Shown: in pieces, positions 1-64,000 of the stretch
Layout: each line of letters starts with the position of its first letter
Position numbering within the stretch: the stretch's first letter is position 1
Source: Caproiciproducens galactitolivorans
GTDB lineage: Bacteria > Bacillota > Clostridia > Oscillospirales > Acutalibacteraceae
Direction: 5' to 3'
NCBI RefSeq assembly: GCF_004768785.1
Contig: NZ_SRMQ01000007.1
Location: 1-64,000, forward strand
Length of the DNA stretch: 64,000 nt
Made by a program: the position numbers and the translations under genes
The notes under the pieces: model-generated
Seen by the model: the letters and a program-made list of their open reading frames with translations, nothing else
Database searches by the model: none
Told to the model about the DNA's origin: nothing

Positions 1-24
1 TGTGTTATTCTTTCCTTGAGTCAT
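1..24 (-). CDS. 5' end of an unidentified gene running off the left edge
   Basis: On the minus strand an ATG at 24-22 is preceded by a good ribosome binding site (AAGGAG, complement of 34-39, spacing 9), and eight codons are open to the edge (MTQGKNNT). Nothing can be said about function from eight residues. The RBS lies inside an imperfect inverted repeat (22-82), an arrangement seen upstream of some transposase genes, so an insertion-sequence gene is one possibility. Confidence 0.35.
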
Positions 25-82
25 TGGGACCAACTCCTTTTTGAATGTCTTGACACCATTCATTTTAAAGGAGTCCCAATGG
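22..82. repeat. Imperfect inverted repeat over the start of the left-edge gene
   Basis: The arms (about 22-46 and 57-82) share CATTGGGAC, then TCCTTT, then GAATG in inverted order, with a few unpaired bases. In minus-strand RNA the hairpin would bury the AAGGAG ribosome binding site of the left-edge gene. It could be a translational switch or part of a mobile-element end. The rest of 83-378 holds no convincing gene; a 28-codon open stretch on the minus strand (199-113) lacks a start codon. Confidence 0.45.
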
Positions 83-202
83 CTTTTCTATACCTTCTCG
101 AAATTGCGAACTTTATTGTACTCTATCCAAAATTTGCTTAATTTCGCTTATCACTTTATCTATCAGATCGTTAATAGCGTTTGGCGATTTGCCTTTCGGT
201 CA

Positions 203-237
203 AAATAGTTACCCCTGCTGTGCGGGGGTAACTATTT
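203..237 (+). terminator. Rho-independent terminator
   Basis: A perfect 13-bp stem (203-215 with 225-237; AAATAGTTACCCC paired with GGGGTAACTATTT) has a 9-nt loop and is followed by CCC and a T run at 241-247. It insulates the TetR gene downstream from anything read in from the left. Confidence 0.7.
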
Positions 238-390
238 CCCTTTTTTTACAGATTTTCACAAAAATTTCAGCAATTACGCAATTTTCATTTTCCCCGAATT
301 CTCTCTTTTCAAGTTGACTAAAAAAAGGAAATATAGTATATTAAGCAAATATTAAACATGTTTTAAACTCATTTTCGAGTGGTGATATTC

Positions 391-966
391 ATGCATAAGG
401 AAAAAGTAATGCAGGTTCTTGTTCAGGCAGCAATACAGCTTTTAAATGAATCGGAAACACCGGAAGAAATAACTTCCCGGAAAATCGCCTCCAAAGCCGG
501 TGTAAATGTCGCCATGATTAATTACTGTTTCCAATCCAAGGATGAGCTGTTAAAAACGGCAATCGACCAAATAATGCAGGATTCGGCCGGGGATATTTTT
601 GCAGCGAGCAACACAAATATTCCCCCTTTGAACCGCCTGTGGAACATGCTCTGGGAAATTTGTGAGTTGGTCGTTAAATTCCGTCGTTTTACAAAAATCT
701 ACATCCCCTATCTTCTGCTGCAGAGCGAAATTGAAATACCTAACCATATTCTCCCAACCATCCGGGAATATTACGGGAACAAAAAAAGCGAAGCGGAATG
801 CAGGATCATCGCCTATCAGCTGATCTCTTTTTTACAGCTCATTTTCTATCGTTCCGATTCCTTTTATCGTTACACGGGGATTCATCTTGAAAATCCGTCC
901 GAGCGGAAGGTGCTTTTGGAAACAGAATTCAAACTACTTTTCAAAGAAGGAAACACAGATGAATGA
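391..966 (+). CDS. TetR/AcrR family transcriptional regulator
   Basis: A 191-residue protein of normal TetR length. The first ~50 residues form the TetR helix-turn-helix: a helix with QVLVQAAIQLL, then SRKIASKAGVNVAMINYCFQ and KDELL. The remainder is a helical ligand-binding and dimerisation domain without a recognisable ligand signature. ATG 391 is preferred because GGTGAT lies just upstream; in-frame GTGs at 379 and 382 are alternatives. Its last 8 nt overlap the radical SAM gene, so the two are translationally coupled. The regulator most likely controls its own two-gene operon; the inducer is unknown. Confidence 0.85.
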   Translation: MHKEKVMQVLVQAAIQLLNESETPEEITSRKIASKAGVNVAMINYCFQSKDELLKTAIDQIMQDSAGDIFAASNTNIPPLNRLWNMLWEICELVVKFRRFTKIYIPYLLLQSEIEIPNHILPTIREYYGNKKSEAECRIIAYQLISFLQLIFYRSDSFYRYTGIHLENPSERKVLLETEFKLLFKEGNTDE

Positions 967-2047
967 ACAAACAGAATACTTAAGTAGCGCGGTGGAAGGT
1001 ATCATCCATCAGGCATTGAAAGCCTCCGTAAAGAACCCTCTGGAAAGCGCATTTATTGCAAAATTTATATTATCGCAGAGCGAGAACGCAAAAAAACGGC
1101 GGAAAGCGGAAGAAGCCGGGCACCATATCCCCCCTTTCCTGATTGCCAGCATTACATCGCAATGCAATTTACATTGCAAGGGCTGCTACGCCCGGGCAAA
1201 CAACGCCTGCGGCGAAAATTTCAAACAAGAGGAGCTAACCACGGAACAATGGAAACAAATCTTTCGGGAAGCGTCGGAGCTGGGGATTTCCTTTATCCTT
1301 TTAGCCGGCGGAGAACCGCTGATGCGGACAGATGTTTTACAGCAGGCATCCCTGTTTCACAATATTATTTTTCCGGTTTTTACGAATGGAACGTTATTTG
1401 ACCGAAAGGCGATCGGGCTTTTCGAATTCAGGCGGAATTTGATCCCCATTTTCAGTATGGAAGGTGATTCCGTTCAAACGGACAAGCGCAGGGGTAAAGG
1501 AATTTTCTCCCTTTTAAACGATTCGATCGAGCAAATGAAAAGAAAAGGGATTTTTTACGGCGTTTCCATCACCGTGACTTCCCAAAACCTGCAAACGGTC
1601 ACAAGTGATGATTTTATAGCCTCCCTTTCCCGCAAGGACTGCAAACTGGTCTTATTCGTTGAATATGTCCCCGCACAGGAATCTACTGAATCGCTTACTC
1701 TAAGCGCCGAAGAGCGGGAACAGCTTGCCGCCAGCCAGAAGAAACTGAAAACGGCATTTGGAAAAATGGTTTTCTTGTCTTTCCCCGGGGATGAAAAATC
1801 CACCGGCGGCTGCCTTGCAGCGGGCAGAGGTTTTTTCCATATTAATGCTGCAGGCGGGGCGGAACCCTGTCCGTTTTCCCCCTTCTCCGACACCAGCCTG
1901 AAAGACCATTCGCTTATGGAAGCCCTACAATCCCCATTGTTTCAGAAATTGCAATCGGCAAACCTCTTACAGGCGGGCCACCTGGGCGGTTGTACCCTAT
2001 TTGAGCAGCAGGACGCCATTAAAAATATCCTTAGTCTTGAAGCCTGA
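959..2047 (+). CDS. Radical SAM protein with SPASM-like C-terminal cysteines
   Basis: A 362-residue protein. The radical SAM cluster motif CxxxCxxC is visible as CNLHCKGCYAR (Cys69, 73, 76) and is followed by the SAM-binding segment LLAGGEPLMRTDV. The C-terminal third has cysteines in ACRG/SPASM-like surroundings (CLAAGRG, EPCPFSPFS, GGCTLFEQ), which suggests an auxiliary Fe-S cluster and a peptide- or cofactor-modifying enzyme. The start at 959 has the RBS AAAGAAGG at 943-950; the longer upstream reading frame is not needed. No precursor peptide is evident next to it. The substrate is unknown. It is probably controlled by the overlapping TetR gene. Confidence 0.85.
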   Translation: MNEQTEYLSSAVEGIIHQALKASVKNPLESAFIAKFILSQSENAKKRRKAEEAGHHIPPFLIASITSQCNLHCKGCYARANNACGENFKQEELTTEQWKQIFREASELGISFILLAGGEPLMRTDVLQQASLFHNIIFPVFTNGTLFDRKAIGLFEFRRNLIPIFSMEGDSVQTDKRRGKGIFSLLNDSIEQMKRKGIFYGVSITVTSQNLQTVTSDDFIASLSRKDCKLVLFVEYVPAQESTESLTLSAEEREQLAASQKKLKTAFGKMVFLSFPGDEKSTGGCLAAGRGFFHINAAGGAEPCPFSPFSDTSLKDHSLMEALQSPLFQKLQSANLLQAGHLGGCTLFEQQDAIKNILSLEA

Positions 2048-2074
2048 TCCTATAACACTTTCATCCTAATACCC

Positions 2075-2101
2075 ATCCCCCGCTTCGCCGGGGGATTTTT
2101 T
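2075..2101 (+). terminator. Rho-independent terminator of the TetR-radical SAM operon
   Basis: Stem ATCCCCCG (2075-2082) pairs with CGGGGGAT (2089-2096) across a 6-nt loop, followed by a T run to 2101. It lies 27 bp after the radical SAM stop codon. Confidence 0.85.
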
Positions 2102-2113
2102 ATGACAAAGATA

Positions 2114-2151
2114 AGAGCCTGAAAAGCACCATTGAGTGATTTTCAGGCTCT
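2114..2151 (-). terminator. Terminator of the minus-strand exopolysaccharide genes
   Basis: A perfect 12-bp stem, AGAGCCTGAAAA (2114-2125) with TTTTCAGGCTCT (2140-2151), lies just past the stop of the minus-strand Wzz/kinase-like gene and convergent to the radical SAM gene. No long U tract follows, so efficiency is uncertain. Confidence 0.6.
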
Positions 2152-2194
2152 CAACATTTATTCTATTTCTATTTCTGCTTCAGGAATAGAAATT

Positions 2195-3454
2195 TTAGAC
2201 ATCCGTAGTGACAAAGCCGATAATATGTCCACCGGCCGCCCCCAGGCGCTTAAAGGAATCCTTAAATTCCTGATAGGGCGTGGAACCATATTTTGCAACC
2301 ATGATAACGGACCCGGCATGCGCCGCAATATTATCCGCGTCCGGATAACTCACTTCGGAAGGCGTATGGATAATTACATAATCAAATTGCTGTTCGAATT
2401 TTTTTGCAAGCGTTTTAAATTCATCGCAGAACAATAAGTCCGCCGGGTTCTGTGTCGCGTCAGCGCCGGAAACAAGGCTTAATCCGGTAATCGCGGTCTT
2501 TGTCACAGCCTGTTCCGCTGTGCAGGTCCCCTTCAAAACATCCGAAATGGTATGCTCCGGCTTGGTTTTCAGTATTTCCGTTATTCCGCTGTCACGCAGG
2601 TCCGCATCCATCAAAAGTACGGACTTCCCGGAAAAGCTCAGGGCGCGGGCAAGGCCCACCGCAACGGAAGCGGCGCCGTCGTGCTCGCAGACATCGGTAA
2701 CAAGAAAACTCTTTTTGCCGGCGGCGTTGAATTCCACCGCAGCACGCAGCTTTCGGTAGCTGTCATCCTTTTTCGATTCCTCCTTGTCCTGCGGCACCGT
2801 ACCCAGCAGCTTTGTATTTAAAGCCTCGCTTACATAATGGCTGTTGCGGATTGTCTTGTCGGTCAATATTTTCAGAATTCCATAGCAAACATACAAGATA
2901 AAGCCAATAATCAGTCCCAAAAAGCCGGCCTTAATCATTTGTGCCTTATAGGACTGGTGCTCCGCCGGAATCGCCTTGTCGCTGACAATAGCGGATAACT
3001 TCGGCGACGGGAAAGCGGCGGTCAACCTTTCCGAAAGAACCTGCGCAGCGGTATTCGCAACGCGGTCCGCAATATCTGCGTTCGGGGTGTTCGCCGTCAG
3101 CTTTACGACCGGTGCGGTATTCACCTGTGTAGCAGAAATCGAATTGATTTCTTTTTCGTCAATTCCAAGTTTTTGTGCGGTCTGCGTAATAATTTCCTTA
3201 CCGGAAGCCATCGCGATCGCCGTCTGCACGCGGCTGTTTAAAATACTGGTATATTGGAGCCGGTAATCGGTTTTAGCATCCTCCGGCACCTCACAGGATA
3301 TCACGATTGTCGTATCACAAGTATACACATGCTTTACAAATTTCAGCGGCATCAGGCCGAATACAATGCCGAACACAGCCACTACAATTAAAAATCGGAG
3401 CCTGGTTTTCTTAAAAAAGTCCATTACTTCTGAAAAACTTACGAATAATTCCAT
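2195..3454 (-). CDS. Wzz-type chain-length protein fused to a degenerate BY-kinase domain
   Basis: A 419-residue membrane protein. Two transmembrane segments (about residues 20-38 and 176-196) flank an extracytoplasmic Wzz-like domain. The cytoplasmic part (about 225-419) resembles CpsD/CapB tyrosine autokinases: Walker A' VLLMDADLRD is intact (279-288) and the family's hydrophobic FDYVIIHTP strand is present. The Walker A loop is degenerate, however: at 254-263 it reads TDVCEHDGAA instead of the family's GxGKS/T, with no lysine. The C-terminal tyrosine cluster is also missing. It therefore probably works as a non-catalytic partner or co-polymerase for surface polysaccharide. Last gene of the exopolysaccharide cluster. 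Confidence 0.8.
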   Translation of the reverse strand: MELFVSFSEVMDFFKKTRLRFLIVVAVFGIVFGLMPLKFVKHVYTCDTTIVISCEVPEDAKTDYRLQYTSILNSRVQTAIAMASGKEIITQTAQKLGIDEKEINSISATQVNTAPVVKLTANTPNADIADRVANTAAQVLSERLTAAFPSPKLSAIVSDKAIPAEHQSYKAQMIKAGFLGLIIGFILYVCYGILKILTDKTIRNSHYVSEALNTKLLGTVPQDKEESKKDDSYRKLRAAVEFNAAGKKSFLVTDVCEHDGAASVAVGLARALSFSGKSVLLMDADLRDSGITEILKTKPEHTISDVLKGTCTAEQAVTKTAITGLSLVSGADATQNPADLLFCDEFKTLAKKFEQQFDYVIIHTPSEVSYPDADNIAAHAGSVIMVAKYGSTPYQEFKDSFKRLGAAGGHIIGFVTTDV

Positions 3455-3481
3455 ATGTTATCCTCCAAATAAAATTCTGTT

Positions 3482-4654
3482 TTATTTCATTGAAGCACCG
3501 GCAAATTCAAGAACCTGCTTCATAATTGTTTTCCAATCGTAGTTTTTTTCAGCAAATTCACGCTCTTTCTTTGCAATAGAGGCATCCTTCCTGCAGCGCT
3601 GGACAAATTCAACCACCTTATCCATATCGACAGGTGATTCATCGTTCGGAAGGCGCAGGGCAAAGGGCGTATCGTCCCTCAGCTTTGCATCGTCATAGGC
3701 GTACAGGAACGGGAGAGCCGCTGCGCAGTATTCCCGCGCCTTTAAGGATGAACAGCGCGTCAGCCCCCTGCGGTAGCACCCCAGCGAGGAAGCGCCGACA
3801 TCTACTGTTTTGTAAATATCGGAAAGCTCTTTTCCTTTTTTAAATCCGCAAAAGGTAACGTCATCGGACAAGCCCAGTTTTTCCACCAACGCGTGGAATT
3901 CGGGCATCTCCGTCTTATCCCCGCCGACCAGCACAAATTTCAGCGCCAGATCGTCGGTATGCTTCTGTTTGTATATGCTCATGCCTTGTAAAATCCGGTC
4001 ATAGCCCTGCCACCAGAGCGTACCGGCCACTCCGAGGATCGCAATATCCTTGGCGGTGTCCGCACAATGTGGAATCGGTTCAATCCGATCAATATTAATC
4101 CCGTTGTCGCCGTTCATGGCTTTTACGCCAAAGAAGGAATCCGCCTTGTTTCCGTACAGTACAACCGCGTCAATATACTTCTTCAGCTCTTTGCCAGACA
4201 GCCGGTCGTCCAGCACCGTCACCGCAACCTTTGCCGCCGTTTTGACTTTCCCACCCAGCGACTTGGCATATTTTATATTGCGTACATAATCCGCCAAATA
4301 AGGATAATTCGGGATTTCCACCACGATGGTTTTCACATGATTCGCCCGTGCGGTTTTACAGATTCGAATCACATCGAAGCTGATACGGTCGAGCCGCATA
4401 TATAAAACATCAAATGGATGCCTGCCGATATATTCATTCGCAATGGCAGCCATCTGTTTCATAAGCCTTTTTGCCGGGTCAAGCGGTTTTTCAAAGGAAT
4501 CCGCACCAAAGAAACGAAAACGGCTGTTCTGCCACATGGAACAGGTTACCCGATAACCCAGCTTTTCGAACGCGCTGATTTGGCCTTCAATCTTATTTTT
4601 TACGCCCAAATACAGCGGAGCATCCTCCTGAAAAGTGAGATACATCAAATCCAT
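3482..4654 (-). CDS. Glycosyltransferase (GT-B fold type)
   Basis: A 390-residue protein with no signal peptide or membrane segment. The C-terminal half has the GT-B donor-site pattern: LKFVLVGGDKTEMPEF, then DVTFCGFKKGKELSDIYKTVDVG, then LKAREYCAAALPFLY. The N-terminal acceptor half is divergent. It would transfer an activated sugar to a lipid-linked polysaccharide intermediate at the inner membrane face; donor and acceptor cannot be read from sequence. ATG 4654 has an AAGGAG ribosome binding site. It overlaps the upstream glycosyltransferase gene by 10 nt. Confidence 0.75.
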   Translation of the reverse strand: MDLMYLTFQEDAPLYLGVKNKIEGQISAFEKLGYRVTCSMWQNSRFRFFGADSFEKPLDPAKRLMKQMAAIANEYIGRHPFDVLYMRLDRISFDVIRICKTARANHVKTIVVEIPNYPYLADYVRNIKYAKSLGGKVKTAAKVAVTVLDDRLSGKELKKYIDAVVLYGNKADSFFGVKAMNGDNGINIDRIEPIPHCADTAKDIAILGVAGTLWWQGYDRILQGMSIYKQKHTDDLALKFVLVGGDKTEMPEFHALVEKLGLSDDVTFCGFKKGKELSDIYKTVDVGASSLGCYRRGLTRCSSLKAREYCAAALPFLYAYDDAKLRDDTPFALRLPNDESPVDMDKVVEFVQRCRKDASIAKKEREFAEKNYDWKTIMKQVLEFAGASMK

Positions 4655-5871
4655 TGACTGATCTCCTTATAAAATTTTTCGTAATTTCGCTGCGCATTAA
4701 ATTTTTCATTCCACAACTTGCGCGCGTTTTGGCAAAGCCGCGCGTATTCCCCGTTGGGAAGCTCCTTTAACGCGCGCAGGCGCGACAGGAGCATTTCCGG
4801 GGAAAAGTCCGCCGGCAAAATATACCCGTTTTCGCCAGTTATGACCGCTTCCCCTGTGCCGCCGACATCCGTTGCAATCACCGGTACGCCGAACGAACTG
4901 ATCTCCATAATAGAAACCGGAATACCTTCGCTGGCACTGACGTTCACAAAGGCGGAAATCGCGGTGGTTTTATAATAATCCATAATGGAGGCATTATCCA
5001 TCTGCCCCTTCCATTCCGTTTGGACGCAGGAGGGAAGCCTGGAAGCCATTGCCCTTATCTCATCGTTGAGTGGCCCGGATCCAATATGCGTCCACAAAAT
5101 GGGGAAATCCGCCTTTTGAAGCGCTTCAACAATTAAGTGAAGGCGTTTGACCGGCACCATAAAAGAGCAGGAAACAATGTGGAAACCGTTTTCCCTACTG
5201 CCGTAGTTTTCTCCGTGATCAGAGGTTCCCAAAAAGGCGGGACGGATTTTTTCGGCATACTGCGGAAACTGGCCGCGAATATACTCTGTACCGGAAGCCG
5301 AACAGGGCAGGACGCGGTCAATATGGCTCAAAATAAATTCCCGCATCGGAATATAATTATATTTCGCAAATTCGTTGTATATATCAAAACGATGGGCGCG
5401 GGAAATCTGCAGCACCTTTTTCCCCTGGCGCTTCAAATCCTTCGCGAGCAGCACGCCGGCTGCTGCGGCGTCGAACAGCCAATAGCTGTAAATGGTCACT
5501 TCATCCGCGGCACGAAGCTCCTCGATCTTGGAGAGCGCACCGTAAATTTCAAACGCGCGTTTCATAAAGTAAAGCATTTCGTGCGCTTTCGCGGCGGTAA
5601 ACGAGCCGGATTTCCATAAATGGTTCAGCTCGCACCATATATAGGGCTTGCACAAAAGCGAGGCGTACGCGCCCTTACCGCTGTCGCTTATTTTCAGAGA
5701 ATAACAGGATATGGAATCCGGCAGTTTTTTCGTGACTGCGGAATCCTTTTTTAAGTTACAAGGGCATACAAGCACTTTATCAAAGCCTTTGATATAATTT
5801 ACTTCATTGAGTAAAAATTCTTCGCCGTTGTCATACGGAAAAGAAGTCGTAAGTAAAAGCAGCAGTTTCAA
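4645..5871 (-). CDS. Glycosyltransferase family 4-like protein
   Basis: A 408-residue protein. The GT4 signature is clear in the C-terminal half: SCSFMVPVKRLHLIVEAL (donor-binding loop), a conserved glycine region in LWTHIGSGPL, and the E-x7-E-like nucleotide-sugar segment SEGIPVSIMEISSFGVPVIATDVGG. The substrate is unknown. It overlaps the polymerase-like gene upstream by 4 nt and the glycosyltransferase downstream by 10 nt, so it is part of one translationally coupled exopolysaccharide operon. Confidence 0.85.
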   Translation of the reverse strand: MKLLLLLTTSFPYDNGEEFLLNEVNYIKGFDKVLVCPCNLKKDSAVTKKLPDSISCYSLKISDSGKGAYASLLCKPYIWCELNHLWKSGSFTAAKAHEMLYFMKRAFEIYGALSKIEELRAADEVTIYSYWLFDAAAAGVLLAKDLKRQGKKVLQISRAHRFDIYNEFAKYNYIPMREFILSHIDRVLPCSASGTEYIRGQFPQYAEKIRPAFLGTSDHGENYGSRENGFHIVSCSFMVPVKRLHLIVEALQKADFPILWTHIGSGPLNDEIRAMASRLPSCVQTEWKGQMDNASIMDYYKTTAISAFVNVSASEGIPVSIMEISSFGVPVIATDVGGTGEAVITGENGYILPADFSPEMLLSRLRALKELPNGEYARLCQNARKLWNEKFNAQRNYEKFYKEISQWI

Positions 5872-7406
5872 ATTCGTTCCTCCAGTACAAGAGGGTCGGG
5901 AACATCCCTATGCGTCCGCCGGACATGCGTTCCCTTTGCGATAAACAGCGCCGCTAGATAAATCGCAGCATAGAAACAGATATACGTGATATTGAACACA
6001 TCGGTAACCCATAAAAACGCAAAATTACGCGGGATATACACGAAGCTCTTAACGGCAAGCAAACCGCAGGTGATAACAACCCAGTTGTGCGTTAATAAAG
6101 AAGCAAAAAAGCGGAAGATCAGCCCGATCATTGCACTGACGAAAATAACGCCCAGAATACCGTAAGCAACATACGCCTCCGCCACATAGGAGGTACCGAA
6201 GCCGCCGCCGGAAAGATAACGGTCCGGATCGACCATATAGGTTAACGCATGACCAAAATTATGCGTTGTCTGGACGAATTCGGAATTCTGCACTTCGATA
6301 ATCGGAGTAAACCCGAACAACGTGCGGGTAACAACATTATTGTGTACGAACAGCTCGAAAGGATAAAACAAATACAAATAGGTCGTAGACGGGTTAAACG
6401 ATTGGATATGGTTCACGGTCTGTACGATCACACGGAAGCTCGCTCCCTGGGAATCAATAAAGCTGACCAGCATTTCGCCCAGCCCGCGGTGGGTATCTTC
6501 AGCCCCTGAACGAACCAGCGCCAACATCTGCAGAAAGTACATGGCAATTATGCCAAATACCCCGACATAGGCTACCATTCTCTTTTTTATAACCCGCTTG
6601 CCTTTTTCCAAAAGGGAATCGCGCATTACAAAGTAAAAGGTAAGCATCAGCGCTTCGCAGACAATGGTATTCCGTCTGCCCGTAAAGAGGGACGCCAGCA
6701 TATAAACGCTGTACACCGCAAGCGGCAGTTTCATCTGCTTCTTGTTCGGCAGGGTCGCAAGGAAAACCGCAAAAGCAGGGACAAAAAACATGGAAAGCCG
6801 GCTGATAATGGACGGTACATCCGATGTATTTGTAAAGGATTGCAGGTAACCATGCCTTACAACGTCCAGCGCCGTTTTAAATAGAATATAAAAGAATGGA
6901 ACCGAGCTGATATACAGCACAATTGTACTGAGCCGGCGGATAAGGGGGAGCAAATGGTCTTTATAAACCGCTTTCGTGTGGAGCTTCTCGATTGCGGACT
7001 CGCGTTTGTGAAAAATCGGCCCTGCCAGCCGGTAGGCAAAATAAACGCAGAACAAAGAAAGAGCCACCAGTTGCAGCGACTGAAACAGCTTCGAGAAATC
7101 GTCCGCTTCCAAAAGAAGAAGAAGCTTATGATGATACCCAAACCAAGAGGTATACACACGCCCCATAAGCAGGACGTTATAAGTGAGAAGAAAGATCAGT
7201 AACGCAAAATCACGCCTGACGTTGCGAATCAAACTGGCGGCAATTGCAATATTTAAAGAAATGATGGCAAAAAACAAAACGTCAACCGCGGTTTTCCAAA
7301 AATCCCCGCCCAATACGGTTAAAAAATTGGCGGCTAACATCAATAGAATTGTTATACCGAAAAGGATTGTATCTCGTAATAAATCCTCTGATTTCACTTT
7401 TATCAT
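5868..7406 (-). CDS. O-antigen/EPS polymerase-like integral membrane protein
   Basis: A protein of about 512 residues with roughly a dozen hydrophobic segments from residue ~12 to ~500, and a long extracytoplasmic loop rich in polar residues in the C-terminal half. That topology is typical of Wzy/oligosaccharide-repeat-unit polymerases, a family poorly conserved in sequence, so the call rests on topology and on its glycosyltransferase and Wzz-like neighbours. Start: ATG 7406 has AGGGAAG eight bases upstream; GTG 7412 is too close to that site. The 31-bp gap to rqcH contains no terminator. Confidence 0.7.
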   Translation of the reverse strand: MIKVKSEDLLRDTILFGITILLMLAANFLTVLGGDFWKTAVDVLFFAIISLNIAIAASLIRNVRRDFALLIFLLTYNVLLMGRVYTSWFGYHHKLLLLLEADDFSKLFQSLQLVALSLFCVYFAYRLAGPIFHKRESAIEKLHTKAVYKDHLLPLIRRLSTIVLYISSVPFFYILFKTALDVVRHGYLQSFTNTSDVPSIISRLSMFFVPAFAVFLATLPNKKQMKLPLAVYSVYMLASLFTGRRNTIVCEALMLTFYFVMRDSLLEKGKRVIKKRMVAYVGVFGIIAMYFLQMLALVRSGAEDTHRGLGEMLVSFIDSQGASFRVIVQTVNHIQSFNPSTTYLYLFYPFELFVHNNVVTRTLFGFTPIIEVQNSEFVQTTHNFGHALTYMVDPDRYLSGGGFGTSYVAEAYVAYGILGVIFVSAMIGLIFRFFASLLTHNWVVITCGLLAVKSFVYIPRNFAFLWVTDVFNITYICFYAAIYLAALFIAKGTHVRRTHRDVPDPLVLEERI

Positions 7407-7437
7407 TGGCACACTTCCCTAACGTACTTGTCCCATA

Positions 7438-9228
7438 TTATAGCACGGATTCCATTCGTTTGCCATTAAAATTTGACTTGAGAGAATCTACTAAACCGGA
7501 ATCCGGTGTTACGTAGATGGTTTTATAATTCACGTAGATGACCATTCCGGGTTTCGCCCCCTGCGGCTTGCTGACATGGCGAACCTCAGTATAATCCACC
7601 GGGACCTTGGAGGATTCTTTCCCCCTGCTGTAAAAAGCCGCCAGATTCGCCGCTTCGAAGATCGCGGTTTCGGTCACATCGCGCCCCTGCGTTACAATAA
7701 TGGTATGCGATCCTGGTATGTTCTTGGTATGAAGCCAGATATCGTTTTTATTGGCCTGTTTTAATGTAAGGCGATCGTTTTGGCGGTTATTGCGCCCAAC
7801 CAGAATCAGGAAGCCGTCGGAGGACGCAAACTCCATCGGCCCCATGGACGCGAGCTGTTTCTGGCGGCCTTTCGACGCGCGGATGTAGCCCTGCTCGGTC
7901 AGTTCCTCCCGAATTTCGGACAAATCCCGTTCCGTTGCCGCACGGCTAAGCTCATCAAATACCGTGTCAAGATATTCCAGCTCCTGCTGTGCCTGCTGGA
8001 TTTGAACCGCAAGCATTTTTTCCGCTGTGCTGGCTTTGTGGTACTCCTTATAATATTTTTGCGCATTTTGCGACGGGGAAAGCGCAGGATTCAGCTTGAT
8101 TTTTACAAGCGGCAGATCTTCCTCATAAAAATTCTGCAATTCGACGAAACTGGCCCCCTTAGGGATTGTATATAAATTGGCGCTGAGAATATCGCCGTAA
8201 ATACGCAATGTGTCCCGCTCCGCGCAGCGCGACAGCTCCGCGCGCTGAAGATTGATTTTCCGGCTGAGCCGTTCCGAAGCCGTCGTTAAAACGCGCAGCA
8301 AATCCTGGGAACGCACCCGCATACGGTCAATGCGATCCCTTTCCGTATAAAAAGCATCCAACAGCTCGGAAAAGCGCGTATACGATTTTACCACAGCGGT
8401 CAGGCCATATTGCTCGATATTGAAAAAAGAAAAATCAATCGGCTTCTGCGCCGGGCTGACCACCATATAAGGCTTCCCATCCCTGTTTTTCACCGTTTCG
8501 GCCATTCTTCTAAGGAAGTAAAAGAGTCGTTCGCGCTGCTCCGCCGTCATTGTTTTGGCGGTAACGTCACTACCCCGCCCGGTCAAATAGGCAAGTTCTC
8601 GGCAGACTATCGGCGAAAGGCCCTGCAAATGATTCAGCAGCGCCTTGGAAAGCTCCATATCGGACGGAATGCTCTGTAATCCGTCCTCAATTTCCCGCAT
8701 GGAAGCCTGTAAAAGGCAAAGCTTGTTCTGCGGCGGGGGAAGCTGATAGGTTAACCCCGGAAGGACAAGGCGTTCGGAAGACATTTCCGCATCCACACGC
8801 TTTAAAGCGTCAATGATTTTTCCGTTCTCATCCACAAAAATAATATTGCTGTAACGCCCCATGATTTCCATGACCAGCGTCAGGCGGACCGGGTCACCCA
8901 ACTCGTTGACCGCGTCAAAATCCAGGCACAGCAGCCGTTCCAATCCCGGCTGGCGAACCTCCGCAAGGCGTGCCCCCAGCAGGCGTTTGCGCAAAAGCAT
9001 GCAGAGCATCGGCGGGGACTTCGGATTTTCCGGCACGTATTGCGTAAAGTGAATCCGTGCGCTGTTCGCCCTTGCGGACATCAGAAGCTTCATGGTATCA
9101 CTTCGGGTGCGGAAGGTTAAAACCATTTCTTCCCTGTTCGGCTGATAAATTTTATCCAGCTTCGCGCCGAGAGCCGCTTCTTCTATTTCTTTTTTTATAT
9201 GTCTTAAAAAAGCTCCGTCAAGAGCCAT
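7438..9228 (-). CDS. rqcH: RqcH, NFACT-family ribosome quality-control protein
   Basis: A 596-residue protein of the NFACT family (bacterial Rqc2 homologue, formerly annotated fibronectin-binding FbpA/YloA). It starts with the NFACT-N domain (MALDGAFLRHIKKE, KIYQPNREEMVL, ARIHFT), has two long coiled-coil stretches in the middle, and ends with the NFACT-R domain carrying NKNDIWLHTKNIPGSHTIIV. In the family it binds the obstructed 50S subunit with peptidyl-tRNA and directs alanine tailing. ATG 9228 has the RBS AGGAGG. It directly follows the Nif3-family gene. Confidence 0.92.
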   Translation of the reverse strand: MALDGAFLRHIKKEIEEAALGAKLDKIYQPNREEMVLTFRTRSDTMKLLMSARANSARIHFTQYVPENPKSPPMLCMLLRKRLLGARLAEVRQPGLERLLCLDFDAVNELGDPVRLTLVMEIMGRYSNIIFVDENGKIIDALKRVDAEMSSERLVLPGLTYQLPPPQNKLCLLQASMREIEDGLQSIPSDMELSKALLNHLQGLSPIVCRELAYLTGRGSDVTAKTMTAEQRERLFYFLRRMAETVKNRDGKPYMVVSPAQKPIDFSFFNIEQYGLTAVVKSYTRFSELLDAFYTERDRIDRMRVRSQDLLRVLTTASERLSRKINLQRAELSRCAERDTLRIYGDILSANLYTIPKGASFVELQNFYEEDLPLVKIKLNPALSPSQNAQKYYKEYHKASTAEKMLAVQIQQAQQELEYLDTVFDELSRAATERDLSEIREELTEQGYIRASKGRQKQLASMGPMEFASSDGFLILVGRNNRQNDRLTLKQANKNDIWLHTKNIPGSHTIIVTQGRDVTETAIFEAANLAAFYSRGKESSKVPVDYTEVRHVSKPQGAKPGMVIYVNYKTIYVTPDSGLVDSLKSNFNGKRMESVL

Positions 9229-10023
9229 TTAAATTCCTCCTGTACGGGTACATCCGATGGTTTTTGCCGGGCTATGCATCCGCTTTGATTTCGCAAACCG
9301 GACTTGAGGAAATTGTTTTTGCAGCTTTTCCATGAGAGGCTCGATCACGACATCCTCCGTGTAAAAATGGCCCGCGTCCACCATAGTCACCCTCATATTT
9401 TCGGCATCCAGCAAAATATTATGCTTGCTTTCGCCGGTAACAAAAGCCTGGCAGCCGTATTCCGCCGCATCATAAACCAAATCGGCACCGCCGCCGCTGC
9501 AAAGCCCTACTTTTGAAACGGCCCGTCCTCCGTCCGTATAGCGAAGCCCGTCACAGCCGAGTGCGTCCCTGACAAATTCGGCAAACGCCCGGGGGGAATA
9601 TTCCCGCTCCGTTTCCCCAACTAAGCCTTCCGGCAGACCCGTATTTCCATATTCCTTCAGCATATGGATGTTTTTCAGTCCCAGCCGTTTCGCAAGGCAG
9701 GTATTGACCCCTTCCGCAGCCATGTCAAGGTTGGTATGGGCACAGATTGCCGCAATGTCATATTTGGCAAGCAGATACGGCGCGGTATCCGTATCGATAC
9801 GCTTCAGAGGACGGAAGATGACCGGATGGTGGCTGATGATCAGATCAGCCTGCACTTCTTTGGCTTCCCGGACGACCGCAGGGGTAATGTCCAAAGAAAG
9901 AAGCGCCGATTGAACCGACATATTACGCCCGCCTACCAGCAGGCCGGGATTATCAAAGTCCATTGCCGTATGAAACGGCGCCATGCCGTCGATAAAATCG
10001 TATATGTCCCCCACGAAAATCAT
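9229..10023 (-). CDS. Nif3-like dinuclear metal centre protein
   Basis: A 264-residue protein of the NIF3/YqfO family. Metal-ligand motifs are visible: LIISHHPVIFRP (HH pair), AICAHTNLDMA, and near the C-terminus MVDAGHFYTEDVVIEPL. Family members form toroidal hexamers with two metal ions per subunit; the reaction is not settled (a GTP cyclohydrolase-like role has been suggested). It is the short form without the PII-like insert found in some Firmicutes. It overlaps trmK by 4 nt, and the trmK-nif3 pair is a standard Firmicutes arrangement. Confidence 0.9.
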   Translation of the reverse strand: MIFVGDIYDFIDGMAPFHTAMDFDNPGLLVGGRNMSVQSALLSLDITPAVVREAKEVQADLIISHHPVIFRPLKRIDTDTAPYLLAKYDIAAICAHTNLDMAAEGVNTCLAKRLGLKNIHMLKEYGNTGLPEGLVGETEREYSPRAFAEFVRDALGCDGLRYTDGGRAVSKVGLCSGGGADLVYDAAEYGCQAFVTGESKHNILLDAENMRVTMVDAGHFYTEDVVIEPLMEKLQKQFPQVRFAKSKRMHSPAKTIGCTRTGGI

Positions 10024-10724
10024 TGCTGTTCCCCCTTGTCCGCGATTTCTCGAATCTGGCGGATGATTTCGATTAATTCATCTGCATCCTTATTTTTGCC
10101 GGAGAGACAAAGCCCGCGTGTTTTTTTTTCTAAGCCTGCAACCAGCCGATACATGTATTCCCGGTTGTCCGCAGTTTTGGCGTCAAGTTTGCCAATATAA
10201 GGATACAGTTCACCGGTAGCTACTTCCTGCGGCTGATACTGCGCAAGTATAACGGTATACACGTGATTTTCCTCCATAACCGCCTGTTCCCGCAGGATGG
10301 CAAAGCCCTGCTCCGACAAAAAGCAGCGAAGCGGGAGGATCGAGGTCATCGGCTGCAAAATCAGCCTTCTCTGCCCTTCCTTTACCCATGGCGCAGCGGA
10401 GAGGATCTGTTTGATCAGCTCGCCGCCCATCCCCGCCATTACGATATCCTCCGCTTCATTCGGAAGGATCGCTTTCAGGCCGTCCGACAGGCGGGTGGTA
10501 ACGATATCCTGCACACGGTACCGGATGATATTCACCCTTGCTGTCTGCAGCGGCCCGGGCCGGACGTCAGAGGCAACCGCCTTTGAAATGCGCCCCTGTT
10601 TTGCAAGCCAAATCGGAAGATAGGCGTGATCCGTTCCGACATCCGCCAAAGCGGTTTGGTCGCGCACCATGGAAGCGCAAAGCTGCAGCCTTCCGCCAAG
10701 AGTAAATAAGGGATGCAAACCCAC
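10020..10724 (-). CDS. trmK: tRNA (adenine(22)-N1)-methyltransferase TrmK
   Basis: A 234-residue class I SAM-dependent methyltransferase. The SAM-binding motif is ALADVGTDHAYLP with the acidic residue after strand 2 in AVASDVRPGPLQTA, and the family signature DIVMAGMGGELI is present. It makes m1A22 in tRNA. It is the first gene of the trmK-nif3-rqcH group, which then runs into the exopolysaccharide genes; ATG 10724 has a GGAGGTTACATCT-type leader. Confidence 0.92.
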   Translation of the reverse strand: MGLHPLFTLGGRLQLCASMVRDQTALADVGTDHAYLPIWLAKQGRISKAVASDVRPGPLQTARVNIIRYRVQDIVTTRLSDGLKAILPNEAEDIVMAGMGGELIKQILSAAPWVKEGQRRLILQPMTSILPLRCFLSEQGFAILREQAVMEENHVYTVILAQYQPQEVATGELYPYIGKLDAKTADNREYMYRLVAGLEKKTRGLCLSGKNKDADELIEIIRQIREIADKGEQQ

Positions 10725-10768
10725 AGATGTAACCTCCTATTAAAGCACTTAAAATTCAATTCAAAACG

Positions 10769-10786
10769 AATTGCCGCCCGGCAATT
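10769..10786 (-). terminator. Short terminator after the DUF1858 gene
   Basis: AATTGCC (769-775 of 10 kb) pairs with GGCAATT (780-786) across a 4-nt loop. Read on the minus strand it is followed by CGTTTTGAATT. The stem is short and the U tract weak. Confidence 0.4.
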
Positions 10787-10848
10787 TTGATTGACGGACG
10801 GCCATATTCATACATTAAATAAAATTTCCGGATATTGCAAAGCAAGGA

Positions 10849-11052
10849 TTACTTAGAAGCGATATGCGCGTTCAGCTTTTCCACCATCTCATTTACATCC
10901 ACGCCATGCACCATGCAGGCCTGCTCCAAAGTTTCCCCGCGGGAAGAAGGGCAACCAAGGCAATGCATGCCCATTTCCAGAAAGAACGGTGCCGTAGTTT
11001 TGTCAATATCAAGAATATCTCCGATAATTGTATCCTTTGTTATAACTGCCAT
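10849..11052 (-). CDS. DUF1858 domain protein
   Basis: A 67-residue protein matching the small DUF1858 family: ITKDTIIGDILDIDKTTAPF, then GMHCLGCPSSRGETLEQAC, then DVNEMVEKLNAHI. The CxxC (CLGC) is typical; the family is predicted to be redox or metal related but its role is not known. The start at 11052 has GGAGGATTAAAGTT in front; the longer open frame to 11133 runs through the promoter and is rejected. Single-gene transcription unit between a promoter at 11092-11120 and a weak terminator. Confidence 0.85.
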   Translation of the reverse strand: MAVITKDTIIGDILDIDKTTAPFFLEMGMHCLGCPSSRGETLEQACMVHGVDVNEMVEKLNAHIASK

Positions 11053-11091
11053 AACTTTAATCCTCCAGCATTCTGCATATTTTTCATGTCT

Positions 11092-11120
11092 ATTATAATA
11101 CCCGCGCCGCGGCAATGCAA
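11092..11120 (-). promoter_or_regulatory. SigA-type promoter of the DUF1858 gene
   Basis: On the minus strand TTGCAT (11120-11115), a 17-bp spacer and TATAAT (11097-11092) precede the gene by about 40 bp. Confidence 0.7.
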
Positions 11121-11136
11121 TACGGCAATGCAATAC
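11111..11136. repeat. Tandem 13-bp duplication over the -35 region
   Basis: GGCAATGCAATAC occurs twice back to back (11111-11123 and 11124-11136). Each copy carries a TTGCAT on the minus strand; the inner copy is at the correct distance from the -10 of the DUF1858 promoter. Confidence 0.8.
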
Positions 11137-11157
11137 ATTTCTATTTTCTACAAAAAA

Positions 11158-11181
11158 TACCCCGGATTTCCATCCGGGGTA
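11158..11181 (-). terminator. Terminator of the zinc-ribbon gene
   Basis: Perfect 10-bp stem TACCCCGGAT (11158-11167) with ATCCGGGGTA (11172-11181), four-base loop. On the minus strand it is followed by six T (complement of 11152-11157). Confidence 0.9.
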
Positions 11182-11208
11182 CCCTGGTCTTGAATAAGAA
11201 ATATATGC

Positions 11209-11484
11209 TTATTCTTCCCTCATCTTTGCAAAGCACTCGCTGCAATATACAGGACGGTCTTCACGCGGCTTAAAGGGGACCTTTGCTTCTTTGCCACAGC
11301 TTGCGCAGATGGCTGTGAACATCTCGCGCTCCGGCTTAGCGGCATTCTTACGAGCATCGCGGCAGGCCTTGCATCTCTGCGGCTCATTTACAAAGCCTTT
11401 GGAAGCATAGAATTCCTGCTCACCGGCGGTGAATACAAATTCAGCGCCACATTCTTTGCAGATGAGAGTCTTGTCTTCGTACAT
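11209..11484 (-). CDS. Zinc-ribbon domain protein
   Basis: A 91-residue protein with two zinc-binding modules: CKECGAEF...CKACRDARK (residues ~9-42) and CASCGKEAKVPF...CSECFAKM (~61-88). This is the widespread small clostridial zinc-ribbon protein with a central VNEPQRCKAC segment; its role is unknown and nucleic acid binding is plausible. A tRNA-like element lies 30 bp upstream, between this gene and the sigma factor, and a strong terminator follows. Confidence 0.85.
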   Translation of the reverse strand: MYEDKTLICKECGAEFVFTAGEQEFYASKGFVNEPQRCKACRDARKNAAKPEREMFTAICASCGKEAKVPFKPREDRPVYCSECFAKMREE

Positions 11485-11514
11485 TTAATTTACCTCGCTT
11501 TGGATAAAGATATT

Positions 11515-11578
11515 TGCCCATAGACGGATTCGCACCGACGCCTTTGATTACCAACGCTCTACTTAAGCTACCTGGGCA
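11515..11578 (-). ncRNA. tRNA-like element with a shortened anticodon arm
   Basis: Read on the minus strand, 64 nt fold like a small tRNA. The acceptor stem is TGCCCA/TGGGCA (6 bp). A D-arm follows (GCTT, loop, AGC), then a very short middle arm (TTG, loop GTAAT, CAA), then a T-arm GTCGG-TGCGAAT-CCGTC with one mismatch and a T-loop one base off the canonical TTCGAAT. The normal 17-nt anticodon arm is about six bases too short, and no CCA is encoded. It is therefore not a working elongator tRNA. It may be a decayed tRNA or a tRNA-mimicking regulator between the sigma factor and zinc-ribbon genes. Confidence 0.55.
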
Positions 11579-11591
11579 TATTTAGTTTTTA

Positions 11592-12155
11592 CTAAAGCAG
11601 TTGTTTTAATTTTAGACGAACTCGCTGTAAAGCATTATCAACCGCCTTAGAGGTCACCCCGAGTTTTTCAGCGATTTGGCCATAGCTACAACCGCCTAAA
11701 TAAAGCATCAGAACCTGCTGTTCCAATTTGGAAAGCAATTGTCTAATATACTGCTGCGTTGCCTTGAAACTTTCGCTGTCCATCAGCAACGTTTCCGGGT
11801 CCATGGCACAGTTCGATATATCCACGTGCGCTCCGTCGTCGTTTAGAGAAACCGAATTATGAAGAGGCAAATTCTTTCGTCCAGATGTACGATACGCCAT
11901 AATGATTCGATTTTGAATACAAACACCGGCATACGTTCTGAAACCGGCTTTTCCGGACGCGTCATATGTACGCGCCGCATTTAAAAGGCCCATTAATCCT
12001 TCCTGATACAAATCATCCGCTTCAAGCATTGTACTGCAAAATGGAGCCGCCTTCGCCCGAATTAACGACATGTAACGCGCGGTCAGTTCAACAAAAGCAT
12101 CTGAATTCCCATCGCTCACAAGGCTAACAAGCTGATCGTCAGTACAATCTGCCAT
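11592..12155 (-). CDS. SigH-like sigma-70 family factor
   Basis: About 187 residues. Region 2 is seen in MSLIRAKAAPF...LEADDLYQEGLMGLLNAARTYD and FRTYAGVCIQNRIIMAYR. Region 4 is the HTH LEQQVLMLYLGGCSYGQIAE and KLGVTSKAVDNALQRVRLKL. Length and sequence are closest to the SigH (Spo0H) stationary-phase factor. ATG 12155 gives the usual family N-terminus (MADCTDDQLVSL); a GTG at 12191 is possible. The usual SigH neighbours rpmG-secE-nusG are absent here, so a SigH paralogue is as likely as SigH itself. Confidence 0.8.
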   Translation of the reverse strand: MADCTDDQLVSLVSDGNSDAFVELTARYMSLIRAKAAPFCSTMLEADDLYQEGLMGLLNAARTYDASGKAGFRTYAGVCIQNRIIMAYRTSGRKNLPLHNSVSLNDDGAHVDISNCAMDPETLLMDSESFKATQQYIRQLLSKLEQQVLMLYLGGCSYGQIAEKLGVTSKAVDNALQRVRLKLKQLL

Positions 12156-12223
12156 CTCATTACAATGGTCATGAACAACCAAGCCCAACACCTCATGGCA
12201 ACATGAAATTAAAAGCTGTATAT

Positions 12224-12252
12224 ATCATACAGCATTCCGACGATTAAGTCAA
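12224..12252 (-). promoter_or_regulatory. SigA-type promoter of the sigma factor gene
   Basis: Minus strand TTGACT (12252-12247), 17-bp spacer, TATGAT (12229-12224). The -10 lies within a small inverted repeat (GCTGTAT...ATACAGC, about 12214-12232) that could be an operator or an RNA hairpin at the 5' end. Confidence 0.7.
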
Positions 12253-12334
12253 TAAATATTTTGCTTTTGGAGCTAAATATTTGTTTTATTTTATAAAAAT
12301 ATATTTTAAAGCCATTATTTTTTTAACAAGTTCT

Positions 12335-13549
12335 CTATTTTTTTCCATCATTTTCACTCGGTAAAGGCATAGGCTGCATTAACGCGGCGCGTGTAATGGA
12401 CGCCTTTCCGAATTTATCGCGCAGGGCATCCAACTGCTTTTCCAGCCGTTCGTTTCTTTCCTTCTCGAGGATATTCTCAAAGAGGGACGTTTGCTGCATT
12501 TCCGAATCGGGAACCAAAGCAAAGCCACTAAGCCCCAGCGCACGAACCGGGGCTTTCCAGGGATAATTTTTCCGGAAAAGATCCTTCGCGGCGTACGCCA
12601 GATCCATGGTAAGGCGTGTCGGGGTCGGAAAATGCATCTGGTGCTGTGTAACATGCAAACGATTGTCTTTCACAGAAAGCTGGAGCCCCAAAGCAATCAC
12701 ACCGGCGTCGCGCATGCGGCAAGATATTTTTTCCGACAGATGCAAAAGCACCGGCCAGACTTCCTCCATATCAAACAAATCGTGGACACAGGTAACGCTG
12801 TTCCCTATGCTTTTGGGCGGCGGATCCGCGTCGGCTGCCAAAACCTCGGATTGGTTAAGGCCGTTTGCATTCCGCCACATGTCTTCTCCCGCTTTCCCGA
12901 AAATGGAAACCGCCTGCTTCAAATCTAGTGCCGCAAGATCGCCGATTGTCCGTACCCCCAGCCCGTTCAAACGCTTGCTCGTTATTTTCCCTACGCCCAG
13001 CATAGCGTCAACAGGCAGAGGCCATATTTTTTCCTTAAAATTCTCACGGCTGATTTCCGTTACGGCATCCGGCTTTTTCAGATCGCTCCCTAATTTTGCA
13101 AACACTTTGTTGAAGCTTACGCCGATGGAAACCGTCAAACCGGCTTCCGCTTTTGTCCGCGCCCGGATTTCCTCGGCGATATCCATCCCGCTGCCGAAAA
13201 GCCGGGTGCTTCCGGTAACGTCCAGCCAGCACTCGTCAATTCCAAAGGATTCCACCTGATTCGTATAACAAAGGTAAATTTGTTTGATAAAATTAGAAAA
13301 ATAATAATACCGATTAAAATGAGGCGGAACAATAAAAAGATCGGGGCATTTCCTTTTTGCTTGCCAAACCGTTTCGGCCGTTTTTATGCCGAACCGCTTT
13401 GCGCATTCATTTTTCGCAAGGACAATCCCGTGGCGGTCTTCCACACTACCGCATACCGCAACAGGGCGTTCTTTCAGTTCGGGATGATCCCTGCATTCAA
13501 CGGAAGCAAAAAAATTATTCAGATCGCAGTGCAGGATTATCCGTTCCAC
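12335..13549 (-). CDS. dinB: DNA polymerase IV (DinB, Y family)
   Basis: A 404-residue translesion polymerase. Catalytic carboxylates are in ILHCDLNNFFASVE and SFGIDECWLDVTGSTRLFG; helix-hairpin-helix motifs follow (GVGKITSKRLNGLGVRTIGDL). Near the C-terminus QQTSLF matches the beta-clamp binding motif, so it is likely recruited to the sliding clamp. The start is GTG 13549 with AAGGAGGCGG upstream. No SOS box is obvious. The AT-rich gap to the sigma factor gene holds that gene's promoter. Confidence 0.93.
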   Translation of the reverse strand: MERIILHCDLNNFFASVECRDHPELKERPVAVCGSVEDRHGIVLAKNECAKRFGIKTAETVWQAKRKCPDLFIVPPHFNRYYYFSNFIKQIYLCYTNQVESFGIDECWLDVTGSTRLFGSGMDIAEEIRARTKAEAGLTVSIGVSFNKVFAKLGSDLKKPDAVTEISRENFKEKIWPLPVDAMLGVGKITSKRLNGLGVRTIGDLAALDLKQAVSIFGKAGEDMWRNANGLNQSEVLAADADPPPKSIGNSVTCVHDLFDMEEVWPVLLHLSEKISCRMRDAGVIALGLQLSVKDNRLHVTQHQMHFPTPTRLTMDLAYAAKDLFRKNYPWKAPVRALGLSGFALVPDSEMQQTSLFENILEKERNERLEKQLDALRDKFGKASITRAALMQPMPLPSENDGKK

Positions 13550-13564
13550 CTTTCCGCCTCCTTG

Positions 13565-13715
13565 TATAATGTATTTGGGTTTTAAAGGGTACCCATAACC
13601 CTTGAAAGCATGGCCATTATGGGAGATAATAGCCGTATGGGAAAGAGTGGCGTCGTGTGCCTCCTTGGGCCGTGGGCTCGTGATTGAAAGACTGACGCCT
13701 CTCTTTCATTTTTTA
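13565..13715 (+). ncRNA. Possible structured RNA ending in a terminator
   Basis: The divergent dinB-yifB gap holds a TATAAT (13565-13570; the -35 is poor) followed by about 130 nt of strong pairing. CCCATA (from 13590) pairs with TATGGG ending at 13641; within it GGC-ATTAT pairs with ATAAT-GCC; then comes a 14-nt arm GAAAGAGTGGCGTC (13641-13654) pairing with GACGCCTCTCTTTC (13694-13707), with one T-T mismatch. A T run (13709-13714) follows, as in an intrinsic terminator. It does not match any riboswitch or housekeeping RNA I know by eye. It could be a small RNA, an attenuator for yifB, or a dinB/yifB insulator. Confidence 0.45.
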
Positions 13716-13833
13716 ATTATACACCAGAACTTATGTTCTGTAAATAAGAAAATTTTATTCTTCATTCACATAAATTTGCGATTACAATTCGAAGATAGTA
13801 TAATGTTATTATTCGATATTAGGAGGAAAGGCA

Positions 13834-15366
13834 ATGGTATCTCGTTCTTTCAGCATGGGGCTGTACGGCATGGACGCTTTTGTCGTCACGGTGGAAGCGG
13901 ATGTAAGCGTCGGATTGCCCGGTTTCGACGTAGTGGGCCTTCCGGACGCCGCGGTAAGAGAGTCGCGCGACCGGGTGCGTTCCGCCATGAAAAACTGCGG
14001 CTTCGCGTTTCCCGTACATAAAATAACGGTGAACCTTGCACCGGCAGACAAGCGCAAAGAAGGGCCGATTTACGACTTGCCGCTTTTTATAGCCCTTATG
14101 CAGGCCAGCGGGCAACTTGGAGCGGATTTAGAGGACAGCGTATTTATCGGGGAACTCTCCTTAAACGGTGAGGCCCGGCCCGTACGCGGAATCCTTCCTA
14201 TGGCAATACAGGCGCAGAAAAGCGGTTTCCACAAGCTGTATATTCCCGCGTCCAATGCCCCCGAAGGCGTTGTTGTTGAAGGAATTACTGTCTACCCCGT
14301 AAAGGATTTGCCCTCCCTGATCCGGCACCTGACCGGGCAGGAAAAGATCCTTCCCGCCGGTAAAAATACGGATACCCCTTTCGCCTCCGCCCCACTCCCG
14401 GATTTTTCGGAAGTACGCGGACAGTTTGAAGCTAAGCGCGCGCTGGAAATAGCGGCTGCGGGCGGACACAATATCCTTTTAATCGGTTCGCCGGGTGCCG
14501 GCAAGAGCATGCTTGCGAAAAGGCTGCCTTCCATCCTGCCGGATATGACTTTCGAAGAAACCATTGAAACAACAAAAATACACTCGATAGCGGGAACCAT
14601 GCCGGACGGGACTTCCTTAATACGCACCCGGCCGTTCCGCTCACCGCACCATACGGTATCCCCCGCAGGGCTTTCCGGCGGCGGAAGCATCCCGCGCCCA
14701 GGTGAGATGTCCCTTGCGCACAACGGCGTTCTGTTTTTGGACGAGCTTCCGGAATTTTCACGTAGCGCGATGGAGGTTCTTCGCCAGCCGATTGAAGACG
14801 GGAAAGTGACGATTTCCCGCGTAAACGGAACCATATCCTATCCCTGTACGGTAATGCTTGTCGCCGCGATGAACCCCTGCCCATGCGGATACTTCGGGCA
14901 TCCGACAAAGCCCTGTACCTGTACTTCCAACGCTGTCTCGCGGTATCTTTCCCGCGTCTCCGGCCCGTTGCTGGACCGGCTCGATCTGCACATCGAGGTA
15001 CCGCCCGTCGAATTTGATGAAATCAGTTCGGACGAAAAGGCCGAGAGTTCCAGCGTGATAAAAGCCCGCGTTAATGCGGCAAGGAAGATACAGAACGAAC
15101 GGTTCAAAGGTACCTCCATTGCCTGCAATGCCCGCATTACACCGGATATTCTTCATGAAATCTGCCACCTCAGCGAACTCGGCCGGGCACTTCTGAAACA
15201 GGCATTTGAAAAGCTTGGCCTTTCCGCACGGGCTTACGACCGGATACTGAAAGTATCCAGAACCATTGCAGATCTGGACCAGAGCGAAGAAATTGAGCCA
15301 AGGCATATTGCGGAAGCAATCCAGTACCGAAGCTTGGATCGGAAATACTGGATGAAGGAATTATAA
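13834..15366 (+). CDS. comM: YifB/ComM family Mg-chelatase-like AAA+ ATPase
   Basis: A 510-residue protein. The N-terminal ~170 residues form the Lon-like (ChlI) domain; the AAA+ module follows with Walker [16 protein letters not shown], Walker [12 protein letters not shown], and the C-terminal Mg-chelatase lid ([11 protein letters not shown]-type region). A zinc-type [16 protein letters not shown] insert is in place. In Proteobacteria the ComM homologue is a helicase for branch migration in transformation; in Clostridia the role is less studied. The start at 13834 has the RBS TAGGAGGAAAGGCA. Confidence 0.92.
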
Positions 15367-15370
15367 GAAT

Positions 15371-15397
15371 CCCCCTGCGGGTTTGAACCGCAGGGGG
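15371..15397. terminator. Shared terminator between comM and the MCP gene
   Basis: A perfect 10-bp stem CCCCCTGCGG (15371-15380) with CCGCAGGGGG (15388-15397) lies between two convergent genes. U tracts are weak on both sides. Confidence 0.65.
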
Positions 15398-15412
15398 GTG
15401 GTAGAAGGGATC

Positions 15413-17467
15413 TTAATATTTATCGGACGGGCCCTCCCCGAAATTGCCTGATGATTCCGGTTCAGAAAATTCCACAGCAGGATTCTGCTGGATTTCGCCG
15501 GATGCATCTATTAGCTTCAGCGTAGACAAAATATTCTTCATCTGCTGCGCCTGCCCGTTTAACTCCTCACTAGCCGCGGCGCTTTCCTCCGCAGTAGCAG
15601 AGTTCGTTTGTACAACCGCAGAAATCTGATCGACTCCCAATGTAATCTGATTGATGGAAGATGCCTGATCCTGAGAGGACTTGGAAATTTCCCGGATCAG
15701 ATCCGTTGTATTCTTCACTTTTTCAATAATCGCATGGAGTGATTCTTCGGTTTCACTCGCAATCCTCGAGCCGTTTTCAACGGCTTTGATGGAATTTTGA
15801 ATCAGCAAAGTGGTATCTTTCGCCGCTTCTGCGCTCTTGCTTGCAAGGTTGCGGACTTCATCGGCAACAACCGCAAAGCCCTTGCCAGCCGAACCGGCCC
15901 TTGCTGCTTCAACCGCAGCGTTCAGCGCAAGAATGTTGGTCTGGAAGGCGATATCCTCAATGGTTTTGATAATCTTCTCAATTTGCTGAGAGGCCTCGTT
16001 AATCTCCGCCATTGCGGCAACCAGCTGCTTCATATGTTCATTTCCGCGTTCCACTTCCGCAGAAGCTTCGAGCGAATACTGGTTCGCCTGTCGTGAATGA
16101 TCTGCGGTATTATTGACTTCTTGGGCAATTTCGGTAATAGACGCAGAAAGCTCCTGAATCGAGCTGGCTTGTTCCGTAGCCCCCTGCGACAAAGCCTGCG
16201 CGGCGCTCGAAACCTGATCGGAACCGCTGGCTACCTGATCAGCAGACTGGTTAATTTCCGTAAACATGCGGTTCAGATTTACAGAGATTGCATTCAGCGA
16301 ATCTCTAATGGTTACAAAGTCGCCTTTATAATCCTCCTCGGGTCGAATCGTACAGTCGCCGCATGAAAGGCTGTCCAGCACAAGTGCAATTTCGCCAATA
16401 TATCTCGTGAGCGTTTCAATTGTATTTGAAAAAGTATCCGCCAAAACGCCGATTTCATTGCGGGTGCGGATAACGGGGATCTCGGTATGCAGGTCGCCCT
16501 CTGCAAGCAGCTCAATCCTATGTACAAGGTTTTCAATAGGCTTGGTAATCGGATTGGCGATCCGAACAGCAAAAATACAGGAAATAAGGATGAACACAAT
16601 CAACAGAATAACCGTAATGAAAAAGGATATGTAATAAGATCTCATCATCTCGCTGTAATCTGCGCTGATACCCAACGACCAACCGTCTGTTTCGTCGATC
16701 GGACAGTAGGCAACCAACTTTCGGACACCGTCAATTGTAACCGTTTGGCTTCCTGTTTTACACGCAATCATATCCTTGACAAGGGAAGCTGCACTATCAT
16801 AGGAATGATTTTCTTGCGCCTTTTCGATATAGTTGACAAAGTTGTTGACATTGTTCCTATCTTTATGCGCTATGATTTTCCCACTTTTGTCGACGATAAA
16901 TCCATATCCCTTTTTCCCGACTGAGACGTTGTCAATCATTTTCGAAAAGGTATCGCTTGACAAGCAGGCGTAGACAATCCCGTTATAGTTTGACCCGTTG
17001 TTAATTTTGGCCGAAACAAACATCACAACACTAGAATCCGTTTTCCGTGTAACGGTGCTGGAAATGTATGTCTGGCCTGCGATGGCCTTTTGAAAATAGT
17101 CGCGGTCGCTGATATCCGTTCCATTTGTTGTTTTTCCATTTGCGTCGGCTAAATTAACATCTACAAAGCCATATTTTTCGCTAAGTTTTGCCAGTAAGCT
17201 TTTTTGCGCGGCCGGATTCGTTGCATCTGTTATCGTAGTTTCACTAGCAATGGCTTCCGCTTTGGCTTTAAATACCTCGATTGCATTTTTTACAGCTTCA
17301 TTATAGGAATTTGCATTCGACTGTACCATGGAAACCATGTTGTCCTGACAGTTTTTATAGATCATAAAACCGTTTGCTATACTGCATACAAGGCTAACCG
17401 ATATGGTAAGACCTACCATTCCCATAAGCAATGCTCTCTTTAAACTTCTTCTTTTTCTTTTGTCCAT
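15413..17467 (-). CDS. Methyl-accepting chemotaxis protein with dCache sensor
   Basis: A 684-residue transmembrane chemoreceptor. TM1 is at about residues 11-33; a periplasmic-side double-Cache domain follows ([21 protein letters not shown] and [16 protein letters not shown] are the typical strands), then TM2 at about 285-308, a HAMP domain, and a long signalling domain with the hairpin tip [20 protein letters not shown]. dCache domains commonly bind amino acids or other small molecules; the ligand is not predictable. A SigD-like promoter at 17553-17579 drives it separately from cheB. Confidence 0.92.
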
Positions 17468-17552
17468 TTATTCCACGTTCCTTCCACGTTGCGTCAAAAA
17501 ATACAAGAAAAGATTGCATGCAGCAAAATTCGAGCGCTTTTCTTCGAAAATT

Positions 17553-17579
17553 ATATCGACAACATTTGCAATAAAATTA
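17553..17579 (-). promoter_or_regulatory. SigD (flagellar sigma-28)-like promoter of the MCP gene
   Basis: On the minus strand TAAT (17579-17576), a 15-bp spacer and GTCGATAT (17560-17553) resemble the sigma-28 consensus TAAA-N15-GCCGATAT. The same TTAATTTT stretch precedes the fliD and cheA sites. Confidence 0.6.
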
Positions 17580-17621
17580 AGTGAAATCCATAAAATTGTG
17601 TTAATTTATGCATTATATGCA

Positions 17622-18653
17622 TTATTTATTCAATTTCTGAATAATAATTCCTGCAATCGCATTAATAGGCGCTTGTTTCACAACGGCACCGATATCAAAC
17701 GCAACCATCGGCATCCCATAAACAATACTGGTCTGTTTATCCTGTCCGATTGTGAAGGAGCCACTTTTGCGCATCTCAAGCAAGCCGCTGGCGCCGTCCC
17801 TGCCCATACCGGTCAGAATAACGCCAATAGCATCCTTTCCCGCCGTTCTCGCAACCGAACGGAACATAACGTCTACCGAAGGACAATGGCCACTAACTTT
17901 TTCGCCCGCGGCACACTTCACATAATAGCCCTTGTAATCTTTTTCAAGAGTCATATGTTTGTCACCCGCGGCAACCAGAGCCTGCCCCTGTTTCACACGA
18001 TCGCCATTCTGCGCCTCCAATACGGTGAACTTACACAGCTTGTTAAGTCTGTCCGCGTACATTTTCGTAAAGCCGACCGGCATATGCTGTACTATTAAAA
18101 TGCCCGGAATATCCGCCGGTAACTGTTTCAAAATTTCAGCGGTAGCCTCCGTTCCCCCGGTAGAGGCACCGATTGCGATGATATGTTCGCTATTTGCACT
18201 TTTGGAAAGCGCAGGCAAAGGTAAAGAAGCCGCCGGCGCCGGCGTTTTCTTTACCTTTGCAGATGAAGCAATTTTTATTTTTTGGCTTAGTTCCTGTGAA
18301 AAAGCAGCGAAATCCTCACTGCTTTTCAAATTCGGCTTTTGAACAAAATCAACAGCGCCTGCGCTCAACGCCTCAAAAATACCAATATCCAGCGAACTTA
18401 CAAGAACGACAGGCAACGGGTGTGCAGGCAGCAGCTTTTTTAAAAAATCGGTTCCTCTGCTATCCGGCATTTCTACATCCAATGTAACGACATCCGGAGA
18501 TAATTCCTTTATTTTTTTCTCTGCTTCCATCGCATTTCCCGCAGTTCCCACAATCTCGATATCCGGATTATTCAGCAGCGCTTTCTGCAACGCCGTGCGA
18601 AAAAAAAGCGAATCATCAACAATAAGAACTCTCACCCTACGATTTATCGGCAT
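17622..18653 (-). CDS. cheB: Chemotaxis protein-glutamate methylesterase/deamidase CheB
   Basis: A 343-residue protein. The receiver domain (residues ~6-125) has the acidic pair Asp13-Asp14 and phosphoacceptor Asp59 (VTLDVEMP). The methylesterase domain has the catalytic Ser164 (GASTGGTEA), His190 (VQHMPVGF) and Asp286 (GMGRDGASG). It removes methyl groups from, and deamidates, chemoreceptors when phosphorylated by CheA. It lies 5 bp after cheR in the cheA-cheR-cheB operon. Confidence 0.95.
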   Translation of the reverse strand: MPINRRVRVLIVDDSLFFRTALQKALLNNPDIEIVGTAGNAMEAEKKIKELSPDVVTLDVEMPDSRGTDFLKKLLPAHPLPVVLVSSLDIGIFEALSAGAVDFVQKPNLKSSEDFAAFSQELSQKIKIASSAKVKKTPAPAASLPLPALSKSANSEHIIAIGASTGGTEATAEILKQLPADIPGILIVQHMPVGFTKMYADRLNKLCKFTVLEAQNGDRVKQGQALVAAGDKHMTLEKDYKGYYVKCAAGEKVSGHCPSVDVMFRSVARTAGKDAIGVILTGMGRDGASGLLEMRKSGSFTIGQDKQTSIVYGMPMVAFDIGAVVKQAPINAIAGIIIQKLNK

Positions 18654-18658
18654 CTAAA

Positions 18659-19465
18659 TTATCCTTTCCGGTATATTGAAGGTTCAACATATATGAACGG
18701 GGATGTGTCCCTCTGAACCGTTTCAGAATGCCCAATAAAAAGATAACCGCCTGATTTTAATGCATCATAGAACTTATTGATCAAAGCGTTTTTCGTGGGT
18801 TGATCAAAATAGATCATAACATTCCTGCAAAAGATTAGATCAAAAGGCTGTTGATATGGAAAAGGATCCATAAGATTCAGCCGCTTGAAAATAACCTGGT
18901 TCCGAACTTCATCCTTCAGTTCATAATATTCGTCCCCCTGCTTATTAAAATACTTCATTTTCCACGTTTTTGGAAGCTCTTTTAATGATTCTTCACTATA
19001 AACCCCGTTTTTTGCAGCTTCCATTGCTTTTAGGGAAATATCCGTTGCCAGAATCCGAAAATCCCAGCTTGCTTTTTTTATACCGAAGTATTCCATCATC
19101 GTCATAATGGCCGTGTATGCTTCTTCCCCGGAAGAGCAGCCGGCACTCCAGATACGGAGGACTTTACGAGTATTGGTTTTTTCCTGCATTGGAAGGAAAA
19201 CTTTCCTCATGAATTCAAAGTGAGCGGGCTCCCGATAGAAATACGTATGATTTGTCGTCAGCTTATTAAGCATCAACGTAACTTCATCGGACTTGTTTTG
19301 CTTCACCAGATTAAAATAATCCGTAAAATTTGTAAAGCCCCTGCTTACCAGGACAGCCTGCATCCTAGATTCAATCAGCTGCCTTTTCTTTGTAAGATTA
19401 ATACCGTAATTGCTTTTTACATAAGTTACAATATCTTGAAATTCTTTATCTGTCAGGCGTATCAT
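18659..19465 (-). CDS. cheR: Chemotaxis protein methyltransferase CheR
   Basis: A 268-residue protein. The N-terminal helical CheR_N domain (residues ~1-65) is followed by the SAM-dependent methyltransferase domain, with motifs RIWSAGCSSGEEAYTAIM, ILATDISLKAME and FDLIFCRNVMIYFDQPTK. It methylates receptor glutamates and is opposed by the adjacent CheB. No tetratricopeptide extension is present. It lies between cheA and cheB in one minus-strand operon. Confidence 0.95.
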   Translation of the reverse strand: MIRLTDKEFQDIVTYVKSNYGINLTKKRQLIESRMQAVLVSRGFTNFTDYFNLVKQNKSDEVTLMLNKLTTNHTYFYREPAHFEFMRKVFLPMQEKTNTRKVLRIWSAGCSSGEEAYTAIMTMMEYFGIKKASWDFRILATDISLKAMEAAKNGVYSEESLKELPKTWKMKYFNKQGDEYYELKDEVRNQVIFKRLNLMDPFPYQQPFDLIFCRNVMIYFDQPTKNALINKFYDALKSGGYLFIGHSETVQRDTSPFIYVEPSIYRKG

Positions 19466-19502
19466 CGTTTTCCTCCGCGTTTAATCCTTCGGGTAAGGGT
19501 AA

Positions 19503-21599
19503 TTAATTGTTATTGTAAAGGTTGAGTACATCCAGTATCAGGCTGATGCTGCCGTCGCCCAGAATCGCGCAACCGGTAATGCCTGTTTCCTTCACATTAT
19601 ATTTATTGAGATATAACGGAAGGGACTTTACAACAACCTGCTGCTCACCTAAAAGCGCATCTGCAAAAATGCAGAACGCCTTTTCGTGTGTTTCAACTAA
19701 GATAACAATTCCGCTGCTGATATCCGTAATATCCGTCTCAATACCAAACACCTTGTGCAGGCGGACAACCGGATAATACTGGTTGCGAACCATGATAATC
19801 TCATTCATATCCGTGTCATAATGAATTGCACTTTGATCCACCTTAAAGGACTGCCGGATATTATTAATCGGAATGGTAAATACCGTTTCGCCGACGGAAA
19901 TCTTCATGCCGTTCACAATCGCGAGGGTAAGCGGGATTTTAAAGAGTATTTTGGTCCCCTTTCCAAACACGCTTTCAATTGAAACGTCACCGCCGACTTT
20001 TTCAACATTTTTCTTAACAACGTCCATACCGACCCCTCTGCCGGAATACTCCGTCACCACTTCGTTGGTCGAGAAACCGGGCATCAGAAGGAAGTTGTTA
20101 ATTTCTCTTGCGGAATACTCCGATTCCGGTCTTTTCACAAGTCCTTGCTTCTTTGCCTTTTGAAGGACAGCCTTCCGGTCAATTCCCTTTCCGTCATCCG
20201 TTACGGAAATGATAATTTCCCCGCCTGTGTTTTGTGCCGACAGGGTAATGGTTCCCTTTGGCGGTTTCTTTGTCTGGGCGCGTTCTTCCTTGGTTTCAAT
20301 ACCGTGATCCATAGCATTGCGCACAACGTGCATAATCGGGTCGCCGATGTTGTCGATAATCGTCTTATCGACTTCGGTATCCTCGCCGATCATGACCAGT
20401 TGGACATCTTTATCCAGCTTTTTGCTCATATCACGCACAATGCGGTTCATCTTATGAAACACACCTGAAATCGGGACCATGCGGATGGACATTACAATTT
20501 CCTGAAGCTCGTCCGTCAGTTTCCGCAGCTGCCGGGAAGCCTTGGTGAAATTATTGTCTACTGCGGCGCTCTGCCCGGCCGGAGGAGTGGTAACCATGGA
20601 TTCCGTTATGACGATTTCGCCCATCAGATCCATCAGATTGTCAAGCTTTGAAAGGTTTACATTAATAAGATTCTGCTTAACCACCGAGTGCGCCGTATTT
20701 TGCGCCTGCTGTTTATTTGATTCATCCTGTTCGCTCGCGTTCTTTTCGCCGGATTTTTCCTGCGCTGTATCATCCGGCTTATTGATCACGGTATAATTTT
20801 TCGTATAAACAAAATTTTCAATGATTTTTAATACGCTCTTTAAGCCCTGCTCGTCCCTGAAAAAAATCACGAAACCGTTTTTGATGATTTCCTCCGCGCT
20901 GGCCGGATTCGTCTCAATATCATCCGGCTGGTATTTCACATATTGATAAACGTCCTTAATCGCATTAATCAGGATAACGGCACGGAGGTTCTCCATCTCT
21001 GTCTCTTCGTCAAAGTACACACGGACGGCAAATGGATATTCCGAATCAAACACAATTGGCTCTGCGGCGGCCTGCGTCTGCTTTGGAAGCTCCTGGCTAG
21101 GAGCGGATTCCGGCTGTGCCGGTGCCTGCGGGTGTGGTTCAACCTGTTTTCCTTCTGGCTGCTTTGCCGGCTCAGCCGCGCCTTCGTTTGATTCGCCTGT
21201 CGAAATCTTTTTAAGAAAATCATTAATTTCCTGCTCAAAAGTGCCGATATCTGTAGTAAGCGGCTCGTTATTTTCTACCTTTGCGATTTCGTCCTTAATG
21301 AAATCGCTCGACCGGAACATCAGGTCAAAAAGTTCCTCATTGTATTTCTCATCAATCCCGTGTTCGCGTACATAGTAGAACAGATCCTCTACCTTATGGG
21401 AAATTGTCGCAAGGCCATTGAACTGCATCATAGCAGAGGAACCCTTTATTGTATGCATGATTCGGAAAATTTCATTGATGCTATCTGTATCAAAGGAATT
21501 TGCCTTTTCGCAATTGATTAAAATTTCATCAAGATGTTCGAGCAAATCATTTGCTTCAAATAAATAAACTTCCAACATAGATTCCATATTGTTATCCAT
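19503..21599 (-). CDS. cheA: Chemotaxis histidine kinase CheA
   Basis: A 698-residue kinase. The N-terminal HPt domain has phosphoacceptor His49 (RIMHTIKGSSAMM). A Pro/Gln/Ala-rich linker runs from about 135 to 180, a P2-like response-regulator-binding domain from about 185 to 280, then the dimerisation helices (LDNLMDLMGEIVI), the HATPase with N box MHVVRNAMDHGIE and G boxes (VTDDGKGID, GRGVGMDVVK), and the CheW-like regulatory domain at the C-terminus. Divergent from the FliK-like gene; a SigD-like promoter sits at 21635-21661. Confidence 0.95.
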   Translation of the reverse strand: MDNNMESMLEVYLFEANDLLEHLDEILINCEKANSFDTDSINEIFRIMHTIKGSSAMMQFNGLATISHKVEDLFYYVREHGIDEKYNEELFDLMFRSSDFIKDEIAKVENNEPLTTDIGTFEQEINDFLKKISTGESNEGAAEPAKQPEGKQVEPHPQAPAQPESAPSQELPKQTQAAAEPIVFDSEYPFAVRVYFDEETEMENLRAVILINAIKDVYQYVKYQPDDIETNPASAEEIIKNGFVIFFRDEQGLKSVLKIIENFVYTKNYTVINKPDDTAQEKSGEKNASEQDESNKQQAQNTAHSVVKQNLINVNLSKLDNLMDLMGEIVITESMVTTPPAGQSAAVDNNFTKASRQLRKLTDELQEIVMSIRMVPISGVFHKMNRIVRDMSKKLDKDVQLVMIGEDTEVDKTIIDNIGDPIMHVVRNAMDHGIETKEERAQTKKPPKGTITLSAQNTGGEIIISVTDDGKGIDRKAVLQKAKKQGLVKRPESEYSAREINNFLLMPGFSTNEVVTEYSGRGVGMDVVKKNVEKVGGDVSIESVFGKGTKILFKIPLTLAIVNGMKISVGETVFTIPINNIRQSFKVDQSAIHYDTDMNEIIMVRNQYYPVVRLHKVFGIETDITDISSGIVILVETHEKAFCIFADALLGEQQVVVKSLPLYLNKYNVKETGITGCAILGDGSISLILDVLNLYNNN

Positions 21600-21634
21600 G
21601 ATAATTCACCGCCTAATTATACTTTATAATCTAT

Positions 21635-21661
21635 ATATCGTAACAATGTCGATAAAATTAA
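21635..21661 (-). promoter_or_regulatory. SigD-like promoter of cheA-cheR-cheB
   Basis: On the minus strand TTAAT (21661-21657), about 14 bp of spacer and TACGATAT (21642-21635). A GTCGATAA reads the other way nearby (about 21648) and could serve the divergent FliK-like gene. Confidence 0.5.
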
Positions 21662-21689
21662 TGCCAAATTTTATATTTGAGGTGTTTTT

Positions 21690-23120
21690 ATGCCCGATAA
21701 TTTAAGAATTACCCCTCCCATACCGAACAGCGACACCATCAATAAAATACCCACCACGAAGCAAACAGGGCCAACAACGCCAATTGACCCCTCAAAGGTC
21801 GTTCAGCCAAACACCGACAAGCAGGGCGACACAAACGCGCGCTTTGAATTCCTGTTAAATCGCAATTCTGTTTTTAATAAATTCCTAGAACAGTTAAATC
21901 GGACGCCTGCTTTGTCTGAAACGCTGCAAAAAGTTACTTTTGAGGCTTTCAGCAGGCCGGAAAACGTTCACGACAGCCGCACAAACGCTCCCTTTATGAA
22001 AGAGCTCACCGCAGCTATGAAAATGGAGCCCGCGGATATTTTAAAGAACCTGACTTTTCAAAGCAACAACCGCACAAAATTTACCGGCCCCATCTTTGAC
22101 GTTCTTCGAAACCTATTAAATGCGCACGCGGGCGACCGGGAGTTGAAACAAACCATCTCCAATTTCCTCAAAGCATATGACGGGTATTTTTCAACTGCCG
22201 ACACGACGCAGGCGATTGCAAAGGAGCTGGACACACTTTCCACCCAAATTCCGAATCCGTACAGCAAACAGCTTAAAGAGCTGACAAAAGAATTGATAAC
22301 GGATCAGCCTGTGAAAGGTCTGGATTTAAACCTTTCGGTTTTAAAAGAAAAAGTCATTCCGCTTTTGGGCAAGTATGTAGCGGCTTCGAACGACTACGGA
22401 GTAGCAAGAGACAACATTACGCTTCTGGTACATAATCTTGCACGCTTAAACATAAGCTCTCATCAGGAACTGGTAGATACCTTTACGGCCCTTTTGGATT
22501 ATTGTAAATATGAGCTGAATTTGCCGGAACCGAAAATGAATGAAATCAAATCCATGTTTTTGAAGACAGTAACAGAAGCTTCTCAGAAACCGGAAAATCC
22601 GCTTTTTGATTCCATAATAAAGATGCTCTCGGAAAACATGAAACAAAGCAGTTCGAGCGTGACCCAATCCCTTTGCCGGGATACCTTGACATCCCTTCTG
22701 CTGGATAACAGCGTTTACATGCCTTTTAATCATATTTTCCTTCCGATCAATTATAACGGGCAATTTATGTTTACGGAAATCTGGATTGAAAAAGAAAACG
22801 AAAAAGAGAAGTCCCGCAGGGGGAATCTGGAAAGCGGCGGTTCGCCCGTCCGTCTTTACCTGACGTTCGACATAAAACGGCTCGGCTATTTTGAGGCCGC
22901 TGTTTCCTTTATCGACGGCAAAGCGGACATTCAGCTGAACTGCCCTGAATCCCTAGAAAAAGACAAACGGGCAATCAGCGAGAAAATAGCGGATATCTTT
23001 GCACAAAACGGCCTGACCGCGCAGAAAATTGAACTGCTTACAGGCCCCGGCGCAGTCACGAAAAAACAGATCTTGAGAAGGGTTTACGAAAGGAAGAATG
23101 TCATCGATGTCACAGTTTGA
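21690..23120 (+). CDS. FliK-like protein (flagellar hook-length control C-terminal domain)
   Basis: A 476-residue soluble protein. The first ~50 residues are Pro/Thr/Asn-rich and disordered, the middle is helical without a recognised domain, and residues ~390-460 (LYLTFDIKRLGYFEAAVSF, then a helix and strand) fit the FliK C-terminal domain that contacts FlhB. The next gene encodes an FlhB-type cytoplasmic domain, and the same pairing (ylqG-ylqH) occurs in Bacillus. So it may be a second FliK-like export regulator rather than the main hook-length ruler. The RBS is GAGGTG. Confidence 0.6.
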   Translation: MPDNLRITPPIPNSDTINKIPTTKQTGPTTPIDPSKVVQPNTDKQGDTNARFEFLLNRNSVFNKFLEQLNRTPALSETLQKVTFEAFSRPENVHDSRTNAPFMKELTAAMKMEPADILKNLTFQSNNRTKFTGPIFDVLRNLLNAHAGDRELKQTISNFLKAYDGYFSTADTTQAIAKELDTLSTQIPNPYSKQLKELTKELITDQPVKGLDLNLSVLKEKVIPLLGKYVAASNDYGVARDNITLLVHNLARLNISSHQELVDTFTALLDYCKYELNLPEPKMNEIKSMFLKTVTEASQKPENPLFDSIIKMLSENMKQSSSSVTQSLCRDTLTSLLLDNSVYMPFNHIFLPINYNGQFMFTEIWIEKENEKEKSRRGNLESGGSPVRLYLTFDIKRLGYFEAAVSFIDGKADIQLNCPESLEKDKRAISEKIADIFAQNGLTAQKIELLTGPGAVTKKQILRRVYERKNVIDVTV

Positions 23121-23424
23121 CCACAATCATGCCGCGGCCCTGAAATATTCGCTGGACTCCCCCCACAGCGCGCCCGTCGTGGTTGCGTCCGGCTCGGGCT
23201 ATATCGCGGAAAAAATTATTGAAGTCGCGCAGGACAGCAACGTACCTGTTTATCACGACGACTCTCTGGCTTCCCTGCTCACCCAGCTGGAGGTCGGGTC
23301 GGAAATTCCGCCGGAGCTGTACCAGGCGATTGTTGATATTTATATTTATTTCCTAAATTATTCCATAAAAAAAACGGAGAAAAGGGATTTTACAACCCCT
23401 GAAACCAATGAAAATACAAAATAA
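23098..23424 (+). CDS. FlhB-like cytoplasmic domain protein (YlqH type)
   Basis: A 108-residue protein resembling only the C-terminal cytoplasmic domain of FlhB: AAALKYSLDSPHSAPVVVASG, GYIAEKIIEVAQDSNVPVYH, LLTQLEVGSEIPPELYQAI. The autocleaving NPTH motif of full FlhB is absent and there are no membrane segments. It overlaps the FliK-like gene by 23 nt, supporting joint function. It may modulate flagellar export specificity; the exact role of this stand-alone family is unknown. Confidence 0.8.
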   Translation: MSSMSQFDHNHAAALKYSLDSPHSAPVVVASGSGYIAEKIIEVAQDSNVPVYHDDSLASLLTQLEVGSEIPPELYQAIVDIYIYFLNYSIKKTEKRDFTTPETNENTK

Positions 23425-23448
23425 AATATATTTTTATTTCGATTTCCT

Positions 23449-23474
23449 TTAATTATTTAAAAAAAGGTCGATAT
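23449..23474 (+). promoter_or_regulatory. SigD-like promoter of cheW
   Basis: TTAAT at 23449-23453 and GTCGATAT at 23467-23474, about 13-14 bp apart. The -10 is identical to that of the MCP promoter. Confidence 0.5.
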
Positions 23475-23580
23475 ATATTTATAGCGGTTTTTATCGTTTT
23501 TGGCACTGACAAAATAAAGCCGGCATTGTCGGTGCAAAAAGATCTTACCGAAAACGGCAACGGTAGAAATGGTGAATGAT

Positions 23581-24069
23581 ATGGCAGAAGACGTTTTAAT
23601 GAAAAATAATACACAAGTTGAAAATGTTCCTACGGAAAAATATTTAACTTTCTTTATTGACGGACAGCTTTTTGCGATCCCGAGTAGCGAGGTAGTAGAG
23701 ATTATCCGCATGCAGCCTATCACTTTTGTTCCAAAATTACCGCCTTTTATCATTGGTGTTATCAATTTAAGAGGAAAAATCGTTCCATTGGTTGACGTAA
23801 GGCTGAAGTTTAATAAAGAAAAGCGGGAATATGATGACCACACCAGCATCATTGTTGCGGAAGTCAGCGAATTAAGCGTGGGGCTTATTGTCGATAGTGT
23901 TAACGACGTAACGAATATTGCCAAAAATCAAATCAGCGAAACTCCACGGCTGGCGAAAGATTCCGTCAATAATTTCGTAAAAGGAATCGCAACACTAAAC
24001 GATAACGCCATCATGCTGCTCGACATTGAAAGAATCCTGACGGATGAAGACGATGATCAAATACCTTGA
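23581..24069 (+). CDS. cheW: CheW chemotaxis coupling protein (first copy)
   Basis: A CheW-domain protein of about 162 residues: LTFFIDGQLFAIPSSEVVEI, FVPKLPPFIIGVINLRGKIVPLVDVRLKF and LIVDSVNDVTNI are the family landmarks. It bridges chemoreceptors and CheA. ATG 23581 is preferred for its GGTGA site; ATG 23569 is also possible. Next in the same direction come a PilZ protein and a second CheW. Confidence 0.92.
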   Translation: MAEDVLMKNNTQVENVPTEKYLTFFIDGQLFAIPSSEVVEIIRMQPITFVPKLPPFIIGVINLRGKIVPLVDVRLKFNKEKREYDDHTSIIVAEVSELSVGLIVDSVNDVTNIAKNQISETPRLAKDSVNNFVKGIATLNDNAIMLLDIERILTDEDDDQIP

Positions 24070-24123
24070 AATTAACATTTCTTCAGTTTTACCGGATATT
24101 TGTTTTTTGGAGGTATTTTCAAT

Positions 24124-24762
24124 ATGTTCCCCATATCAACGCAGTATCTTCATTCGCCGTGTGAAATAAAGACAATCTCAAATGAATTGATTACGACCGG
24201 GTTGATCAGCGATATTCTGCATGGTGCGATTCAGATCTGCAATGACTTCGATAATCTTCCTATTATCCATTGCAATACACCGGTAAAAATGAACATTTAT
24301 AATAATACTGCAGGGTTTAAGGTTCTGGTTGGTAAGGTGTTCCTTTCGACTGCCGAATTAATGCAAATTACAGATATTCAGAATCTGGTTGATTTTGAAC
24401 AAAGAAGCTTCTTCCGGCTAAAAGTTACCAAAAAAGTGAAGGCGCGTTTGCTGCCGGACAAAACAACCGGGGAAACGGGCTCGAAGGAATTTGACGCAAT
24501 TATTACGGATCTGAGTTTAAGCGGCTTATTTATGAATACAACGCAGAAGCTGGAAATAAATCAGCACTTTACGGTAACCCTGTGCCTTTTTGGAAATCGT
24601 ATTCCTTTCAACTGCAAGGTAGAGCGGATCAAAGGAGACTCGTATATGAATGGTTACGGGTGTTCTTTTCTGGATAATACGACGCATCAGTCTGATTTGC
24701 TTTGCAGATATCTATTTGAACTGCAAAGGGAGCAAATCAGGATTGCCAGAGGGCTTCTTTAA
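24124..24762 (+). CDS. PilZ domain protein, YcgR-like c-di-GMP effector
   Basis: A 212-residue protein with an N-terminal YcgR-type beta domain (~1-95) and a C-terminal PilZ domain. Both c-di-GMP-binding motifs are visible: RxxxR in QRSFFRLKV and D/NxSxxG in DLSLSGLFM. YcgR-type proteins bind c-di-GMP and slow the flagellar motor. ATG 24124 has GGAGGT upstream, and the earlier in-frame ATG lacks one. Sandwiched between two cheW genes and followed by an HD-GYP gene, it ties second-messenger level to motility. Confidence 0.9.
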   Translation: MFPISTQYLHSPCEIKTISNELITTGLISDILHGAIQICNDFDNLPIIHCNTPVKMNIYNNTAGFKVLVGKVFLSTAELMQITDIQNLVDFEQRSFFRLKVTKKVKARLLPDKTTGETGSKEFDAIITDLSLSGLFMNTTQKLEINQHFTVTLCLFGNRIPFNCKVERIKGDSYMNGYGCSFLDNTTHQSDLLCRYLFELQREQIRIARGLL

Positions 24763-24805
24763 ATTACACAGTATTATAAAAAATTTTTATGATAGGGTGA
24801 TCAAT

Positions 24806-25324
24806 GTGGAAAATGATAAAGAGATTATCGCTGAGCAAAATGATACGAGCGAAATGAAAGGAAAATACTTAACATTCTGGACCGATAAACAACTTTTCGG
24901 CGTTCCGATCGCCGATGTTGTACAGATTATCGGCAAGCAGGAAATAACGCCTGTCCCCGATTCCCCCCATTACGCGAAGGGAGTCATTAATTTAAGGGGA
25001 GACATTATTCCTGTTATTGACGTACGCCTGCGTTTCGGCAAAGAAGAGGTGGAATATGACGAGCACACCTGCATTATTGTAACGAAAATTGACGAAAGCC
25101 ATATTGGTTTTATCGTTGACTCGGTTGACGAAGTTACCACTATTTCGGATAACAACATCTCTCCCCCGCCGAAAATGTCCAAGGACCGCACAAATGCCTA
25201 CTTAACCGGAATCGGCAAGGTAGACAATAAAGTCGTCATGCTTTTGGACACCAGCAAAATCCTGAATGAAAGTGAAATCGAGCTTGTTAACAGCACAATG
25301 GTAGAAAACATCGAGCAAAATTAA
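24806..25324 (+). CDS. CheW chemotaxis coupling protein (second copy)
   Basis: A CheW-domain protein of 172 residues starting at GTG 24806 (AGGGTGA upstream). Family landmarks: LTFWTDKQLFGVPIADVVQI, YAKGVINLRGDIIPVIDVRLRF, FIVDSVDEVTTI. It is clearly a paralogue of the CheW at 23581, with similar order of motifs but many substitutions, so the two may serve different receptors or arrays. A strong terminator follows at once. Confidence 0.9.
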   Translation: MENDKEIIAEQNDTSEMKGKYLTFWTDKQLFGVPIADVVQIIGKQEITPVPDSPHYAKGVINLRGDIIPVIDVRLRFGKEEVEYDEHTCIIVTKIDESHIGFIVDSVDEVTTISDNNISPPPKMSKDRTNAYLTGIGKVDNKVVMLLDTSKILNESEIELVNSTMVENIEQN

Positions 25325-25335
25325 AATACCGTCAA

Positions 25336-25366
25336 AAAAGGATGGAAATGAATTTTCCATCCTTTT
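25336..25366. terminator. Bidirectional terminator
   Basis: 13-bp stem AAAAGGATGGAAA (25336-25348) with TTTCCATCCTTTT (25354-25366) between convergent cheW and HD-GYP genes; T/A tracts on both sides. Confidence 0.9.
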
Positions 25367-25370
25367 ATTT

Positions 25371-26471
25371 TCACGGTTCAGTTGTAATTGTGCAAATATC
25401 TTCGATTACAATATTCTGCACATCGCGTTGAAAGCATAAATCCATTAAAACGTCCGGCTTTTTCAGAAGCCGGATAATAGGCCGGATCGGATTAAAGTCG
25501 TTCTGTTTTACAATAATTGCGACTTCGCCGTTGCTCAGCTTCACGCAGGAGCCGATCGGATACGGCGCAACCTTATTTAAAAAAGCTTTAACAATTTTAA
25601 GGTCAAACGCAATGCCGCTTGATCCCATAATATATTCGATTGCCTCCGTGGGCGTGGACGGTTTCCGGTAGGGCCGAACGGAGGTTAACGCGTCGTAAAC
25701 ATCCGCTACGGAGATAATCCGCCCGAATAAAGGGATGTCTTCCCCGGAAAGCCCGCGCGGATACCCGGTGCCATCGTATTTTTCATGATGCGTGAGGATT
25801 CCTTCGCAAATCGACTTATTTGCCAAATGATGTTTGAGAAAAAATAGCGCCCCGTTTGAGGGATGCTGCTTAACAATATTAAACTCTTCCTCGGTAAGTT
25901 TGGCCGGCTTAGAAATAATGGATATCGGTACTGCCATCTTCCCTATATCGTGTAAAAGAGCACACAGCCCAAGGTCATATAATTCCTGTGTTTTCAGCCC
26001 TAGTTCCAATCCAATTGCAATCGACAAAATAGAAACCCCAAGAGAATGGTTATATGTATAATCATCGTATAATTTTAAATTTGCGATGCTGATTTTCGCT
26101 TCCACGTTGCACTTTAAAGAATTCACCAATTTTTTGGAGATATTCATGGTTTGGTTAATGCTTCTCACGTTGATTCTTTGAGCACCCTGGTTAAACATTT
26201 TATAAACCTGCTTTAGGCTTAGAAGTGCTTCCTGTCTTAACTCCTTTTTAATAGGATATCGTAATTTTAGTGAAGGAATGCGGGTCCTTTCTTCATTGGT
26301 ACGAATGTAGGCTCCGAGAATATCAAACTCATGAAGCCTTTCAATATAAGCTTCTGACAAAACTTGGCCGGATCGCAGCATCATGACCTTTGAGGTTACG
26401 TTATTATATAAATAGATGTCTCTGTCTAATATCATGCCAGGTTTTAATTTGTTGATTGGGACAAAGGCCAT
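25371..26471 (-). CDS. HD-GYP domain c-di-GMP phosphodiesterase
   Basis: A 366-residue soluble protein. An N-terminal ~120-residue region (INKLKPGMILDRDIYLYNN...) is common in clostridial HD-GYP proteins. The HD-GYP domain follows: HDIGK metal motif, LTHHEKYDGTGYPRGLSGEDI signature, and ISVADVYDALTS. It is predicted to hydrolyse c-di-GMP to GMP or pGpG. All key residues of the GYP motif are present. ATG 26471 is chosen because the GGTG site precedes it. It opposes the PilZ effector encoded next door. Confidence 0.92.
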   Translation of the reverse strand: MAFVPINKLKPGMILDRDIYLYNNVTSKVMMLRSGQVLSEAYIERLHEFDILGAYIRTNEERTRIPSLKLRYPIKKELRQEALLSLKQVYKMFNQGAQRINVRSINQTMNISKKLVNSLKCNVEAKISIANLKLYDDYTYNHSLGVSILSIAIGLELGLKTQELYDLGLCALLHDIGKMAVPISIISKPAKLTEEEFNIVKQHPSNGALFFLKHHLANKSICEGILTHHEKYDGTGYPRGLSGEDIPLFGRIISVADVYDALTSVRPYRKPSTPTEAIEYIMGSSGIAFDLKIVKAFLNKVAPYPIGSCVKLSNGEVAIIVKQNDFNPIRPIIRLLKKPDVLMDLCFQRDVQNIVIEDICTITTEP

Positions 26472-26538
26472 ATCACACACCATCCCCTTTACATTCAATT
26501 TAAATATATTCTTCCCATGTTTCGAATTATTATTGTAT

Positions 26539-26568
26539 ATCATACCATATGCAACTGTATTTCGTCAA
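26539..26568 (-). promoter_or_regulatory. SigA-type promoter of the HD-GYP gene
   Basis: Minus strand TTGACG (26568-26563), 18-bp spacer, TATGAT (26544-26539). Confidence 0.6.
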
Positions 26569-26621
26569 AGTATATTCTATAAATAATTCTAATTTTATAG
26601 GTTTTTTAATTGTAATTTACT

Positions 26622-26648
26622 TAATTTTTTCTCGTATCAGTACGATAT
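26622..26648 (+). promoter_or_regulatory. SigD-like promoter of fliD-fliS-fliT
   Basis: TAAT (26622-26625), exactly 15 bp, TACGATAT (26641-26648): close to the sigma-28 consensus and the same layout as the MCP promoter. Confidence 0.6.
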
Positions 26649-26700
26649 ATGCATTAAGAGGTTTATTATTTGACATTTCATTGTCAGGAGGTACATAACC

Positions 26701-29451
26701 ATGATCGTTTCAAAGTCGAATTCTTCTTCAAGTGCTACCACAACATCATCAAATAAACGGTTAAGCGGTCTTGTTTCCGGATTAGACACAGACGAGCTGG
26801 TAAAACAGCTTTCATCGGGAACACAGAGTAAAATAGATAAACAACTTCAAAACAAACAAATAGCGCAATGGAGGCAAGAATCTTACCGGGAAGTAATAAA
26901 AGCGCTGTCAGAATTTCAAGCAAAATATTTATCAACGACTACCAGCAGCAGTATTTTGAACCGTAATTTCTTTACTTCCACTTCCATTAAAAATTCATCC
27001 ACTTTCCTTAATGTAACAGGAAGCGCAACTGCTGCCAAAAACATGCTGGTAACCCAAATAACCCAGCTTGCACAGCAGGCAAGCTTTACTTCCATGCACA
27101 AGGTCTCAAAGCAGGCAATTAAAACTGGAAGCATTAGCGCTTCGTGGTTGCCCAGCAACGTCGCGGGAAATACAATGGTGATCAATTACGATGGCAAGGA
27201 TTATCAACTGACCTTGGACAGCACCCTTACTTTTAACCCGGGCGACGACGTCAGCAAAATCACGGATGCCTTAAACGATGCGATTGCGGGAACAAACGAG
27301 CTGGCCGGCAATGTTTCGTTCAGCGTTGACGCGGACGGGAAAGTAACGTTAACAAAAACTGGTTCCGCAACCGGAAACATCACCATTAAGGACGGAACTG
27401 CAACTCTTCTGGCAGGATTAGGCCTTGAAAAAAATTCATCCGCCGCCACGCAAATCACAGGAAGCACCGCGCCGGACACAGATTTCTTTTTTCAAAATAC
27501 GCTGACAACAGGGTCCACGCTAAATATTAAGATTGGTTCCACCGACTACACGCTTACCATTCCAAAAGACACCAAAATCCCTTCCGATAGTGCGACTGCG
27601 GCAAATACTCTGCAGGAAGTGTTAAAAGAAGCGATTCAAAAGAATACGGATTCAAGCGGAACTGCAACTGATTTGAAGGACAAATTGGATGTTACTGTTT
27701 CTGAAGACGGCACGGTTTCCTTCTTCACAAAAGACGGCGTATCCGAGAACCTGTCCATTACCGGCGGAAGCCAGAATCTGCTGGAGGGACTAGGCCTAAG
27801 GTCGGGCGATACGATTTCAACCTCCGGTACGGTTGACCGCACCAAACTTGTAAGCAAATATCTGGGTGATACGCTTGCAGGTTCCACCCTTACGTTTTCA
27901 CTAGACGGTGTGAAAAAATACATTACGTTCGACATAAGCGACTTAAACTCTGCGGACAATGATTATTCTACGCCAGAAAAGCTTCAGGCATATTTGCAGA
28001 AAAAGCTGACTGCTGAATTTGGAACAGCAAAGGATGCGGACGGGAATACGGTAAGCAAGGTACAGGTATCCATAGATTCCGGGTCGTTGTCTTTTTCAAC
28101 CTATAAGGATTCTAAGCAAAACGGCATTGCTGTGAGCACCTCCGTCCTATCGCTGGAAACCTGTGACAAGAGCGGCATCCTTGGCATCAACGGTGCGCTG
28201 AAGGTGTATGCCGGCGAAACAAACCGCATTAACACCAATAAAACGCTGGAAGATATCCAAGCTGACCTTAGCACCTCGCTCACGGCATCGGATGACGGTA
28301 CGTATGGCATCATCATTAACGATCAGAAGTTTACCTTTAAAAAGACGGATACCATTGATACGATTATCAAAACAATCAACAGCGATACGCACGCGAACGT
28401 GAATATTTCGTACTCCAGCGTGAACGACTCGTTCACCATTACGGCGAAAAGCGGCGGCAGCTCCAGCCGAGTGGATGTACAAAACATTGATGGCAAATGC
28501 AATCTTGCGAACGTTCTCTTTGGTACTGTGCCGACGAAGGACGCGGACGGGAATTACATCGAAAACAGTTCTGCGTACAGCCTGACAAAAGGCCAGGACG
28601 CCAAGATGACGGTCAGCTTTGACGGCAACGCGAACAATGCAATCGAAATCACCCGGTCGGAAAATAAATTCACGCTTGACGGGGTCGACTTTGAATTACT
28701 CGGGATAACGGACAGTACTGTTTCCGCCACAAACCCGATCAAGTTTACCGTAAACAGCGAAACGGATAAACTGTATGAAAAAATAAAGGATTTCGTAGAC
28801 GATTACAATAGCATTATTACGCTTTGCACAACCAAAATCAACGAGCGCCAAAGTGCGGACGACAAATATTTACCGCTGACGGACGCCCAAAAAGCGGAAA
28901 TGACGGAAACGCAGATTAAAGAATATGAAAAGAAGGCCAAGGTTGGCATATTAAACAGCGATTCCCTTTTGATGAATCTCTGCCTCAACCTTCGCAAGGC
29001 AATGACGGATCAGGTGGACTCCGTTAAGAGTTCTCTCTATGAAATTGGAATTTCCACAAAAGCGAATGACTATTCCGGAAACGGCCTGCTTACAATTGAC
29101 GAAGATAAGCTGAAAGCGGCCCTTACGAATGATCCGGATAAAGTTGCTTCTCTGTTTACGGATTCCAACGGCGTTGCGACCAAAGTACAGAACGTAATCA
29201 ACGATAACATTAAAACAACCGGAGGAGACGGGTTGCTGGTTGCAAAAGCAGGTCTTGAGAACAGCACAAAATATGACAACAGTACCCTTACTCAGGAAAT
29301 CAGCTCTTATACGCAAAAAATAAAGGAATTGAAAACACGGCTGAAGACCGAGCAGGATCGTTACTACGCGAAATTCACTAAACTGGAACAATATATCAGC
29401 CGGATGAATACACAGGCGAGCATGTTCTTTGATTACGGCACTTCCTCGTGA
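26701..29451 (+). CDS. fliD: Flagellar filament cap protein FliD, enlarged
   Basis: A 916-residue protein, far longer than the usual 450-600. The N-terminus is typical FliD (RLSGLVSGLDTDELVKQL), and the C-terminus carries the FliD_C coiled coil (KIKDFVDDYNSIITLC ... QEISSYTQKIKELKTRL). The excess comes from several related beta-rich modules in the exposed middle: residues ~157-247, ~272-368, ~395-497, and a shorter one at ~535-610 resembling a flagellin-IN motif. The cap folds flagellin at the filament tip; enlarged outer domains are often surface-variable or adhesive. A small inverted repeat (TGACA 26671-26675, TGTCA 26682-26686) abuts the Shine-Dalgarno. Confidence 0.93.
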   Translation: MIVSKSNSSSSATTTSSNKRLSGLVSGLDTDELVKQLSSGTQSKIDKQLQNKQIAQWRQESYREVIKALSEFQAKYLSTTTSSSILNRNFFTSTSIKNSSTFLNVTGSATAAKNMLVTQITQLAQQASFTSMHKVSKQAIKTGSISASWLPSNVAGNTMVINYDGKDYQLTLDSTLTFNPGDDVSKITDALNDAIAGTNELAGNVSFSVDADGKVTLTKTGSATGNITIKDGTATLLAGLGLEKNSSAATQITGSTAPDTDFFFQNTLTTGSTLNIKIGSTDYTLTIPKDTKIPSDSATAANTLQEVLKEAIQKNTDSSGTATDLKDKLDVTVSEDGTVSFFTKDGVSENLSITGGSQNLLEGLGLRSGDTISTSGTVDRTKLVSKYLGDTLAGSTLTFSLDGVKKYITFDISDLNSADNDYSTPEKLQAYLQKKLTAEFGTAKDADGNTVSKVQVSIDSGSLSFSTYKDSKQNGIAVSTSVLSLETCDKSGILGINGALKVYAGETNRINTNKTLEDIQADLSTSLTASDDGTYGIIINDQKFTFKKTDTIDTIIKTINSDTHANVNISYSSVNDSFTITAKSGGSSSRVDVQNIDGKCNLANVLFGTVPTKDADGNYIENSSAYSLTKGQDAKMTVSFDGNANNAIEITRSENKFTLDGVDFELLGITDSTVSATNPIKFTVNSETDKLYEKIKDFVDDYNSIITLCTTKINERQSADDKYLPLTDAQKAEMTETQIKEYEKKAKVGILNSDSLLMNLCLNLRKAMTDQVDSVKSSLYEIGISTKANDYSGNGLLTIDEDKLKAALTNDPDKVASLFTDSNGVATKVQNVINDNIKTTGGDGLLVAKAGLENSTKYDNSTLTQEISSYTQKIKELKTRLKTEQDRYYAKFTKLEQYISRMNTQASMFFDYGTSS

Positions 29452-29486
29452 TTTTCCGCATAATTCAAGTTCAGGAGGAGCTTAAA

Positions 29487-29864
29487 ATGCCATTTGATCC
29501 CATTAGGCAATATAAAACGCAATCGATTAATACAATGTCCAAAGGAGAACAGCTTGTCATGCTGTTCAACGAGGCATTAAAGAATCTGCATTACGGGTCT
29601 ATGATGTTTAAAGAGAAAAATTATGAAACCGCCGAGAAATGCACCGATAAATGCAAGCAAATTTTCACTTATCTTTCTTCCATATTGGATTGGAATTATA
29701 GTATATCAAAGGAGTTATATGATCTATACTATTTTTTCAACCAGCAAATCATAAAAGCCGAGGTTAAACGTGAATCCTCCTATCTGGATGAACTGGTTCC
29801 TTTGGTGGAAAATATGAGGGATACATGGTCGGAAGCCGAAAAACTCTGTCATATGAAAAAATAA
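29487..29864 (+). CDS. fliS: Flagellin export chaperone FliS
   Basis: A 125-residue helical protein: YKTQSINTMSKGEQLVMLFNEALKNL at the N-terminus is the FliS signature. It binds the flagellin C-terminus in the cytoplasm and prevents early polymerisation. ATG 29487 has AGGAGG. It follows fliD by 35 bp and precedes a FliT-like gene, the usual order. Confidence 0.92.
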   Translation: MPFDPIRQYKTQSINTMSKGEQLVMLFNEALKNLHYGSMMFKEKNYETAEKCTDKCKQIFTYLSSILDWNYSISKELYDLYYFFNQQIIKAEVKRESSYLDELVPLVENMRDTWSEAEKLCHMKK

Positions 29865-29907
29865 AGGCTGGAAATAGAATTCCACCTTTTCGGAGGGCTT
29901 TTTGAGA

Positions 29908-30348
29908 ATGGATGAAATCATTGCCTGTCTTGAGCAAAAGGTTCTTTTGCTTACAAAGATATGGAATTTAACAAAGCAGATTGAAGTTCGCTGCATGGAA
30001 CCGGAGGTCGAACTGGATCAACTCCTTGAATTACGCGGTATATACATAGAAAGGGTAAATAAATGCAACAGCCTGATTCAAAAGCTGACGAAAAATTTTC
30101 CCGCCGAACAGCAAGAGCATTTAACCCGTATATTCCGACAGGATCTTTCAGACGATCAATGTAACAGCAATGAAGAACGAAAGATTTTGAAGCTTACCCG
30201 CGACTGTGCGGAGATTCTCCAAAAGGCTGGCGCATTGGATAAAGCAGCCCGGGAAACGCTGAATAAACAATGTATGGAGCTGAAAGAGAAAATCAATCAG
30301 TTTCGTAAAGAGGAAAAAGATTATACTCTCTACCGAAATATCAAATAG
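29908..30348 (+). CDS. FliT-like flagellar chaperone
   Basis: A 146-residue, strongly helical, charged protein with no signal or membrane segment. Position after fliD-fliS and helical content suggest a FliT-type chaperone for the cap protein, or a FlgN-type one. Sequence similarity to FliT is not obvious by eye. The SD GGAGGG (29892-29897) suits ATG 29908; TTG 29902 is an alternative. A strong terminator closes the operon. Confidence 0.55.
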   Translation: MDEIIACLEQKVLLLTKIWNLTKQIEVRCMEPEVELDQLLELRGIYIERVNKCNSLIQKLTKNFPAEQQEHLTRIFRQDLSDDQCNSNEERKILKLTRDCAEILQKAGALDKAARETLNKQCMELKEKINQFRKEEKDYTLYRNIK

Positions 30349-30360
30349 GCCATAATACGC

Positions 30361-30408
30361 AGAAAAGCCGTACCGGTATCCCTCAGGGAATACCGGTACG
30401 GCTTTTCT
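30361..30408 (+). terminator. Strong terminator of the fliD operon
   Basis: Left arm 30361-30383 and right arm 30386-30408 pair almost perfectly (AGAAAAGCCGTACCGGTAT and its complement, one bulged base). The A- and T-rich ends allow bidirectional use, so it also ends the minus-strand nucleoside operon. Confidence 0.9.
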
Positions 30409-30484
30409 TTCGGTTATTGATTGTTTTTAAAAAGCGTATGGGTGCAAATAGATGACTCCCTTTCATGCAGGGATTCGATTAAAA

Positions 30485-31201
30485 TCAGCATTCTGCTTTA
30501 AACTCACGGATTTGGGACATGAGCGCCGGCTTATCGTTATGCAGTTTCAGAATGGTGCTGCCTACAAACACTCCGTCGCCGCCCGCCGCCTTTACCATTG
30601 CCGCATCTTTCGGATTATGTACTCCTACGCCGCAGTAAATCGGGTTTTTTAAACCGCGTTCCCGCAGGTACTGTATGCATGATTCCAAAGTCGGGTGTTC
30701 CTCGGTTGCCTGCCCCGGAGCCGGCACCGCCTGCATATAGGTAAAGCCATTGGACTTCAGCGCATATTCCACTTCCTGCTCCGGTAAATGGAACTGTACG
30801 TAACAACTGACACGAAGGCCTTCTTTAATAAACTGATTCTTGATTACTTCATCTTTTAAACCGACAAGAATAATATCACGGTAATCATTGTCAAGACAGA
30901 ACCGGATAAATTTCTCCACACCGATTTCTTCAACGGTGTTTTCATACACCATGAGGATAAAGTTCGTATTGGGGAGCAACTTCTTAACCTTAATCATGCC
31001 CTCCATGTATTTCTCGAAATCATCGCAGTTCTTTAATGCCTCTGCCATACGGTTAGAAATATACTCGCTTTCCAGAAAAGGGTTGTGAGAGGGAAAGTCA
31101 ATTTCGATCATATCACAGCCAGCCTCCACGTAGGTCCTGGCCATCTCGATGCTGTCCTCAATCGTTGGATATCCATTTGATAGATAGCAGATTAAATTCA
31201 T
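30485..31201 (-). CDS. TrpA-like (beta/alpha)8 protein of the nucleoside operon
   Basis: A 238-residue TIM-barrel protein related to tryptophan synthase alpha subunit (GCDMIEIDFPSHNPFLES near the N-terminus; phosphate-site glycines IYCGVGVHNPKDAAMV and GDGVFVGSTIL at the C-terminus). Glu in MIEIDFP aligns with catalytic Glu49 of TrpA, and Glu replaces the second catalytic acid Asp60. No trpB or other trp gene is present, so it is unlikely to make indole. TrpA performs a retro-aldol cleavage; by analogy this could split a sugar-phosphate-like substrate. Last gene of the 11-gene operon. Confidence 0.75.
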   Translation of the reverse strand: MNLICYLSNGYPTIEDSIEMARTYVEAGCDMIEIDFPSHNPFLESEYISNRMAEALKNCDDFEKYMEGMIKVKKLLPNTNFILMVYENTVEEIGVEKFIRFCLDNDYRDIILVGLKDEVIKNQFIKEGLRVSCYVQFHLPEQEVEYALKSNGFTYMQAVPAPGQATEEHPTLESCIQYLRERGLKNPIYCGVGVHNPKDAAMVKAAGGDGVFVGSTILKLHNDKPALMSQIREFKAEC

Positions 31202-31231
31202 AGCATTTTCATTCCTTCTGTATAATTCTTA

Positions 31232-32377
31232 TTATCCATGATATGCTTTCTTAAACAGCTCCACGAACTGCGGGATGGTCGGGATGATCGGATTTGTCTT
31301 GGTGCAGCCGTCCGCTTTGGCGGTTTCGGCCATTTTTTCTAATTGAGAGGTATACGCAGCTTCATCCTTCACAACTTCTTTCACACAGGCGGGAATGCCG
31401 ATTTTCTTATTCAAGTTCCGGACAATCTCCGCAAGATCCGTACCGTCCAAGTCGGCAGCCAAGCGGTCATACACGTCTTTTGCTTCCGGATTTCCGCTGT
31501 TGAAGTCAATGATATACGGCAGGATGATCGCGTCGCCAAGGCCGTGGGAAACATGGAAGAATCCGCCTAGTGTGTGTGCCATGGAGTGGACGATGCCAAG
31601 GGATACATTCGTGAAGGCGAGGCCCGCCGTCATGGAAGCATTCAGCATGGTTTCACGCGCCGCCATGTCTTGGCCGTCTTCATATGCTTTTGGCAGAGTA
31701 TTGACAATATCGATTGCCGCCGCGCGTGCAAGGATGTTGGAAAGGTAATTCGCCCGGTTGGAAACCAGCGCTTCAATTGCATGGGTCAATGCGTCCATAC
31801 CGGTTTCCGCCGTAATATGAGGTGGCATGGTTGCGGTAACCTCCGGATCGCAGATCGCGATATCCGGCATCATTTCCATGTTTCCCAAACCGTGCTTCAT
31901 ACCTGTTTCATCGTCGGAAATAACAACCGAACGGGAAACCTCGCTTGCAGTACCGCTAGTGGACGGGATGCACATAAAGCGGGCTTTCCGGCGGAGCTTC
32001 GGGAACGGATTCGCGGTAAGAACTTCCTCTAACGTAGTCAGCTCCGGGTGTTCATAGTACACCCACATGGTTTTCGCCGCGTCCATTGCCGAACCGCCGC
32101 CCAAAGCAACGATCATATCCGGCTGGAATTCCTTCATTTGCTCGGCGCCCCTCTTTACGGTTGAAAAGCAAGGATCCGGTTCCACACCTTGAAATACGGT
32201 TGTCTGCACACCGTTTTCATGAAAATATCGTTCGACCTTTGCCAGAATTCCGCTGCGCTCCATGCTCTTGCCGCCCACAACGATGAACGCTTTTTTACAG
32301 GGAACGGATTTAATATATGCAAGGCAGTTCGCTCCGAACATCAGCTCGCTGCCCGCTAATTTCATTGGTCTCATCAT
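31232..32377 (-). CDS. Iron-containing alcohol dehydrogenase
   Basis: A 381-residue group III (Fe-dependent) alcohol dehydrogenase. The NAD-binding motif is VALGGGSAMDAAKTMW; metal-binding histidines appear in MDALTHAIEALVS and HSMAHTLGGFFHVSHGLGDA. Enzymes of this family usually reduce aldehydes to alcohols or lactaldehyde/propanediol-type substrates with NAD(P)H. Inside a nucleoside catabolism operon it probably disposes of an aldehyde formed during sugar breakdown. The RBS AAAAGGAG precedes ATG 32377. Confidence 0.88.
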   Translation of the reverse strand: MMRPMKLAGSELMFGANCLAYIKSVPCKKAFIVVGGKSMERSGILAKVERYFHENGVQTTVFQGVEPDPCFSTVKRGAEQMKEFQPDMIVALGGGSAMDAAKTMWVYYEHPELTTLEEVLTANPFPKLRRKARFMCIPSTSGTASEVSRSVVISDDETGMKHGLGNMEMMPDIAICDPEVTATMPPHITAETGMDALTHAIEALVSNRANYLSNILARAAAIDIVNTLPKAYEDGQDMAARETMLNASMTAGLAFTNVSLGIVHSMAHTLGGFFHVSHGLGDAIILPYIIDFNSGNPEAKDVYDRLAADLDGTDLAEIVRNLNKKIGIPACVKEVVKDEAAYTSQLEKMAETAKADGCTKTNPIIPTIPQFVELFKKAYHG

Positions 32378-32394
32378 GGTTTTAACTGCTCCTT

Positions 32395-33189
32395 TTATTT
32401 GTTAAGCCCATTAAGCACTTCGCGTACAAGGTCGTAAGAAATCGGATTGGTCAGCACACCGTCTTTCTTCAGACTGCTTCCGATCACCGCGCCGTCCGCA
32501 ATCTCCAGTTGTTCGCGGATATTGTGCGCATTGACGCCGCTGCCCGCGATAACCGGAAGTTTAACAACCTTCTTTACGCGTTGGATCATTTCAAGCGGAG
32601 TTTCCACACCGATTGCGGAGCCGGTCACGATAATGGCCTCCGCGCCACAGCTCGCCGCTGCTTTTGCAGACGCTTCAATCGTCACCTGCGGAAGCACCAT
32701 ATTCGTGTGCTTTACCTGAACGTCGGCAAGAATCATAATATTTTCCGCATCCAGATTCTTTCTGGTCTGCATACAGAGCCTTGCGCAGGGGTTAATAATC
32801 CCACCGTAAAATTCAACGGTATCTACAAATACCGGAATACGCACAAAGTCACAGCCGTTGATTTTGGCGATGGAAAGAGACGCAACACAGTCGTTAAAGG
32901 CCGCGTCAACGCCAACCGGAATTTTTACCGCTTTTTTCACTAAAGCCGTCGCGGCGGAAAGCGCGGCCACCTGCGGAGTATCCAGCAGAGCGGCAAACGG
33001 GTCGTCCCCCATATTTTCAACAATAATCGCGTCAACGCCTGCCTTTTCAAGCGTGACGGCATCCTGAACCGCCTGGTCTAAGATTTTATCGCAGTCCCCT
33101 GCAAACCCGGCGGTTCCGGGCAATGCAAGGCAATGAACCATACCGATGACAAATCTTTTTCTACATGCAATAATTTCTCTGATGTCCAT
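32395..33189 (-). CDS. BtpA/SgcQ family protein
   Basis: A 264-residue TIM-barrel protein of the BtpA/SgcQ family: VIGMVHCLALPGTAG at the N-terminus, DAIIVENMGDDPF, and the phosphate-binding-like end LPVIAGSGVNAHNI ... DGAVIGSSLKKDG. BtpA was first linked to photosystem I in cyanobacteria, while SgcQ is part of an uncharacterised E. coli sugar operon; the reaction is not established. Here it sits with a phosphorylase, kinase and ABC importer, which favours a role in pentose-phosphate processing. ATG 33189 has AAGGAAGAG. Confidence 0.85.
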   Translation of the reverse strand: MDIREIIACRKRFVIGMVHCLALPGTAGFAGDCDKILDQAVQDAVTLEKAGVDAIIVENMGDDPFAALLDTPQVAALSAATALVKKAVKIPVGVDAAFNDCVASLSIAKINGCDFVRIPVFVDTVEFYGGIINPCARLCMQTRKNLDAENIMILADVQVKHTNMVLPQVTIEASAKAAASCGAEAIIVTGSAIGVETPLEMIQRVKKVVKLPVIAGSGVNAHNIREQLEIADGAVIGSSLKKDGVLTNPISYDLVREVLNGLNK

Positions 33190-33230
33190 AACAATCTCTT
33201 CCTTTCTTAATAAAAACAGAAACCGGATAT

Positions 33231-33986
33231 TCACTCCACATTTTGCGTATGATATCGGTATAATCCCTCAAGAACAACGCGGCACAACAAGTCTTCCGCA
33301 TCAATGCGATCCTGGCCGGCCAGTACTTCCTTCAAATTCTCAAGCACGGTAGCCATGGTAACAATGCAGGTTTTCACACCCATCAGCCGCCCGATCGTCA
33401 GCATACACGAGGATTCCATATCGATTCCGGTTACATGAAGCTTTTTTAATTCTTCAAAGGTTTTGAGCATGTTAATTCCGCATTCCTTGGAAAATTTGGA
33501 ATCGTGCATCTTGCTGTAAAAGCCGTCCATGGTGCAGTTGACGCCGTTGAGGTAACGCTTTCCAAAAAAAGTCACCGTCTGGTTCATGATATTGACCAGT
33601 TCGATATCGGCAACCGCGGGATAGCTTTCTTCCACATAGGTTTTGCTGGTGCTTTCGCGGCGCATGGCGGCAATCGGAATAATAAAATGCCCCAGCATAT
33701 CATCCTGCAAAGCCATTACCGTACCCATACGTACAGCCACTTTCATGCCGGATTCATACATTTCTTCCATGGCTATCGCTGCGGAGGGAGCGCCGATTCC
33801 CGTAGAAGTTACCGTAACCGGCACCCCCTTGTAGGAACCGGTGTAGGTGTTGAATTCCCGTTTAAAGGCAACATGCTGCGGCTTTTCAAGATATTTTTTC
33901 AGAACTTCCACGCGGAACGGGTCACCCGAAAACAGAACATAAGGGGCAACCGTTGACGTATCCGCTCCTAAATATAATGTTGACAT
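33231..33986 (-). CDS. Nucleoside phosphorylase (uridine phosphorylase-like)
   Basis: A 251-residue NP-I family phosphorylase. Motifs: VLFSGDPFRVEVLKKYL (phosphate site), STGIGAPSAAIAMEE, RMGTVMAL, and GIDMESSCML containing the ribose-binding Met-Glu pair. It would cleave an imported nucleoside with phosphate into free base plus (deoxy)ribose-1-phosphate. Base preference is uncertain. The uridine-phosphorylase GTTG motif is changed to GTVM, so a non-standard base is possible. ATG 33986 has AAGGAG; the extended N-terminus to 34010 is not needed. Confidence 0.88.
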   Translation of the reverse strand: MSTLYLGADTSTVAPYVLFSGDPFRVEVLKKYLEKPQHVAFKREFNTYTGSYKGVPVTVTSTGIGAPSAAIAMEEMYESGMKVAVRMGTVMALQDDMLGHFIIPIAAMRRESTSKTYVEESYPAVADIELVNIMNQTVTFFGKRYLNGVNCTMDGFYSKMHDSKFSKECGINMLKTFEELKKLHVTGIDMESSCMLTIGRLMGVKTCIVTMATVLENLKEVLAGQDRIDAEDLLCRVVLEGLYRYHTQNVE

Positions 33987-33997
33987 TTTTTGTCTCC

Positions 33998-34960
33998 TTA
34001 CATTACACATTTTTTAAAGTTTTCAAAGCGTTTTGTGATCTCTTCCACAGTCGGCGCATTCGTACAGCAGCCTTCTTTTTCTATGATAAAGGAAGAGAGG
34101 GTGCTGCCCATCCGGCAGCAATCCGCCATCGGCAGCCCTTGCAGGTAGCCGTACAGGAATCCCGCCATATAACCGTCCCCGGAGCCGGTGGTGTCCACCA
34201 CCTCCGTGCAGCCACAAATCGGAATGCATTGGCTGTCGATCGTACCGTCCGCCTGCCGCTGATAATAAGTACTTCCCTGTTTTCCATATGTTGTCACAAT
34301 AATTTCCATCTCGCCAAGGGCAAACAAATCTGTGATCGATTTGAGGTTAAGAAGCTTCTCAATCGTTTCGCGTTCCGATTCATTGGTGAAAATAATCTTG
34401 CTGTGCAGCAGCAGTTCCTTGAGGAACGGCTCCGGGAAGGCGTCAAAGTCCGCTTTCATACCGAAGACAATCGGCACATTATGTGCGCGGCACTTTCGGT
34501 AAAACTCCTCGTTATCCTTACGTGCCGCGACGGTAATAACGCCCAGGCTCGTATTTTCAAATATGTCATCGCTCAGTTCGCAGGAATATTTCTCATCCAT
34601 GGCGCCCGTATAGTAAAGTGTGATATGCTGCCCTTTATTATCTTGGATCAAGTAACAAACGGACGTTGTTTCCTCTTCGATAACGGAGGTGGCGTCCAGC
34701 GGAACGCCGCCGTCCTCCATGAATTTCTTAAACCCGATTTCCTCATAATCCCCGCCCACGCGAAGAATCGGCATCGCTTTCAATCCAAGCCTGCACAGCG
34801 CGTATGCAATGTTAACGGAGCAGCCGCCGTAATAAATTCTGGAATTCGTCTTATTCTCGATGAGAGAGGTAAAACCAACGGCCGCCGGCGTTTTGATCTT
34901 CAGCATGTGATCCATGCTCACATAGCCGCTCACAATTACATCATATTTCTTCATTACCAT
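33998..34960 (-). CDS. PfkB family carbohydrate/nucleoside kinase
   Basis: A 320-residue PfkB kinase. The first signature is YYGGCSVNIAYALCRLGLKAM; the second, with the catalytic Asp and anion hole, is DTTGSGDGYMAGFLYG. A TTSVCYLIQDNKGQH lid and YTGAMDEKYS recall adenosine-kinase-like members. It would phosphorylate a nucleoside or a sugar released from one. It overlaps the cysteine hydrolase gene by 7 nt and sits just before the phosphorylase gene, so it is translated with them. Confidence 0.88.
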   Translation of the reverse strand: MVMKKYDVIVSGYVSMDHMLKIKTPAAVGFTSLIENKTNSRIYYGGCSVNIAYALCRLGLKAMPILRVGGDYEEIGFKKFMEDGGVPLDATSVIEEETTSVCYLIQDNKGQHITLYYTGAMDEKYSCELSDDIFENTSLGVITVAARKDNEEFYRKCRAHNVPIVFGMKADFDAFPEPFLKELLLHSKIIFTNESERETIEKLLNLKSITDLFALGEMEIIVTTYGKQGSTYYQRQADGTIDSQCIPICGCTEVVDTTGSGDGYMAGFLYGYLQGLPMADCCRMGSTLSSFIIEKEGCCTNAPTVEEITKRFENFKKCVM

Positions 34961-35517
34961 TCTCCGTTATCCAATTTCTCAAAAAATGTTTTCATGTCCA
35001 CAACCGTTCCCAGATATTTCTGGATATCGTTGAGGTGTACTTCATTTACTGTTTCTGAATTTGTCGCCACACATTCGCGGATAACAATCGGGTTGTAATT
35101 CAGATAGAACGCATCCGTTACGGTGGCACGAATGCAGCAGTTGGTTTTTGTTCCGACGATTACAGTATTTTTAATATGATTTTCACGGAGTACAAGGTCA
35201 AGATCCGTACCGAAGAAGCCACTATAGCGGCGCTTTCGGATTACATAATCCTCCGGGTTCACTTTCAGCATTGGGTCGATTTCGATGCCGCTGGTTCCTT
35301 CCACACAGTTCGGGCGCATGGCCGCCGCCTTTTCGTCCGGCTTGCCCGCGCGGTTGCAGTGCTGGAGGAAAATAACCAGCTTTCCTTTTTCCCGGCATTT
35401 TTCCAAAACCTGCACAATCCTGGGCAGAATCTCGCGATTCTGCGGATAAAACACCAGACCATCCGGATCCGTAAAGTCCTTTACCATATCCACAATAATA
35501 AGAGCTGTCTCATTCAT
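34954..35517 (-). CDS. Isochorismatase-family cysteine hydrolase
   Basis: A 187-residue protein with the family triad: Asp in ALIIVDMVKDF, Lys in YVIRKRRYSGFFGTDL, Cys in VGTKTNCCIRATVTDA. The DxH metal site of nicotinamidases is absent, so it is more like the amidohydrolase branch (RutB, N-carbamoyl-type hydrolases). Within this operon it may open or deaminate a released base or remove a carbamoyl group, but the substrate is unknown. It overlaps the permease gene upstream by 8 nt. Confidence 0.85.
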   Translation of the reverse strand: MNETALIIVDMVKDFTDPDGLVFYPQNREILPRIVQVLEKCREKGKLVIFLQHCNRAGKPDEKAAAMRPNCVEGTSGIEIDPMLKVNPEDYVIRKRRYSGFFGTDLDLVLRENHIKNTVIVGTKTNCCIRATVTDAFYLNYNPIVIRECVATNSETVNEVHLNDIQKYLGTVVDMKTFFEKLDNGEW

Positions 35518-36424
35518 TCTTAAAACCTCTTACCTTGTTGTTCTTATGTTTCAAAACAGATACCACCGTAAGCACACACACCATAATGACATACGGGATA
35601 ACGTCAAACAGCCCCGCCGCAGGACCGGCATAAATACTCAGATTAACGGAGAGGGCGCGCGCCAAGCCGAAGACAACGGCATATATGGCAGATAAAGTCG
35701 GGGACCCTTGGCCGCAGTAGATTGCGGCAATTGCGATAAATCCGCGCCCGGCGGTCATATCATTGGTGAAAAGGCCCAGGCGTTCGGTAGAAAGATTTGC
35801 ACCCGCAAGCCCGCAGCACACAGCGCCGATTAAAATCGCTGCATATTTATAAAAATCGGTTTTTAGGCCAATGCTCTTGGCCGCGTCTTCATTTTCACCG
35901 ACCACACGGACATAGATGCCGAACCGCGTTTTGTACATCAAAACCCACATAAAAAAGATACCAAGGAAGCTGATGTACGTGATCAGCGGATGGTCGCTTA
36001 AAATGCTCCCCACAAGCGGAATGTTTTCGACTACTGGGATATGGAGCTTCAGATCAGCCACATTCATAAAGCTCAGCGTGATATTGGAGGTATTCATCCG
36101 CACCAGAACAAATTTTGCAATGGCCGAGGCAAGCAGGTTGATTGCCAGGCCGATAATAATCACGTTTCCCTTGAAAGTAACCCCCATAAGGGAGAAAACC
36201 ACTCCAAAGGCCAGCGCCGCCAGCACGGCGAGCAACACGCCGAGCGCGATATTCTGCGTCATAAACGCGGTAAGCGTTGAAACAAACGCGCCGATGAGCA
36301 TCATGCCCTCGAGCGCTATATTGAGCACATTTGCCTTATAGGCAAAGATACCGCCGATTACGCACAAAATAATAGGGGCACTATGATAAATGGTATCATA
36401 TAAAATATTTCCTATGATGTCCAT
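35510..36424 (-). CDS. Nucleoside-type ABC transporter permease (NupQ/YufQ-like)
   Basis: About 304 residues with eight or more hydrophobic segments, of the branched-chain/simple-sugar permease superfamily: NIALEGMMLIGAF near the N-terminus and GRGFIAIAAIYCGQGSPT in the C-terminal half are typical of permeases paired with BMP-type lipoproteins. ATG 36424 has GGAGG upstream. It partners with the permease, ATPase and lipoprotein encoded just upstream on the same strand. Confidence 0.9.
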   Translation of the reverse strand: MDIIGNILYDTIYHSAPIILCVIGGIFAYKANVLNIALEGMMLIGAFVSTLTAFMTQNIALGVLLAVLAALAFGVVFSLMGVTFKGNVIIIGLAINLLASAIAKFVLVRMNTSNITLSFMNVADLKLHIPVVENIPLVGSILSDHPLITYISFLGIFFMWVLMYKTRFGIYVRVVGENEDAAKSIGLKTDFYKYAAILIGAVCCGLAGANLSTERLGLFTNDMTAGRGFIAIAAIYCGQGSPTLSAIYAVVFGLARALSVNLSIYAGPAAGLFDVIPYVIMVCVLTVVSVLKHKNNKVRGFKNE

Positions 36425-36425
36425 T

Positions 36426-37514
36426 TTACGCCTCCTCACTTATGGCCGTTTCGGGTTTGCCGGTCTTTTTTCTGAAAAGCTTTTCCCGAATATTCGTATG
36501 CTCATCCACAAATTTCACCGCAAGGAAAAGAATAATCAACCCCTGAATAACCGAAACAATCTCTTTCGGGACGGTCGAGTAAAGATTGATGTGGTCTGCA
36601 CCGGTCTTCAAAGCGGAATAGAAAATTGCCGCAACCAAAATGCCGACGGGGGAATGGCCGCCCAGCAGGGCAATCAGCATACCGTCCCAGCCGAGTCCCG
36701 GATTACCGGAAAAGCTCAGGGTGTATTTGAACTGCTCGCTCATCATGTAGCCCGCACCGGCCAAGCCGGAAAGCGCACCACTAATGATCATCATGATCAT
36801 AATCTTTTTGTGCACTTTCATGCCCGTTGCTTCCGCGAATTCCGGATTTTTCCCAATGGCGGTGATTTCGTAACCCAGCTTTGATTTGTTCATGACAACA
36901 TACATAACGATGAATACAAGAATCGCGATAAAAAAGAACATAGTAAGCTTGGAGTTCCCAAAGCGGGGAAACATTGCATTCTCCTTGATAATCGGCGTGC
37001 AAACGTATCCGGAGCTGTAGTCACGGAACACGCCGGTCGCAAGGAATTCCAGCACCTTGATCATCGCATAGTTGAGCATCAGGGTAACCACCATTTCATT
37101 TACATGGCAGTATGCTTTGAGGATTGCCGGAACTAGTGCAAACACAACGCCGCAGATAACGCCCACCGCGAGGCAGAGAAGCTGAGCCGCCGCCGGATTC
37201 AGCGAGGCCGGCAGCGAGGTACCGACGATACCGCTGAAAAATGCTCCAAGCAGCAGTTGACCTTCTACGCCCATGTTAAAAATATTCGCCTTAAATGTAA
37301 CAGCAATCGCAAGGCCGGTCAGAATAAGCGGCGAAGCATAATGCAGCGTGTTCAGAAAACCTTTTACGGTAAACAGAGATTTACCGAGCAGGATTCCATA
37401 TGTATCCAAGGGATTTTCGCCAATCATCAAAATTACGATTCCGCCGATCACAAACGCCAACAAAACAGGCAGAACCGAATTTACAAGGCGTTTCCCGAAA
37501 TCCATTCTTTTCAT
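36426..37514 (-). CDS. Nucleoside-type ABC transporter permease (NupP/YufP-like)
   Basis: 362 residues with a hydrophobic N-terminus and repeated transmembrane segments. Landmarks: NIFNMGVEGQLLLGAF and FSGNPGLGWDGMLIALLGGHSPVGILVAAIFYSAL. A second, longer permease forming a heterodimer with the adjacent one is the rule in BMP-dependent nucleoside importers. The stop codon lies 1 bp from the start of the next permease gene. Confidence 0.9.
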   Translation of the reverse strand: MKRMDFGKRLVNSVLPVLLAFVIGGIVILMIGENPLDTYGILLGKSLFTVKGFLNTLHYASPLILTGLAIAVTFKANIFNMGVEGQLLLGAFFSGIVGTSLPASLNPAAAQLLCLAVGVICGVVFALVPAILKAYCHVNEMVVTLMLNYAMIKVLEFLATGVFRDYSSGYVCTPIIKENAMFPRFGNSKLTMFFFIAILVFIVMYVVMNKSKLGYEITAIGKNPEFAEATGMKVHKKIMIMMIISGALSGLAGAGYMMSEQFKYTLSFSGNPGLGWDGMLIALLGGHSPVGILVAAIFYSALKTGADHINLYSTVPKEIVSVIQGLIILFLAVKFVDEHTNIREKLFRKKTGKPETAISEEA

Positions 37515-39055
37515 ATAAATGCCCCTTTTGCCTTGTTATTTTGAATTCCCGCCATCAGCAGGCCTATTTCGGATCTGCTGACCTCTTTCGGAGAAAGCTC
37601 ACCGATAATCCTGCCTTTGTACATAACGATGATCCGGTCGGACAGGCTCATGACCTCCGACAGTTCACTAGAAATCAACAGGACCGCATTGCCTTTATTG
37701 CGGAAATCCAAAATCTGTTTATGGATAAATTCAATAGAGCCGATATCGACGCCGCGCGTTGGCTGGCAGGCTATTAAAAGCTTTGGATTGCTTTCAAACT
37801 CTCTCGCAATAATAATTTTCTGCGCGTTTCCGCCGGAAAGCTGGCCAACATTGCCGTTGATATCGCCCACACGAATATCAAAATCCTTTACAAAACGATC
37901 TCTTTTGCAGCTTATGTTCTTTCTGTCCAGCAGACCGAATTTACAGACATCCGGGACGCTGTGATAACCGGCGATACAGTTATCCGCAATACTCATTGTG
38001 CCGCAAAGGCCCTGTGCATACCGGTCCTCCGGGATAATCCCCAAACCGTTTTGCCGCAGTTCGTCCGGCCACTTATCTGTAACATCCTTGCCATATATGG
38101 AAACCTTACCTTTGGTCGTTTTCATAAGGCCTGTCAGCACTTTCACCAGTTCCGACTGGCCATTTCCTTCCACACCGGCCACACCGAGGATTTCGCCCTT
38201 ATGCACACAGAAGGAAATATTCTGAAGAACTTCCTTCCCATAATCGTTAATCGTGCAGACATCCTCTACCTGGTAGGCAATTTCCTCCGATGCTTTGTTT
38301 TCCGCCGTATTCTGTACGGTCAGAACAACTTCCCTGCCCACCATCATTTGCGCCAGTTCTTCTTCCGAAGTATCCTTGGTCAACACATTTCCTACAACCT
38401 TGCCCTGCTTGATAACCGTAACACTATCACTCAATTCCATCACTTCACGAAGCTTATGGGTGATGACAATGATTGTCTTGCCTTGTGCGCGCAGTTCCTT
38501 CAGGTTTACAAAAAGCTCGTCCACTTCCTGCGGGGTCAATACTGCGGTCGGTTCGTCGAGGATCAGGATATCGACGTTACGGTACAGCATCTTGAGGATT
38601 TCCACCCGTTGCCTTCCGCCAACGGAGATATCCTCGATTTTATCAGTAGGATCCAGTTCAAACTTATATTTTTCAATCAGCTTTTTGACTTCGTCAATTT
38701 CCTTTTTCCGATCAATAATTGGTGATTTTGAAGATTTTTTCAATTCCGCGCCAAGTAGGATGTTTTCATAAACGGTAAGGCTGGGCACCAGCTTAAAATG
38801 CTGGTGCACCATACCCAACCCGTGTGCAATGGCATCCATCGGCCCATTGATCACAGTCTCTTTTTCATGGAGCAATATTTTTCCGCTTGTGGGACGTAGC
38901 AATCCATAAAGCATATTCATCAAAGTGGATTTCCCCGCGCCATTTTCACCTACTATGCATTTAATCTCCTGTTTTTCTACTGAAATGTTAATCCTGTCAT
39001 TTGCAGTAAAATCACCGAATTTTTTGGTTAGATCGATCGTCTTAATGATGCTCAT
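37511..39055 (-). CDS. Nucleoside-type ABC transporter ATPase, two NBDs (NupO/YufO-like)
   Basis: A 514-residue protein with two ATP-binding domains in tandem. Domain 1 has Walker A GENGAGKSTLMNMLYGLLRP, the signature ISVGGRQRVEILKMLYR and Walker B ILILDEPTAVLTPQEV. Domain 2 has the degenerate Walker A GVEGNGQSELVKVLTGL, signature GQLSGGNAQKIIIAREF and LIACQPTRGVDIGSIEF, the usual asymmetry of sugar/nucleoside ABC ATPases. It powers import with the two permeases; overlaps the next permease gene by 4 nt. Confidence 0.93.
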   Translation of the reverse strand: MSIIKTIDLTKKFGDFTANDRINISVEKQEIKCIVGENGAGKSTLMNMLYGLLRPTSGKILLHEKETVINGPMDAIAHGLGMVHQHFKLVPSLTVYENILLGAELKKSSKSPIIDRKKEIDEVKKLIEKYKFELDPTDKIEDISVGGRQRVEILKMLYRNVDILILDEPTAVLTPQEVDELFVNLKELRAQGKTIIVITHKLREVMELSDSVTVIKQGKVVGNVLTKDTSEEELAQMMVGREVVLTVQNTAENKASEEIAYQVEDVCTINDYGKEVLQNISFCVHKGEILGVAGVEGNGQSELVKVLTGLMKTTKGKVSIYGKDVTDKWPDELRQNGLGIIPEDRYAQGLCGTMSIADNCIAGYHSVPDVCKFGLLDRKNISCKRDRFVKDFDIRVGDINGNVGQLSGGNAQKIIIAREFESNPKLLIACQPTRGVDIGSIEFIHKQILDFRNKGNAVLLISSELSEVMSLSDRIIVMYKGRIIGELSPKEVSRSEIGLLMAGIQNNKAKGAFI

Positions 39056-39084
39056 TTCAATCTACGCCCCTTGCATCGTTTTCG

Positions 39085-40287
39085 TTATTTTATATTTACA
39101 TTCGGGCAGGCGGACGCGTCAAACTTCTCGCCGGCCTGTGCGTTGACTACTTTGATCTCCGAACCGATTTTGCTTTCGATCTGGGCAATCTTTGCTTTTA
39201 TTTCGTCCCACTTGGCTTTTGCCGCGTCGGTGGAAGCGATATGCTTACTAATTTCGGACAAATCCGTAATGCCGGTGGCACCCGAAGACAGGGAATAAGA
39301 CTGTAAGTTTTCCATAGAAGAAAGTTTGTTTTCAACCAACGCGGTGCAGATTGTCACAACCGGAACGTTGGTATTTTTCAGAACGCTTGTAAGGACGTAA
39401 CCGGGCTGCTGATTGTCTTTGTTCGCATCGACCTGAATCGCCAGTCTGCCTACTTCCTTTGCTTTGGAGGTGATCCCTTCGCCGACGCCGCCTGCCACAC
39501 CGTAAACGATGTTGGCGCCCTTATCATAGTACGTGCCCGCTACTGTGCTACCGAGCGCGGAATCCGTAAAGCCCGCATCGTATTTTGCATAATAGTCATA
39601 CTTTACACCGAGCTCTTTGGCCATATAGTTGATACCCTGGATATAGCCATAGGAGAATACGGTAATACCGTTGGAGTTTGTGCCGCCGATAAAGCCGATT
39701 GCACGACCGCCGCTGGCCGGATCCTTAAACTTGTATCCGTCCGCGAAGAGTGTTTTGGCATTCTCATTGACCAGTACGCTTAAGCTGCCTGCAAGGAAAG
39801 AAGCTTCATGAACGTCGAACATAACGGAAATAACATTTTTGTATTTTACATCACCGCTCGAAGTCACATTCGGATTATCGTTGAATACAACAAATGTGGT
39901 GTCCGGATAGCTTTCCGCGATCGGTTTCGCGCCGCCCACGCCTTTGATTAAAGCGTCGAAATCATATTCCAGGCTAAAGATTACATTGTAACCGTCGTCC
40001 GCCAGCGTTTCCAAGGCTGCCGGAACACCGTTTGTGGGTTCCACTACCTTGTACTGAATGCCGAACTTCTCTGCTGCTTCCTTTGCGCCGTTTACAGCGG
40101 CCTGATTGTAGCCGTTATCGTTCTGCCCTGCGGCATCGCAGACAATTGCGATTTTCTTGTCGCTTTTTGCGGGTGTGGAAGCCACGCCGCTTGAAACAGA
40201 CGTATTGCTGCCGCAGCCGGTCAGAGCTGACAGGCCCATCATTGCCGCCATTGCAAAACATAAGACCTTTTTCAATGTTCTTTTCAT
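39085..40287 (-). CDS. BMP-family substrate-binding lipoprotein
   Basis: A 400-residue lipoprotein. The signal peptide ends in the lipobox LTGC (Cys25), then a Ser/Thr-rich linker. The mature protein is a periplasmic-binding-type fold of the BMP/PnrA family: VCDAAGQNDNGYNQAAVNGA, NVIFSLEYDFDALI, GFIGGTNSNGITVFSYGYIQG and QVDANKDNQQPGYVLTSVLK. BMP proteins mostly bind nucleosides. It is the first structural gene after the GntR regulator and fits the transporter genes downstream. Confidence 0.92.
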   Translation of the reverse strand: MKRTLKKVLCFAMAAMMGLSALTGCGSNTSVSSGVASTPAKSDKKIAIVCDAAGQNDNGYNQAAVNGAKEAAEKFGIQYKVVEPTNGVPAALETLADDGYNVIFSLEYDFDALIKGVGGAKPIAESYPDTTFVVFNDNPNVTSSGDVKYKNVISVMFDVHEASFLAGSLSVLVNENAKTLFADGYKFKDPASGGRAIGFIGGTNSNGITVFSYGYIQGINYMAKELGVKYDYYAKYDAGFTDSALGSTVAGTYYDKGANIVYGVAGGVGEGITSKAKEVGRLAIQVDANKDNQQPGYVLTSVLKNTNVPVVTICTALVENKLSSMENLQSYSLSSGATGITDLSEISKHIASTDAAKAKWDEIKAKIAQIESKIGSEIKVVNAQAGEKFDASACPNVNIK

Positions 40288-40339
40288 TGCGATTCTCCTT
40301 TTATTTAAATAAAAAAATAGGGGGACATATGAAAGGGGC

Positions 40340-41068
40340 TCACTTTACCTGATTGATATAGAATTTAAATTTGTCGCTGCGATAGCAGCATTTAAAATTT
40401 TCAATCGGGATTTCTTTTCCATTTGAAATGCCATACGTAATACAGCCAAACAGAAGAATGGGTTTTCCGGGTTCCACATCCAGATATTCGGCAATCTTGT
40501 CTTTCGCCAGAATGGCTTCGACGGACCGCTTCGCTTTCGTGATTTTAATATCATACTTTTCTTCCAGTACTTTATACAGGGATTCTTTTGAAAAATCGTA
40601 CTTCTCAATGCCGGGGAACAGCTTATAGGGAAGATAGGTTACGGTATGGTTGATGGGTTCGCTGTCCGCATAGTAAACCCTTTCCAGCCGGAATACCTTT
40701 TCGTTTTTTCCAAGTTCCAAATTGCGGCATCTTTTGTTATCCGCTTCAAGAACAGAGGCCGAAATGACTTTCCTGCTGGGTGTCATCCCCAGATTGATAA
40801 CATCCTGCGTACAGCTTGTAATCGAAATTAAGTCCTGGCTATACGCATCCGACTTCACAAACGTTCCTTTGCCCTGCACCTTGTACAGGTATCCTTCATT
40901 CACCAGCTCATCGATTGCTTTGCGAACGGTGATGCGGCTTACATCGTACTGCTGGATTAATTCCCGTTCGCTTGGAATCATCTCGTTTGCTTTAAACTCT
41001 TCTTGATCAATCTTTTCAATCAATTTTTGCTTCAAAATATAATATTTTGGAAGCATAATTTGGTCCAT
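40340..41068 (-). CDS. GntR family regulator (HutC/UTRA subfamily)
   Basis: A 242-residue protein. The N-terminal winged helix (MIPSERELIQQYDVSRITVRKAIDELVNEGYL) is followed by a UTRA ligand-binding domain (NEKVFRLERVYYADSEPINHTVTYLP). HutC-type regulators usually sense a phosphorylated sugar or nucleoside intermediate. It is the first gene of the 11-gene operon, and a 15-bp palindrome downstream of its promoter is the likely autoregulatory operator. Confidence 0.92.
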   Translation of the reverse strand: MDQIMLPKYYILKQKLIEKIDQEEFKANEMIPSERELIQQYDVSRITVRKAIDELVNEGYLYKVQGKGTFVKSDAYSQDLISITSCTQDVINLGMTPSRKVISASVLEADNKRCRNLELGKNEKVFRLERVYYADSEPINHTVTYLPYKLFPGIEKYDFSKESLYKVLEEKYDIKITKAKRSVEAILAKDKIAEYLDVEPGKPILLFGCITYGISNGKEIPIENFKCCYRSDKFKFYINQVK

Positions 41069-41085
41069 AAGCGCTCCTCCTAATC

Positions 41086-41100
41086 ATGACATCATGTCAT
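41086..41100. promoter_or_regulatory. Putative GntR operator
   Basis: A perfect palindrome, ATGACAT-C-ATGTCAT, 18 bp upstream of the GntR start and downstream of the -10. GntR/HutC regulators typically bind such 7-bp inverted arms; repressor bound here would block the whole nucleoside operon. Confidence 0.65.
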
Positions 41101-41119
41101 CATAACCAGTTACGAGTTC

Positions 41120-41147
41120 ATTATACTCAGATTTCAATTGTAGTCAA
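41120..41147 (-). promoter_or_regulatory. SigA-type promoter of the GntR-nucleoside operon
   Basis: Minus strand TTGACT (41147-41142), 16-bp spacer, TATAAT (41125-41120). All genes from 41068 down to 30485 are on this strand with gaps of at most about 50 bp and no internal terminator seen. Confidence 0.75.
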
Positions 41148-41488
41148 CAGATATAAAGCATAAATAACGACAATATTTTTTGTTAAATAACACAGAAAAC
41201 GCATGTAATTTCATGAAACAAATAACATTCTTCTTTTCATAATTCAAAACAATCAAATTGTCCGGTTATGTGAACACCATTAAAACCGCTGGCAGTATAA
41301 CCACTTTCATCACTCATTATGCCATATGAGCATGCGCTTGCAACAATCCTTCTCACCCCTGCCCTCTCCCGCGCAAAAAGCAAATTAAAAATCGAAAGCA
41401 TTTTGGGGCTTCCCCCCTCCCTACCAATTGTTCACGGAAGCTGTCTGGCTTCTCTTTGAAACCGATATGACAGAATTTCGGGTAAGGT

Positions 41489-41698
41489 TTAGTCCGCATT
41501 TTCGCTCAACGCTAAAACTTTTTTATTTCCGGCATATCCAGGGGTTTTCGAATTAAAAAAATAAAGGCCGGATTCACATCCAGCCTTTAAATAAAACTCT
41601 ATCTTATAGCAAAATCTCCGCATCAACCGCCATAACTCCACATGGGAACACACCGGGCAATACCACAGCCCCCATTCCCTGACCTTCCGGGTTTCCAT
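41489..41698 (-). CDS. Doubtful small open frame
   Basis: A 69-codon frame starting METRKVREWGLWYCPVC. It has one CxxC, no good ribosome binding site, and runs through a strong terminator, so its 3' half cannot be normally expressed. A TATTATAAA upstream (about 41733) could start a short transcript ending at the terminator, so a small RNA or a truncated gene is as likely as a protein. Confidence 0.2.
   Translation of the reverse strand: METRKVREWGLWYCPVCSHVELWRLMRRFCYKIEFYLKAGCESGLYFFNSKTPGYAGNKKVLALSENAD
41562..41589 (-). terminator. Terminator in the GntR-GH18 gap
   Basis: Stem TAAAGGC-GGAT (41562-41573) with ATCC-GCCTTTA (41578-41589), one mismatch, and on the minus strand seven T after it. 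It would end a short minus-strand transcript starting upstream of 41700. Otherwise the roughly 700-bp gap (41148-41794) shows nothing clear. Confidence 0.65.
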
Positions 41699-41794
41699 TA
41701 TTTATTCATTGTTTCCGGCGATACAAATCTTTTATAATAACTAGGAAAACGCTAAGCCAAGCCAGCCAGCTTTGGAAAATAGATGGAATGATTG

Positions 41795-43339
41795 ATGACA
41801 GAGAGGTATTCAGTAGTGCTAAAATGGAAAAAGGGTTGTTCCGCCTTACTCATTTTTGTGTTGATGGTAAGTATCACTTCCGGTTCGCAGCTCGCCGAAG
41901 GAGGGGCGGTGAAAAGCGGAACATCCACCAAGACAAACGAGACGACCCGCGCAGGTACCGTTACGGCAAACCCGTTGTATGTTCACGAAACCTATGCCGA
42001 AACATCCAGGGTTATTGGTTCCCTTCCGCAAGGCGTCACCGCATACATAATGAACAGCTACCAGGGATGGCACAAAATTACATTCAACAACGGAACAGGC
42101 TGGGTTTACGGGGCATACCTTAAAAATATTCACGCGGTGAACAGCCCGTCGAGTTCCGTTCCCAGTTCTTCTGCAACCGGTTCTTCCTCCTCATCCGGTT
42201 CCTCCGCACCAACATCGAGCGGCGCCGCAAGCACATCGAGATCATCCGCTACTTCCTCAAAACCGGCGGCAAAATTGCCGGCTTCGGCGCTGCCGTCAAA
42301 AATAACGGCAGGTTATTATGCCAACTGGTCGGCCCACAGCGGCTTTACACCCGATAAAATCAAGGCTTCCATGATAAATGTCGTACACTATGCCTTTGCC
42401 GATATTGACGCAAATTTGAAAATCGCGGTGAATGACCCTTCTGTTGACTACGCGAATTTCAGAAAGCTCACAGCTCTTAAAAAGAAACATCCCCGTCTGA
42501 AAACCCTTATCACCATTGGCGGGTGGGACGGCTCCGCCCGGTTTTCGGATGCCGCCCTTACCGATGCGAGGCGCAAAGCCTTTGCAAAAAGTTGTGTAGC
42601 TTTTATTAAGGAGTACGGTTTCGACGGAGTGGATATTGACTGGGAATATCCAGTTAGCGGCGGCGCTGCCGGCCGGGCTGCGGATAAAACAAATTTCACC
42701 CTGCTTATGCGGGCCCTGCGCTCCGCGCTGAACGCCCAGGCGGCCACCGACGGCAAATACTATTACCTGACCTTTGCGGGCGGTTCCTCGGACAGTTATA
42801 CCCGCAATGTTCAGCTTTCGCAGCTTGCAAGCTGTGTCGATTACGCGGTCGATATGACTTACGATATGCACGGGCCGTGGGATACCTACTCTGATCTGAA
42901 CGCACCGCTCTATACCCCGACGGATTCCTCCCCGCAGTATAAGGCTAGCGTTGTTTCTTCCCTACAGGCGTGGCAAAACGCGGGCTTCCCCGCAAAGAAG
43001 CTTGTCATGGGATTGCCGTTCTACGGTTATCTATACAACGGAGTAAGCGCAGAAAACAACGGGCTTTATTCCCGGTTCACAAGCGCGAAAGCAATCGGTT
43101 ATGATTCGATTGTTTCGAATTACCTGTCAAAGGGACTGCTGTCGAGTTTTTATCCGTCCGAAGCGAAGGTTCCGACCCTGTCCGGCGGCAGTACGTTTAT
43201 TAGCTACGACGATGTTTCCTCAATTGCCTTAAAGGCGCAGTATTCCGCTTCGCACGGTCTGAAAGGCGTGGCGGCGTGGGAACTAAGCTACGACCGAAAT
43301 AACACGCTGCTGTCTGCGGCTTATAATAATCTTCACTAA
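41795..43339 (+). CDS. Secreted GH18 family glycoside hydrolase with SH3b domain
   Basis: About 514 residues. An N-terminal hydrophobic segment (~15-33) acts as signal peptide or anchor, then a bacterial SH3 domain (~53-110: NPLYVHETYAETSRVIGSL, WHKITFNNGTGWVYGAYL), a Ser/Ala-rich linker (~115-160), and a GH18 barrel to the end. The catalytic motif DGVDIDWEYP has all three acids, so it should be active on chitin, peptidoglycan or other N-acetylglucosamine polymers. SH3b plus GH18 is common in cell-wall and spore-cortex hydrolases. ATG 41795 or TTG 41792; the RBS is weak. Confidence 0.9.
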   Translation: MTERYSVVLKWKKGCSALLIFVLMVSITSGSQLAEGGAVKSGTSTKTNETTRAGTVTANPLYVHETYAETSRVIGSLPQGVTAYIMNSYQGWHKITFNNGTGWVYGAYLKNIHAVNSPSSSVPSSSATGSSSSSGSSAPTSSGAASTSRSSATSSKPAAKLPASALPSKITAGYYANWSAHSGFTPDKIKASMINVVHYAFADIDANLKIAVNDPSVDYANFRKLTALKKKHPRLKTLITIGGWDGSARFSDAALTDARRKAFAKSCVAFIKEYGFDGVDIDWEYPVSGGAAGRAADKTNFTLLMRALRSALNAQAATDGKYYYLTFAGGSSDSYTRNVQLSQLASCVDYAVDMTYDMHGPWDTYSDLNAPLYTPTDSSPQYKASVVSSLQAWQNAGFPAKKLVMGLPFYGYLYNGVSAENNGLYSRFTSAKAIGYDSIVSNYLSKGLLSSFYPSEAKVPTLSGGSTFISYDDVSSIALKAQYSASHGLKGVAAWELSYDRNNTLLSAAYNNLH

Positions 43340-43346
43340 TCCACAA

Positions 43347-43387
43347 CATTCCCCTGGCCGCTTATCTACTCCGACGGCAGGGGAATG
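43347..43387 (+). terminator. Possible terminator after the GH18 gene
   Basis: CATTCCCCTG (43347-43356) pairs with CAGGGGAATG (43378-43387) across a long loop. There is no T run after it, so function is uncertain. The remainder of the gap to 43596 shows nothing. Confidence 0.35.
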
Positions 43388-43596
43388 GATCGGTATATGA
43401 AGAAAGTCCTGATCGAAACCATAGGAAACGGATTCATGGGCAAACAATCCTTTTAAAAGCCTATCTGAATTCTAATAACAGCAGGAAGCAACGTTATACC
43501 ATTTTCCTGCGGAATGCCCAAACACAAGCCAGCCGATTACCATTCGAGGATGAAAGCAAAAAGTACCGTATTTTCTGCGCCAGCCATGACGGCTTA

Positions 43597-43827
43597 TCAT
43601 TCATTGACAATGAAATCTTGCAATTTATTCAGGATCTCCTTGTCGTCGGAGTGAATATTTAGTTGAATCGGCTTTGTTAAATCCAGGCTGAAAATTCCCA
43701 TAATAGACTTTGCGTCAAGAATATAAACTCCTTCGACGAGTTCGCAATTGAGATTCTCCTTCGTAATAATGGAGGAGAATTTTTTTACTTTATCCACGCT
43801 ATCGATTCGTATTTTTACAGAAATCAT
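43597..43827 (-). CDS. HPr-like protein lacking the active-site histidine
   Basis: A 76-residue protein. The second half matches HPr: DAKSIMGIFSLDLTKPIQLN, including the Ser-46 equivalent in KSIMG. The first half keeps the fold (VKIRIDSVDKVKKFSSIIT) but lacks the His-15 of the RPAT/HARP motif, so it cannot carry phosphate from Enzyme I. It may act as a Crh-like regulator through the serine site. It lies 18 bp after mgsA on the same strand, an interesting pairing because Crh binds methylglyoxal synthase in Bacillus. Confidence 0.8.
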   Translation of the reverse strand: MISVKIRIDSVDKVKKFSSIITKENLNCELVEGVYILDAKSIMGIFSLDLTKPIQLNIHSDDKEILNKLQDFIVNE

Positions 43828-43845
43828 ACTATATCCCCTACTTTT

Positions 43846-44331
43846 CTACTTAATCAGCTGGCTATCGTTCACACGGTCAATAATTTTCTGTTTGAAATTA
43901 ATGACCTTATGTTCATATTCCTGATTCATCAGCGGAGAACGGATCATAAAATCGGCAGTTGCCTTATTATTTGCAATAGGAATATCATAAACCTGAGCAA
44001 TCCTTAACAACGCCTTTACATCCGGATCATGCGGCTGTGCCTCCAATGGGTCGGAAAAAAATATGATGAAATTGATTACACCCTCTACAATCTTGGCCCC
44101 GATTTGCTGGTCGCCACCCAAAGGGCCGCTGTTATAACCCTTTACGGGAAGTCCGGTTTTTTCCGCAATCAGCCTTGCCGTTGTTCCGGTTCCGCATAAG
44201 AAATGGTTTCTGAGGATATCCTGATTTTCCGCACACCATTCGATTAGTTCGCGCTTTTTCCCATCATGGGCAATTAACGCGATGTTTTTTTGTTTTCCAA
44301 TGGTAAATGTAATAAATCCGTTATCCATCAT
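43846..44331 (-). CDS. mgsA: Methylglyoxal synthase
   Basis: A 161-residue protein. Motifs: IALIAHDGKKRELIEWC (phosphate site), FLCGTGTTARLI, and YNSGPLGGDQQIGAKI with catalytic Asp74; His101 lies in AQPHDPDVKALLR. It converts dihydroxyacetone phosphate to methylglyoxal and phosphate, a bypass used under phosphate limitation or carbon excess. Co-transcribed with the HPr-like gene, which may regulate it. Confidence 0.93.
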   Translation of the reverse strand: MMDNGFITFTIGKQKNIALIAHDGKKRELIEWCAENQDILRNHFLCGTGTTARLIAEKTGLPVKGYNSGPLGGDQQIGAKIVEGVINFIIFFSDPLEAQPHDPDVKALLRIAQVYDIPIANNKATADFMIRSPLMNQEYEHKVINFKQKIIDRVNDSQLIK

Positions 44332-44448
44332 TTTCCCCTACCTCATTTCAAAATCATTTTTCATTATTTTACCACATGTTATACATCATATAATGATTAT
44401 TCCGCTATAACACAAAAGATATTTCCAGAGTGCAAATTATCGGTATGA

Positions 44449-44655
44449 CCCGTTCGCCCGGCAAGTGCATGGTACTGGGTTGGCTGGAGCGATGAATGGT
44501 TTCATGAAATTCAATGTTCTGTATGCAAAGAAAAACATTGTGGAAAAAAAACTAAATTTTGTCCTAATTGTGGTGTTCATAACGTCAGGCGTTCGTTTGA
44601 TAAAGCTCTATTACATAGATGGAAAATATTTACAATTTTAGTATTGACAAATTAG
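44449..44655 (+). pseudogene. Fragment of a zinc-ribbon gene
   Basis: An open stretch of 68 codons without a start codon (it begins after an in-frame TGA) reads through a clear zinc ribbon: CSVCKEKHCGKKTKFCPNCG, preceded by aromatic residues (WYWVGWSDEW). The reading looks like the 3' part of a small phage or mobile-element gene. AT content rises here, marking the start of the accessory region. The rest of the 44332-44774 gap is promoter sequence. Confidence 0.4.
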
Positions 44656-44671
44656 AATTTTAATATAGAAT
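44644..44671 (+). promoter_or_regulatory. SigA-type promoter of the secreted peptidase gene
   Basis: TTGACA (44644-44649), 16-bp spacer, TAGAAT (44666-44671). A perfect 12-bp palindrome, GTTGGTACCAAC (44679-44690), lies at the expected transcription start and could be an operator. Confidence 0.65.
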
Positions 44672-44774
44672 AAAGTTGGTTGGTACCAACATTGTTTTTC
44701 TTGCCATCTTTAGAAAATTGATAGCACTTTCGTGAAGTCTTAAGAAATAAAATATTGAAAGGAGCTCTACCCCT

Positions 44775-45833
44775 ATGAAAAAACTATTAAGCTTAGTTTT
44801 GGTTGCTGTCCTTCTCCTGTCGGCGTCGTCAAGTGCTTTTGCTGCAACAAAAGATGTTGATACGAATTCTAAGTATTCGGTGGTTAATAATACTAGCTTT
44901 CAAATCGAAAATGATTATGTTAAAGCTTTTGTAAAACATATGCATAATACCGATATTAGCATTTCTGGTGGTAAAACACTAAAAGATGGCAATGGTCATA
45001 ATGCATTTCTGTGTGTAACATTTAAGGCAAATCAAAAGGACGGATATGCAATTGTAAATTTAGCAGACTTGAAAATCATAGAATTATCATTAAACCATAG
45101 CACACCATTTAGCATTGCCGATGATATTATTTATATGGGTCCGTTAGATTATATCAAGGTTAAAGGCGGTAAAGGAGTTAATATTAGAACAAATCACGTT
45201 ATACCGTTAGCGGAATTGTCTTCCGGCCCACAAACTAAATCCGGAACGATAGATAATGCAATAAAACAAACTATGATTGAAAAATTATCCAATAATCCCA
45301 GATCCGCTACACGAGTATCTATACCCGGCGCTGGGGATCCCTCTTGGGCTTTTAATGCCGGAAGTTACTATGGGGACTGTGGGATTAATGGTTTGGCAAT
45401 GCTTGAGAAATGGTATGATAAATATGTAAGTAACAATTATTTGCCAAGTAGTTTATCTTCAGAAAAACAAATTAAACGTTCAATTTATAATACATGTATA
45501 TCTAGTGGGTACCCAACTACTGGAATCAGTGAGAGACTTATGGCATCATTAATAACAGCATATTCGAAAAGTGTTGGTCAAAACGGTTATTATCTTTATG
45601 CAGTAGATTCCCCGTATGATTGGGCTAGCGTTTGTAAAAGAGTGGATGATAATCTACCAACATTACTATCAACTGAACCCGGAACACCCAAGTATAATTA
45701 TCACTATGTGATCTCAGTTGGGTATGCGGATGATGGGGATCCTAGTAACAATCAGCTTTATATTAATGATGGATGGAAAAATTATGTCTGGCTCTCATCA
45801 TCATATTTACATGAGATGCTGCCGACTTATTAA
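44775..45833 (+). CDS. Secreted papain-like cysteine peptidase (C39/C10-like)
   Basis: A 352-residue protein. A clear signal peptide ends near SSSAFAATK. Residues ~40-150 resemble the propeptide of C10-type peptidases (GHNAFLCVTF, GYAIVNLADLKIIELS). The catalytic part has a probable nucleophile in YYGDCGINGLAMLEKW, the histidine in YNYHYVISVGYAD, and a later Asn/Asp (LYINDGW). It is likely exported and self-processed, cutting peptides outside the cell. No transporter or cognate substrate is next to it. RBS AAAGGAG. Lower GC than core genes. Confidence 0.7.
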   Translation: MKKLLSLVLVAVLLLSASSSAFAATKDVDTNSKYSVVNNTSFQIENDYVKAFVKHMHNTDISISGGKTLKDGNGHNAFLCVTFKANQKDGYAIVNLADLKIIELSLNHSTPFSIADDIIYMGPLDYIKVKGGKGVNIRTNHVIPLAELSSGPQTKSGTIDNAIKQTMIEKLSNNPRSATRVSIPGAGDPSWAFNAGSYYGDCGINGLAMLEKWYDKYVSNNYLPSSLSSEKQIKRSIYNTCISSGYPTTGISERLMASLITAYSKSVGQNGYYLYAVDSPYDWASVCKRVDDNLPTLLSTEPGTPKYNYHYVISVGYADDGDPSNNQLYINDGWKNYVWLSSSYLHEMLPTY

Positions 45834-45856
45834 GGGGGAGATTCATAATAGTACAT

Positions 45857-46432
45857 TTGAACAAACGCAAAATCTTAGTTGTGTTTACCTGTCTTTTTAT
45901 AACTATTGGAGGGATCGCTGCTATGGTTGTTAATCAAAGCAACAAAAGCAAATCTGAGAATTCTATTAAGCTACGCCAACTATTTTCCCAACCACAATGG
46001 AAAGAGATCCCTGTTCAGAACGGAATTTCGAAGTGGAGCATGAAGCCTCTTTTGGACGATAGCAAACCCCAGAAAGAAGCAGCCCGAGCGGCAAGCAAAC
46101 GTGCCGGAATCGAACATCCTGTTCTTCCCTATTTTGACCAGGATCCTCCGGATCCTAAAGCCTTTTATTTTCACGCACAGCTTCATTATAGCCTGACAGA
46201 AACACTTGGTTATGAATTGCGATTCGTTGCTTTTGCCAATTACGATACACTTCAAGCTTACAGCATTTGGGTATCAGCCGTCCCGCAACGGTTCGACGGT
46301 AATAATTGGATCAATATGCCGGATCAAAAAGAATTTATTTATTCTGTCAATGATAGCCCGGAGAAGATAAAAGAGGAGATGGAACAATATTTTCAATTAA
46401 AGGGGCTATTGAAACCTGGCAATGTATCCTAA
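45857..46432 (+). CDS. Unknown membrane-anchored or secreted protein
   Basis: A 191-residue protein starting at TTG 45857 (no ATG available; the GGGGGAG upstream is rather far). The N-terminal hydrophobic segment (residues ~5-24) is a signal anchor, and the remainder is a soluble extracytoplasmic domain with no recognised motif. It lies 23 bp after the peptidase gene and is probably co-transcribed, so it may be a partner, inhibitor or substrate of it. Confidence 0.6.
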   Translation: MNKRKILVVFTCLFITIGGIAAMVVNQSNKSKSENSIKLRQLFSQPQWKEIPVQNGISKWSMKPLLDDSKPQKEAARAASKRAGIEHPVLPYFDQDPPDPKAFYFHAQLHYSLTETLGYELRFVAFANYDTLQAYSIWVSAVPQRFDGNNWINMPDQKEFIYSVNDSPEKIKEEMEQYFQLKGLLKPGNVS

Positions 46433-46604
46433 GCGAAGATCATGTCTTGTCCTATTGGGTTATATAAATCGATAGGAGTAAATCATCATAGTCGAATAGT
46501 CGTGGTTTCCATAAAAGGACTTTTTAACGGCTCATTTTATCTCGCTAAATTAATAAGTCTTTTTATTGTGCCCGGCTCGCTCACCAGCACAATGGTACTA
46601 CCGA

Positions 46605-46646
46605 AAAAAGGGAAACTACCTGCTTTTGCGGTTAGTTTCCCTTTTT
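46605..46646 (+). terminator. Strong bidirectional terminator
   Basis: 14-bp perfect stem AAAAAGGGAAACTA (46605-46618) with TAGTTTCCCTTTTT (46633-46646). It ends the peptidase operon. Between 46433 and 46998 only this and a gene remnant are seen. Confidence 0.85.
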
Positions 46647-46805
46647 GTTGTGTAACAAATACCACCGGCTGTGCCATAAGGTCAGAAGAGCTTTCGTATT
46701 CACATGCCTTGTATCACTACCACCGAAGATGTGTGTTCAGGCTTTGACGCTACTAGTGTAGACATTACCTATCAGAAATACTAAGGAAGACGCTGATCCC
46801 ACCTG

Positions 46806-46952
46806 TTATTTATTTCCAATATGATTCATGTTTTCCAAAGCAATTCGAAGAAGGCGGCTGAATTCTTTCTGTTCATTTTCCGACATACCTGATTGACAAG
46901 CAAACTTGTAGTGATAGATTAATACCAGAACATAAAATTCTAATAGGTACAT
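46806..46952 (-). pseudogene. C-terminal remnant of a MarR-like regulator
   Basis: A 48-codon minus-strand stretch ending in FACQSGMSENEQKEFSRLL followed by RIALENMNHIGNK. The G(L/M)S-x-x-E-x-x-x-F-x-x-L-L pattern is the end of the MarR fold, and the preceding residues are too few for a DNA-binding domain. It has no ribosome binding site. Likely left behind by a deletion in the accessory region. Confidence 0.4.
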
Positions 46953-46998
46953 GCCTAATCGTAATGACAGGTAAGTCACAAATTTTTACAATTTTATA

Positions 46999-47040
46999 TT
47001 GACACTTTTCGATTTGAAGCATATAATGTATCATATCGAA
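46999..47040 (+). promoter_or_regulatory. Promoter and likely ArsR operator of the ars cluster
   Basis: TTGACA (46999-47004), 17-bp spacer, TATAAT (47022-47027). An inverted pair TTCGAT (47008-47013) and ATCGAA (47035-47040) brackets the -10, as expected for an ArsR-type repressor site. Confidence 0.75.
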
Positions 47041-47063
47041 GACTTTAGATTTGAGGAAGTGCT

Positions 47064-47399
47064 ATGGACTACTATTTGGATAACACAAAAGTGTTTAAAG
47101 CGTTGGGAGATCCCAAAAGAGCGATGATCGTAGATATGCTTTCCTGCGGGGAACTTTGTGCCTGCAAGATTCTGGAGAAGTTTGAAATGTCCCAATCCAC
47201 ATTGTCTCATCACATGAAAACTCTGTGTGGATGTGGGATTGTTAAAGCGCGGGAAGAAGGTAAATGGACGTATTACTCGCTGGATGATGATACTATCCGT
47301 AAAACGAAGCAATTTTTCTGTGCGATCACATCCGATAAGGAGAATTGTATTTGCAGAGAAAACGCAAACTGTTGTAAGGGATGTAATGAAAATGAGTAA
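47064..47399 (+). CDS. arsR: Arsenic-responsive repressor ArsR
   Basis: A 111-residue winged-helix ArsR/SmtB protein. The metalloid-binding loop is GELCACKILEKF (Cys32, Cys34), overlapping the recognition helix (MSQSTLSHHMKTL). The C-terminus has an extra cysteine-rich tail (CICRENANCCKGCNENE) that may add a third thiol ligand. It represses the ars operon until As(III) or Sb(III) binds. It overlaps the DUF2703 gene by 8 nt. Confidence 0.92.
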   Translation: MDYYLDNTKVFKALGDPKRAMIVDMLSCGELCACKILEKFEMSQSTLSHHMKTLCGCGIVKAREEGKWTYYSLDDDTIRKTKQFFCAITSDKENCICRENANCCKGCNENE

Positions 47400-47938
47400 A
47401 TGTTGTTGTTCATCCGAAAACTGTTGCCAGCCGCAACCGAAAAAGCCGATTAACATCGATTTTCTATATCTGGACCACGACCATATGCGGCAGATGCCAG
47501 AATACTGAAAAGGTACTGGACGAAGCGGTTTCCAGTATAGCCGTGGTGCTTAATGCGGCGGGATATAAAGTCAAGGTAAACAAAGTAAATATTGCAACGA
47601 AAGAGTTGGCGATTCAATATCAATTTATCAGTTCGCCGACCATCCGCGTAAATGGAAATGATATCGCTGTAGAGCTTAGAGAATCACTTTGCGAGGATTG
47701 TGGAACGCTTTGTGGAGAGAATGTTGACTGCCGCGTATGGGTATATAATGGAGTCGAATACACATCCCCTACAAAGGAATTGATTGTAGACGCAATCCTG
47801 CGCGAGGTATATAACGCTGGACAACATGAGCCTGAGCGCAAAGCCTATCAGCTTCCTGAAAATCTTGAAAAATATTTTATATCCAAGGCACATAAGGATG
47901 AAACTGAACTGTATGAAAAAAGCGGTAATATGATATGA
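47392..47938 (+). pseudogene. DUF2703 arsenic-cluster protein, split by a +1 frameshift
   Basis: Two overlapping frames together give one DUF2703 protein of about 180 residues. The first starts with MSKCCCSSENCCQPQPKKPI and breaks off after FLYLD (stop at 47508). The second, shifted by one base, continues with ICGRCQNTEKVLDEAVSS and runs to 47938. The family motif Y-L-x-x-T-C-x-R-C-x-x-T-E spans the junction at about 47465-47485. A real loss-of-function mutation, a sequencing error, or programmed frameshifting all fit. DUF2703 is thioredoxin-like and travels with ars genes; function unproven. Confidence 0.75.
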
Positions 47939-47943
47939 GCTGA

Positions 47944-48084
47944 GAAAAAACACAAGGAATTCTGTTCGGCCCCGATTCACCTGTTGTGCTGGCCTGCGCG
48001 GTTGGCGTATTGACGGAAGTTCCGATAATATGTACGCTAGTACATTTATCACCCGCCATTGGTTTCCCGACCGGCGGTTGGTAA
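47944..48084 (+). pseudogene. 3' remnant of an arsenite permease gene
   Basis: 46 codons open between two stops, without a start, encode the C-terminal end of a transporter: ILFGPDSPVVLACAVGVLTE, then VPIICTLVHLSP. VGVLTEVP matches the last transmembrane helix of ACR3-type arsenite permeases (VGxLxEVP). It occupies exactly the place where a permease gene is expected, between DUF2703 and arsD. The main body of the gene has been deleted. Confidence 0.6.
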
Positions 48085-48115
48085 CAAATAAATGATATTA
48101 AAGGAGTTATTTACT

Positions 48116-48511
48116 ATGAAAAAAATGAAAATATTCGAACCAGCCATGTGCTGCCCAACCGGACTCTGCGGTGTGGGCGTCGACCCAGAACTTATGCGTA
48201 TCTCTACAGTGCTTGACACGTTAAAAAAGCATGGTGTAATTGTTGATCGCTTCAACCTTAACAGCGCACCTGCCGAATTTATCAAAGACAAAACCATTAA
48301 CGCCTATATCAATGAAAAAGGAACAAGGGGATTGCCAGCAGTAATAGTTGACGGCAAGATTGTCATTACAGGCCGATACCCCACTAACAAAGAATTTACG
48401 AAGCTGCTAGATCTTCCCGAAGATGTGTTGGAAGCCAAAAGCCAGCCTATTAAGGTAAAGGTTACTAAGAAAAATTCCGGCGGTTGTAATTGCAAGGGAG
48501 GTTGCTGTTAA
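48116..48511 (+). CDS. arsD: Arsenite metallochaperone ArsD
   Basis: A 131-residue protein. The essential cysteines Cys12-Cys13 and Cys18 are in EPAMCCPTGLCGVG, and a C-terminal vicinal-cysteine tail CNCKGGCC is present. ArsD hands As(III) to ArsA. ATG 48116 has AAAGGAG at the right distance; the longer open frame upstream is not used. It lies one base from arsA. Confidence 0.93.
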   Translation: MKKMKIFEPAMCCPTGLCGVGVDPELMRISTVLDTLKKHGVIVDRFNLNSAPAEFIKDKTINAYINEKGTRGLPAVIVDGKIVITGRYPTNKEFTKLLDLPEDVLEAKSQPIKVKVTKKNSGGCNCKGGCC

Positions 48512-48512
48512 A

Positions 48513-50249
48513 TTGAATTTATTCGACCCGCAAAAGATCAAATTAACGAAATACCTTTTCTATACCGGCAAGGGCGGGGTTGGTAAAACCAGCGTCGCCT
48601 GTGCCACCGCCGTATCACTTGCGGATAGCGGCAAACGTGTGCTGCTTATCAGCACCGACCCGGCTTCCAACCTGCAGGACGTGTTCTCTATGGAACTGTC
48701 TAACAAGGGTACTCCTATCCCCGGTGTACCAAATTTATATGTGGCCAACCTTGACCCTATACAGGCCGCAGCTGAATATCGGGAGAGCGTAATCGCACCT
48801 TATCGGGGCAAGCTGCCAGCATCCGTTATCGCAAATATGGAGGAGCAGCTTTCCGGCTCCTGCACCATAGAAATAGCGGCGTTTAATGAGTTCTCCAATT
48901 TCATAACAGACGCAAAGGTTCAGCAGGAGTATGACCATATTATTTTCGATACTGCTCCTACCGGCCACACCCTGCGAATGCTTCAGCTTCCTTCTGCTTG
49001 GAGCAATTTTATAAGTGAAAGCACTCATGGCGCATCCTGCCTCGGCCAACTTTCCGGTTTAGAGAGCAAAAAAGCGATCTACAAGCAAGCCGTGAAAACG
49101 CTGGCAGACGGGGACCTGACCACTCTGATTCTTGTTACCCGTCCCGAAACCGCACCGTTTAAAGAAGCAGAACGGGCTTCCGGTGAATTGTCTGCATTGG
49201 GTGTTAACAATCAAATACTGGTTATCAATGGACTATTGTTGGAACATACAGATACCCTTTCTTCCAGCCTTTACGAAAAACAGCAAACAGCTATTTCGGC
49301 TATACCGGAAAAATTAAAGACTTTACCAATCTTTATGGTACCGTTGCGATCCTATAACGTAACCGGCTTGGAAAATGTGCGTGCTTTGCTTACTACCAAT
49401 TATGTGTCCACTAAGCCACGGAAGTTAAATACTGACCATATTCCCTCACTCAGCAATATGATCGATGAACTGGCAGCAGAGGGCAAGCGCGTCATATTTA
49501 CGATGGGCAAAGGCGGAGTTGGTAAAACAACCGTTGCGGCTGCTGTTGCGCTCGGCCTTGCAAAGCGAGGTAAGAAAGTCCACCTTACCACTACTGACCC
49601 GGCTGCGCATCTAAAATTTGTGATAGACGAAACCTGCGGTATATCCATGAGCCATATTGATGAAACCAAGGAACTCAAAAAGTATCAGCAGGAGGTGCTC
49701 TCCAAAGCGCGCGCATCCGGTATGAGTGACGAGGATGTTGCCTATATCGAAGAAGATCTCCGTTCACCCTGTACGCAGGAGATAGCTGTTTTCCGCGCTT
49801 TTGCGGAGATAGTTAACATGGCAGACGATCGAGTGGTTGTCATAGACACAGCTCCCACGGGACACACTCTGCTCCTATTGGAGTCAACGCAGAGTTATAA
49901 TCATGAAATTGAGCGCACTAAAGGCGAAATACCCGAATCGGTAGCACGGCTGTTGCCACGGCTGAAATCAGACGAAACTGAGGTCATTATAGTAACCTTA
50001 CCCGAAGCAACTCCGGTCTATGAGGCTCTTCGTCTTGAGGAGGATTTAAAGCGTGCAGGCATTGCCGCCAAGTGGTGGGTGGTCAATCAGTCACTTTATG
50101 GCACGGATACTTCGAGTCCCATACTGACAGCTAAGGCTGCTGGCGAAATAGAATGGCTCAACCACATCAACGAACACGCAAATGGGAAATTCGTACTGAT
50201 TTCATGGCATCCTGAGGATATCAAAGGTGACCGTTTGTTGGAACTGTGA
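48513..50249 (+). CDS. arsA: Arsenite-transporting ATPase ArsA
   Basis: A 578-residue ATPase with two homologous halves, each with a P-loop (GKGGVGKTS near residue 19 and GKGGVGKTT near 331) and the ArsA motif DTAPTGHTLR / DTAPTGHTLLLL. The metal-site Cys pattern (SGSCTIEIAAF and SPCTQEIAVF) is kept in both halves. It normally energises an ArsB/ACR3 efflux pump; none is intact in this cluster. TTG start 48513 with AAGGGAGG upstream. Confidence 0.93.
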   Translation: MNLFDPQKIKLTKYLFYTGKGGVGKTSVACATAVSLADSGKRVLLISTDPASNLQDVFSMELSNKGTPIPGVPNLYVANLDPIQAAAEYRESVIAPYRGKLPASVIANMEEQLSGSCTIEIAAFNEFSNFITDAKVQQEYDHIIFDTAPTGHTLRMLQLPSAWSNFISESTHGASCLGQLSGLESKKAIYKQAVKTLADGDLTTLILVTRPETAPFKEAERASGELSALGVNNQILVINGLLLEHTDTLSSSLYEKQQTAISAIPEKLKTLPIFMVPLRSYNVTGLENVRALLTTNYVSTKPRKLNTDHIPSLSNMIDELAAEGKRVIFTMGKGGVGKTTVAAAVALGLAKRGKKVHLTTTDPAAHLKFVIDETCGISMSHIDETKELKKYQQEVLSKARASGMSDEDVAYIEEDLRSPCTQEIAVFRAFAEIVNMADDRVVVIDTAPTGHTLLLLESTQSYNHEIERTKGEIPESVARLLPRLKSDETEVIIVTLPEATPVYEALRLEEDLKRAGIAAKWWVVNQSLYGTDTSSPILTAKAAGEIEWLNHINEHANGKFVLISWHPEDIKGDRLLEL

Positions 50250-50448
50250 GGAAAACAAAATAATAAAAGCCGCATTTCTGTCACCGTCAAATCGTGAACC
50301 ATAGTATGCTTGGTGCTGAATACGGCACATCTTTTCTATTGCCGTGCTTAATGGTTAAAAAATCCTCGATGGGAATACCTATGGGAGGACAATGCGCCCT
50401 GAAATCCAAAACTTTATACGATACAAAAAGCAAACAACGAAATTAATG

Positions 50449-50490
50449 AAACCTCTGTAACGGGACTGTCTTCCCTGTCGCAGAGGTTTT
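50449..50490 (+). terminator. Terminator downstream of the ars cluster
   Basis: AAACCTCTG (50449-50457) with CAGAGGTTT (50481-50489) and an inner GGGA/TCCC pair, followed by T-rich sequence. Between arsA and this hairpin (50250-50448) nothing else is seen. Confidence 0.65.
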
Positions 50491-50540
50491 ATCGTTTTCA
50501 ATAGAGCAGCTAAAAAAAATAAACAATAGGAGGAATCAAA

Positions 50541-50873
50541 TTGCCCGGCACAAGAATTGTATGAAACTCCCGGTACTTCCATATCGCCAAAGCCTGGGTC
50601 TCTGCGGATAAACAAAAAGCAGCCACAGGAAGCGAATCGTCCGTTAAACGGTTAGCTTTTATGCTCCATAAGGTACAATATGTAAGAATGCAGGAAATTG
50701 GAAAAATCAAGATTATTACCAGCAAACCGGCATATCAGAGAAACTTAAAGCATATTCAAAAATGTTTATTTTTTAACCGGTATAGGAAATGTCCGAATTC
50801 TGCCTACTGTATCTTTCATAAGATATCCGCAGAGCCAAGGCAATTCTATTACATCGAATTTTCTATACCTTGA
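50541..50873 (+). pseudogene. Unknown gene with an in-frame TGA at codon 8
   Basis: A TTG start with a good AGGAGG site gives MPGTRIV, then TGA (50562-50564), then the same frame continues for 102 codons (NSRYFHIAKAWVSADKQ ...) to a stop at 50871. The continuation has coding-like composition and a late CPNSAYC. I do not recognise it. The simplest reading is a nonsense mutation (TGG to TGA) in a decaying gene; TGA recoding is not supported by any visible SECIS-like context. Confidence 0.35.
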
Positions 50874-50900
50874 TATCAAATTAAAAAAGGAGAGATTTTT

Positions 50901-51137
50901 ATGGCAAAGGAAAGACTATGTTACGGGTCGGACGGTTTAGACGCAACTGATATCCCGGAATCAGAGGAATTTCTGCACGCCTGCATGTACAACTTACCAA
51001 TAACGCAGGAGGGACGCGAAGCGGAGGTCGATCGGGAGTATGCCCCACGAGCTTGCGGTCCGTTCCGTATTGCTTGGTACGCTGGGCATACGGAAACTTA
51101 CGACGATTGGCATATCGGACCTAAACTGGTGGATTAA
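50901..51137 (+). CDS. Small unknown acidic protein
   Basis: A 78-residue protein with an excellent ribosome binding site (AAAAAGGAGAG). It has two cysteines, many acidic and aromatic residues (ending WYAGHTETYDDWHIGPKLVD), and no signal or membrane segment. I do not recognise the family. Good start signals and no overlap argue that it is a real gene of the accessory region. Confidence 0.6.
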   Translation: MAKERLCYGSDGLDATDIPESEEFLHACMYNLPITQEGREAEVDREYAPRACGPFRIAWYAGHTETYDDWHIGPKLVD

Positions 51138-51243
51138 AATATGACACAGAGGCTTCCCTGTTAATTATCAGGGAAAACAAATTAAAACCGGCCTTCTGCC
51201 ATAATTATTTCATCCAGTTAGGGCAGGAAAAGGAGGAGCCGTT

Positions 51244-51300
51244 ATGGGATTACAATTTACAGTAGAAATGAAAATGTCAATGCAGGAGAGACGAAAATGA
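51244..51300 (+). CDS. Short open frame coupled to the ART-like gene
   Basis: A strong site (AAGGAGGAG) precedes ATG 51244. The frame encodes 18 residues (MGLQFTVEMKMSMQERRK) and its TGA overlaps the ATG of the next gene. Either a leader cistron for translational coupling or the fused ends of a deleted gene. Confidence 0.4.
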   Translation: MGLQFTVEMKMSMQERRK

Positions 51301-51683
51301 ACATATATCATTTTTGTGCGGCACAGCACAAAGACAGCATCATGCACGAGGGACTTACGCTGGGGCAATTTCCGAAACTTGTAGACGGCGTGTATAAGCT
51401 CATACCGCGTTGTCAATGGCTCACTACAGAGCCTGACCCACGCAAGCAAAGCTGGGCAACCCGAAACTTAATCGATTATAGCCGCACCGCGTATAGGCTG
51501 ACCGTTAATATACCAGACAACTATCGCAAAAAGCTTATACGGGCGATTGATTTTGTGGCAGATATGCCGGAAGAAGCTCAACAGATTGTGACAGGATGGG
51601 ATGGCAGCGACAAATGGTATATTTATCGCGGTATTATTCCAGCAAAGTGGATTGTGGGCTGCCACAGAATGGAAGGCGGATGA
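51297..51683 (+). CDS. Possible ADP-ribosyltransferase-fold protein
   Basis: A 128-residue soluble protein. The N-terminus MNIYHFCAAQHKDSIMHEGL followed by TLG recalls the YHF...I...GL pattern of small ART-fold proteins (DarT and RNA 2'-phosphotransferase types). It is followed by QWLTTEPDPRKQSWATR and, at the C-terminus, WYIYRGIIPAKWIVG. A catalytic Glu cannot be assigned by eye. Translationally coupled to the short frame upstream. No antitoxin-like partner is apparent. Low-confidence fold guess; coding status is reasonable. Confidence 0.5.
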   Translation: MNIYHFCAAQHKDSIMHEGLTLGQFPKLVDGVYKLIPRCQWLTTEPDPRKQSWATRNLIDYSRTAYRLTVNIPDNYRKKLIRAIDFVADMPEEAQQIVTGWDGSDKWYIYRGIIPAKWIVGCHRMEGG

Positions 51684-51930
51684 TCATGTCTGAAATGATG
51701 CCTAGGTCATCAGGGAAGTTTTCCTCAAAATAATCGTACTCGATCTGCTCTTTTAGCTCAGGATGGGATTCCCGTTCGTCTGGTTCTCGATAAGAATTGC
51801 CTTGCAAAGCGAGAGCCGAAATCCGTTCCGTATAACTCGGGTTAGCCATCGGGTTATTCGCCAGGATCCATAAATACATAAAAACAGGAAGAAAAGATAA
51901 TACCAGTACTTCCACAAAGAATGAAATGCC
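51634..51930 (-). pseudogene. Minus-strand fragment of a membrane protein
   Basis: On the minus strand a hydrophobic stretch (VEVLVLSFLPVFMYLWIL) runs into an acidic tail (SYREPDERESHPELKEQIEY). The composition looks coding, but there is no start signal and the 3' end overlaps the ART-like gene. Probably a piece of a gene from the same decayed element. Confidence 0.3.
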
Positions 51931-52110
51931 TACCACCTTGACCGTATTGGTCACACCGGAGCAGAAAAAAACCTCATCGATTATAACGCTAACGGCACCA
52001 TCCACGCATCCCTTGTTTACCGGGGAGACAAGAAAACAGCGCGGAAATTTATAGACGCACAGGACCAGTACCTTGCATCCAAACAGGGAGGAAAAACAAA
52101 TGAACAATAA
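51925..52110 (+). pseudogene. C-terminal fragment of a mobile-element gene
   Basis: 61 codons open after a TGA, no start: NAYHLDRIGHTGAEKNLIDY ... KKTARKFIDAQDQYLASKQG. It ends 11 nt into the next gene, as genes of one operon often do. Family not recognised. Confidence 0.4.
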
Positions 52111-52663
52111 TCAGGTTCTTGCGATTTGGGGCAGCCCGGATAGTGGAAAAACCACCCTTTCTGTGAAGATCACAAAAGGACTGGAAGCAATAAAACGGAG
52201 CGTTGCGATCGTCACCTGTGATGAAGAAACGCCCATGCTTCCAGTCCTGACTCCTGCCGGGAAGCAGAATCACCCCTCTTTAGGTGAATTGTTGTCACAG
52301 TCCCGGATTTCCCAGACAGACATCTTAAAATATTCCGTACCATATGGGGACGAGATCAGTCTTATTGGCTATCGTTTGGAAGAAAATGAAACAACCTATC
52401 CTATTGTGGCGAAGCTCTCCAAAATGCGTACGGTTTCCGGGGAACTCGACTATGAAATGTATAAAGAAATAAAAATGTATTTATCTGTACTTGCAATCAT
52501 TGGAGGGATTATTCTGGCCGCATGCGCTTTGAATAATGACTGGAAAGGGTTTCTGTTTTGCACAACCAAGGGGAAGATTTCCTTGTCTATTACGGCTCTT
52601 GTGATTTTTGTAACCCTTATACGCGTTATCCGGCTGACTAAGCCGGTTGAATTCAGGAGGTAG
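52100..52663 (+). CDS. P-loop ATPase N-terminus joined to membrane segments (likely chimera)
   Basis: 187 residues. The first ~95 look like the start of a CpaE/ParA-type ATPase (LAIWGSPDSGKTTLSVKITK with Walker A; SVAIVTCDEETPMLPVL). At about residue 95-105 the ATPase stops well short of normal length, and the rest carries two hydrophobic helices (~130-150 and ~160-180). This looks like an in-frame deletion joining two genes of a pilus or conjugation operon. RBS GGGAGG. It may still be translated, but a working ATPase is unlikely. Confidence 0.5.
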   Translation: MNNNQVLAIWGSPDSGKTTLSVKITKGLEAIKRSVAIVTCDEETPMLPVLTPAGKQNHPSLGELLSQSRISQTDILKYSVPYGDEISLIGYRLEENETTYPIVAKLSKMRTVSGELDYEMYKEIKMYLSVLAIIGGIILAACALNNDWKGFLFCTTKGKISLSITALVIFVTLIRVIRLTKPVEFRR

Positions 52664-52668
52664 ATTTT

Positions 52669-52707
52669 ATGTATATGCCTATATCATTGTATTCAAAAAC
52701 CGTATGA
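52669..52707 (+). pseudogene. Truncated gene start
   Basis: A very good site (CAGGAGGT) and ATG 52669 open a frame of only 12 codons (MYMPISLYSKTV). It looks like the 5' end of the next gene of the decayed element. The following stretch to 53180 is AT-rich and holds only hairpins. Confidence 0.35.
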
Positions 52708-53005
52708 TGCCACTAACTTACCCGACCGCATTTGAAGATGGATGCTTGGTACTTGAGTAAATACATACGTTCGAAAAAGATTGCAATATATTCGTGCTGA
52801 TTTTCATTTGCACATTGCAAAGCCACTAAAAATTGTCGAATTAGGCTACTTTTTATTTTCAGTTTCCAGCCACTTTTTGCGCTATTTTATTATTGTTTGA
52901 ACGTGCGGCTGCTAGCACAATTATGATTTAAAAGCACTAATATCAAATTTTTCGATATAGCGATATATCTGAATGCAGAGAATACAAAAACACTAGAATA
53001 AAATA

Positions 53006-53030
53006 AAAGACCGGAATAAATACGGTCTTT
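53006..53030 (-). terminator. Hairpin in the AT-rich stretch before the tRNAs
   Basis: AAAGACCG (53006-53013) with CGGTCTTT (53023-53030). T-rich sequence follows on the minus strand, so it may be a backup terminator for the tRNA transcript. Confidence 0.5.
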
Positions 53031-53181
53031 CAAACGATATATTGTTAAATTTTCCTTGCAATTTTTGTTTTTCCAACGTTACTGTATTGGGGGCAGCTTC
53101 CAGAGAACCTGGGAGAGGAATCTTTATTCCTATGTGATTGCGCCAACAATCCTTTGTGATACATAAAAATTATTTGATAAC

Positions 53182-53209
53182 AAGGGTAAAAGCATATACT
53201 TTTACCCTT
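53182..53209 (-). terminator. Terminator of the tRNA operon
   Basis: 11-bp stem AAGGGTAAAAG (53182-53192) with CTTTTACCCTT (53199-53209), just downstream of tRNA-Pro on the minus strand. Confidence 0.7.
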
Positions 53210-53218
53210 TATCATTCA

Positions 53219-53295
<77 letters not shown>

Positions 53296-53319
53296 AAAAA
53301 TCGGCCCTCTTTGGGGCCA

Positions 53320-53393
53320 TGGCTGCGGAAGAAGGATTCGAACCCTCACAAACAGAGTCAGAGTCTGTCGTGCTACCCTTACACAATTCCGCA
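53320..53393 (-). tRNA. tRNA-Gln (anticodon CTG)
   Basis: A complete 74-nt cloverleaf on the minus strand: acceptor TGCGGAA/TTCCGCA, anticodon stem ACAGA/TCTGT with loop CTCTGAC, T-loop TTCGAAT, discriminator G, encoded CCA. 24 nt upstream of tRNA-Pro in the same transcript. Confidence 0.95.
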
Positions 53394-53870
53394 TCAAAAT
53401 ATCGGCAACTTATAATGACTTTATGGCTTTGTCACACCATATATTGTATTCCGTTCACCCCGTCAATACCTAACCTATATCGCAATGGGGGCTAACGTGT
53501 CAGCGAGATATATTCTACTACATTCAGCAGTAAAATGCAAGTTTTTTTTTTAATTTTTTTAGTACTTTGTATTTTTTCAGAATTTATTATAAAATTCCCG
53601 GTTTATGCCATCTTTTTTTGAAGTAACTTCTTCCTGCGCTCTGCGGGGGAGACAAGGTGCTTTCTCTGTGATAGGCGCTCCTTTACGCACCTCCGTATTT
53701 ACACAGGCAATATTTTCTCCGCAACAGCGTAAAAACCTCATAAAAAATCATACAATAAAAAAAATTGTAAAATTAGAATACCACATCCTAGAATTATGAT
53801 ATAATAATTTTATAAAATTTCGAGAAAATTCAAATCATATATAAAAGCAAAATGAAAGGAGGATTATTTA
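53394..53870. other. Intergenic region between tRNA-Gln and the DJ-1 gene
   Basis: No gene seen. Near the right end GATATAATAA (about 53808-53817) is a likely -10 for the DJ-1/PfpI gene, though its -35 is weak. The left end should hold the tRNA promoter on the minus strand. No repeated copy of a tRNA 3' end was found that would mark an attachment site. Confidence 0.5.
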
Positions 53871-54404
53871 GTGAAAAAAGGATTAAAAGTGGTCTGTTTC
53901 ATTGCAAACAATTTTGAGGATTTGGAATTGTGGTACCCCGTTCTAAGGCTTCGGGAAGCAGGTGTAACCGTTCATCTGGTCGGAGAAAAAGCCGGCGAAA
54001 AATACATCGGGAAATACGGCGTACCTGCCACTTCCGATTATGCGTTTGGGGACATCGCCATCGAGGATTACGACGCACTTCTGGTTCCGGGCGGCTGGGC
54101 TCCGGACAAGCTCCGGCGTTTTCCGGAAGTGATCGAGATGGTTCGCGCAATAGACAGAGAAAACAAACCAATCGGTCAGATTTGCCACGCAGGCTGGGTT
54201 CTGATTTCCGCAAAAATACTGAATGGAAAGAACGTCACAAGCACGCCGGGTATTAAAGACGATATGGAAAACGCGGGAGCAAAGTGGCTGGACAAGCCCG
54301 TGGTTGTGGATGGCAATATCGTTTCCAGCCGCCGGCCGCAGGATCTACCGGGGTATATGAAAGCTTTTCTTTCCCTTCTTGAAAAGCGTTATCCGGATTC
54401 ATAA
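53871..54404 (+). CDS. DJ-1/PfpI family protein
   Basis: A 177-residue type 1 glutamine-amidotransferase-like protein. Motifs: FIANNFEDLELWYPVLRLRE (conserved Glu), DYDALLVPGGWAPDKLR, and the nucleophile elbow IGQICHAGWVLISA with the cysteine followed by His. Members act as proteases, chaperones, glyoxalases or protein deglycases; which applies here is not clear. Starts at GTG 53871 with AAAGGAGG. It is close to mgsA only at the 10-kb scale, so a methylglyoxal link is speculative. Confidence 0.88.
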   Translation: MKKGLKVVCFIANNFEDLELWYPVLRLREAGVTVHLVGEKAGEKYIGKYGVPATSDYAFGDIAIEDYDALLVPGGWAPDKLRRFPEVIEMVRAIDRENKPIGQICHAGWVLISAKILNGKNVTSTPGIKDDMENAGAKWLDKPVVVDGNIVSSRRPQDLPGYMKAFLSLLEKRYPDS

Positions 54405-54474
54405 ATACGAAATCTGACGATTAAGATACTCGTATTTCACCGCCAAACAAAATACAAAAAAGGACGAACAAAGT

Positions 54475-55518
54475 ATGATAAAAACAAACGAAGACGGCAC
54501 GCTTGACATGAAGGTGCTCGAAATAAGCGATATCATCGACATCTCTTTGTTGCAAAAATTCCAGGATAATTTTGCAATCGGTATGAATTGTGCTAGTGTG
54601 ACCGTAGACCGTAACGGCACCCCGGTAACAAATCCCAGTTCCTATACAAGATTTTGCGACGGATTTGTCCACCAGTCTCAAATTGGTGACCGCCGCTGTG
54701 CCGAATCCCACCACCGCATGGGCGAAATGGCCGCCCGCTCCGGCAGGCCGTTTGTCGGACAATGCCACGCGGGTCTGATTGATTTTGCCGCACCGATCAT
54801 CATTAACGGCGAACTGATCGGAACCGTTTTGGGCGGACAGGTACTTTCGGAAAACCCCCGGGAGGAGCATTACCGCAAAGTTGCAAATGAAATTGATGTT
54901 AGTGGGGACGGGTTGGTCGAGGCGGTAAAAAAGATCAAGGTTACGGATATGAAAAGCATCAGCGCCGCCGCGGAAGTTTTGTTTATTGTCGTCAATGCAC
55001 TCGCCAAAAACGGCTATGCAAAAATTGAGCTTGAACATCTCGCTAAGCTTTTGGCAAATAAATTCATCGAGATTTCGTCCACTCTGGAAGAACTTGCGTC
55101 CTCCGCGCAGAATATTACGGAACGGCAACAGGACCTGAACGAAGAGATTTCGCAAGTGGAAACCATTACGGAAGAAATTAATGATGTTTTGAAATCCATC
55201 ACCCAAATCGCATCCTATACAAAGATTCTGGGCATCAACGCATCCATAGAATCGGCTCGCGTCGGGGAGGCTGGAAGAGGATTCGACGTCGTTGCAAAGG
55301 AAATTCAGACCTTGTCCCAAACTTCCAACGATACGGCCGAACATATCATGAAGCTAACAAAGAAGATCAAGGAATCCATCCAAGAAACCGTAAACAACTC
55401 TAATATCACTTTACATACGACCCAGGAACAGTCAAGCGCAATGGAGGAGGTTTCTGCCGTGATACAAGAATCCGTTCATATTGCCGATCAGCTCAACAGT
55501 CTAATGAAGCAAAATTAA
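54475..55518 (+). CDS. Soluble PocR-domain chemoreceptor
   Basis: A 347-residue cytoplasmic protein without membrane segments. Residues ~18-175 are a PocR sensory domain (LLQKFQDNFAIGMNCASVTVD, RFCDGFVHQSQIGDRRC, AESHHRMG, GQCHAGLIDFAAPIIING). The C-terminal ~150 residues are a short receptor signalling domain with hairpin tip SYTKILGINASIESARVGEA. PocR domains in other proteins sense small molecules such as propanediol or hydrocarbon derivatives; conserved cysteines and histidines could bind metal. It would feed cytoplasmic signals to the CheA/CheW system encoded at 19-25 kb. Confidence 0.85.
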   Translation: MIKTNEDGTLDMKVLEISDIIDISLLQKFQDNFAIGMNCASVTVDRNGTPVTNPSSYTRFCDGFVHQSQIGDRRCAESHHRMGEMAARSGRPFVGQCHAGLIDFAAPIIINGELIGTVLGGQVLSENPREEHYRKVANEIDVSGDGLVEAVKKIKVTDMKSISAAAEVLFIVVNALAKNGYAKIELEHLAKLLANKFIEISSTLEELASSAQNITERQQDLNEEISQVETITEEINDVLKSITQIASYTKILGINASIESARVGEAGRGFDVVAKEIQTLSQTSNDTAEHIMKLTKKIKESIQETVNNSNITLHTTQEQSSAMEEVSAVIQESVHIADQLNSLMKQN

Positions 55519-55550
55519 GGAACGCCTGCCGAAAACGGCAGGCGTTCCTT
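55517..55550. terminator. Strong bidirectional terminator
   Basis: AAGGAACGCCTGCCG and its exact complement form a 15-bp stem with loop AAAA (55517-55550) between convergent genes. Confidence 0.9.
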
Positions 55551-55558
55551 AATTGCGT

Positions 55559-56095
55559 TCATTCTTTTGCGCCATACTCTTTTTCATATCTTTCAATGCA
55601 TACTCGTATGATCTTCTTCGCTTCCTGCGCGTCCTGTATATGCTCAACAGCCGTAGCTTTTCCTTCGAGCTGCTTGTACACGGAGAAAAAGTGCGACATT
55701 TCTTCAAGCACATGTTTCGGCAGTTCCGTTATATCGTGATAGGCGTTATAGGTAGGGTCATGAAAGGGAACGGCAATAATTTTCTCGTCCACAAACCCGC
55801 TGTCCAGCATTGCAATGACACCGATCGGGCGACACCGAACAAGAGAAAGAGACTGTATATCCTCAGTACAGAGCACAAGAACATCCAGAGGATCACGGTC
55901 TTCCGCTATCGTGCGAGGAATAAACCCGTAATTTGCGGGATAATGCGCGGAAGTATAAAGAATTCGATCCATATAGAGCGTACCCGTACCTTTATCAAGT
56001 TCATATTTCGTTTTACAACCTTTCGGAATTTCAATGACCGCGCAAAAATCGTCTGTCTGGATTCTTTCTTTGGAGATATCGTGCCAAATGTTCAA
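55559..56095 (-). CDS. ppa: Inorganic pyrophosphatase (family I)
   Basis: A 178-residue soluble pyrophosphatase. Motifs: VIEIPKGCKTKYELDKGTG, SAHYPANYGFIPRT and DRDPLDVLVL, the metal-binding acid cluster of family I. It hydrolyses PPi to phosphate in the cytoplasm. The start is TTG 56095 with GGAGGGG upstream; the longer open frame to 56278 crosses the riboswitch terminator and is rejected. Fluoride is a strong inhibitor of this enzyme, and the leader carries a fluoride riboswitch. Confidence 0.92.
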   Translation of the reverse strand: MNIWHDISKERIQTDDFCAVIEIPKGCKTKYELDKGTGTLYMDRILYTSAHYPANYGFIPRTIAEDRDPLDVLVLCTEDIQSLSLVRCRPIGVIAMLDSGFVDEKIIAVPFHDPTYNAYHDITELPKHVLEEMSHFFSVYKQLEGKATAVEHIQDAQEAKKIIRVCIERYEKEYGAKE

Positions 56096-56215
56096 AAATA
56101 CCCCTCCAATATTCTTTTCGATGCCCCCTTCAAACGGGGTTTGAGTATGGCTATTATAGCTAGTCTGAGCGGAGAGCCGAGAAGCCGCCCCTCTTTCCCC
56201 CTCCCCGGAGTAAAC

Positions 56216-56302
56216 AAAAAAGCTGATGCCTGCTGTGTATGCCACAGAAGTCATCAGCTTTAAAAGCAATTTTAGCATTCGCTATGGGAGAACTTCATTC
56301 CC
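56216..56302 (-). promoter_or_regulatory. Fluoride riboswitch with terminator, upstream of ppa
   Basis: On the minus strand the leader starts GGGAATGAAGTTCTCCCAT (from 56302), has a second stem AGC...GCT, and then GCTGATGACTTCTG. This fits the crcB/fluoride aptamer: GG-x-x-ATG-x-x-GTTC-x-CC, then a stem ending GCTGATGACT. The pseudoknot GAAGT/ACTTC pairs, with a covariant change from the common GGAGT/ACTCC. The 3' part of the aptamer also pairs in AAAGCTGATG (56261-56252) with CATCAGCTTT (56228-56219) plus a U run, a terminator exclusive with ligand binding. Predicted: fluoride turns ppa on. Confidence 0.85.
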
Positions 56303-56309
56303 AGTAAGT

Positions 56310-56337
56310 ATTCTATCATAATCCAATAAAATGTCAA
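56310..56337 (-). promoter_or_regulatory. SigA-type promoter of the riboswitch-ppa unit
   Basis: Minus strand TTGACA (56337-56332), 16-bp spacer, TAGAAT (56315-56310). Predicted start about 56303, right at the 5' end of the aptamer. Confidence 0.8.
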
Positions 56338-56363
56338 TGTATTTCGGAGACAATCTGAACACA

Positions 56364-57662
56364 CTATTCAATCCCCAGTTCTTTCTCACGCTTTTTCAAT
56401 ATTTGAAATGTTTCCGAAAAATCAAGGGTTGCAAAGTAATCCATCGGGGTTTCCGCACGCCGGATTAATTCAACAGGCCCGTCCTCTTTCAGGAGCAGCT
56501 CCGCAGAACGCAGGCGACCGTTATAATTGTACCCCATGGCGTGCCCATGTGCTCCCGCGTCATGTATTACCAGCAAATCGCCCTTATTGATTTTCGGAAG
56601 CATACGGTCAATGGCAAATTTGTCGTTGTTTTCACACAGGCTCCCAGTAATATCGTACCGATGGTCGCAGGGCGCGTTTTCTTTGCCCATAACCGTGATA
56701 TGGTGGTACGCCCCGTACATTGCCGGGCGCATCAGATTTGCAGCGCAGGCATCTACGCCGATGTATTCCTTGTAAATATGTTTTTCATGGATTGCCGTTG
56801 TGACAAGGCAGCCGTATGGCCCGAGGATGTAACGCCCGAGTTCGGTGTAAATATCCACATTTTTAAGTCCCGCCGGAACCAGAATTTCTTCGTAGGCCAT
56901 TCGGACGCCTTCGCCAATTTTTTCAATATCCGCCGGTTTCTGTTCGGGGCGGTACGGAATGCCGATTCCGCCGGACAGGTTAATGAAGGACACGGCAATT
57001 CCCGTCTGCTTGTACAGGTCAACCGCCGTACGGAATAAAATACCCGCCAGCGTCGGATAATACGCGTCATCCGTTGTATTGCTTGCCAGAAAGGCATGCA
57101 GACCGAACCGTTTCGCTCCATACGAACGCAGCTTGAGAAACCCTTCCTTCAACTGGTCGTAGGGGAACCCGTATTTTGACTCACCCGGATTATCCATAAT
57201 TGCGTTGCTGATTTGGAAGGTTCCGCCGGGATTGTAGCGGCAGCAGATAGTTTCCGGAATACCCGTGGCTTCTTTCAGATAGTCAATATGCGTAAAATCG
57301 TCCAGGTTAATGATTCCGCCCAGCTTTTTTGCCAGCACAAATTCCTGCGCAGGCGTGTCATTGGAAGAGAACATGATATCGCTTCCGTGGAAGCCCACCG
57401 CGTCCGCAAGCATCAGTTCTGTTAAAGAAGAACAGTCCGTACCGCAGCCTTCTTCCTTCAACAGGCGAAGCAAAAAAGGATTTGGGGTTGCCTTTACCGC
57501 AAAATATTCCCGGAAACCGGGATTCCAGGAAAAAGCCTTTTGCAGCCTTCGCACATTTTCCCGAATTCCCTTTTCGTCGTAGAGATAAAATGGAGTGGGG
57601 TATTTTTCAGTAATTTTTTTTAATTGTTCTAGTGTAACAAACGGCTTCTTCAAGAAAATCAA
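56364..57662 (-). CDS. lysA: Diaminopimelate decarboxylase-type enzyme
   Basis: A 432-residue fold III PLP decarboxylase. The PLP lysine is in EYFAVKATPNPFLLRLL (Lys57); the glycine phosphate loop is INLSGGIGIPYRPEQ; ELGRYILGPYG and the catalytic Cys in ITGSLCENNDKFA follow. It converts meso-diaminopimelate to lysine; some relatives act on other amino acids, so specificity is inferred. It overlaps a TrmB-type regulator gene by 4 nt, an unusual partner for lysA. Confidence 0.85.
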   Translation of the reverse strand: MIFLKKPFVTLEQLKKITEKYPTPFYLYDEKGIRENVRRLQKAFSWNPGFREYFAVKATPNPFLLRLLKEEGCGTDCSSLTELMLADAVGFHGSDIMFSSNDTPAQEFVLAKKLGGIINLDDFTHIDYLKEATGIPETICCRYNPGGTFQISNAIMDNPGESKYGFPYDQLKEGFLKLRSYGAKRFGLHAFLASNTTDDAYYPTLAGILFRTAVDLYKQTGIAVSFINLSGGIGIPYRPEQKPADIEKIGEGVRMAYEEILVPAGLKNVDIYTELGRYILGPYGCLVTTAIHEKHIYKEYIGVDACAANLMRPAMYGAYHHITVMGKENAPCDHRYDITGSLCENNDKFAIDRMLPKINKGDLLVIHDAGAHGHAMGYNYNGRLRSAELLLKEDGPVELIRRAETPMDYFATLDFSETFQILKKREKELGIE

Positions 57663-58354
57663 CTTCCTTCCATCATTGTGATCAGCGTAATTTCATTTTT
57701 CAATGCTTCTTTAAAAAGCTCAATCAGATTCCGTTTTTGGGAGTACAGGCAGGTTGATTCGGATCCTGCCGCGGTGTCCCCTGTCAGTACGTTTTTCGAG
57801 TCCGCAATCAGCCGGATTTGGTGCTGCCCGGTTTTCGTATGATAAACCTGCGCCCCATCCAACGCAAACGGCGGGTCGGTGATAATCACGACTTTCAACC
57901 CCCGAGCGACAGCCCCCTTGATCTGGGGCATCAGCTTTGAAAGCGTCTGCCCGGAAACGGCGAGATAGACCCGCTCCTTCGCCTTGTCAATCATGTTTTT
58001 CATTTTGTCAAAAATATTTTCTTCGCCCTTTACGGTGATATAACCCCCGGTTTCCTCCCTTTGCTCCGGGAGAACCTGCGTAAGCAATTGTGCGTATTCC
58101 TGCATGCGGCGAATCCGGTTACCGCAGAATTCCTCCGCCGGAACCGGAAGGTAGTGGGTTGCGGTATCCTCTTCTATAAACGCCGCGCCCTTTTCCACAA
58201 GGCCGGCGAGCGCCGTATACGTATTCGAGCGCGAAATCCCCGTCGCCTTCGCCGCTTCGTATCCCGTCATCCTGCCCTCGGAGCAAAGCATGAGGTAGAG
58301 CACCGACTCCTGACGGGTCAGCCCGAAATAGCCCAGCATTTCAGCGGCATCCAT
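57659..58354 (-). CDS. TrmB family transcriptional regulator
   Basis: A 231-residue protein. N-terminal winged HTH of the TrmB type (YFGLTRQESVLYLMLCSEG, GISRSNTYTALAGLVEKG) and a C-terminal PLD-like effector domain (ERVYLAVSGQTLSKLMPQI, GLKVVIITDPPF). TrmB regulators often sense sugars. ATG 58354 has GGAGGG; the longer frame to 58408 is not used. Four-base overlap with lysA means both are produced together, so it may tune lysine or a related pathway. Confidence 0.82.
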   Translation of the reverse strand: MDAAEMLGYFGLTRQESVLYLMLCSEGRMTGYEAAKATGISRSNTYTALAGLVEKGAAFIEEDTATHYLPVPAEEFCGNRIRRMQEYAQLLTQVLPEQREETGGYITVKGEENIFDKMKNMIDKAKERVYLAVSGQTLSKLMPQIKGAVARGLKVVIITDPPFALDGAQVYHTKTGQHQIRLIADSKNVLTGDTAAGSESTCLYSQKRNLIELFKEALKNEITLITMMEGS

Positions 58355-58465
58355 GCAATCCCTCCAGTAGTGTTTCTTTATAGGAACACTATAACCGCTT
58401 CCGGGCAATTTGTCAATAGCGTATCATACAAAATATCCGCCCGGCGTGAAAAAACAGGCAAAAAA

Positions 58466-58488
58466 GCTGGGGCGTATTCCGCCCCAGC
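58466..58488 (-). terminator. Second of two tandem terminators
   Basis: 9-bp stem GCTGGGGCG (58466-58474) with CGCCCCAGC (58480-58488), followed on the minus strand by TTTTTTG. Confidence 0.85.
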
Positions 58489-58507
58489 CGTCATGATTGC
58501 AATCGCA

Positions 58508-58537
58508 AAAGCGGCTATGGTTTCCCATAGCCGCTTT
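58508..58537 (-). terminator. First of two tandem terminators, after the ATPase gene
   Basis: Perfect 13-bp stem AAAGCGGCTATGG (58508-58520) with CCATAGCCGCTTT (58525-58537); T run on the minus strand. Confidence 0.85.
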
Positions 58538-58548
58538 AGATTTAGGAA

Positions 58549-59571
58549 TCACCAGCTTTCAAAAATTTTGTCGTGAATTTTCTTTTCCATATTTCCAAGC
58601 GCTCCGGCATTGATTTTCGAAAGAAGCCCCCGCTGTACTTCGTCGTAATACCGTTTCGCGCGGGCAAGCTGTTTTGTTGCCTTTGCGATTTCCGCCTTAT
58701 AGTCCGTCATGATCGCGGCAATCTCCGAGCGGTGTTTCTCATCCGTTTTCTCCGCAACCGCGGTCTTGTAAATATCGATGACCTCGTCATCGGGGCGGGA
58801 CGGGAAGTATTCATGCGGCGACGTGCTGTCGAACACGCACAGGCCAAGCTCTCTTAAAACAATCATGTCCACGCTGTTCGGGTCAAAGGCGCAATGGTAT
58901 ACCTCTGTTTCATATCCCGCGGCGCAAGCATACTCGGCAATCTTTTTTAAAAACGTGGACTTGCCCGTTCCGGGCCGCCCTTTGATAAAATACCGCTTTG
59001 CAAGATGGGATGTAAGGCTGTCAATATAGTCAAGGGAACCGTCCATGGTTGCCGCGCCGAAAAAGCGATGAATCTGCTCCCCTTTTTTCGCAAGCGTATT
59101 CCCGCCGATTACCCTTTCAATCGTATCGGATGCCAGCTTGTTGGCGGCAGCAAAATCCATATTCGATATATAAATCTGCTCCCATCGGTCATGAATTTCC
59201 AGCGCCGCGGCAAAATGGCGGCGGGCCGCCTCCAGCCCTGCAAAAGTCTGGTGCAGGTTTTCGTCATTCAGAATTGCAGCAACGCTGAATTCTTCTTCAT
59301 CATAAAGCGGAAAGTTGATAACACCGGCGCTTTTTTCCGGAACGATCACGCCTTCCAGCGAATTGTCCAAGCAGTTATGAATCAGCTCGACATGAAAATT
59401 TTTTTCAAGCGCGTCGGCGCAAATGTTCCCGACAATATCCGCTACTGCAACGGACGGATAACCGTCTAAGCGGACAACCGTACGCAGGCGGCTGAAATTT
59501 GACTCAAAAAAGCTCGCATAGCCCCTTGCGCTATTGGACCGGATATAATAATTTAACGTATATTCGGGCAA
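58549..59571 (-). CDS. P-loop ATPase of unknown function
   Basis: A 340-residue soluble protein with one P-loop in the middle (RYFIKGRPGTGKSTFLKKIA, around residue 195) and a conserved EVYHCAFDPNSVDMIVLREL segment after it; the C-terminus is a charged helix. It resembles the two-P-loop Firmicutes ATPase family (PRK06851 type), although only one canonical P-loop is obvious here. Function is not known; some relatives are expressed at sporulation. Single gene with tandem terminators. Confidence 0.7.
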   Translation of the reverse strand: MPEYTLNYYIRSNSARGYASFFESNFSRLRTVVRLDGYPSVAVADIVGNICADALEKNFHVELIHNCLDNSLEGVIVPEKSAGVINFPLYDEEEFSVAAILNDENLHQTFAGLEAARRHFAAALEIHDRWEQIYISNMDFAAANKLASDTIERVIGGNTLAKKGEQIHRFFGAATMDGSLDYIDSLTSHLAKRYFIKGRPGTGKSTFLKKIAEYACAAGYETEVYHCAFDPNSVDMIVLRELGLCVFDSTSPHEYFPSRPDDEVIDIYKTAVAEKTDEKHRSEIAAIMTDYKAEIAKATKQLARAKRYYDEVQRGLLSKINAGALGNMEKKIHDKIFESW

Positions 59572-59693
59572 AATATCCCCTCCTCACTTATCATGCCGGC
59601 TTATTCCATGATGTACGAAAGGAAACTGCTCGCATGGAAAGAACGGCATATCTATCAAATTATATGTCACAGCTTTTATTCCATGCATAAAAA

Positions 59694-59720
59694 CAGCGAA
59701 CCCGTTTTTCAGGTTCGCTG
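59694..59720 (-). terminator. Terminator of the FAD protein gene
   Basis: 9-bp stem CAGCGAACC (59694-59702) with GGTTCGCTG (59712-59720), followed on the minus strand by TTTTTATG. Confidence 0.85.
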
Positions 59721-59725
59721 AATAT

Positions 59726-61153
59726 TTATTTCTTTTTCTGTTTTTCTGCGATATCCCTTGCGACAACAATGCCGGTCACAGAAGCCTGCATCAGACCCCG
59801 GGTGATTCCAGCCCCGTCTCCCACGGCGTACAGATTCTTAATCGCCGTTTCAAAATTATTCCCAACGGATATCTTCGAGGAATAGAATTTCACTTCTACG
59901 CCGTAGAGAAGCGTATTTTTGGAATACAGTCCGGGCGCCAGCTTATCGAAGGCCCGCAAAGACTCCACAATGCTTGTCAGATGGCGATGCGGCAGCACAA
60001 ACGAAAGGTCGCCCGGCACCGCGTTTGTAAGGGTCGGAATCGTCGTGGACTTTTTCAGCCTTGTATAATCCGTACGCCTGCCGAGGAGCAGGTCGCCAAG
60101 CCGCTGCACCATAATACCGCCGCCGGTCAGCATATTGCCAAGCTGCGCGATATAGCGCCCGTATTCAATCGGCCGTTTGAACGGTTCCGTAAACTTGGTG
60201 GAAACAAGCAGCGCGAAATTGGTGTTTTCGCTGTGCTTATCCTCATCCGCATAGGAATGCCCGTTCACAACCGCGATTCCTCCGTCGATTCCCCCGTCGT
60301 AATGCTCCTCGCTAACAATCCCGCCGGGGTTCATGCAGAAGGTGCGAACCTTATTTTCAAACGTATCCGAGTAATAAACCAGCTTGGCCTCGTACAGATT
60401 CTTCGTCAGGTGATCCATCACCGCGTTCGGGACCTCTACACGCACGCCGATGTCCACTTCGTTATTGATGGTAGCAAGATTATTCTCCTGCGCGATACGC
60501 GCAAGCCAGTCCGCACCGCCGCGGCCCGGGGCGATAACGACATAAGGCGCGCGCACCAGGGTGCGTTCCCCCTTGGAATCAACAAGCCATACGCCCTTCG
60601 CCTTTCCGCCCTCCACTTCAATCGTATCCGCCGTAGTATGCTCGCGGAATTCAAAATTCGGACGGCTGGAAAGATAGCGGTACATACCGCGCAGGACTTC
60701 AAAGGAATATTCGGTTCCCATGTGGCGTACCGGGCAAGGGATCAGCCGGATGTTCTCCTTGCGCGCCTCATAGGACACTTTTTCCGCGAATTTGTCGCTT
60801 TTTCCAAACACCTTACACGGCGCTCCATAATGGAGATAGATCTCATCCGCATAATGAATCAATTCCCTTGCTTTTGCAACCGGCATATAATCGGTGATAT
60901 TGCCACCGACTTCCTCCGAAAGGGAAAGCTTTCCATCGGAAAACGCGCCGGCACCCGCCCAGCCATTCATAATATTACAGGTAGGACAGTGGGCGCACTG
61001 TCCGGAAGTCCTTGCCGGGCAGGCGCGGCGGTCTATCGCGCTGCCAGAATCGACAAGCAGAACCCGTTTTTCAGGGGCGAGCTTATCCATTTCCAGGGCA
61101 GTAAAAATGCCGGCTGGGCCGGCTCCGATTACTATAACGTCATAATCAAACAT
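59726..61153 (-). CDS. FAD-dependent oxidoreductase
   Basis: A 475-residue flavoprotein. The N-terminal dinucleotide-binding fold is VIVIGAGPAGIFTALEMDKL; then a cysteine cluster RRACPARTSGQCAHCPTCNI, IVIAPGRGGADWLARI-type second motif, and the C-terminal FAD contact NLYAVGDGAGITRGLMQASV. It belongs to the NAD(P)/FAD-dependent family related to geranylgeranyl-reductase-type dehydrogenases with unassigned substrate. The cysteines could hold an Fe-S cluster or a redox disulfide. ATG 61153 has GTGGGG upstream; the longer open frame is rejected. Confidence 0.82.
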   Translation of the reverse strand: MFDYDVIVIGAGPAGIFTALEMDKLAPEKRVLLVDSGSAIDRRACPARTSGQCAHCPTCNIMNGWAGAGAFSDGKLSLSEEVGGNITDYMPVAKARELIHYADEIYLHYGAPCKVFGKSDKFAEKVSYEARKENIRLIPCPVRHMGTEYSFEVLRGMYRYLSSRPNFEFREHTTADTIEVEGGKAKGVWLVDSKGERTLVRAPYVVIAPGRGGADWLARIAQENNLATINNEVDIGVRVEVPNAVMDHLTKNLYEAKLVYYSDTFENKVRTFCMNPGGIVSEEHYDGGIDGGIAVVNGHSYADEDKHSENTNFALLVSTKFTEPFKRPIEYGRYIAQLGNMLTGGGIMVQRLGDLLLGRRTDYTRLKKSTTIPTLTNAVPGDLSFVLPHRHLTSIVESLRAFDKLAPGLYSKNTLLYGVEVKFYSSKISVGNNFETAIKNLYAVGDGAGITRGLMQASVTGIVVARDIAEKQKKK

Positions 61154-61217
61154 ATTTTCAACCCCACGTCTTAATTTTGAGCAAAACATAGGTATTATAC
61201 CATTAAAAACAAATTTG

Positions 61218-61655
61218 TCAAATACTTTCTTCAATCATCCGGGAGAGTGTCCGCTCAAATGCTTGGTCATCCTGTTTGGTACGTTTTCTGATTTTTCCGG
61301 TTCTTCCACCGGCGCGCCGCACTTCCTGGCCGAGCGCGCGTTCGAAAAGAAGACGGTCCATGTTGGAATTGTCGTAAATCATCCCATTCTGGTTCAGCAC
61401 CTTCGCTTCCTTGGCAAGGGCCATTGCCGCCACGCCGAAATCTTGGGTAACGACGATATCCCCGGCTTCAATCAGGTTGACAAGGCGGATATCCGCGCTG
61501 TCACGCCCCTTGTCAACGGTAATAACGGTGCTGTAACCGTCATGAATCTCGTGGCTGGTATCAATCAGCATTGTGACCGGAAGGGCTTTTTCACGCGCCA
61601 GCCGAACGATAATTTCCTTTACCGGGCAGGCATCCGCATCCACCAGAATTTTCAT
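61218..61655 (-). CDS. YaiI/YqxD family DUF188 protein
   Basis: A 145-residue protein with the family motifs MKILVDADACPVKEII, VDKGRDSADIRLVN and VVTQDFGVAAMALAK. The fold is PIN-like and the conserved acids suggest a nuclease, but no activity is established. The lysine/arginine-rich end fits nucleic acid contact. It stands alone upstream of the FAD protein gene. Confidence 0.88.
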   Translation of the reverse strand: MKILVDADACPVKEIIVRLAREKALPVTMLIDTSHEIHDGYSTVITVDKGRDSADIRLVNLIEAGDIVVTQDFGVAAMALAKEAKVLNQNGMIYDNSNMDRLLFERALGQEVRRAGGRTGKIRKRTKQDDQAFERTLSRMIEESI

Positions 61656-61764
61656 CGACCCATCGCCGCCTTCAAAATTATGCCATTTTATTATAGCACA
61701 AATCCCAAATTTTTTTTAATTATAACAGTATTGTAATGAATTTGTTACAGTTTTAATACTTACA

Positions 61765-61793
61765 TTGACATTTGTATACCTCCGGAATATGAT
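61765..61793 (+). promoter_or_regulatory. SigA-type promoter of the lipoprotein gene
   Basis: TTGACA (61765-61770), 17-bp spacer, TATGAT (61788-61793). Confidence 0.75.
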
Positions 61794-61828
61794 TTATTGG
61801 TAAACGTATACCCGAAAGAAGGAGATTT

Positions 61829-62338
61829 ATGCGAAAACCCGCCCTTTTACTCTGGCTCGTCTTGTGCATGATCGCTCTTGCCGCATGTACGGCAAAGGCA
61901 GAACCTTCTTCCGTGCAATTGGCATTATCCGCGCCTTTGGAAGACGCTGCTGCGCAAACCGTCTATACAAACGAAGAATTGGGATTTTCCTTTGCAATAC
62001 CGGACAGTTGGGAAACGGAAAATTATAAAGCTGTCGTCAGCGAAAAAACGCTGAAGGATGGTTCAAAAAAGACCACCATCTCTTTTGAGTTTCAAGGGGA
62101 TGCGGAAAACCCTTTGCTCTCCATTTCTCTTGTTCCTAAAAAATCATGGGAGTCGGCTAAACACACAGCAAAACCGATCTATCTTGGCACAAGGGGAAAT
62201 ACTGTCTATATTGGTAAACTGCCGAAGGAATGTCCCTACGACGTAGGAACGAAGGCGGATCTGTACAACAGCATGATCCTCCCGACGGAAGAAGTAAAGA
62301 AACGGTTCAAAATATTAAAAAATACCGATTCACAATAA
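61829..62338 (+). CDS. Unknown lipoprotein
   Basis: A 169-residue lipoprotein. The signal peptide ends in the lipobox LAAC (Cys20). Residues ~45-165 resemble the PsbP-like/DUF4367 type of extracellular domain: TNEELGFSFAIPDSWETENY at the start is typical of small Firmicutes lipoproteins. Role unknown. The RBS AGAAGGAG, a good promoter and a terminator make a single-gene unit. Confidence 0.75.
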   Translation: MRKPALLLWLVLCMIALAACTAKAEPSSVQLALSAPLEDAAAQTVYTNEELGFSFAIPDSWETENYKAVVSEKTLKDGSKKTTISFEFQGDAENPLLSISLVPKKSWESAKHTAKPIYLGTRGNTVYIGKLPKECPYDVGTKADLYNSMILPTEEVKKRFKILKNTDSQ

Positions 62339-62341
62339 CAG

Positions 62342-62375
62342 TAAGCTGCCAAGGACACTGGCGGCTTATTTTTAT
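62342..62375 (+). terminator. Terminator of the lipoprotein gene
   Basis: TAAGC-GCCA (62342-62351) with TGGC-GCTTA (62359-62368), one mismatch, and T-rich tail. Confidence 0.75.
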
Positions 62376-63013
62376 AAGATCGCGATGATTTCGTCCAGCG
62401 TTTTAACACAGGCGTACAGCATTTTATTCAGTTCAGAATTTGGCTTTACCATATCCGGCACCATTACCGTTTTCATGCCCGCGCGGTAAGCCGAGGTAAT
62501 GCCGTTGAGGGAATCCTCAACCGCCATACATTCTGTGGGCGGAACCTGAAGCGCGGCCGCCGCTTTCAGATAAATATCCGGGTCCGGCTTGCTTTTTTCC
62601 AGCATATCCCCGCACACAATCGCGTCAAAGTACGGAAGCGTATTCGTGCTTTTCAAATGGTGCAGCGTGGTTTTCCTCTGTGTGGAGGTTGCAACCGCAA
62701 TTTTATAGCCGTTCGCCTTCAGATAATCCAATAAAGTGTAAAGCCCCGCTTTCACCGGAACCCCATTTTCCGCAAGGTATCCCTTGAAGTATTTGGTACC
62801 GAGTTTGATAAAGTCCTCATAAGGGAAATCCTTGCCATAGGCGTCTTTGAAGGCTTTTTCCACATATTCATACGTGAAGCCCATAATCTGCCCGTAGATT
62901 TCATGAGCGTCCGCGCAATGAAGCTCCTGCCCGGCTTTTGCCCAAGCCTGCATCTTGACGCGTTCCGTGTCAAACATTGTGCCGTCCATATCAAATATGA
63001 CTGCTTTGATCAT
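62372..63013 (-). CDS. HAD family hydrolase (beta-phosphoglucomutase-like)
   Basis: A 213-residue HAD protein with the cap in the first subdomain. Motif I is FDMDGTMFDTERV (nucleophile Asp), motif II KIAVATSTQRKTT, motif III KPDPDIYLKAA and motif IV MAVEDSLNGITSA. It is a phosphatase or phosphomutase of the beta-PGM/Gph type; substrate unknown. It lies 17 bp after the PglX-like gene on the same strand but probably belongs to housekeeping rather than to BREX. Confidence 0.88.
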   Translation of the reverse strand: MIKAVIFDMDGTMFDTERVKMQAWAKAGQELHCADAHEIYGQIMGFTYEYVEKAFKDAYGKDFPYEDFIKLGTKYFKGYLAENGVPVKAGLYTLLDYLKANGYKIAVATSTQRKTTLHHLKSTNTLPYFDAIVCGDMLEKSKPDPDIYLKAAAALQVPPTECMAVEDSLNGITSAYRAGMKTVMVPDMVKPNSELNKMLYACVKTLDEIIAIL

Positions 63014-63030
63014 TGTATCAACCTCACCAT

Positions 63031-64000
63031 TTATTTTAAGGGCGCAAGCAAGTTCTGTCCGTTTTGAATTTTGCTGTAATTATACAATACCCCATCGTCC
63101 AAGTTCAGCCGGATGTGCGCGGAAGCGGCCTTTCCCAGCCTTTCTTCGTACTGCTCCAGCCGACGGAGCCGTTTCACCCGCGCCGCTGATTTTCCCTTGG
63201 ATTCCCCGCGGTTGAGCCCTTTTTCCAGCCGCTGCCGCGCTTCCTCAAAATAACCCAGCACGTTACAAAGGGTATTTTCGTGATATGAATGCATATAGCA
63301 AAGCACCCGGCACCCGCTGCCGTTAAAAAGCCAGTAGATCGGCCTTTTTTTATACAGCCTGCAATGTTCCTGGTAAAAGGAATACGTATAATACGCCCGT
63401 ATCTTTTCCAAAGGGCTGCCGCTGCCGTCCATGGCAGAGGTAAGGAATTCCAGATTTTCCTGCAGGAACGCCTCCCCAAACACGTACCGGATGAAAGCGA
63501 CCACCTTCGCCACAAGGTCATCCGGTATCTCGTTGCAAATCGGCACCGCATCCGTAACGTCGGTATTGTAGCCCGGTACAGGAAAGCGGCCGAAGACACA
63601 GCCAACCGCAAAATGGAGGAAGCTTCGGGTGTCCCGGGCAAGCGCGGCGCGTCGGACGGTAATGTCCCGTTCTTCCACTTCCGGGGTCAGGCTGTTCTGC
63701 AAGCCGTATATGCCGATGAAAATACGGTTGATCTCCTCTTCATTTTCCTTCAGCCGCTGAAACCGGCGCTCCGCGTATTCCTTCCACGCGACATAAGCAT
63801 CTGCTATTTTTCCGCTTCCGGACCTAAATTTTAAAAACGGGTGCGTTTCGAAATTCCAGCTTGTTTCGGAAAAATCCCAATCCGCTTTGGAGATCGCAAT
63901 ATTTTCGCGGACAAGCGCGTCTATCCGGGACTTCACGCTTTCATCAATGCGGAGCGGAAGCTGCGCAATGTTCCCCGCCTGATAATTTAACGTCGGGTTA
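63031..64000 (-). CDS. pglX: BREX-type adenine-specific DNA methyltransferase PglX, C-terminal part
   Basis: The last ~322 residues of a gene running off the right edge. The piece starts NPTLNYQAGNIAQLPLRIDE, then RENIAISKADWDFSETSWNF, NEEEINRIFIGIYGLQNSLTPEV and LHFAVGCVFGRF. This series is typical of the C-terminal target-recognition part of BREX PglX enzymes (full length about 1200 residues). The catalytic NPPY motif lies outside the window. Related long type IIG enzymes share parts of this pattern. If it is PglX, brxA/B/C and pglZ should lie to the right. Confidence 0.75.
   Translation of the reverse strand, partial: NPTLNYQAGNIAQLPLRIDESVKSRIDALVRENIAISKADWDFSETSWNFETHPFLKFRSGSGKIADAYVAWKEYAERRFQRLKENEEEINRIFIGIYGLQNSLTPEVEERDITVRRAALARDTRSFLHFAVGCVFGRFPVPGYNTDVTDAVPICNEIPDDLVAKVVAFIRYVFGEAFLQENLEFLTSAMDGSGSPLEKIRAYYTYSFYQEHCRLYKKRPIYWLFNGSGCRVLCYMHSYHENTLCNVLGYFEEARQRLEKGLNRGESKGKSAARVKRLRRLEQYEERLGKAASAHIRLNLDDGVLYNYSKIQNGQNLLAPLK

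Follow-up and report, generated by a model that had tools for sequence, protein, structure and literature searches.

A conserved eleven-gene operon of nucleoside type in Clostridia, with BtpA and TrpA-like proteins as candidate sugar-phosphate enzymes

Two described routes for nucleoside sugars come closest to the locus considered here. In haloarchaea, a proven pathway combines a phosphorylase, an R1P kinase of the PfkB family, an aldolase and a reductase (Sato et al. 2022, PMC9700705). The DHAP shunt paper (PMC10986504) presents a phosphorylase as a substitute for nucleosidase plus kinase, not as an addition to the kinase.

The window, the whole stretch of DNA that was analysed, comprises positions 1–64,000 (forward strand) of contig NZ_SRMQ01000007.1 of Caproiciproducens galactitolivorans. 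Eleven minus-strand genes (30485–41068) lie in it behind one strong promoter and an operator and make up an operon (Table 1). A sequence-only reading of this DNA had proposed such an operon, and every gene was found, with the families as named there, together with the promoter and the palindrome. The intergenic gaps range from −14 to +52 bases (genes as called), and Shine-Dalgarno-like runs were seen by eye before most of the genes. The more likely start of the phosphorylase is the corrected one at 33986, and permease B more likely begins at 36424 than at the GTG, judging from its homologues of 303–307 amino acids.

Table 1. Coordinates of the operon genes and of the associated signals in the window
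Feature	Position	Strand	Evidence
Promoter TTGACT-16-TATAAT	41120..41147	-	11/12 matches, best promoter-like site of the region
Putative operator: AACTGGTTATGATGACAT overlapping palindrome ATGACATGATGTCAT	41086..41111	-	
GntR/HutC-type (UTRA) regulator, first gene	40340..41068	-	Pfam UTRA 121 bits, GntR 66 bits
BMP/PnrA-like substrate-binding lipoprotein	39085..40287	-	Pfam Bmp 107.6 bits; solved relatives are BMP-type lipoproteins
ABC importer ATPase, double ABC domain	37511..39055	-	Pfam ABC_tran in two stretches
ABC permease A	36426..37514	-	Pfam BPD_transp_2 147.4 bits
ABC permease B	35510..36424	-	Pfam BPD_transp_2 113.8 bits; alternative start GTG 36439
Isochorismatase-fold cysteine hydrolase	34954..35517	-	Pfam 143.1 bits
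Kinase of the PfkB family, putatively acting on a sugar-1-phosphate (or a nucleoside)	33998..34960	-	Pfam PfkB 136.8 bits
NP-I nucleoside phosphorylase, uridine-phosphorylase-like, PNP_UDP_1	33231..33986	-	TIGR01718 159.9 bits, cut-off 280.3
BtpA/SgcQ-family TIM barrel, C-terminal phosphate-binding-type motifs	32395..33189	-	TIGR00259 210.6 bits, cut-off 153.4
Iron-containing alcohol dehydrogenase (Fe-ADH)	31232..32377	-	Pfam Fe-ADH, ADH_Fe_C
Stand-alone TIM barrel of TrpA-like type, candidate retro-aldolase for sugar phosphates	30485..31201	-	Pfam Trp_syntA 88.9 bits, cut-off 27
Terminator-like hairpin between convergent genes, at the operon's end	30361..30408	either	Folds at about −40 kcal/mol

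The identical 11 genes in identical order were found in 17 complete operons in distantly related Clostridia (window counted), with lowest identities of 34–57% across them. Four further operons are cut by contig ends alone and are colinear as far as the sequence reaches. A GntR regulator is present in all 18 operons with a covered 5' end (window counted), and the PfkB kinase is a constant part, present in all operons. The proposal that BtpA and the TrpA-like protein are constant parts of one pathway stood up well: checked for random loss, both genes are kept in 17 of the 17 complete operons. Gene content and ordered co-conservation are read directly from the sequence, and judged by them the eleven genes behave as one unit.

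Cousin operons on two plasmids, pRvVAR031a of Agrobacterium vitis and p_1 of Rhizobium lusitanum, share the order GntR, BMP, ATPase, two permeases, isochorismatase-type hydrolase, PfkB and nucleoside phosphorylase at 23–43% identity (the GntR gene was called in A. vitis only), but end in a SIS-domain protein and an aldehyde dehydrogenase, with BtpA, Fe-ADH and TrpA-like genes missing as a block. Such a swap is as expected if the last three clostridial genes were a block for isomerisation and aldehyde disposal. No aldolase was seen in the rhizobial stretches. Members of the SIS family concerned are also found clustered with amino-sugar-type genes, and a role in isomerising pentose phosphates is therefore not a given.

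Promoter-like sites are frequent in the region – 32 found versus 17.9 expected – so single weaker sites carry no meaning; by eye, such elements also lie upstream of the relatives' operons. The palindrome (41086–41100) is self-complementary at 14 of 15 positions and overlaps AACTGGTTATGATGACAT (41094–41111), which has a single match in the window with three or fewer mismatches, as had 8 of 100 shuffles. AACTGGTYATGAYRACAT occurs exactly upstream of GntR in five further operons among 74 loci searched (L013 and L017 being the same place, as are L015 and L018) and in altered form in L012 and L046; upstream of GntR in L048 and L108–L116 it was not found. The hairpin at 30361–30408 is not among the sites listed by a simple scan.

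The TrpA-like protein scores 86.2 and 88.7 bits against the TIGR00262 trpA profile, below the cut-off of 102.35. When 381 genomes of the class were scanned, 10 gave a match to it of 319.8–455.3 bits, and the 21 others with a match reached 96.5 bits at most. The 19 operon copies group together, apart from nine ordinary TrpA proteins (FastTree support 0.77), and wherever the protein was seen it belonged to such an operon, save for one decayed remnant. Catalytic acid E33 and the phosphate site (G193, G214, S215) are kept in 19 of 19 copies, and position 44 is acidic throughout (17 E, 2 D). Pocket residues Y6, G114, Y134 and Q157 are fixed, at positions where ten TrpA frames mostly have F, D, L and V. 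The predicted structure (pLDDT 87.0) best matches TrpA 2ekc (TM 0.84). Since the lyase acids and the phosphate site are intact, the cleavage of a sugar phosphate proposed in the sequence-only reading is a reasonable prediction.

A role as tryptophan synthase was ruled out, because the genome has no indole-glycerol-phosphate synthase (IGPS; 14 of 14 control genomes were positive), no trpA above cut-off and no trpB above cut-off (best match 132.8 bits, cut-off 392.45).

BtpA passes the TIGR00259 cut-off and is a full member of the BtpA/SgcQ family, which is widespread in bacteria and archaea (189 plasmid records, for example) and for which we know of no established reaction. That cut-off is one of family level; none of the operon enzymes reaches a curated cut-off for a specific activity. 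The predicted BtpA structure (pLDDT 73.9) matches phosphate-binding TIM barrels, many of them tied. Of 16 loci inspected outside the operon, 11 have a sugar kinase in the vicinity of BtpA; in L057 it directly precedes DeoC, and in L010, L053 and L057 it lies beside SIS proteins. Because the tied structural matches span many functions and SIS proteins are among the neighbours, BtpA need not be the isomerase. Elsewhere it is accompanied by TenA and a ureide-pathway gene. The Asp/His positions that we take to be the metal site of the Fe-ADH are conserved either in all 19 copies or in 18 of them, and the protein scores 28.7 bits against the glycolaldehyde reductase profile NF053832 (cut-off 550).

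The BMP-type ABC importer set is complete, with a Bmp lipoprotein, a double ATPase and a pair of BPD_transp_2 permeases. By NCBIfam name these proteins come closest to parts of a putative vitamin-B6 transporter, all below cut-off, so a nucleoside is itself a presumed cargo. The cysteine hydrolase keeps Asp10, Lys95 and Cys128 in 19 of 19 copies; its best NCBIfam name is RutB (81.3 bits, cut-off 378) and its nearest solved relatives are 3hb7 and an N-carbamoylsarcosine-amidase-related protein.

We favour, at somewhat short of even confidence, a catabolic operon under GntR control that serves a single nucleoside; all substrates, and the sequence of reactions, are inferred. The importer would take up the nucleoside, the NP-I phosphorylase would split it into base and pentose-1-phosphate, and the cysteine hydrolase might act on the base or its amide. 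The PfkB kinase, given no role in the sequence-only reading, would form the 1,5-bisphosphate, which BtpA would isomerise (or epimerise), giving a ketose phosphate. Working without a TrpB partner, the TrpA-like protein would then split this in a retro-aldol reaction; the products would be a triose phosphate plus a C2 aldehyde, either glycolaldehyde or phosphoglycolaldehyde, which the Fe-ADH would reduce as a redox sink. With no phosphatase in the operon, direct cleavage of the bisphosphate would yield phosphoglycolaldehyde, in our judgement an odd substrate for an Fe-ADH. The broader proposition that Clostridia have their own Rubisco-free pentose bisphosphate pathway – phosphorylase, PfkB ribose-1-phosphate kinase, BtpA aldose-ketose bisphosphate isomerase, TrpA-derived ketose-phosphate aldolase and an ADH as electron sink – is speculative and rather doubtful.

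All 20 operon phosphorylases retain the phosphate-site and Met-Glu motifs of NP-I enzymes. At the position of the E. coli PNP His that presumably binds the 5'-OH, all 20 and the A. vitis enzyme apparently have Tyr, so the 5' end of the nucleoside may be read differently. The kinase has as its nearest solved relative MJ0406 (136 bits; structure filed as a sugar kinase, the protein being, we assume, a nucleoside kinase), followed by ribokinase-family and adenosine kinases, and may thus act ahead of the phosphorylase. Both observations favour a kinase-first order, as known with other folds from PsuK/PsuG and QueK/QueL: PfkB would make a 5'-nucleotide, NP-I would cleave it, and BtpA, the TrpA-like protein and Fe-ADH would process the sugar phosphate. 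Yet freed ribose-5-phosphate would require none of the last three genes, and the rhizobial kinase leans towards a ribose-1-phosphate kinase (74.5 bits against NF053626, the operon PfkB 70.1 bits, cut-off 330), which leaves this order unlikely.

A shunt without a bisphosphate is less probable again. In the manner of MtnA, BtpA would turn pentose-1-phosphate directly into ketose-1-phosphate, the TrpA-like protein would cleave this to DHAP and an aldehyde for Fe-ADH to reduce, and PfkB would act on another intermediate. Free glycolaldehyde would result and a phosphatase would be unnecessary, and the DHAP shunt follows the same logic with MtnA and Ald2 (PMC10986504); but PfkB, present in all operons, would be left without a clear role, and neither an MtnA-type isomerase nor an Ald2-type class II aldolase is among the eleven genes.

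Another contig of this genome carries deoB (501 bits) and deoC (248 bits), so a second route would be redundant for ordinary nucleosides, and the earlier statement that the sugar chemistry 'must' come from the two TIM barrels goes too far. These two genes, and the fact that the activities of BtpA and the TrpA-like protein are predicted ones, would suit an ordinary salvage operon in which both proteins play an accessory part or are no longer catalytic. Constant gene content and catalytic residues intact down to 40% identity make this quite improbable. It is more improbable still that the TrpA-like protein cleaves a base-linked glycerol phosphate from an unusual C-nucleoside or modified base: TrpA chemistry is C–C cleavage of an aromatic glycerol phosphate (indole-glycerol phosphate), the presence of the hydrolase points to processing of the base as well, and TenA and ureide-pathway neighbours of BtpA would fit, but the operon's phosphorylase would already free the base and the fixed pocket has Tyr and Gln for Phe and Val.

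If Clostridia do have such a Rubisco-free pentose bisphosphate pathway, a TrpA relative would for the first time have a role in catabolism, and a BtpA/SgcQ enzyme an assigned reaction, none earlier being known to us in either case. The latter family at large gains from this operon a defined metabolic setting, a tight and testable context. The TrpA-like protein has its fold, two catalytic acids and phosphate site in common with tryptophan synthase alpha and the stand-alone indole-glycerol-phosphate lyases (BX1), but differs from them in its separate clade, its pocket residues, its nucleoside-type operon and a genome without IGPS. Its retention without TrpB in such an operon would mean that a tryptophan enzyme was recruited into catabolism.

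The logic of the sequence-only reading holds up in part. It drew a parallel with the 5-deoxyribose shunt, but the nearest known logic is the haloarchaeal pentose bisphosphate route. Like the DHAP shunt and 5-deoxyribose disposal (MtnK-MtnA-Ald2), the proposed route would split a nucleoside and use an aldolase to turn a ketose phosphate into DHAP and an aldehyde; the operon differs in its enzyme families, in having both phosphorylase and PfkB, and in its dedicated importer (PMC10986504). The haloarchaeal non-carboxylating pentose bisphosphate pathway likewise links a uridine-phosphorylase-family enzyme to a PfkB kinase in an operon, and if our reading is right the likeness extends to the final steps, an aldol cleavage that yields a triose phosphate and the reduction of the two-carbon aldehyde formed with it (PMC9700705). 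None of the eleven genes encodes a homologue of the haloarchaeal-type R15P isomerase, a HAD RuBP phosphatase or a FucA-type Ru1P aldolase; the operon has BtpA, the TrpA-like protein and Fe-ADH instead, along with a regulator, a cysteine hydrolase and its own BMP importer, and the bacterial host has deoB and deoC besides. Should the proposed steps be right, clostridia would have a bisphosphate route for nucleoside sugars as archaea do, built from different enzymes.

The genome that carries the window is 2.58 Mb long and 99.99% complete. The eleven minus-strand genes of its operon encode, in order, a GntR/UTRA regulator, a BMP lipoprotein, an ABC ATPase, two permeases (A and B), an isochorismatase-fold cysteine hydrolase, a PfkB kinase, an NP-I phosphorylase, a BtpA protein, an Fe-alcohol dehydrogenase (Fe-ADH) and a TrpA-like protein. 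The genes are closely spaced, the promoter is the top-scoring match of the region, and there is a strong hairpin at the operon end. No Rfam element reached its gathering score between 30000 and 42000.

Genes in the neighbourhoods (L numbers) were assigned by BLAST comparison with the eleven proteins of the window. Seventeen complete operons have an identical gene order (the window, L012, L017, L018, L019, L044, L045, L048 and L108–L116), and four more, truncated by contig ends (L016, L043, L046, L047), are colinear over the remaining part. Across complete and truncated operons, the lowest identity to the window was 34% for BMP, 40% for TrpA-like, 43% for PfkB and permease A, 45% for permease B, 49% for GntR, 50% for BtpA, 54% for the phosphorylase and Fe-ADH, 55% for the hydrolase and 57% for the ATPase. 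The flanking frames, inspected by eye, differ between divergent loci, and close pairs, L108/L109 and L110/L113 among them, have them in common. The sequence-only reading had been staked on the BtpA and TrpA-like genes not being lost at random from homologous operons, and both are kept in all 17 complete ones. The eleven genes are one unit; both the set and its constant make-up are firmly established. Near the 5’ end of three operons (L108, L109, L111), upstream of GntR, there is a second BMP-type ABC importer with permeases ca. 30% identical.

Coordinates of the operon and of related or neighbouring features
Sequence	Coordinates	Strand	Feature
Window	30485–41068	minus	Eleven-gene operon
Window	43846–44331		Methylglyoxal-synthase-like gene (by eye), 2.8 kb past the operon 5’ end
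L116	2065–4145	same as operon	DhaK, DhaL and DhaM, each over the NCBIfam cut-off, ca. 600 bases upstream of the operon; one operon only
L020, Anaerotruncus colihominis DSM 17241	9571–10718		Decayed remnant of the last two operon genes only (shortened Fe-ADH frame, stop-interrupted TrpA-like copy), 3’ of a restriction-modification-like gene (by eye)
L010, own genome, contig 15	6772–10517		Further BtpA gene with SIS and PfkB neighbours
L011, own genome, contig 4	8716–11063		Further BtpA gene adjoining an FGGY kinase
L053	7469–16736		Different BtpA operon with PfkB, SIS, BMP-type importer and amidohydrolase

The nearest TrpA-like proteins in named records are from a Clostridiales MAG (96%), Caproiciproducens galactitolivorans YR-4 (92%) and ‘Amazonia massiliensis’ MS4 (79%). 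Among 60 relatives, six matched, one of which (genome G048, 58 bits) resembles ordinary TrpA. In the class draw 31 of 381 genomes matched, ten at 319.8–455.3 bits and the remaining 21 at no more than 96.5 bits; the nine neighbourhoods retrieved around strong matches each contain the whole operon. The phosphorylase matched in 12 of 398 family genomes, ten at 301–561 bits, and all ten of these lie within the operon, three truncated by contig ends. Three weaker places, one of them in G638, scored 140–147 bits; the two examined, L049 and L050, had no such operon. In the phylum draws, the TrpA-like protein (398 genomes, 1e-20) and the phosphorylase (348 genomes, 1e-44) each matched only the window’s own genome, so this operon is uncommon beyond some families of clostridia. 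Relatives of BtpA or the TrpA-like protein were not found in viral contigs with two short patterns each. On plasmids, the TrpA-like protein matched 12 records at 22–27%, and the annotated ones are trpA. The stretch from GntR through the phosphorylase, here called the upstream core, was present in two of six examined plasmid records with a phosphorylase match (98 in total). In one unscanned UdP neighbourhood (L068) a BMP-type importer is present, with no hydrolase or PfkB match.

Those two plasmids are rhizobial. By record annotation, Agrobacterium vitis pRvVAR031a has the order GntR, BMP, ATPase, permease, permease, isochorismatase-type hydrolase, PfkB, nucleoside phosphorylase, SIS-domain protein and aldehyde dehydrogenase, the last two being SIS_2 and Aldedh by Pfam, and Rhizobium lusitanum p_1 has the same order from BMP through aldehyde dehydrogenase. 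The eight common A. vitis proteins are 23–43% identical to those of the window (hydrolase 31%, PfkB 23%, phosphorylase 34%). By homology, the upstream core is common to different phyla. Since the rhizobial cousins share the core and end in SIS and aldehyde dehydrogenase genes, the BtpA, Fe-ADH and TrpA-like genes are a block replaceable by that pair. A natural common reading is that both blocks would supply an isomerase and aldehyde disposal, reductive in the clostridia and oxidative in the rhizobia. The argument is weakest here, for the rhizobial stretches show no aldolase, and in other places relatives of the SIS protein are clustered with genes of amino-sugar type. Among 28 plasmid records with the rhizobial SIS protein, none of the three examined besides the two cousins had the core.

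Within the core and in Fe-ADH, the catalytic residues are by alignment intact: the PfkB GxGD (20/20), the hydrolase D/K/C (19/19), the Fe-ADH metal positions (19/19 or 18/19) and the phosphate-site and Met-Glu motifs of the phosphorylase (20/20). The phosphorylase scores below every equivalog cut-off listed, ‘uridine phosphorylase’ included. At the position of the His that binds the 5’-OH in E. coli PNP, there appears to be a Tyr in all 20 operon copies and in A. vitis. At the two positions aligned with the Gln and Arg that hold uracil in E. coli UP, where the alignment contains a one-residue gap, the 20 operon copies have Q in 15, K in 3, R in 1 and one other, and R in 9, H in 6 and K in 5; the pair is Lys/His in the window and Glu/Phe in A. 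vitis. Because the pair is partly kept in relatives, a substrate with a uracil-like base is possible. The best NCBIfam name for the cysteine hydrolase, far below its cut-off, is RutB, an amidase of pyrimidine ring degradation; a RutB-like hydrolase would fit a uracil-like base, which proves nothing. Nicotinamidase was not adopted, as inspection by eye did not show its metal-binding motif and the hydrolase reached no cut-off. MJ0406 is the nearest solved relative of the PfkB kinase, which stays under every NCBIfam cut-off. The nearest names for the importer, putative B6 transporter parts, are also below cut-off, so the cargo itself can only be inferred.

Tryptophan biosynthesis by the TrpA-like protein is rejected: its genome has no match to indole-glycerol-phosphate synthase (control genomes were positive, 14/14), its sole trpA match is the operon gene, below cut-off, and its best trpB match has 132.8 bits against a cut-off of 392.45. 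Judged by gene content, the protein is not a tryptophan synthase. That trpB match, on contig 14 (L073), is possibly a TrpB2-type enzyme. Four genomes (G1042, G1003, G1163, G942) have, with the operon copy, a second match of 85–92 bits, a score at the level of ordinary TrpA. In an alignment of 19 TrpA-like copies with ten TrpA frames of the same search, all 19 keep E33, which is the first catalytic acid, and G193, G214 and S215; at position 44, the second acid, 17 have E and 2 have D (E 8 and D 2 in ordinary TrpA). Y6, G114, Y134 and Q157 are invariant in the TrpA-like copies; in ordinary TrpA these positions are mostly F, D, L and V, and columns of this kind line the indole pocket of E. coli TrpA. 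A model predicted from five sequences (pLDDT 87.0, low confidence at residues 44–46) best matches TrpA 2ekc (TM 0.84). In a midpoint-rooted tree of this small sample, the 19 copies group in a single clade, apart from nine ordinary TrpA (support 0.77). Neither a catabolic TrpA relative nor this operon was found, by title or abstract opening, among the open-licence PMC papers listed, which is no proof of absence.

The operon BtpA is by sequence a clear member of its family. Its model (pLDDT 73.9) matches many TIM barrels with no single best; hexulose-phosphate synthase, dihydropteroate synthase, HisF, NanE, IGPS and others are tied among the structural matches, nothing was concluded on function, and a family absent from the Foldseek list may also be the right one. 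Sixteen BtpA loci elsewhere were examined (L010, L011, L051–L063, L065), including 7 of 189 BtpA-bearing plasmid records; plasmid loci were read by record annotation and L051 by BLAST only. A sugar kinase, PfkB or FGGY, is a few genes from BtpA in 11 of them (L010, L011, L051, L053, L057, L059–L063, L065). No adjoining kinase was recognised in the other five (L052, L054, L055, L056, L058), where some frames were unscanned and some loci are at a contig end. Gene orders include PfkB-SIS-BtpA-DeoC (L057) and PfkB-SIS-BtpA-BMP-ATPase-permeases-amidohydrolase (L053), and DeoC and a transaldolase-family gene are 5–6 kb from BtpA in L054 and L051. These neighbourhoods would fit action on a kinase product. 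As BtpA adjoins SIS proteins, its reaction may be a different one from aldose-ketose isomerisation.

The two further BtpA proteins of the own genome are 28% and 25% identical to that of the operon. The L053 operon is probably another nucleoside-type pathway. On three alphaproteobacterial plasmids (L060, L061, L062) BtpA is found with TenA and a sugar kinase, and in part with phosphotriesterase, glutamine-amidotransferase-like or ureide genes, which suggests a further pathway for a nitrogen-bearing glycoside.

The proposed route runs from nucleoside import and phosphorolysis through PfkB phosphorylation and BtpA isomerisation to TrpA-like cleavage and Fe-ADH reduction. This chemistry is a well-framed hypothesis resting on two enzymes of putative activity. 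The general frame of phosphorylase, kinase, isomerase, aldolase and reductase is a tentative proposal, somewhat short of even chances, and the exact bisphosphate sequence of steps is less likely. The genome also has deoB and deoC at other loci, which suggests that the operon serves a less common nucleoside or works in parallel to them. The dihydroxyacetone kinase set in L116 is a possible hint of a triose product. The gene past the operon 5’ end, if a methylglyoxal synthase, would encode a DHAP-consuming enzyme.

Among known systems, the nearest comparison is the haloarchaeal pentose bisphosphate pathway (PMC9700705). The isomerase, phosphatase and aldolase families of that pathway are all absent from the operon, which is therefore no member of it. 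It does likewise have a phosphorylase and a PfkB kinase, and may work in a similar way; the authors of that article suggest that ribose-1-phosphate kinase might occur more broadly among Archaea and Bacteria.
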